NCBI GenBank assembly: GCA_003557545.1
Contig: PWOD01000098.1
Span: 1 to 23,089, forward strand
Length of the DNA stretch: 23,089 nucleotides
Direction: 5' to 3'
From: a bacterium
GTDB taxonomy: Bacteria > T1Sed10-126
A program made the translations under genes and the position numbers. Shown here one piece after another: positions 1 through 23,089 of this stretch. Positions within the stretch are counted from its first letter, which is position 1. Each line of letters starts with the position of its first letter. The notes beneath the pieces were generated by a model that was given only the letters and a program-made list of their open reading frames with translations, searched no databases and had not been told where the DNA came from.

Positions 1-44
1 ATATAAACGGACAAAAAAAGAAAAAAATGCAATTTTTTAGTCAT
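1..44 (-). CDS. Start of an exported or membrane protein gene (partial, runs off left edge)
   Basis: The first 14 complete codons of a gene lie on the minus strand, starting ATG at 44-42 and continuing past base 1. The reading frame gives MTKKLHFFLFLSVY. An AGGAG Shine-Dalgarno sequence sits 6 nt before the ATG, and a promoter-like sequence lies just upstream at 98-125. Two lysines followed by a Phe/Leu-rich run resemble a signal peptide or first membrane segment. It follows glmS by about 70 bp in the same direction but seems to have its own promoter. The product cannot be identified from so few residues. Confidence 0.55.
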   Translation of the reverse strand, partial: MTKKLHFFLFLSVY

Positions 45-97
45 TAAAAACTCCTAGAAAACTATACTCATAAATTCTATCAATAACTTATAATCTT

Positions 98-125
98 ATT
101 ATATTGTTTTATTAAACCTACTCAA
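98..125 (-). promoter_or_regulatory. Putative sigma-A promoter for the left-edge gene
   Basis: On the minus strand, TTGAGT (125-120) and a perfect TATAAT (103-98) are separated by 16 bp. The -35 box overlaps the glmS stop codon. The predicted start near position 91 gives a leader of about 47 nt before the ATG at 44. This is from consensus match only. Confidence 0.45.
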
Positions 126-1938
126 CAGTAACTGATTTAGCAAGGTTTCGTGGTTGATCAACATCACAACCCCGCCGCACCGCCAGCTCATAGGAAAGAA
201 TCTGCATCGGTGGCGTGGTTAAAAATGGGGTTAAAAGTTCAGCTGTCTGTGGTATCGCTATCTGGTAGTCACAGACCTCCGCCAATCCCGAGCGATCATC
301 AACCATGGAAACGCCAAAAACTATCCCACCCCGGGCTTTAACCTCCTCAACATTACTTAACATTTTACTATAAACCCGACTGGTAGGCCCCAGAACTACA
401 ACCGGTATCTCCTCATCAATCAGCGCGATCGGCCCATGTTTCATCTCACCGGCCGGATAACCTTCGGCATGTATATAGGATATTTCTTTAAGTTTCAAAG
501 CCCCTTCCATTGCAATCGGATAGTTAAGATGCCTGCCCAAAAATAAAAAATCTTCCTTTTTGAACTGTTCCCTGGCGATCTTTTTATAGAGACTCCTGTC
601 CCGAATAAGACTATCTACCTGATCCGGCAGTTCAATTAACTTTTCCAGTAGATCAGGTTGTTCACCATAACTCCCCCGTAATCTTCCCAGAAAATAGGAA
701 AAAAGAAACAGTACCAGCAGCTGGGTTGTAAAAGATTTAGTTGAAGCAACACCGATCTCCGGCCCGGCGTGGGTATAGATCACATCATCTGCTTCTCGGG
801 CCATGGTCGAACCCAACACATTACAGATCGTCAAAACCGGTACACCCTGAGCTGAAACTTTACGCATGGCTGCCAGAGTATCAGCCGTTTCACCACTCTG
901 ACTGACGGCTATCAACATTTCAGTCCCAGCATCATAGTTGAGAGAACGGTATCTATATTCCGAACCAATATCTACCTCAACGTGTAAATCAGTCATTTCT
1001 TCCAACCAGTACCGAGCCACCATACAGGCATGATGTGATGTTCCACAGGCTATCAGGGTAAGTTTTTTTAGATTTTTTAAAACCTCTTCGTCCAGCTCAA
1101 GGTTTGGGAAAACTACCCGAGAACCATCAACTCTCCCCTGCATTGCCTGTCTCAACACCTGCGGCTGCTCGGCAATCTCTTTCAGCATAAAATGTTTATA
1201 GCCACCCTTCTGAGCCTGAACAGCATCCCAGCTTATACTATTAATCGATTTTTTCCGTTTTTCTCCCTGGATCGTCTGAACGGTAATTTCATCGGGAGTT
1301 AAGGTGGCTATTTCATCTTCATCCAGAAAAATAACCTCGCGGGTGAAATCCAGCAGAGCCGGAAGGTCGGACGCAATATAATTCCCATCGCCGCTGCAGC
1401 CGATAATCAAGGGACTACCAGAGCGAGCTGCCACCAGTTTCCCCGGTTCATTCAGATGCATCGCAGCCACAGCATAAGAACCTTCCACCTCCTGCAATGT
1501 TAGTCTAAGAGCTTCGGTTAAATCACCTTCGTAATTTTCTGCTAACCGATGAACCAGAACTTCAGTATCGGTTTGCGACTTAAATTCTGGATTGGTTGTG
1601 AGTTTCTGCCGGAGTTGTTCATGGTTTTCAATAATTCCATTATGTACCAGCATGAGACTTTTATCCTCAGAAAAATGGGGGTGAGCATTAGCTTTCGACG
1701 GTTCACCATGAGTTGCCCAGCGAGTGTGACCTATACCGCTGGTTCCATGTACCATGGTTTCCATCAATGCATCTTCCAATCGAGATATTTTACCTTTAAC
1801 TTTTTTGAGGAAAAACTCACCCTCCTCTTCAACTGCTATGCCAGCCGAATCATACCCTCGATATTCCAGCCTGTACAATGACTCCAAAATAACCGGTAAG
1901 GCCCGGGCTTCTCCTGTATAGCCTGCTATTCCACACAT
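118..1938 (-). CDS. glmS: Glutamine--fructose-6-phosphate aminotransferase (isomerizing)
   Basis: GlmS makes glucosamine-6-phosphate from fructose-6-phosphate and glutamine, the first step to UDP-GlcNAc for peptidoglycan. The 606-residue protein has the family's normal length. It starts MCGIAGYTG, so Cys2 is positioned as the N-terminal nucleophile of the class II glutaminase domain (about residues 1-220). Two SIS sugar-isomerase domains follow, including the segments IACGTSHHA and ISYIHAEGYPAGEMKHGP, and it ends RNLAKSVTVE as expected. The ATG lies inside the end of pdxJ (13-bp overlap), so it is translated from the same message. That overlap leaves no room for a glmS ribozyme leader directly upstream. 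Its position after glmM places both GlcN-phosphate enzymes in one operon. Confidence 0.97.
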   Translation of the reverse strand: MCGIAGYTGEARALPVILESLYRLEYRGYDSAGIAVEEEGEFFLKKVKGKISRLEDALMETMVHGTSGIGHTRWATHGEPSKANAHPHFSEDKSLMLVHNGIIENHEQLRQKLTTNPEFKSQTDTEVLVHRLAENYEGDLTEALRLTLQEVEGSYAVAAMHLNEPGKLVAARSGSPLIIGCSGDGNYIASDLPALLDFTREVIFLDEDEIATLTPDEITVQTIQGEKRKKSINSISWDAVQAQKGGYKHFMLKEIAEQPQVLRQAMQGRVDGSRVVFPNLELDEEVLKNLKKLTLIACGTSHHACMVARYWLEEMTDLHVEVDIGSEYRYRSLNYDAGTEMLIAVSQSGETADTLAAMRKVSAQGVPVLTICNVLGSTMAREADDVIYTHAGPEIGVASTKSFTTQLLVLFLFSYFLGRLRGSYGEQPDLLEKLIELPDQVDSLIRDRSLYKKIAREQFKKEDFLFLGRHLNYPIAMEGALKLKEISYIHAEGYPAGEMKHGPIALIDEEIPVVVLGPTSRVYSKMLSNVEEVKARGGIVFGVSMVDDRSGLAEVCDYQIAIPQTAELLTPFLTTPPMQILSYELAVRRGCDVDQPRNLAKSVTVE

Positions 1939-2669
1939 GTTAAACGATCCGCCTCCACTATCAACTTTTTCATCTGATGCGTTGCCTCACCAATACCCAC
2001 ACTCACAGCTCGTGCAATTATTGCATGTCCTATATTAAGCTCTATCACCCGGGGAATCATTGCCACTTCTACCACGTTATGATAGTTCAAACCATGGCCG
2101 GCATAAACCTCCAGCTCCAGCCTGTCTGCCGCCTCAGCAGCATTTTCCAACCGCCTCAATGCCGCAGCACGTTGTTCGGTTCCCACGGCAGTTTCCGCAT
2201 AATCTCCTGTATGTAGCTCCACACCTTCAACCCCTATTGCCGCGGCTGCTTCGATCTGCTGTTTGTCCGGATCAATAAAGGCTGCCACCTCGATCCCTGA
2301 CTTCTGTAAAACCGCCGTAACCTGTTTGATCTTCTCAACAGCACCACAGAGATCCAATCCACCTTCAGTCGTAATCTCCTGCCTGTTTTCCGGGACAAGC
2401 GTAACCTTCTCTGGCTTCCAATCAACTGCTTTCTCAATCAGTTGCTGATTAACCGCCATTTCCAGATTGAGTGGTGTTTTTAAAGTTTGTTTTAAAATCT
2501 CCACATCGCGGTCATGAATATGTCGCTGGTCCAGCCGCCGGTGCACCGTAATCAGATCAGCACCATTAATTTCAGCCTGCGCCGCGGCGAAAACAGGGTC
2601 AGGTATAGCAATCCCTCTCGCTTCTCTTAAGGTGGCCACATGATCAACATTAACACCTAATTTGATCAA
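1926..2669 (-). CDS. pdxJ: Pyridoxine 5'-phosphate synthase
   Basis: PdxJ condenses 1-deoxyxylulose-5-phosphate with 3-amino-2-oxopropyl phosphate to form pyridoxine 5'-phosphate in the DXP-dependent PLP route. The 247-residue protein has the usual length and family motifs: NVDHVATLR near the N-terminus, ITVHRRLDQRHIHD (the His/Arg/His active-site strand, variant of the usual HLREDRRHI), LVPE, ELHTGDY, VYAGHGLNYHNV and ELNIGHAIIARAV. The start is TTG at 2669, chosen because AGGTGAG lies 5 nt upstream. It lies between glmM (60-bp gap) and glmS (13-bp overlap). Most Bacillota use PdxS/PdxT instead, so PdxJ here is notable. PLP enzymes are not otherwise visible in the operon. Confidence 0.95.
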   Translation of the reverse strand: MIKLGVNVDHVATLREARGIAIPDPVFAAAQAEINGADLITVHRRLDQRHIHDRDVEILKQTLKTPLNLEMAVNQQLIEKAVDWKPEKVTLVPENRQEITTEGGLDLCGAVEKIKQVTAVLQKSGIEVAAFIDPDKQQIEAAAAIGVEGVELHTGDYAETAVGTEQRAAALRRLENAAEAADRLELEVYAGHGLNYHNVVEVAMIPRVIELNIGHAIIARAVSVGIGEATHQMKKLIVEADRLTCVE

Positions 2670-2729
2670 TTGTTCTCACCTGCCATAAATTTACTTGCTC
2701 ACTCGTCAACTCATCAATGGTCATCATTT

Positions 2730-4067
2730 TCACTGCTCCAGATCAGCAATTTCCTGCTGTATTTTTAAACCGACCTGATCGGCATATTCCTCAAGGAGAT
2801 CCTTATTTTTACCTTCCAGCATGACCCGCACCAGCGGCTCAGTCCCTGAATATCTCACAAACAGCCTACCTTCGTCGCCTAATCTCTTTTCAATCTTTTC
2901 AATCAACTGGGTCGTCGACTCCAGACGGTTCAACTCCGGTTTGAAACTAACCTCAAAATTTTTCAGCACCTGAGGATATTTAACCAGCTGACGATTCCAT
3001 TCATAGAGTTTCGTCTTAGCCTCCGAAAGAATCTGCAGAATCAATAAAATACTATGCAACCCGTCACCGGTCGGCAGCCAGTTTCGATCAATGATATGTC
3101 CGGACTGTTCCCCTCCAATCGACCAGCCCTGTTCTATCAGCTTATGATAAACCTGGCGATCCCCCACATCGACGAGCCGATAATCAATCTGCTGACTTTT
3201 TAATTTGTTCAGCAGAGCTAAATTGGTCATAACCGTCAGCACAACCCCCTCTTCTGACTGCCCGGCAGCCCGATGGCTGGCCAGCATGTAGAGCAACAGA
3301 TCACCATCAACCACCTCCCCTTTTTCATCGATCGCCAGCAATCTATCGGCATCACCATCCAGGGCAAACCCAATATCAACATCCCACTTCTCCATCTCCT
3401 GCCGCAAATTTTTAAGATTAAGACTTCCACAATTTAAATTAATATTAGTTCCATCAGGCTCAGTATTAACCGTGATCAACGCGTTACAACTATCTTCCAG
3501 AACCGGTTCGACCAGCCTTGACGCACCACCATTCGCACAGTCAACCAATATCCTGCCCGGATAAAATACCGAGCGATCGGCCAGCACCTCAAGATATTCA
3601 GCAAGCCATTTGTCGGCCTCCAGACTGCTGGTAATCTCTACCGCCTCAACCAGGTGAAAATCACTCGCATCTATCAACTGTTCGATTTTCTCCTCCTCAG
3701 CTTGCAACAGTTTAGCCCCCGAAGAGTTAAACAGCTTAATACCATTATCATGATAGGGGTTGTGGGAAGCTGAGATCATCACTCCACCGGCCGTTTCGCG
3801 TCCTCGCGTGGCGAAGGCCAGCGAAGGTGTCGAACAGAGGCCCAGCCGGGCAACCTTAAAACCGCCGCTTTGCAACCCGGCCGCCACAAGATTGACCAGG
3901 TAATCTCCACTTGTTCTTCCATCATGCCCGATTATTACCAATCGCTCATCAGTTGTCTGCTGCCAGTAACTGGCTATACCCTGCGCAATCCGCAAAACTT
4001 TTTCAGGAACAAGAGGAGGATGATTAACACGCCCCCTGATTCCATCAGTGCCAAATAATCTTTTCAT
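2730..4067 (-). CDS. glmM: Phosphoglucosamine mutase
   Basis: GlmM interconverts glucosamine-6-phosphate and glucosamine-1-phosphate on the way to UDP-GlcNAc. The 445-residue protein starts MKRLFGTDGIRG, the family's N-terminal signature. It has the phosphoserine loop ISASHNPYHDNG (Ser101), the Mg-binding loop ALDGDADR (residues 235-242), the sugar-binding segment GGEQSGHII, and the C-terminal phosphate-binding loop RYSGTEPLVRV. All four domains appear intact. The ATG overlaps the cdaR stop as ATGA, indicating translational coupling. In Bacillota, cdaA-cdaR-glmM is a conserved unit and GlmM is known to bind and restrain CdaA, so the same regulation is likely here by family knowledge. Confidence 0.97.
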   Translation of the reverse strand: MKRLFGTDGIRGRVNHPPLVPEKVLRIAQGIASYWQQTTDERLVIIGHDGRTSGDYLVNLVAAGLQSGGFKVARLGLCSTPSLAFATRGRETAGGVMISASHNPYHDNGIKLFNSSGAKLLQAEEEKIEQLIDASDFHLVEAVEITSSLEADKWLAEYLEVLADRSVFYPGRILVDCANGGASRLVEPVLEDSCNALITVNTEPDGTNINLNCGSLNLKNLRQEMEKWDVDIGFALDGDADRLLAIDEKGEVVDGDLLLYMLASHRAAGQSEEGVVLTVMTNLALLNKLKSQQIDYRLVDVGDRQVYHKLIEQGWSIGGEQSGHIIDRNWLPTGDGLHSILLILQILSEAKTKLYEWNRQLVKYPQVLKNFEVSFKPELNRLESTTQLIEKIEKRLGDEGRLFVRYSGTEPLVRVMLEGKNKDLLEEYADQVGLKIQQEIADLEQ

Positions 4068-5011
4068 TCGATTTCCTCCACTATTACCTCGACCATTTTA
4101 TATTCACTGTAACCTTCCACAAGCTCCACATCCTCTGGCAGTAAAATCCGCGCTTCTTCAATCGAAACACCGGGTTCTTCAGGCAACTCAACCACAACCT
4201 GAATATCTTCTACCGAAAGTCCTTCTAACAGTTGAGGCGGGCCCTGTACAGCAAAATTCAGCAGTGCCGGATCGATCTCAAATTTTCTATCATCTGTTTC
4301 TTCAACCTCCACAGGAACATCAGTAACTCTTTTGACCACATAGGAGGGAGTCACGGATAATCTCAATTCAAACTGATTGTTTTCTGGCTCTTTCACCCGG
4401 ACCCCGGGATCACTAACCGCTGACAGCTGATAACTAACGGGAGATTCATCAGGATCCGGCCAATTATGTCTTTCTAAACGTAAATTTTCCACTGTCTCGA
4501 TCAGTTTTTCCGGACCGGAAATTATCGCGGTCGACGGCTCAATTTCGCTGTGATAATCAAACCCCGCTAGCTGCTCACCCACCAGATCAGGCACAACTCC
4601 CACCTCCCGCTCAGCCTGCCCATTCAGTCTAACTTCAATCCTTTCCGGAACTACATCCAGCAGCTCCAACCCCCGCGGGTAACTGATTTGCCACCGGTCA
4701 ACCGGAATTTCCACCGACCCCTTTTCCAAATCAACCGACGCCAGCGAAATAACCAGATCGAGATCATCTGACGAAAGATTTTCCAACACTGTTTTGGGCC
4801 CACGCAAACCAACAGTCACTATCCGTTCTACATCTTCTTCAACCAGGTATTCTTCCGGAATTTCGGCAAATTCAACCTCAACATCGAACTCATCAACCCC
4901 GATCTGCTGATAGGCTATCCAGATCCATAAACTGAATGCAAGCAGTAAACAGCACAGTTTGGAAAACCAGTTGCTCAACAGATATTTTCGAAGAAGACTA
5001 TTTATTTTCAT
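4064..5011 (-). CDS. cdaR: CdaA regulatory protein with YbbR repeats
   Basis: This membrane-anchored protein modulates the diadenylate cyclase CdaA. It has 315 residues: a short basic N-terminus, one membrane segment (about residues 16-35, with the run LCCLLLAFSLWIWIAY), then an extracytoplasmic part made of about three YbbR-type repeats of 80-90 residues, each showing the pattern of short beta strands around VPVEVE/IPVDRW-like motifs. The outer part is strongly acidic, with many Glu and Asp, which fits a salty habitat but does not prove it. It overlaps cdaA by 4 bp (ATGA) upstream and glmM by 4 bp downstream. The assignment rests on topology, repeats and gene order together. Confidence 0.93.
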   Translation of the reverse strand: MKINSLLRKYLLSNWFSKLCCLLLAFSLWIWIAYQQIGVDEFDVEVEFAEIPEEYLVEEDVERIVTVGLRGPKTVLENLSSDDLDLVISLASVDLEKGSVEIPVDRWQISYPRGLELLDVVPERIEVRLNGQAEREVGVVPDLVGEQLAGFDYHSEIEPSTAIISGPEKLIETVENLRLERHNWPDPDESPVSYQLSAVSDPGVRVKEPENNQFELRLSVTPSYVVKRVTDVPVEVEETDDRKFEIDPALLNFAVQGPPQLLEGLSVEDIQVVVELPEEPGVSIEEARILLPEDVELVEGYSEYKMVEVIVEEIE

Positions 5012-5760
5012 AGGCTCATATATGTGTAGAGATAATCTTCAAGCTGTTCCAGATCGATCCCGATATGAATATTATTCTTATGGGTCAAAGTAATCTCTCC
5101 AGTTTCTTCCGATATTGAAACTATTACTGCATCAGATTCTTCCGCCAGCCCCACGGCAGCACGATGCCGTGTGCCAAAATTAGCTGGTAAATCAGTCCTA
5201 TCGCTCAGCGGTAACACACATCCAGCCGCAACAATCTTATTATCCTTAATTATTACCGCACCATCATGTAACGGTCCTTTTGACATAAAAATCGTCGTTA
5301 ACAGCTCTGTTGTGACAAGCGAATTTATTTCAGTTCCGGTGTCCAGAAGGTTTTTTAATCCAACATCCTTTTCCAGAACGATCAGCCCCCCGACCTCCCG
5401 GCGAGAAAACTTTTTGCAGGCTTTAACAATCCGATCGATCAGCTCCTCGCTTTCCAACTCCTCAAAAAAAGACCAGAATCGTCGCCGGCCCAGATTGGTA
5501 AACCCGGCCCGCAGCTCCGGCTGGAAAAGAATAATCAGAAAAATTAATCCTACCTCGAAAAACCGGCCAAACAAAAAATTCAACATATGCAGGTTGAGCA
5601 GCTCACCAAGGCCGCGGAAAAGAATAAACAGCCCCACACCCAACAAAATCTGCAGCGCCCTGGTTCCCCTGATAGTTAGATAAATACCGTAAAAGATCAA
5701 AAAGGTTATAATGATATCCAGTAAATCTGTCCAGGTTATATAACGCAAGATATCAATCAT
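5008..5760 (-). CDS. cdaA: Diadenylate cyclase CdaA
   Basis: CdaA makes cyclic di-AMP from two ATP. The 250-residue protein has three N-terminal membrane helices (about residues 12-30, 36-54 and 60-80) followed by a DAC domain. The catalytic motif LHDGAVII (Asp166-Gly167-Ala168) and the FGTRHRAAVGL motif (Arg198-His199-Arg200) are intact, so it should be active. Cyclic di-AMP normally controls potassium and osmolyte transport and cell wall balance in Gram-positive bacteria. The start ATG overlaps the stop of the PilZ gene (ATGA), and the stop end overlaps cdaR by 4 bp. The gene order cdaA-cdaR-glmM is standard; the PilZ gene directly before it is not. Confidence 0.97.
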   Translation of the reverse strand: MIDILRYITWTDLLDIIITFLIFYGIYLTIRGTRALQILLGVGLFILFRGLGELLNLHMLNFLFGRFFEVGLIFLIILFQPELRAGFTNLGRRRFWSFFEELESEELIDRIVKACKKFSRREVGGLIVLEKDVGLKNLLDTGTEINSLVTTELLTTIFMSKGPLHDGAVIIKDNKIVAAGCVLPLSDRTDLPANFGTRHRAAVGLAEESDAVIVSISEETGEITLTHKNNIHIGIDLEQLEDYLYTYMSL

Positions 5761-6443
5761 CTGGAATCATTCTCATTTCTTTTTTTAAGTTCCACCTGGC
5801 GACGATACGTATATCTTAACAACACCTTCTTATATTCATCCAGTAATCCTTCGAACTCTACAGCCAGATAAGCAGCTTCCTCCAGCTGTTTTTTTTCAGA
5901 CCGGATGATAACTCCCTGAACCTCATCAAACCTCATCTTTACCTCAGGAATCTCAAAATGAAGCGAAACCGGTGTGTTAGGCGGCACCTCCAGCGGCGAG
6001 CGAAATTTGACCCCCCCGGCACTGATATCAACAATGGTTCCCTTTATAACCCGGGGTAGATTCAATTTTTTACGTCCCGATTCGACCACCAGCAACCCGG
6101 AAATCTCACAGGGAACCCGTAAAAAATCACGTAGTTGAATACGCTTTACCCGGGACGGAGTCTCCAGGGTCAGCAATGGTGGTTCAGCAAGATCATCCCG
6201 TTCTATCAGCACAGTTTCAAACTGATATCTTGCCCCCGCCTCCCGGTATTCAACAAACAGCGGCTGACCTTTGCCAACCGGTAGATAAAGTTTTTTTACA
6301 CTGGGCACCTCAACCAGCATCATCCGGTCGGTAAGTTCATCAATAACTGTCCGGTATTTGCCTTTGAACGGTCCCTCATGAATCCGCAACTCAAGTCTCT
6401 GGCCCTTTCCCAGCCGGGGCTCAACATACCTTATATCAGCCAC
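5757..6443 (-). CDS. YcgR-like PilZ-domain c-di-GMP receptor
   Basis: This 228-residue soluble protein has an N-terminal YcgR-type domain (about residues 5-95) and a C-terminal PilZ domain (about 100-215). The PilZ domain keeps both c-di-GMP-binding elements: an RxxxR motif at Arg105-Arg109 within QLRDFLRVPC, and DxSAGG at residues 139-144 within TIVDISAGGVKF. It should therefore bind c-di-GMP. Family members slow flagellar rotation or regulate envelope functions, but no motility genes are nearby. The GTG start overlaps the end of folP by 8 bp, and the stop overlaps cdaA by 4 bp, so it is co-translated with the c-di-AMP synthase. The specific target is unknown. Confidence 0.9.
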   Translation of the reverse strand: MADIRYVEPRLGKGQRLELRIHEGPFKGKYRTVIDELTDRMMLVEVPSVKKLYLPVGKGQPLFVEYREAGARYQFETVLIERDDLAEPPLLTLETPSRVKRIQLRDFLRVPCEISGLLVVESGRKKLNLPRVIKGTIVDISAGGVKFRSPLEVPPNTPVSLHFEIPEVKMRFDEVQGVIIRSEKKQLEEAAYLAVEFEGLLDEYKKVLLRYTYRRQVELKKRNENDSR

Positions 6444-7275
6444 TCTCGCTCACCCTCTGACCCTTGAGCCAACCCCACGTCTTCAACAACTCTCGATGCT
6501 CAGCAACATCATGCACACGTAGAATATCAACCCCGCCTTCAATCAAATAAATCGATGTTGCCAGTGTTCCTACCAGCCGCCGTTCTACCGGTTTATCCAG
6601 TATCTCAGCTAGATAAGACTTCCGACTATGGCCGACCAGCAGAGGACAACCAAGTTCTTTTAGCCGCTTAATACCCTGAAAAATCTGCTGATTATGGGAT
6701 AGTTCTTTTCCAAACCCGATTCCCGGATCAAGAATTATCTTTTCCACATCAATCCCCCGGGAAACTGCGAACTCAACCCGCTCTGCAAAAAAATCATATA
6801 TATCTTCCACAACATCATTTTACCGAGGGTTATTTTGCATTGTTCGAGGTTGCCCCTGCATATGCATGAGAACGATTTTTGCCCCCGCATCGGCCACCAG
6901 CTCAGCCAGGCCGGTATCCCCACGTAGAGCAGTTATATCATTAATCATACCAATCCCCGCCTGCAGCGCCTCATCCACCACCGGGGCCCGATATGAATCA
7001 ATCGAAAATTCACAGTCAAGTTCCAACCGGGACAGTTCCTGTAGAACAGGCCGAACTCTTTGTAGCTCCTCTTCAACCGCTATTTCCGGTGCCCCGGGCC
7101 GGGAAGACATACCACCCATATCAACTATTTCAGCCCCCTGATCAACCATCTGCGCAATTCGCTTTAATATTTCATCAACTTCTGAATAACGTCCTCCATC
7201 ATAAAAAGAATCAGGAGTTAAATTGAGTATACCCATGATCTGTGGAGATGAGACCTCCAACCTCTGCTCAATCAA
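6436..7275 (-). pseudogene. folP: Dihydropteroate synthase interrupted by an in-frame TAA
   Basis: FolP joins p-aminobenzoate to dihydropterin pyrophosphate in folate synthesis. All family motifs are present: MGILNLTPDSFYDGG, VDMGGMSSRPG, FSIDSYR, MINDITAL, LMHMQGQPRTMQ, then LDPGIGFGK, LVGHSRKSY and ILRVHDV. However, a TAA at 6822-6820 interrupts the gene in the same frame, just after the codons for QNNPR and before NDVVEDIYDFF, where family members usually have Tyr (a TAT/TAC to TAA change would explain it). The first part is 151 residues; the second could restart at GTG 6810, but no good ribosome site precedes it. The first start is TTG 7275. Explanations are a true nonsense mutation, a sequence error, or two separately made halves that assemble; the cut falls after strand 5 of the barrel. 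Confidence 0.85.
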
Positions 7276-7277
7276 AA

Positions 7278-7850
7278 CTACTCAATCTCCTCAAGAGCCA
7301 TTTTGGTTGGCTTAAAAATATATTTGCAATGCCGGTAGTTTTCCTGGTAATCAAGACCGTACCCAACCAGAAACTCATCCGGTGCCTCAAATCCATAATA
7401 ATCAATGGGAACCTCCACAGTACGCGGGCGGTCCTTGCTCAATAAAGTACATATCGACAGGGAAGCCGGATCACGTGTTTCCAGGGTCTTTTTTAGATTG
7501 TAATATGTCAGACCGGTATCGATTATATCCTCAACTATCAACACGTGACGGTGATAAATATTTTCCTTGGCATCCTTCACAATCCGCACAATTCCAGAAC
7601 TTTCCTTACTATTTTCATACGAGGAGACCAACATAAAATCAACCGCTATATCAAGTTTTATTTCTCGGATTAAATCAGCCATGAAAATAAAGGCACCACG
7701 GAGCACACCAATCACCAGTAACTCTTTACCCCAAAAATCCTCAGTTATCTGCTTCCCCAATCTTTCCACTTTGTTCTTAATATCCTGCTCACTAAAAACA
7801 ATTTTTTCAACAATCACCGGCTGCTCGCCTGAACTCTCAGATAGCTCCAT
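7278..7850 (-). CDS. hpt: Hypoxanthine phosphoribosyltransferase
   Basis: Hpt salvages hypoxanthine (often also guanine) with PRPP to give IMP or GMP. The 190-residue protein has the PRPP-binding signature VLIVEDIIDTGLT (Glu107, Asp108, Asp111), the upstream LRGAFIFMADL segment with the conserved Arg-Gly, and the C-terminal VGYGLDYQENYR motif. The ATG at 7850 overlaps the tilS stop by 1 nt (TAATG). The N-terminus is some 10 residues longer than many homologues. The tilS-hpt pair is conserved throughout Bacillota, where the products can also interact; ftsH, which often follows, is absent and folP follows instead. Confidence 0.96.
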   Translation of the reverse strand: MELSESSGEQPVIVEKIVFSEQDIKNKVERLGKQITEDFWGKELLVIGVLRGAFIFMADLIREIKLDIAVDFMLVSSYENSKESSGIVRIVKDAKENIYHRHVLIVEDIIDTGLTYYNLKKTLETRDPASLSICTLLSKDRPRTVEVPIDYYGFEAPDEFLVGYGLDYQENYRHCKYIFKPTKMALEEIE

Positions 7851-9235
7851 TAATTGGGCCTCCAGTTTACTATTTGATCGAACATCGGATGCACAGGTAG
7901 AAATTTTATTATAACACCTTCCCCCTGTAAAACACCATCCCTAACCGCCACTCCCGGGATCGCCAGCAGTTCACCTTCACAAACAACCAGCGGCCATACA
8001 CGTCGGGCCCGGAAAGGTATCTTGTGACGTTCAAAAAGCTCTTTTAATTTACGATTTTTACCTCGAACCCTAATTTTATCCCCTGGCTCCCAGCAGCGCA
8101 ACAACGATTTTTTCCACTGCTCTTCTGATATACAACAGCAGAAATTGTCGCTCGAATCATCCCCCCCATAGTGGCTGATAATCTTTCCATAATTACCCCA
8201 GTCAAACTTTCCCTCCAGCTGTTCCCCACATCCGCTCTTTCCGGGCCGGTCACCCGATTGATGCAGATAGATAGCCACTCTGTCATATTCGCGGACCGCT
8301 GCACTATTACCCGGAAGATCGATTCGCTTGCCTGATTTGTCCGGTTCAAACAACTCCTTAATATCGACCAGATTTCCTTCATCAAACCGCTGCCCACCGG
8401 TCAATTTATTAACCAGGTAATGGAGCAACCGCATCTGAACCGCCCCATGGAGAGTTGTAAACTGCTCCACTTCAATCTGGATCTCCTGCGGCCAACAACA
8501 AAACTTCAACTGCTCCAGGTATTCCTTCCAGAAACTGTTTTCCAGGCCTGTCCGACGACTTAACCCGATCAGAGCCGAATCAGGATCAGGCTGAGCCCGC
8601 CTCCAGGCCGGGAGAATTTCTAATCTGATTCTATTACGAGCATACTTTGCCTCACGATTGGTGGGGTCTTCCACATAGCTAAGCTTCCGCCTGGCCGCAA
8701 ACTCCACTATTTCGTCCCGAGCAACATCCAGCAAGGGACGCAATAAACGTAGATTGGACCTGTTACAAACCGGCTGCATACCGGCCAGACCGGAGGGACC
8801 ACAACCTCTTCCTATATTCAACAAAACAGTTTCCACCTGATCATCCTGATGATGAGCCAGAAATAATTCCCTGCTTCCCAGGAGCTCACCCGCCTGTTGA
8901 AAAAATTGATACCGTAACTCCCGCGCACGAGCCTCTAAACTTCCCGAACCCTGTTCCACCTCAGCCGCTCTATGCAGCCTCGTTCCAACCACTACTAAAC
9001 CCCGCTGGTTAGCCCATTTATAGACCGTCTCTTCCGCAGCGTCAGCCATATGATGAAACTGATAATTGTAATGCAGGGGATAGATCCGCAGACCCTTTGC
9101 AGGAGCCAGCTCAGCCAGGGCTGCCAGTAAAACCATTGAATCCAGGCCGCCAGAAGCACCAACCATAACAGTGGTTTCAGTTGTTGTGGGAAGATGTTCT
9201 CGAATAAATCGCTCAAGTCGGGCAAGAATATCCAT
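7850..9235 (-). CDS. tilS: tRNA(Ile)-lysidine synthase
   Basis: TilS changes cytidine 34 of tRNA-Ile(CAU) to lysidine with ATP and lysine, so that it reads AUA and is charged with Ile. The N-terminal PP-loop ATPase domain has the SGGLDS motif (residues 28-33) in VMVGASGGLDSMVLLAAL, followed by HHQDDQVETVLLNIGRG and the ARNRIR motif. A C-terminal TilS substrate-binding domain closes the protein (LRCWEPGDKIRVRG, then LKELFERHKIP). I place the start at ATG 9235 (461 residues) because GGAAG lies 5 nt upstream; a TTG at 9247 in the same frame would add four residues but lacks a ribosome site. It lies 130 bp after two CAU-anticodon tRNA genes and heads the hpt-to-glmS gene string. Confidence 0.95.
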   Translation of the reverse strand: MDILARLERFIREHLPTTTETTVMVGASGGLDSMVLLAALAELAPAKGLRIYPLHYNYQFHHMADAAEETVYKWANQRGLVVVGTRLHRAAEVEQGSGSLEARARELRYQFFQQAGELLGSRELFLAHHQDDQVETVLLNIGRGCGPSGLAGMQPVCNRSNLRLLRPLLDVARDEIVEFAARRKLSYVEDPTNREAKYARNRIRLEILPAWRRAQPDPDSALIGLSRRTGLENSFWKEYLEQLKFCCWPQEIQIEVEQFTTLHGAVQMRLLHYLVNKLTGGQRFDEGNLVDIKELFEPDKSGKRIDLPGNSAAVREYDRVAIYLHQSGDRPGKSGCGEQLEGKFDWGNYGKIISHYGGDDSSDNFCCCISEEQWKKSLLRCWEPGDKIRVRGKNRKLKELFERHKIPFRARRVWPLVVCEGELLAIPGVAVRDGVLQGEGVIIKFLPVHPMFDQIVNWRPN

Positions 9236-9365
9236 CTTTACTTCCAATTTATCGAGCTAAAATGGCATGCTACAAGGTTTAGTATGTACTGCCGGAAAGT
9301 TGCTTTGATGATCCGACCTTAACCCCTGAACTTAGAACTCATTTCATAAGGGATGGGATGACAAA

Positions 9366-9442
9366 TGGTAGCGGCGCGGGGATTCGAACCCCGGACAACT
9401 CGGATATGAGCCGAGTGCTCTAGACCACTGAGCTACGCCGCC
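9366..9442 (-). tRNA. tRNA-Met(CAU), elongator
   Basis: A complete 77-nt cloverleaf with 3' CCA encoded. The acceptor stem GGCGGCG/CGCCGCT closes with a G-U pair at 1-72 and the discriminator is A. The anticodon loop is CTCATAT, giving CAU, on the stem CTCGG/CCGAG. The T arm is CGGGG-TTCGAAT-CCCCG. The acceptor stem closely matches elongator tRNA-Met of other Bacillota. It lacks C4-G69 and C5-G68, the pairs by which TilS recognises tRNA-Ile2, so it is not the lysidine-type tRNA. It lies 6 nt after tRNA-fMet. Confidence 0.95.
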
Positions 9443-9448
9443 AGAAAG

Positions 9449-9522
<74 letters not shown>

Positions 9523-9559
9523 ATCATTTACAACATATCGCTGTCACAGAACGGGTAAT

Positions 9560-9588
9560 ACTATACTTGTATTATCTTCCATTGTCAA
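9560..9588 (-). promoter_or_regulatory. Strong sigma-A promoter of the tRNA-fMet/Met (tilS) unit
   Basis: TTGACA (9588-9583) and TATAGT (9565-9560) on the minus strand are separated by exactly 17 bp. The predicted start near 9553 leaves about 30 nt before tRNA-fMet. A second TTGACA lies at 9605-9600, without a matching -10. No clear separate promoter is visible in the 130 bp between tRNA-Met and tilS, so tilS may be transcribed from here. Confidence 0.8.
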
Positions 9589-9666
9589 TAAAAAGTTGCT
9601 GTCAACTCAGCTATTTCTTCCGAGATCATTCTAACCCCTTAAATACCTACCTGGGTTTCTATTCCC

Positions 9667-9695
9667 TTGCCACTATCCCTCAGTTAAACTACACT
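9667..9695 (+). promoter_or_regulatory. Putative sigma-A promoter of the glutamate-cysteine ligase gene
   Basis: TTGCCA (9667-9672) and TACACT (9690-9695) are separated by 17 bp, with a predicted start near 9702. It is divergent from the tRNA promoter at 9560-9588. Consensus match only. Confidence 0.5.
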
Positions 9696-9763
9696 TTTAA
9701 GCTTCAAGAATAAACTTTTAACCCTGAATGATCGACTATTATAATCGGTTGGTGACCCACATA

Positions 9764-11032
9764 ATGCTTTCTAAAATTGCCGAACAACTGGCCAGTAAAC
9801 AACATGCTATCCAGGATTTCATCCGTCAACAGATAACCCTCCATCAGCCACCCCTCTATAGTTCTTTTGACCTACGCTGCAACGGATTCAAAGCTGTCGC
9901 GGTTGATCCTAATGTTTTTCCGGCGGGCTTCAATAATATCTGTTCTCACGGCGTCCAGCTGGCCGCCAACCTGTTGCTCCAGATAATCTTTAAACGCTAT
10001 GGTACGACCATAAAACATATTGCCCTTTATCCTGAATATCACACAAAAAATCTCTATTATCTGGAAAATATCTATTCTCTCCAAAAACTTCTCAACAGTG
10101 CCGGTTTTCCAACCATAATTGCCTCTGACAATCCCCGAATCAAATCTTGGCCTGCCCGGCTGAAAACTGCCGAGAACAACCATATTACAATACACAAACT
10201 TGACCGAAAAAATGACAGGCTCTATGCCGATCAGAAGAAACTCGATCTGCTCATCACTAACAATGATTTTTCACAACCGCCGAAAGATATCTTCGACAAC
10301 CTCTCGACACCGGTCGCACCACCGGTCAAGATGGGCTGGTACAATCGCTCTAAATTCTCCCATTTTGTCAAACAAAAGAAAATCCTCACCGAGCTGGCTG
10401 AAATCGCCGCTATCGATCCCTGGTTTTTACTGGCTGAAACCCGGCTGGAAAAAGCTGTAGATTTTAAAACCCAGGAAGGATTCGACAGAGTTGCTGACGC
10501 CATCGATGAGATTCTCGACAAATCCTCCCGAAAATACCGTGAACTGGATATCGACGAACCCTGCAGGGTGTTTGTTAAAAGTGACCGGGGTACCTATGGC
10601 ATGAACGTCTATTCATTTGAATCAGGGGAACAGTTTCTCAATATCAATCGTAATCGGCGGGATAGTTTCCTGCGCCGCAAAGGGGGAGAAAAAAACACCA
10701 GTGTGATTATTCAAGAGGGTATCCGAACCCGTGATCGAGTCAAAGGTCTGGTTGCCGAACCGGTCCTTTATTGTCTTGAGCACACCCCCATATCAGGCTT
10801 TTTAAGGACCAATAAAAAGCAGTCTGATTTTGAAAACCTTAACGCCCGAGGGATGGGATTTTCACCTGAAAATCTCTGCCCGATGTTTATTGACCGGGCC
10901 GAAAAAAATGTCGGAAGCAATCTTCAGCAGCATCAGATAGAACTATACAAACTTCTCTCAACCTGTGGGGCTATCGCCTGCGGGATGGAGATCAGCGAGT
11001 TAACCGGCGAAACCTCGGAATCCGCCGGTTAA
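9764..11032 (+). CDS. gshA: Glutamate--cysteine ligase, Acidithiobacillus (gshA_ferroox) type
   Basis: The enzyme joins glutamate and cysteine to form gamma-glutamylcysteine. The protein carries the signature region of this third GshA family, with DLRCNGFKAVAVDPNVFPAGF near residues 35-56, and the segment FVKSDRGTYGMNV, which suits ATP-grasp-like nucleotide binding. I place the start at ATG 9764 (422 residues) because GGTGA lies 8 nt upstream; an ATG at 9728 would add 12 residues but has no ribosome site. It stands alone with its own promoter, and no glutathione synthetase (gshB) is in the window, so the final thiol could be gamma-glutamylcysteine rather than glutathione. Its stop codon overlaps that of the opposing RAM gene. 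The family is best known from proteobacteria, so transfer is possible. Confidence 0.85.
   Translation: MLSKIAEQLASKQHAIQDFIRQQITLHQPPLYSSFDLRCNGFKAVAVDPNVFPAGFNNICSHGVQLAANLLLQIIFKRYGTTIKHIALYPEYHTKNLYYLENIYSLQKLLNSAGFPTIIASDNPRIKSWPARLKTAENNHITIHKLDRKNDRLYADQKKLDLLITNNDFSQPPKDIFDNLSTPVAPPVKMGWYNRSKFSHFVKQKKILTELAEIAAIDPWFLLAETRLEKAVDFKTQEGFDRVADAIDEILDKSSRKYRELDIDEPCRVFVKSDRGTYGMNVYSFESGEQFLNINRNRRDSFLRRKGGEKNTSVIIQEGIRTRDRVKGLVAEPVLYCLEHTPISGFLRTNKKQSDFENLNARGMGFSPENLCPMFIDRAEKNVGSNLQQHQIELYKLLSTCGAIACGMEISELTGETSESAG
11000..11032. terminator. Perfect 10-bp inverted repeat between converging genes
   Basis: TTAACCGGCG (11000-11009) and CGCCGGTTAA (11023-11032) form a perfect 10-bp stem around a 13-nt loop. 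It lies within the 3' end of the ligase gene and covers both stop codons. It could end transcription in both directions or protect both 3' ends, but there is no T-run on either side, so intrinsic termination is uncertain. Confidence 0.5.
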
Positions 11033-11310
11033 TCATCCATGCCGATTGAAAACATCGTTTCCAGATCGTGATCAGAATAAACCTTGAAGGCAAACAGTGT
11101 CTCCGATTTTTTGATCCCCTTGAGTTTTAACATCTTGTCCGTCACCAAAGTCGCCAACTGTTCATTGTCACTGGCCCGGACTATAGTGGCCAGATCGTAT
11201 CGTCCAGCCACCGAATAAACCTCTGACACTCCCTGCATGGTCACCAGCTTTTCTGCCACAGCATTAACCTTTTTTCGTTCAACTGTGAATAATACCAGTG
11301 CGTTAACCAA
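11029..11310 (-). CDS. Stand-alone Lrp/AsnC ligand-binding (RAM) domain protein
   Basis: This 93-residue protein is a single Lrp/AsnC-type ligand-binding domain without the DNA-binding helix-turn-helix. It shows the alpha-beta sandwich pattern: a strand NALVLFTV, helix, then GVSEVYSVAGRYDLATIVRA, which holds the glycine-rich turn of the family, and a final strand SETLFAFKVY. Such proteins form dimers or rings and bind amino acids or pair with full-length Lrp regulators. It starts at TTG 11310 with GGGAGG 9 nt upstream, and lies 25 bp after the Lon-type gene, so the two are probably co-transcribed. The ligand is not evident. Confidence 0.85.
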   Translation of the reverse strand: MVNALVLFTVERKKVNAVAEKLVTMQGVSEVYSVAGRYDLATIVRASDNEQLATLVTDKMLKLKGIKKSETLFAFKVYSDHDLETMFSIGMDD

Positions 11311-11335
11311 GCTGATCAGCCTCCCAAATCAATAA

Positions 11336-13738
11336 TTAGTCTTCTGTCTCTTTACTGAAATTTTTACCTTTCTCTGCCAGTTCAATTAGCTGCTTCTGCA
11401 CCCGGTAAAAAACTGTTCCTTCCGGATAGCTGCCATCTTCCTGCCGTTCACCTGCAGGTTTTCCGGTGAGAAGCTCTATCCCCTGGGTAACCCCAGAAAT
11501 TGCATAAAGGTTGAACTCCCCCCGATTTATCGCTTCAGTTACCCGGTTGTTTAACATGAGATTTTCCACATTGCTCTCTGGAATAATTACCCCCTGTTTT
11601 CCGGTTAATCCACAGTTCTCGCAGCTTTTAAAAAAACCTTCGATTTTTTCATTCACTCCACCGATCGCCTGAATCTGGCCCCGCTGGTTCACCGATCCGG
11701 TCACTGCCAGATCCTGGCGCAGGGGCAACTCGGATAGACTGGACAGAAGAGCATATAACTCGGCTGAAGATGCACTGTCTCCTTCAACCTCACTGTACAA
11801 CTGTTCAAAGGTTATACTGGCCGACAAACTCAAAGGAGCTTCTCCGGCAAATTTCGAGCCCAGATAACCGGTTAAAATCATTACCCCCTTATTGTGCACC
11901 GGACCACCCAGTTCAATTTCACGATCAATATTCACCACACCCCCATCCCCCACAAAAGAGCGAGCCGTAATCCGCGACGGTTTTCCGAAACTATAATCCC
12001 CCAGGGGCAGCACCGATATACCATTAACCTGACCTGGTTCGGCACCATCGGTGTCAATTAAAATCGTTCCCTGTTCAATCAGTTCCTGCTGCCGCTCTTC
12101 CAACCGGTTTGATCGATAAATTCGCTTGTTTATAGCTGTTTCCACCGCCGCCGAATCTACCAGTTCCTTATTAGCTTTTCTACCCCAGTAGCTGGCTTCA
12201 CGGATCAAATCAACAATATCACCCAGCTTAATATCAAGCTTCCGTTGATCACCCGCCAGTCTCGAGCAGTGCTCGATCATCCGGCCGGCTCCCTCCGGGG
12301 AAAAATGCAGTAGCTGCTCCTCCTCACAAACTTCCGCGATCAAATTCAAATATTTCTTTTCGGTTTCATTAACCCAGTCAGTTTGCACCGAAAAATCTGC
12401 TTTAACTTTGAACAACTCCTGAAAATCTTCATCCAGCCTGTACAACAGGTAATAGAGTAACGGATCACCAATTATTACCACCTTCAAATCCAGTGGGATC
12501 GGCTCCGGTTCAAGAGTTTTCATCTGCACCGGACGGTATTCCATACCCATCGATTCAGTCTTTATCTGACGGTTTTTCAAAGAACGTTTCAAACTCTCCC
12601 AGGCAAATGGTTTGGTCAGTAATTCCCGCGCTTCAACAATTAAAAATCCACCATTTGCTCTATGCAGCGCCCCCGGTTTTAACTGAGTAAAATCAGTCAT
12701 CATCATTCCCAGCTTTCCAACATGCTCTATCCGGCCCAGCAGATTGTAATAGGTGGGATTACTCTCCACAACAACCGGCGCGCCCTGCTGCTCACAGTTA
12801 TCTACCATCAGATTCACTTCATAGTTTTTCAAAAACTCACGTTGATCCTGAAAAAAACCAGGGGGTTGCTGCTGGTCGGGTTGATTTAACTTTTTGAACT
12901 CACCGACCCGATCAAGAACATCCTTTTCTACCAGTTCAAGATACTCTTTAACTTCAGGATGATCGGCATATTTTTCCTTCAGTTTTTTTACTATATAACT
13001 GACTGAAAACTCTACTACTTCCTGATCCAACTTCTGTATCCGTTCCTGGGATTTTTCCTTGATTTTTCGTAAATTATAGAGTGCTTCACGAAGATCTTCT
13101 TTCAATTTATCACGCTTTTCCCCCAATTTCTTTCGTTTCTTTTTGTCTAGCTTGTTCAACTGCTCCGGCGACATTACCTCCCCCTCTATCACCGGCGCCA
13201 ACAGCAGGCCGCGCGGTTTTTTGATTACCGTAAATCCCTCTTTTCGGGCTTTTTTCTCCAGTTCCTGCAAAATCTTCTGCTGTTTTTGCTGAAACTGATT
13301 TTTAATATTTTCCTGTTCTTTCTGATAATCTTCCGAGCGAAAAGCCTGGGGCACCTCCGTTTTCAGCTTTTTAATCAACTCTTTCATATCATCCCGCAAC
13401 TCACAGCCCTTGCCGGGAGCCAGTTTCAAAGCCCGGGGCTTATCTGGACTGGAAAAATTATTTACATATACCCATTCATCCGGTGTCTGCCGGGAGGGTG
13501 CATGATTTTCCAAAAACTTGCGAACTGTGGTTGATTTGCCAGTTCCGGAAGGACCGAGGGCAAAAATATGATATCCCGGGCTTTCAATATCAATCCCAAA
13601 CGCAACAGCCTCTACGGCCCGTTCCTGACCGATAACCTCATTCAGTGCAGACAACTCAGCAGTCGATTTAAAATCAAATTTTGCAAACTCACAGACTCTT
13701 CTCAATTTTTCCGGGGCGACCCTCAACGCTTCTACCAT
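11336..13738 (-). CDS. LonB-type ATP-dependent protease (COG1067, peptidase S16)
   Basis: An ATP-dependent serine protease related to Lon, for protein quality control. Residue numbers count from the GTG at 13747. The Walker A motif GPSGTGKST is at 65-73. A long charged, lysine/glutamate-rich coiled-coil insert follows at about 140-300, typical of this subfamily, then the ATPase core with GGFLIVEARELL. The C-terminal protease domain has EGDSASSAE with Ser658 and GGVNEKIEGFF with Lys701, the Ser/Lys dyad. I prefer the ATG at 13738 (800 residues), 8 nt after a GGAG; the GTG would overlap the preceding stop as GTGA. Residues 180-186 precede no membrane helix, so it is cytosolic. It is the middle gene of a three-gene unit. 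Confidence 0.93.
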   Translation of the reverse strand: MVEALRVAPEKLRRVCEFAKFDFKSTAELSALNEVIGQERAVEAVAFGIDIESPGYHIFALGPSGTGKSTTVRKFLENHAPSRQTPDEWVYVNNFSSPDKPRALKLAPGKGCELRDDMKELIKKLKTEVPQAFRSEDYQKEQENIKNQFQQKQQKILQELEKKARKEGFTVIKKPRGLLLAPVIEGEVMSPEQLNKLDKKKRKKLGEKRDKLKEDLREALYNLRKIKEKSQERIQKLDQEVVEFSVSYIVKKLKEKYADHPEVKEYLELVEKDVLDRVGEFKKLNQPDQQQPPGFFQDQREFLKNYEVNLMVDNCEQQGAPVVVESNPTYYNLLGRIEHVGKLGMMMTDFTQLKPGALHRANGGFLIVEARELLTKPFAWESLKRSLKNRQIKTESMGMEYRPVQMKTLEPEPIPLDLKVVIIGDPLLYYLLYRLDEDFQELFKVKADFSVQTDWVNETEKKYLNLIAEVCEEEQLLHFSPEGAGRMIEHCSRLAGDQRKLDIKLGDIVDLIREASYWGRKANKELVDSAAVETAINKRIYRSNRLEERQQELIEQGTILIDTDGAEPGQVNGISVLPLGDYSFGKPSRITARSFVGDGGVVNIDREIELGGPVHNKGVMILTGYLGSKFAGEAPLSLSASITFEQLYSEVEGDSASSAELYALLSSLSELPLRQDLAVTGSVNQRGQIQAIGGVNEKIEGFFKSCENCGLTGKQGVIIPESNVENLMLNNRVTEAINRGEFNLYAISGVTQGIELLTGKPAGERQEDGSYPEGTVFYRVQKQLIELAEKGKNFSKETED

Positions 13739-13743
13739 TTCAC

Positions 13744-14532
13744 TCACTCCAGTTCATCACTAAATCTTTGTAATCTTTTAAATTTTTCCTTGCCAAACTT
13801 TCTGCCAACCGGCGGCTTTTTCTCACGATGAACAGCCCGATAAATCAATTTACGCTGTTCAAATGGCTGCACCACCAGATCCAGCTCTCTATCTGTTAGC
13901 CGCTCCACACCGGCCCCCCGGCGCGGTGTATTTATCTGAATCTCATCCGGTTCAATAGCTTCAGCCCATAAAGCAAGCTCCCTGTCACCGGCCATATTCT
14001 GCGGAGTAAACATTATTTCCAGCACAAAATAACTGTCAGTCTGGTGGGCAAACCGATGCATAGCACTGACGACTGCCTCCAGTTCCAGGGCAGCATGGGG
14101 ATTGTTCAATTTACTGAAGGTCTCCTGGTCTGGAGCATCCAGCTTGGCCTTTACAACGTCAGCTTTATTAAGTTCCTGCCGTACCTCACGGCTGGTCATC
14201 GTAGAACCATTGGTCAGAACCACCACCGGCAGCGAGGATATTTCATGTAACCCATCAATTATTTCTCCCATGTTTTTCGCCAGGGTCGGCTCTCCCATGC
14301 CGGATAAAGTTAACGCTTCGGCCTCCACTTCAGGCAAAGTCCCAGCGACAGCTTCCAGTACCTTCTCCGTCGCCACAAAAACTTTCCTTTCGGAGGGAGC
14401 TGCCTCACTTTGACCTAACTGGCAATATATACAGTTAAAATTACACACCTTATTACCACAGATAATATCGATTCCCAACGATCGACCAAACCGCCAGGAT
14501 GAAACCGGACCATAGACAATATTTTTATCCAT
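13744..14532 (-). CDS. Radical SAM protein of the COG0731 (wyosine-synthase-like) family
   Basis: A 262-residue radical SAM enzyme. The cluster motif CNFNCIYC (Cys30, Cys34, Cys37; CxxxCxxC) follows a GIDIICGNKVCNF leader, and the SAM-binding segment SGMGEPTLAKN resembles the family's GGE-type loop. Archaeal and eukaryotic relatives (TYW1) make the tricyclic base at G37 of tRNA-Phe, but the function of short bacterial members is unknown. The reaction cannot be assigned here. It is first in a unit with the LonB-type protease, overlapping it or nearly so, and the RAM protein. A tRNA-Phe gene is divergent 340 bp upstream, but that tRNA has A at position 37, which speaks against a wyosine role. 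Confidence 0.85.
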   Translation of the reverse strand: MDKNIVYGPVSSWRFGRSLGIDIICGNKVCNFNCIYCQLGQSEAAPSERKVFVATEKVLEAVAGTLPEVEAEALTLSGMGEPTLAKNMGEIIDGLHEISSLPVVVLTNGSTMTSREVRQELNKADVVKAKLDAPDQETFSKLNNPHAALELEAVVSAMHRFAHQTDSYFVLEIMFTPQNMAGDRELALWAEAIEPDEIQINTPRRGAGVERLTDRELDLVVQPFEQRKLIYRAVHREKKPPVGRKFGKEKFKRLQRFSDELE

Positions 14533-14568
14533 TACTTAGACTCTTTTTTGATCAACTTATTTTCAACC

Positions 14569-14577
14569 ATTTTATCA
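14569..14577 (-). promoter_or_regulatory. Putative extended -10 promoter of the radical SAM-lonB-RAM unit
   Basis: On the minus strand, TGATAAAAT (14577-14569) matches an extended -10 (TG-N-TAAAAT), about 36 bp before the ATG at 14532. No good -35 is seen 17 bp upstream. The 340-bp interval 14533-14872 also holds a 9-bp tandem repeat and, on the other strand, the tRNA-Phe promoter; I see no gene in it. Confidence 0.35.
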
Positions 14578-14602
14578 CTATTTTCCCATCTGAAATATTT
14601 TT

Positions 14603-14620
14603 ATTTATGCTATTTATGCT
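14603..14620. repeat. Perfect 9-bp tandem repeat upstream of the radical SAM gene
   Basis: ATTTATGCT occurs twice without a gap (14603-14611 and 14612-14620). It lies about 30-40 bp upstream of the extended -10 of the radical SAM unit, where an activator or alternative -35 would sit. It may be a regulator site or a chance slippage product. Confidence 0.6.
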
Positions 14621-14805
14621 ATCAAATAAACCCTACGGATGTAATCAAAATCACCCCTCAGATAATTTACTCGCCCACCCCAACATAACCCCCGACCATC
14701 CACTTTCAACCTGGAACATGATTAATTTTATCAACTCTGGTTAGCAAACTGTTTAAGATTACTCACCTTGACCGCTTTAAATTACACCGATAGCGTGAAT
14801 AAATC

Positions 14806-14835
14806 TTGATTAATATCCCCCCGTTCTGTTAAACT
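14806..14835 (+). promoter_or_regulatory. Putative promoter of tRNA-Phe
   Basis: TTGATT (14806-14811) and TAAACT (14830-14835) are 18 bp apart on the plus strand, with a predicted start near 14842 and about 30 nt of leader before the tRNA. The match is modest. Confidence 0.4.
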
Positions 14836-14872
14836 ATTGCTTGTTAAATTGATTGGAAGGTTTTACAGTTCT

Positions 14873-14945
14873 GGACAGGTAGCTCAGGAGGTAGAGCACC
14901 GCCCTGAAAAGGCGGGTGTCCGCGGTTCGAGTCCGCGCCTGTCCA
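14873..14945 (+). tRNA. tRNA-Phe(GAA)
   Basis: A full 73-nt cloverleaf: acceptor stem GGACAGG/CCTGTCC, D arm GCTC...GAGC, anticodon stem CCGCC/GGCGG with loop CTGAAAA (anticodon GAA, A at position 37), and T arm CGCGG-TTCGAGT-CCGCG. The discriminator is A and CCA is not encoded; a CTTTTTC run follows and may end transcription. It is a single-gene unit on the plus strand. Confidence 0.97.
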
Positions 14946-15055
14946 CTTTTTCTCACAACCAGTCGATGCTAAACCTCCCACCCACCAAAAACAGATTGGT
15001 CGTCATTTGAAGGATGCGTGGTCTGGCAGCGGATTTTACACAATCGCAAAACGCG

Positions 15056-16723
15056 TCAGTCGATTATCATCCGGAGCAATTCGGGGCCGGCTTTACTTCT
15101 CACTGTTGGGTTAAATAGAAGGCTTACATCAGCCATGGCAATTAGCCGTTCAGTTTTAACCACGACCGGATAACCTGTTTCGCGGCTTTCTAAATCCTCT
15201 GGAGGAGCAAAATGATTTAATGGTTCTCCCTTCACAATTATCGGTGTGAGGCTCTTCATAGGCCAACTTGCTTGTGGCTCTGATCGCATAACAACTTTCA
15301 ACTCACCTGACTCTTTTAAACCCTCCTCTATCTCAATCGTCCCGGCTCTATTCAAAGTGACAGCTTTATTTGAATCTGTAAAAAGACCGCGGGTGACAAG
15401 GAAATTATTTTCCTCACCCGGACCGACCAGGGTCGAAGAATTAAACCGCAACCCTTTCCCCGAAATAACTGCATTAGCCGGTATTTCAGTCGCATGCAAA
15501 AACTCACGGCCGGCAAGCTCTTCCATTACCTCCAGCGCCACGGGCTCCGCTTTGAAGAAATCTGTCTGACCATCAACAAGCACGACTAACCGATTTGCCT
15601 CAGTTAATTTTTCCAAACTTAACTGCTCAATTTTAACCAGCGGATTAAAAACAAACACCAGACAATAATCCTCTATCGATACTTCTTCAACATAGGCCAC
15701 ATCAACTGTATAATTTCTGTTAATAAGCTGTTCGGTTAATTCCAATAGTTGACAGTTTTCTGTCCGCGGAACAAGTGAATATCCATCTCTAACAAACAGG
15801 ACTCTATCGCCCCCGGCTGTGGCGGCTTTCTTGTTGACTATTGACTCAATCCGCAACGGCTCGGCTAAATGTTCAACTCCGGCAAGAGTGACCACAGCCT
15901 TCTCCATCAACCGCTGGTTATCTCCTGTCTCAATCCCAATGAATGGTTTCCCGTTCCAGACCATCTCAGCATCGCCCATCACAATAAAATTAACATGATG
16001 GTTAACTTTTTTACCGGCCACCACAATCGCTTTCGATTCATCTTCCGGTTCAGAAATCTCCCCAATTATCTGAAAAGCTCCCCTGTCTTCAATTTTAAGT
16101 GGCGCTGGCATAAAAAATTGTGCCCGCTCAACCCCCCACTCTGGAACCTGTAACCACGTCCAGTACTCACTTAACGCGGGCAGCCTGGTCCGGTTGGTAC
16201 TGAAGTCAGCTACAACTCCATATTCTTTAATTAATTGATTTTGAAACTCAGCATTGCCCGCCGTATTGTCATGCTCTACAAAAATTAAAACCCCACCTCC
16301 CTTTCCCAAAAAACTTCAAATGGCCTCAATATCATCATCCGAATAGCGCTGTAACATCGCCACCCCCAGTACAATAACGTTACCGGGTTGACTGATGGCA
16401 GGCAGAAAATCCCTGAGCGGTTCTGAATTACTTGAGACAAATCCTCCCTGCCTAATAATAAATTTCGCGAACTCTGACATCCCCGTAAAACTGGTATTAA
16501 ACGGTGAATATACCTGTTCATAACTTTGATCAAAATAAACAGCAAATCGATAGCCTGACAGTCCCACCGCTGAGTGATTGGCAACCGCTGAGCCATCTAC
16601 AAACTGATAACCATTACCCGGGACAGCACAATTGATTTTTTTCAGCTGAAAAGGAGCGGTGATCAGCAGATTAACCAGACAAAAAGTTGCTAAAAAAATC
16701 GCCGTTTTATCTCTAAGTATCAT
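15056..16723 (-). pseudogene. DUF4350-like membrane-anchored protein interrupted by an in-frame TGA
   Basis: One reading frame of about 555 codons is broken by a TGA at 16318-16316. The first part starts at ATG 16723 (or upstream GTG 16834, whose extra residues look unnatural) with MILRDKTAIF, a membrane segment or signal anchor, and ends DDDIEAI. After the stop the same frame continues SFLGKGGGVLIFVEHDN. The join matches the helix-then-glycine-rich-strand pattern (EIEAIxxFLxKGGGLLIL) of DUF4350 and GldG-like domains, so both parts belong to one protein; a CGA to TGA change would explain it. The C-terminal section ERLIAMADVSLLFNP...LLRMIID also fits that fold. TTG 16309 could restart the second part. 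The function is unknown; relatives often accompany MoxR/DUF58 or ABC genes, none of which is here. Confidence 0.7.
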
Positions 16724-16992
16724 TGTGCTGCCCAGATTGAAGGATGACCGCCAGCCACTCCGCAGCAACCTTGCAATCCCACACCTCCCTTGGTTTGTCC
16801 TGTCCGCCCACCCCTCTTCCCACCAACCAGCCACAGCCAGACCTAATAATATCTTTTCACTGAAACATTTTCAAAACAAACTCTCTTAACCATGAAACAT
16901 TACCAGTTAAACTATACCATGCCCTCGATCTGCAACTTACAGATTGATAAAATCAGGAGAATTTGACTGTTTTCTACTCCCGCCACAGCTGT

Positions 16993-18390
16993 CTAACGGA
17001 TCTTCTCAATAAAATCAGCCAGTTTTTTCTTGGTAATTCGTGGATTGGTAACTGTACATGGCCCCCCAATACAACCGTTTTCACAGGCCATTCCTTCAAT
17101 AAAATCAACGTCGTTAACCAGCTTCCCAAGTCGCCGTTCTAACCCACTGTCTATTCCGTCAACCTTATCCACATCAAACTCCTCTGGAGCAGCCAGAAAA
17201 TTTTGCACGGCTTCTGTCAATCCCCCGGATTTTGCAAATAGCCACCCCCGGTAATCACCCGCCATATCAGGGACAGTCTCCTCACATAAAGATACATCGA
17301 TATCCCTGGCGGCCAGCATACTGGCAAGTTCTTCATAGGTCAGAACATAATCAATATTACTTTCCTCCGCCTCCTGTTTCTTACTTATGCAGGGGCCAAT
17401 AAAGACCAGCAGTTCATCCGACTTTTTATCCGCTCCCGCTACTTTCATTGGACTGGGAGTTAACGAAATATTTTCTCTAAAATCCGGCAAAATCTTTTCA
17501 ATATAATAAACCCAGGACGGGCAGCAGGAGGACAGTAGCTTTCCCTTTTTCCCTTCCAATTCTCGAGCTTCCTGCTCGGCGGTTATAGCGGCGTAACTGG
17601 CCAGTTCATACACCTTATCAAATCCAATCTGCTTGAGAGCAGTAGTGAGTTCAGGAACTGTTGCTTTCACCGAAAACTGTGCCACAATCGACGGAGCTAA
17701 CAGCGCGGTCAGCTTTTTCCCCTCGGTCAACTCCCGAATCACCTTTAACATATCAGAACGCTCGACCACCGCCCCGAACGGACAGCCCGTTAAACAGCGG
17801 CCACATAAGATACATCGATCATAATCTATTCTCGCAATACCCTGCTCATCAGTCTGAATAGCATCAACCGGACAGGCATTCTCGCAGGGTCTATTCACCT
17901 GAATAATTGCATTAAAAGGACAGTTTTTCACACACAGACCACATTCTATACACTCATCTTGATCAATTTTAGCCCTGCCATTTTCAATTGTGATAACATC
18001 TTTCGGGCAGTTCAAAGCGCAGGGGTGGGCCAGACAGTGCTGGCAGGCCTCAGTCACATAATAACGCTGCTGAGGACAGCCGTTACAGGCCTCTTCAAGA
18101 ACCGATAATATCGGTAAATTGTCGGTTTGTCCCTCAAAAAAATCATCATATGTTTCAGCCCAGGAAACATTCTTATATTTCTTATGATCAAGATTTAATA
18201 CAATTTTAATACGATCATTTGTTATCTCCCGATCATGGTACACACAACATCTAAACGGTTGTGCTCTATCCGGTGAGATTTTTTCAGAAATATCTCGGAT
18301 CTCTTCTCTCAGAGTTCCCTCAAACATCTTTTTTGAAAGAAGCGTCAGTATTTTCCGTTTAATTATCTCAATTTCAGTTATATAAGCCAT
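16993..18390 (-). CDS. [FeFe]-hydrogenase, group B type, single subunit
   Basis: A cytosolic iron-sulfur enzyme of 465 residues expected to make or oxidise H2. An N-terminal part (with RCCVYHDRE near residues 47-55) leads to several [4Fe-4S] motifs: CQHCLAHPCALNCP (117-129), CIECGLCVKNCP (147-158) and CILCGRCLTGCP (193-204), with an extra Cys pair PCENACP between. The H-cluster domain is complete: SSCCPSW (Cys289 for proton transfer, Cys290 as ligand), GPCISKK (Cys334) and EGMACENGC (Cys436, Cys440). This layout matches the group B enzymes of anaerobes, whose physiological partner is not settled; ferredoxin is likely. Its ATG follows an AAGGA site and lies 6 bp after the [2Fe-2S] gene. Maturation genes hydE, hydF and hydG are not in the window. 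Confidence 0.88.
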   Translation of the reverse strand: MAYITEIEIIKRKILTLLSKKMFEGTLREEIRDISEKISPDRAQPFRCCVYHDREITNDRIKIVLNLDHKKYKNVSWAETYDDFFEGQTDNLPILSVLEEACNGCPQQRYYVTEACQHCLAHPCALNCPKDVITIENGRAKIDQDECIECGLCVKNCPFNAIIQVNRPCENACPVDAIQTDEQGIARIDYDRCILCGRCLTGCPFGAVVERSDMLKVIRELTEGKKLTALLAPSIVAQFSVKATVPELTTALKQIGFDKVYELASYAAITAEQEARELEGKKGKLLSSCCPSWVYYIEKILPDFRENISLTPSPMKVAGADKKSDELLVFIGPCISKKQEAEESNIDYVLTYEELASMLAARDIDVSLCEETVPDMAGDYRGWLFAKSGGLTEAVQNFLAAPEEFDVDKVDGIDSGLERRLGKLVNDVDFIEGMACENGCIGGPCTVTNPRITKKKLADFIEKIR

Positions 18391-18396
18391 AAATCT

Positions 18397-18630
18397 TTAT
18401 CCTTGCTCGAGTATTTTTTTAAATTTTTCAACTGTAACTCGATCATAAATTTCGCCATCAACCTCAACAATAGGGGCCTCATAATCAGCCCTGTTGCAAT
18501 AATCCAGACAACTGGGTGTTTCCAGCTCAAAATCCCGGCCATTTTTCTCACAATGTTCTTCAAAATAACTGTACAGGTCCGATCCACCCATCAGATGACA
18601 GCAGGTTCCTAAACATATCCGTATCTTCAT
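18397..18630 (-). CDS. [2Fe-2S] thioredoxin-like ferredoxin (NuoE/HydC-like), second copy
   Basis: A 77-residue protein with the thioredoxin-like [2Fe-2S] fold as found in the C-terminal part of NuoE and in small hydrogenase-associated ferredoxins. Ligands are CLGTCC (Cys6 and Cys11, spaced by four) and CLDYC (Cys-x3-Cys), followed by the conserved PIVEVDGEIYDRVT strands. It starts at ATG 18630 with AAGGAG 9 nt upstream and lies 6 bp before the group B hydrogenase, so it is a natural electron carrier or small subunit for it. A 79-bp gap with a 12-bp palindrome separates it from the phosphatase gene. It differs clearly in sequence from the other 77-residue protein at the head of the operon. 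Confidence 0.88.
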   Translation of the reverse strand: MKIRICLGTCCHLMGGSDLYSYFEEHCEKNGRDFELETPSCLDYCNRADYEAPIVEVDGEIYDRVTVEKFKKILEQG

Positions 18631-18690
18631 CTTTACCCTCTCCTTGTCTGGCTAATTATCACCGTACAGCTTCCAATCCGGCTTAGTATA

Positions 18691-18702
18691 AGGGCCGGCC
18701 CT
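18691..18702. repeat. Perfect 12-bp palindrome inside the hydrogenase operon
   Basis: AGGGCCGGCCCT is a fully self-complementary site in the only sizeable gap (79 bp) of the hydrogenase locus, 8 bp after the phosphatase stop. It could be a regulator site or a processing or attenuation element. It has no loop and no T-run, so a terminator is unlikely. Confidence 0.4.
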
Positions 18703-18709
18703 GACATGA

Positions 18710-19894
18710 TCAAATATATTCTATATCAACTTTCTTCAAATATTTATCCTGCAGCAAACCAGCCAGCTTTTTCACCACATTTTTACGCAGCCCCAGGTCC
18801 TCGGGGATATGTGGATTTTGATGAACCTCATTGATTTTAGTTCCCACAACAAACTTAATATAATCTGAATTTTTAAGATAATCATATAATTTATAGCCCG
18901 GATGATCTGGATCAACCACAGCTGGTTCGCCGGACTCCAAAAACTCAATCGCCCGACTCATAGTCAGAATCCCCTCAGTCACCAGATCAATCCCCTGAAT
19001 CTCTGAATCTGGAGGTATATCCTTATGAAAACTATTCAGATTCACCTTGATATCTTCATCCGCCAACCTGCTATAAATATTGCTGGTTGTCCCGCCGCAA
19101 ATTATTTTTTTGCCACTGAACCGATCAACCCTCTGCTTAATCTTATAATCATTATCTCTGTCCACAGGTGGACCTGTAAGCAATAGCGTGCGACGCGGAC
19201 GGCGGAAATAAAAACAGGCTGTTGTGATATCATCTTTTGCCTTTTTACCATCAATTTTATAGGCTTCTTTTACTAAAAAACTTGCCAGATCCCGGGCCGA
19301 TATATTCACACTTTCAGCTATCTTCCGGCCAACTGTAGAAACTATTGCCTCCTCTGACCAGCCCAACGAAAAATCTTCCCTGCCAACTCCAGCCTGGCTT
19401 ATGCCATCTGTGAAAACCACAAGCCGATCCCCCAGCTCTATGTTGAATTCTACATAATAGAGGGTTTGTGAAGCCCCAATCGGATTGTCCATGCGAATTT
19501 TCTTTTTATCGAGCGATATTCTTTTTTCGTCACGAAACAGCATAAAGCCAGGATTATCAAATTCCATGATCTCAACCCTGTCCTTTTGCAGATCAATATC
19601 GATGATTGTAAAGGTAGAATAGCTGATTTTTCGAACTTTACACTCGGGCAGGGTCTTCATAATAGTTTCAGCAGTATTTTTTATATCAACTGAATTAGCC
19701 GTTAAATTCAAAGATATAGTAGTCGTCAACGTTGCCAGAACATTGGCTTTAATTCCACTCCCCAGCCCATCCGATAAAACAGATACAATCCGGTCACTCC
19801 TATCGAGCTTTTTCGAAAGAAAAACATCACCCGGAACCTGCTTGCTATGCTTGGCTATCTGAGAATGATCAACCTCAACAAAAAAATTGGACAT
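18710..19894 (-). CDS. SpoIIE-type PP2C serine phosphatase linked to HydS
   Basis: A 394-residue phosphatase. The N-terminal 230 residues form a PP2C/SpoIIE domain with the metal-binding aspartates in VLSDGLGSG (Asp42), VVFTDGISQAG (Asp163) and AKDDITTACF (Asp221/222). The C-terminal 160 residues form a separate domain of unknown role, with GKKIICGGTTSNIYSRL. There is no membrane segment or sensory domain of its own, so input probably comes from HydS, whose stop is only 2 bp upstream. By family knowledge, such enzymes dephosphorylate anti-anti-sigma proteins or other Ser phosphoproteins; no kinase or STAS protein is encoded in the window, so the target lies elsewhere. Confidence 0.88.
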   Translation of the reverse strand: MSNFFVEVDHSQIAKHSKQVPGDVFLSKKLDRSDRIVSVLSDGLGSGIKANVLATLTTTISLNLTANSVDIKNTAETIMKTLPECKVRKISYSTFTIIDIDLQKDRVEIMEFDNPGFMLFRDEKRISLDKKKIRMDNPIGASQTLYYVEFNIELGDRLVVFTDGISQAGVGREDFSLGWSEEAIVSTVGRKIAESVNISARDLASFLVKEAYKIDGKKAKDDITTACFYFRRPRRTLLLTGPPVDRDNDYKIKQRVDRFSGKKIICGGTTSNIYSRLADEDIKVNLNSFHKDIPPDSEIQGIDLVTEGILTMSRAIEFLESGEPAVVDPDHPGYKLYDYLKNSDYIKFVVGTKINEVHQNPHIPEDLGLRKNVVKKLAGLLQDKYLKKVDIEYI

Positions 19895-19896
19895 CG

Positions 19897-21603
19897 TTAT
19901 TCCCGGTCCTTAAAGGCCTCAATCACGGAGTTCATAAGAACTTCTGTTTCCGAGGCATTCTCGCCGAGAAGATAAGCAATTTCCTGGACCATATTGAGGT
20001 TTTTACTGATAACTTCTTCCGCTTTTCTGACCACCTGTTCACGTTTTATCGAAGGTTCTGTTATGTCCTGGCAAATAAAACCAACACTTTTACCGGCTTC
20101 TATGACAAAAGCCGAATAAAAGAGAACCCTGTCCTGAAATTCCAACTCCTCCCCGATTATATCTTCATCAGTTTCCAACACTTCTTCAAAAATATGATGG
20201 AACGGGACTAATTTTTTAAGATCAGCAGTTTTCATCCCGGGAACTGTGTCAAAAATCTCAACGATATCTTCTCCCAGTAAACTGGCAAATCTCCGGTTAC
20301 ATTCAACAACCCGCATCTCTTTATCGGCGATTACCACTCCGGAAGGCATTGTTTTTAGCAGGGCGTTGGCAGTTTTCTGAGCTTTATTTCTCATATATGA
20401 CACACACATATCAGTCTCCGCTTTTCCACCTAAAAGTGCTTCGGCAAAATCTCGACAGGCATTATATCCACAACCCCCACAGTTCAGCTCATCGGCTTCA
20501 TTATCCTTACCGATTCTCGATAAAGCCTCACTAATTTCCCGGGCCGAATAACTTTCCACCTCAACCGGTTCAACATCATAATCAAAGCTAACGTCCAGGT
20601 TACTATCCAGTCGAATTCTCTCCGGTTGATAGGTTGAGTTTGATATAACCGACAGCTTCTTTGAAACAATATTACTGCCAGAATTAGCAACCGGACCGTT
20701 CACACAACCACCACTGCAGGCAAGCAACTCGATAAAAAGCTTTCTACTGAACTCTCTGCTGGCCAGGCTGTCCAGGATATCCTGTACCGGTTTCATCCCG
20801 GAAAAACTCATGAAATTAAGATCATTCACGGCACAGTTTTCCTTGACCCCCGCAATCATTCCACCATCCATCGGATAAAGCCGGCCATTTTTCGCACTGT
20901 ACGGGATAAAATCATCCTCCGGAGATGGTTTTATTCTGTCCGATTTAATTCCATTTCTTTTTAACCACTCTCTTAAATCATTAAACGTGAGACAGACATC
21001 AAAAGCCCGGTAGCGTTCAGCTTCAATCTTTTTCGCAAGACAGGGTCCAATAAATACAATGCCTGTATCTTCCCCATAATTAGCCTTCAAAAACTTTGCA
21101 TGGGCTACAACCGGTGTCATAACATTGGCCAGATTTGAACGCAGTTGAGGTTTATATTTTCTTATATATTCGACCACCGAAGGACAGGCCGTCGAGATAA
21201 TCAGCCGGTCACCCGGCTGATTAAACTCCCTGTGGATTGCTGACGATACACGTTCCGCTCCAAGAGCTGTTTCTGAAACCCCATGAAATCCTAGCTTTTT
21301 CAGGGCTGCCACTAACCGTACTGTCTCATCTTTGTTAAATTCACTTATAAAAGATGGTGCCAGCGAAACAATTACTTTTTCCCTCTCCTTAATCAACTGG
21401 CGGGCCTCTTCAACGTCCGAACGTACATTTTTAGAGTTGTTCGGACACTCCAGGATACACTCCCCGCAGAGGATGCATCTTTCGGACATAACACTCGCAT
21501 GTTTATCTTCAATCCTGATCGCCTTCACCGGACAGTTACGTACACATTTAAAACAGTCCTGACAATCAGTTGCCTCGGTATAAATCGGATATTCCCTGAT
21601 CAT
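19897..21603 (-). CDS. hydS: Sensory [FeFe]-hydrogenase with PAS domain (HydS, group C3 type)
   Basis: A 568-residue cytosolic protein predicted to sense H2 or redox state. Order: two [4Fe-4S] motifs (CQDCFKCVRNCP at 14-25; CILCGECILECP at 43-54); H-cluster domain with STACPS (Cys140), GPCLAKK (Cys188) and ACSGGC (Cys296, Cys300); a further Fe-S motif Cx2Cx4Cx16C (Cys375, 378, 383, 400); a PAS domain at about 410-510; and a C-terminal helical tail. Ala139 replaces the proton-transfer Cys of catalytic enzymes, as in the characterised HydS of Thermotoga maritima, which gives low activity and suits sensing. The ATG overlaps the upstream [2Fe-2S] gene by 4 bp, and the phosphatase follows after 2 bp, the mark of phosphatase-linked group C3. 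Confidence 0.92.
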   Translation of the reverse strand: MIREYPIYTEATDCQDCFKCVRNCPVKAIRIEDKHASVMSERCILCGECILECPNNSKNVRSDVEEARQLIKEREKVIVSLAPSFISEFNKDETVRLVAALKKLGFHGVSETALGAERVSSAIHREFNQPGDRLIISTACPSVVEYIRKYKPQLRSNLANVMTPVVAHAKFLKANYGEDTGIVFIGPCLAKKIEAERYRAFDVCLTFNDLREWLKRNGIKSDRIKPSPEDDFIPYSAKNGRLYPMDGGMIAGVKENCAVNDLNFMSFSGMKPVQDILDSLASREFSRKLFIELLACSGGCVNGPVANSGSNIVSKKLSVISNSTYQPERIRLDSNLDVSFDYDVEPVEVESYSAREISEALSRIGKDNEADELNCGGCGYNACRDFAEALLGGKAETDMCVSYMRNKAQKTANALLKTMPSGVVIADKEMRVVECNRRFASLLGEDIVEIFDTVPGMKTADLKKLVPFHHIFEEVLETDEDIIGEELEFQDRVLFYSAFVIEAGKSVGFICQDITEPSIKREQVVRKAEEVISKNLNMVQEIAYLLGENASETEVLMNSVIEAFKDRE

Positions 21604-21833
21604 AACTCTTCACCTAATATATCACTCATCTTCTCCTCGGTAACATCTGAAAATTTTCTTCCATTTATTCTGATATGCGGGCCATTCATACAATCATCCT
21701 CACATAGACAACCGGAAATTTTAACTTCCCTATCTTTTCCCTCAAAATAGTTTTTGATCATCGTAATATTCTTATTATTACCCCTTGTAAAACAAGAACT
21801 TCCCATGCACAAAACAATTTCTTCGGCCGACAT
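21600..21833 (-). CDS. [2Fe-2S] thioredoxin-like ferredoxin (NuoE-like), first copy
   Basis: A 77-residue small iron-sulfur protein heading the hydrogenase operon. Likely ligands are Cys9 and Cys14 in LCMGSSC and the CEDDC pair in SGCLCEDDCMNGP, as in the thioredoxin-like [2Fe-2S] fold; it also has the end motif PHIRINGRKFSDVTEEK. It probably passes electrons to or from HydS, with which it overlaps by 4 bp (ATGA). The start at ATG 21833 has GAGGTG about 8 nt upstream. One extra Cys beside the second pair may allow alternative ligation. Confidence 0.88.
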   Translation of the reverse strand: MSAEEIVLCMGSSCFTRGNNKNITMIKNYFEGKDREVKISGCLCEDDCMNGPHIRINGRKFSDVTEEKMSDILGEEL

Positions 21834-21865
21834 AAATCACACCTCACCCGGATAACTAACCAGCT

Positions 21866-21871
21866 ATTTTA
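21866..21871 (-). promoter_or_regulatory. Possible -10 of the hydrogenase operon
   Basis: TAAAAT (21871-21866, minus strand) lies 33 bp before the first ATG of the operon. The -35 region is a T-rich TTTTTT and matches poorly, so an activator or another sigma factor may be needed. This fits an operon under regulation but is weak evidence. Confidence 0.25.
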
Positions 21872-21918
21872 AAATCTTAACCTTTGCTAAAAAACTTTCA
21901 TTATCAAACCCTGCGACG

Positions 21919-22281
21919 AGGGCTTACCAGGCCCTGACAGCCCCATCAAAGATTCTTATTTGGTATTAAAACCCAAAACCGGCTTATACCGGTTCTCTAA
22001 ACTACTCTATTCAGACTTTCTTTGCGGAATAATTTCAAATCTATAAAATTACGGTATGGTATCTTATTTAGACCCGATTTAAAAGTGAACTTACAACAAA
22101 CAACCATTATGCTGCCGCTACTTACTGGCCATTTAACCTGGGATCGCCTGTCCGGAACAACAATCCGGCAAACAATCCTGAAGACGACGAAACAATTTCC
22201 CTGCCTAACTCGCCGAACATAGGGCATCTTAATCCCTTGTTCATAAAGCCTCCTGCTGAATCAACTCAGGGCCTCATGAGC
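21919..22281. other. Intergenic region between selO and the hydrogenase operon without a recognised gene
   Basis: I see no supported gene here. Short open frames on both strands (for example 21997-22227 minus and 22022-22222 plus) have no ribosome site and no recognisable motif. The region holds small hairpins: AGGGC/GCCCT at 21919-21935 and AACCGG/CCGGTT at 21977-21994. Confidence 0.6.
21977..21994 (-). terminator. Possible intrinsic terminator after selO
   Basis: On the minus strand, AACCGG and CCGGTT form a 6-bp stem with a 6-nt loop, followed by TTTTGGGTTTT (counting the last stem Ts). It lies about 300 bp beyond the selO stop, so it might end that transcript before the hydrogenase operon. 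The stem is short and the T-run broken. Confidence 0.3.
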
Positions 22282-22303
22282 AACCTGATTAATCGCTCAG
22301 GTT
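22282..22303 (-). terminator. 7-bp inverted repeat overlapping the selO stop codon
   Basis: AACCTGA and TCAGGTT pair perfectly around an 8-nt loop; the stop codon of selO (22297-22299) lies in the stem. No T-run follows, so it may stabilise the 3' end rather than terminate. Confidence 0.3.
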
Positions 22304-23089
22304 CCACAAAACGTTACCTTCACTCGCCGCTCAGACGTGGGCGGGCGTAGAAATTCTTCGTAACCTTCAGGCCAGTCAAACGGACTGGTAACAGCCTCGA
22401 ATAGCTCGTGAAACTTTTCGTAGTCACCCTGCTCCTCCGCCTGTTCAAGAGCCTCGTTAACCTGGCAGTTGCGTGGAATCACCAGGGGATTAGCTTCGCC
22501 CATATAGATCGCAATCTCGGACACTGATCGGTTCTGCTCATCAAGACGTTCACGCCATCGCTCCAGCCAGTTATCAAAGCTAGGTGGAAAGGTGAAAAAA
22601 GCACCAACTTCCCGCCCCTCTGGAACCGGTGCAGGGTTGGCCAGCTCCGCAAGCCGCCGAAATGCCAGGGTGAAGTCAACCTTACCTTGTTCCATTAAAT
22701 CGAATAAATTATCGACCAGCTTGTCATCCTCCCGCCGTAGCTCATCAAACCCTAATTTCTTCGCAAGTCCCTCATTGTACGCCCTTTGAAAACGATTCCC
22801 AAGCTCCTTCATGATCATTTCCAGTTCGGAGGCCATATCACTGTCGGCCCCGGCCATACTCATCAGTGCCCCCGCGAAACGCCACAGGTTCCAACCGATA
22901 ATTGAGGATTGGTTACTGTAAGCGTAGCGTCCCCACCGGTCGATCGAACTGTAAACCGTATTAGGATCATATTCATTCATAAACGCACAAGGACCGTAAT
23001 CAATCGTTTCCCCCGACAGCAGGGTATTATCGGTATTCATAACCCCGTGAATGAATCCAAGCAACTGCCACCGGGCAATCAGCCGGGCC
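22297..23089 (-). CDS. selO: Protein adenylyltransferase SelO (YdiU family), 3' part
   Basis: SelO is a pseudokinase-fold enzyme that attaches AMP to Ser, Thr or Tyr of proteins, linked to redox stress. The frame is open to the right edge; the first visible residues are ARLIARWQLLGFIHG, so the N-terminal half lies outside. Visible family motifs are GVMNTDNT (active-site Asn/Asp), TIDYGPCAFMNEYDP, DRWGRYAYSNQ and NPLVIPRNCQVNEAL. The protein ends VTFCGT: the third residue from the end is Cys, the position that is selenocysteine in the animal enzyme and Cys in bacteria. It is transcribed alone towards the hydrogenase operon, 460 bp away. Confidence 0.95.
   Translation of the reverse strand, partial: ARLIARWQLLGFIHGVMNTDNTLLSGETIDYGPCAFMNEYDPNTVYSSIDRWGRYAYSNQSSIIGWNLWRFAGALMSMAGADSDMASELEMIMKELGNRFQRAYNEGLAKKLGFDELRREDDKLVDNLFDLMEQGKVDFTLAFRRLAELANPAPVPEGREVGAFFTFPPSFDNWLERWRERLDEQNRSVSEIAIYMGEANPLVIPRNCQVNEALEQAEEQGDYEKFHELFEAVTSPFDWPEGYEEFLRPPTSERRVKVTFCGT

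Follow-up and report, generated by a model that had tools for sequence, protein, structure and literature searches.

A phosphatase-linked sensory hydrogenase operon that probably couples H2 sensing to a group B [FeFe] hydrogenase

The mechanism of bacterial H2 sensing by [FeFe] hydrogenases is still unproven. An operon that encodes a sensory hydrogenase together with a possible effector was located on the minus strand (16993–21833) of the window, the whole 23,089-nucleotide stretch of DNA analysed here, and the question was whether its group B hydrogenase is controlled by H2 through protein dephosphorylation, as the first-pass annotation had proposed. The locus is probably the same kind of operon as hfsABCD of Thermoanaerobacterium, with phosphatase-linked (C3-type) H2 sensing coupled to a fermentative group B hydrogenase.

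The five annotated open reading frames were all recovered by an ORF check of the window, on the minus strand and with the same ends. The first gene, trxS (21600–21833), encoded a thioredoxin-like [2Fe-2S] protein of 77 residues (PF01257, 5.7e-07; CX4C...CX3C) and overlapped by 4 nt with the HydS gene (19897–21603; 568 residues). The gene for a PP2C/SpoIIE-type serine phosphatase (18710–19894; 394 residues; PF07228, 1.2e-14) started 2 nt after HydS, in agreement with the earlier description of the pair as nearly fused. After a gap of 79 nt, trxB (18397–18630) encoded a second thioredoxin-like [2Fe-2S] protein (77 residues; PF01257, 3.8e-11; CX4C...CX3C), followed at 6 nt by the gene for a monomeric group B [FeFe] hydrogenase (16993–18390; 465 residues). 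The 79-nt gap could hold a separate promoter. When it was compared with the longer gap in the related genome G001, no convincing similarity was found, and a promoter and terminator scan gave little more than was expected from shuffled sequence. A 21-nt element, GTCTAAATAAGATACCATACC (22053–22073, minus strand), located about 220 nt before trxS, was a candidate control site. The chance expectation for it in the window was 0, and it also preceded this operon in G001 (locus L011, 10560–10580). It was not found near the HydABC genes of the same genome.

HydS was composed of a 2×[4Fe-4S] ferredoxin domain, an H-cluster domain, a C-terminal FeS region, a PAS domain, and a C-terminal helix (PF02906, 3.1e-49; PF04060, 6.5e-10; PAS_8, 1.2e-06). 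The H-cluster domain with C-terminal FeS and PAS regions, and the Ser/Thr phosphatase gene alongside, assign HydS by domains and neighbouring gene to the C3-type, phosphatase-linked sensory hydrogenases of group C. The PAS_8 match and the alignment to CpI bore out the annotated PAS domain and the replacement of the proton-transfer cysteine by Ala139 (codon 21187–21189, minus strand), which aligned with CpI C299 and TmHydS A131; the C299A variant of CpI (6gly) has TSACPGW at that place. Residue 139 was alanine in all 31 group-B-linked HydS proteins with a residue there and variable in those linked to HydABC. The second-sphere positions of the H-cluster, Ala139, Gly186, and Leu294, were uniform in group-B-linked HydS, and the H-cluster cysteines were all kept in every PP2C-linked copy aligned, which together suggests selection on H-cluster chemistry. 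Leu294, the norm in this sub-group, occupied the position of CpI M497. The M497L variant of CpI lost proper [2Fe] insertion (PMC10055695), and this residue thus counts against the reading of HydS as an H2 sensor. H2 did not reduce the C-terminal cluster of TamHydS, a group D sensor (PMC13104023), so that a relay through the FeS part of HydS is unclear.

The 465-residue hydrogenase scored 496.2 bits against TIGR04105 (FeFe_hydrog_B1; cut-off 450) and is assigned by this score to group B, as first annotated. Its motifs were complete (L1, SSCCPSW; L2, GPCISKKQE; L3, EGMACENGCIGGPC), the proton-transfer cysteine was retained in L1, and the H-cluster cysteines were invariant among seven relatives. 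The relatives of the preceding trxB product were NuoE/HydC C-terminal domains. The annotation had left the role of group B open, which is outdated: H2-evolving roles are reported, both for group B in gut bacteria, where it is described as the main hydrogenase for H2 evolution (PMC12578642), and for HfsD, which is probably the chief source of H2 in T. saccharolyticum (PMC8924675).

The five-gene order was exact in G001, with non-homologous flanks and identities of 55% for trxS, 81% for HydS, and 79% for the group B hydrogenase. A genome co-occurrence search found this five-gene order in 29 other loci, G001 and about 28 further ones (28 in all without a duplicate record), in Spirochaetota, Bacteroidota, Riflebacteria, Melainabacteria, and others. 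The linkage is therefore not due to chance, and its conservation in relatives, on which the annotation depended, was confirmed. In all loci with this order, the HydS and phosphatase genes overlapped or were at most 22 nt apart. The phosphatase tree showed at least nine switches of catalytic partner between group B and HydABC. Group B was the partner in about one-third of the loci examined; together with the precedents of hfsABCD and of Vallitalea, this does not bear out the earlier view of group B as an unusual partner.

The C-terminal helix of HydS (residues 525–563, containing QEIAYLLGENASETE; 19915–20031, minus strand) carried a sequence of the form QEIAxLLGExxAE, which was common to all phosphatase-linked sensors, including PAS-only ones that have no H-cluster; the LGE was invariant. 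A profile of this tail matched only sensors adjoining this phosphatase among 6977 ORFs searched, and a Ser/Thr phosphatase adjoined HydS in all relatives with the tail. The helix is probably the contact segment for the phosphatase. In six loci, HydS was replaced by a PAS-only protein without an H-cluster, and FeS-PAS-PAS forms, also without an H-cluster, were present in L049 and L055. The upstream [2Fe-2S] gene was kept in all six PAS-only loci, which speaks against its product being a simple electron carrier and weakens the annotated idea of a separate [2Fe-2S] carrier for each hydrogenase.

The phosphatase matched SpoIIE/RsbU structures, best SpoIIE and other PP2C phosphatases, and was aligned with SpoIIE over 215 residues with an rmsd of 2.5 (Z 24.6). 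The metal-site residues Gly22, Asp23, Asp42, Asp163, Asp221, and Asp222 were invariant among relatives, and the metal-binding aspartates and the PP2C fold place it among the SpoIIE/RsbU phosphatases. Its C-terminal alpha/beta domain (residues 232–394; 18713–19201, minus strand; pLDDT 91) had no match in Pfam or PDB sequence searches and none in Foldseek at E 0.001. It most resembled the alpha/beta domain of NuoG and molybdopterin enzymes (Z 10.3), a likeness of the model that may reflect no more than a common arrangement. As a universal antagonist of the phosphatase, a HATPase_c_2 kinase that clusters with a second hydrogenase-like protein (L161–L165) was rejected. Of the 25 genomes with the phosphatase, 10 had clusters of this type, as did 8 of the 54 genomes lacking it, and this genome and G001 had none; such a kinase would thus be a partner in some lineages at most.

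For the signal, the contact with the phosphatase, the substrate, and the direction of control, the following mechanism is proposed. HydS would react slowly and reversibly with H2 at its H-cluster, without the usual proton-transfer cysteine, and its state would pass via the FeS and PAS part to the C-terminal helix. The helix would contact the adjacent phosphatase and set its activity, and the phosphatase would dephosphorylate Ser/Thr residues of a putative target protein. The outcome would tune how much of the ferredoxin-linked, H2-evolving group B enzyme is present or how active it is, and probably also other fermentation outlets.

HydS could instead sense the general redox state (ferredoxin, NADH, or FeS status), fed by the [2Fe-2S] protein, with H2 turnover incidental. 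This is rather unlikely given the kept H-cluster cysteines and the uniform active-site surroundings in group-B-linked copies, although the sensors without an H-cluster that fill the same slot, PAS-only with the [2Fe-2S] gene retained or FeS-PAS-PAS, would fit it, and HfsB was described as possibly responsive to redox potential (PMC11837493). Downstream, the phosphatase could dephosphorylate a STAS protein and free a sigma factor from its anti-sigma kinase, as in an Rsb-type partner switch. Its SpoIIE/RsbU-like domain points that way, and the STAS and anti-sigma kinase partners looked for after the first annotation were present in the genome, but this HATPase_c_2 kinase and STAS protein adjoined a different, response-regulator-SpoIIE phosphatase on another contig (C174). 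Neither a STAS nor a kinase gene, nor another phosphoprotein partner, was found among the operon neighbours. The STAS domain was also absent at E 0.001 from four near-complete genomes that carry the HydS-linked phosphatase (G142, G279, G350, and G078), so that the classical partner switch was rejected as the general target, and it is improbable here.

Direct action of the phosphatase on a hydrogenase or an enzyme such as AdhE, and not on a transcription regulator, is equally doubtful; we know of no phosphosite on hydrogenases or AdhE, which counts against it. The phosphatase was tightly linked to whichever catalytic hydrogenase was present, group B or HydABC, as such action might imply, but these partners exchanged freely, so that direct action would call for a substrate shared between two different enzymes. 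Deletion of hfsA or hfsB in T. saccharolyticum raised NADH-ADH but not NADH-ALDH activity (PMC5707799), which favours direct action since a change of the adhE transcript alone does not explain it; however, transcript changes were reported too (PMC5707799; PMC10838669).

The preferred reading, an H2-sensing operon coupled to group B, may be part of something wider. Tentatively, a widespread plug-in system is possible, in which one PP2C phosphatase with its own undescribed C-terminal domain would take interchangeable sensors (H-cluster HydS, FeS-PAS, or PAS alone) via the common helix, be inserted beside group B or HydABC, and act on a non-STAS substrate. The at least nine partner switches, the shared sensor tail, the [2Fe-2S] gene beside PAS-only sensors, and the STAS-free genomes were added by this analysis; the shared tail and the natural swaps of sensor and partner open direct tests of signalling. 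Group B contributes a major part of the H2 in guts, and its control therefore matters for the balance of H2 and methane. Many anaerobic bacteria share the gene set, which corresponds to an operon known to steer fermentation.

Among known systems, TmHydS of Thermotoga maritima has the electron-bifurcating HydABC as its catalytic partner, unlike the group B enzyme here. TmHydS is likewise a PAS-bearing HydS with alanine at the C299 position and is thought to regulate a hydrogenase of its own operon (PMC10055695), whereas it has Ser267 at the position of Leu294. A [2Fe-2S] protein is encoded in a T. maritima iron-hydrogenase operon (PMC10055695 and its reference list). In Ruminococcus albus 7, HydS and a ferredoxin-dependent, non-bifurcating hydrogenase, HydA2, are similarly encoded in one transcriptional unit (PMC10838669), but that unit is plasmid-borne, and an adjoining Ser/Thr kinase was proposed as the relay (PMC5707799), while the present operon has no kinase gene. 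A search for literature on this cluster in termite Treponema gave nothing useful. In Vallitalea guaymasensis L81, genes assigned by HydDB to C3 and B lie two genes apart (peg.96–98), a comparable pairing (PMC6163223).

Also close is hfsABCD, which has been studied by deletion: HfsB is its HydS, HfsC its serine phosphatase, and HfsD a hydrogenase (PMC11837493, PMC5707799) that has been named as group B (PMC8924675). By description, both operons combine a PAS-bearing HydS, a serine phosphatase, and a ferredoxin-linked group B hydrogenase, and the genomes of T. saccharolyticum and T. thermosaccharolyticum also encode a bifurcating Hyd at a separate place, as here. HfsA was described as aligning poorly with known proteins, whereas the first gene here encodes a clear [2Fe-2S] thioredoxin-like protein, and another gene of this sort lies before that for group B, unlike in hfsABCD. 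Deletion of hfsB gave higher hydrogenase activity and adhE expression (PMC5707799, PMC11837493), and the R. albus HydA2 transcript dropped 90-fold when a partner consumed H2 (PMC10838669); the sign of control thus differs between the two. With genes for HydS, a serine phosphatase, and a group B enzyme running in one direction, the present operon is of an already known type, the same kind as hfsABCD.

The five ORFs proposed for the operon in the first-pass annotation were all present on the minus strand at window 16993–21833: trxS (21600–21833), HydS (19897–21603), the phosphatase PP2C (18710–19894), trxB (18397–18630), and the group B hydrogenase (16993–18390). The trxS and HydS genes overlapped by 4 nt, and gaps of 2, 79, and 6 nt separated HydS from the phosphatase, the phosphatase from trxB, and trxB from the group B gene, respectively. 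HydS was composed of ferredoxin, H-cluster, C-terminal FeS, and PAS domains, and its Ala139, correctly assigned before, aligned with Cys299 of CpI in an alignment with the C299A variant. The earlier identities of the 465-aa protein as a group B hydrogenase (496 bits against a curated cut-off of 450) and of the 394-aa protein as a PP2C phosphatase also held, the latter being of the SpoIIE/RsbU type by profile, residues, and predicted fold. A 21-nt element upstream of the operon (window 22053–22073; L011 10560–10580) was conserved between two genera whose flanks were otherwise dissimilar. A SelO/YdiU protein (window 22297–23064), truncated by the contig end, was encoded directly upstream of the operon, and a glutamate-cysteine ligase of the gshA_ferroox type (window 9728–11032) was on the strand opposite to most window genes.

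The genome sample contained a single other genome of the same family, G001, and the remaining genomes were kin at the domain level only. The five-gene order of G001 was identical, with 55–81% identity, and the flanking genes were unrelated; therefore, the unit was delimited. The phosphatase search of 386 diverse genomes gave matches in 25. Co-occurrence was conserved across genomes: a true HydS in the order trxS-HydS-PP2C-trxB-group B occurred in 29 loci, that of G001 among them, as counted from neighbour annotation and 80 named loci, leaving out L059 (PAS-only sensor) from a list of 30 and including L047 and L092, which are the same Riflebacteria contig. Since the 80 named loci were chosen as best matches to the window phosphatase, the group B proportion is a biased estimate. 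Named hosts included Gracilinema, Treponema, Sphaerochaeta, Marispirochaeta, Carboxylicivirga, and Butyricimonas, and the order was also found in Riflebacteria, one Melainabacteria MAG, and one Alphaproteobacteria MAG. The median HydS–PP2C spacing in loci with this order was −4 nt. At L045 5584–8595 (genome G345), an insertion of ~1.3 kb with a transposase-like frame broke the HydS gene at the L3 motif, and the four remaining operon genes looked intact, a natural sensor knock-out.

Elsewhere among the named loci, HydS-PP2C adjoined HydCBA or was near HydF-like/HydG-like genes. On a quick tree of 109 phosphatases with SH-aLRT support only, the partner changed between group B and HydABC at least nine times; the AB label of L059 on this tree came from a HydB match of only 26 bits, and its actual partner is group B. 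The Riflebacteria contig L047 carried HydCBA, trxS-HydS-PP2C, trxB-group B, and a second HydS-PP2C consecutively.

The sensor was also exchanged. In six loci, a PAS protein of ~170–184 aa without H-cluster or FeS domain occupied the HydS slot, and group B was kept in two of them (L052 and L059). The sensors of L049 and L055 were FeS-PAS-PAS proteins without an H-cluster. HydS, PAS-only, and FeS-PAS-PAS sensors alike ended in a common C-terminal helix, QEIAxLLGExxAE. A profile of this segment was built from the named set alone and searched against the 6977 ORFs of all loci. Every match was a sensor adjoining a window-type phosphatase, if the split HydS of L074, the fused phosphatase of L108, and short loci that duplicate the same genes are counted as adjoining. 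Outside the training set, 26 of 26 matches in annotated loci adjoined the phosphatase, and the histidine-kinase-linked HydS proteins of Bacteroidales loci gave no match. From this sequence distribution, the simplest reading is that the helix would form the phosphatase contact. Each hydrogenase had been proposed to have its own [2Fe-2S] carrier; the [2Fe-2S] genes were indeed present, but the upstream one still preceded the PAS-only sensor in all six loci. Because of this retention, the upstream [2Fe-2S] protein is suggested to be part of the signalling unit, with a role beyond carrying electrons for the H-cluster of HydS.

In group-B-linked HydS, Ala139 and Gly186 were each found in 31 of the 31 proteins with a residue there and Leu294 in 30 of 31, whereas HydABC-linked HydS were variable at these positions (Asn, Ala, Ser; Phe, Leu, Met, Ser). 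The Leu294 position is Ser267 in TmHydS of Thermotoga maritima, and S267M altered the H2 range of the expected sensor response (PMC10055695); by analogy, Leu294 therefore predicts an H2 set-point unlike that of TmHydS.

Residues 232–394 of the phosphatase were predicted at pLDDT 91 to form an alpha/beta domain, in which GPP, GGTT-like, PP, and TEG motifs are near-invariant, and matched no Pfam model. Structurally, the domain came closest to an alpha/beta domain found in NuoG and in molybdopterin enzymes (Z 10.3, r.m.s.d. 3.3, 120 residues), a likeness that could reflect a common Rossmann-like arrangement.

The source draft genome (2.15 Mb, 92% complete; the window is its complete contig C129) encoded two SpoIIE phosphatases. 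The second, on contig C174, was fused to a response regulator and adjoined a STAS protein and a HATPase_c_2 kinase. These genes (L158 3670–5774; kinase-like 175 aa, STAS 120 aa, response-regulator-SpoIIE 400 aa) are a compact, self-contained partner-switch set. Thus, the STAS and anti-sigma kinase partners that the first-pass annotation suggested looking for were present, but beside the other SpoIIE phosphatase. In G142, G279, and G350, the HydS-linked phosphatase was the only SpoIIE protein detected, and a STAS domain search of these genomes and G078 gave no match; this rules out a STAS protein as the substrate shared by all of these phosphatases. A possible antagonist kinase module was the conserved cluster of L161–L165, DRTGG, HATPase_c_2 kinase-like, 441-aa [FeFe]-hydrogenase-like FeS protein, DRTGG, and PHP, found in some genomes with the HydS-linked phosphatase; in G078 and G350, NuoE/HydB-like genes lie close to it. 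Its kinase-like gene was commoner with the phosphatase (10/25 genomes) than without it (8/54), in counts that ignore kinship, and was absent from the source genome.

A PF02906 search of the source genome gave one further [FeFe] hydrogenase only, HydA of a HydBAC set on contig C208, which adjoined HydF-like and HydG-like genes (named by inspection). Therefore, a bifurcating-type enzyme is present without phosphatase linkage. The L1 motif of this HydA (L001 820–2583) was TSCSPGW, as in the HydA1 chain of 7q4v, rather than TSCCP.

HydDB group C3 was defined as phosphatase-linked, with its role undetermined (PMC5037454). As in the window operon, hfsABCD combines HydS (HfsB), a serine phosphatase (HfsC), and HfsD (PMC11837493), the last assigned to group B (PMC8924675). 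Strains lacking hfsA or hfsB had higher ethanol yield and adhE expression, and loss of hfsB increased hydrogenase activity (PMC5707799). The R. albus HydA2 transcript fell 90-fold when the bacterium was grown together with an H2-consuming partner (PMC10838669), and gut H2 production is driven by group B (PMC12578642). In Vallitalea, C3 and B hydrogenase genes lie two apart (PMC6163223), a closeness that resembles the window operon. A literature search found no description of the common sensor tail, the swaps, or STAS-free genomes with the phosphatase. Given the C3, hfsABCD, R. albus, and Vallitalea precedents, the window operon is an already known kind of system, here in a poorly sampled lineage, to which the common sensor tail, the sensor and partner swaps, and the STAS-free genomes are useful additions.
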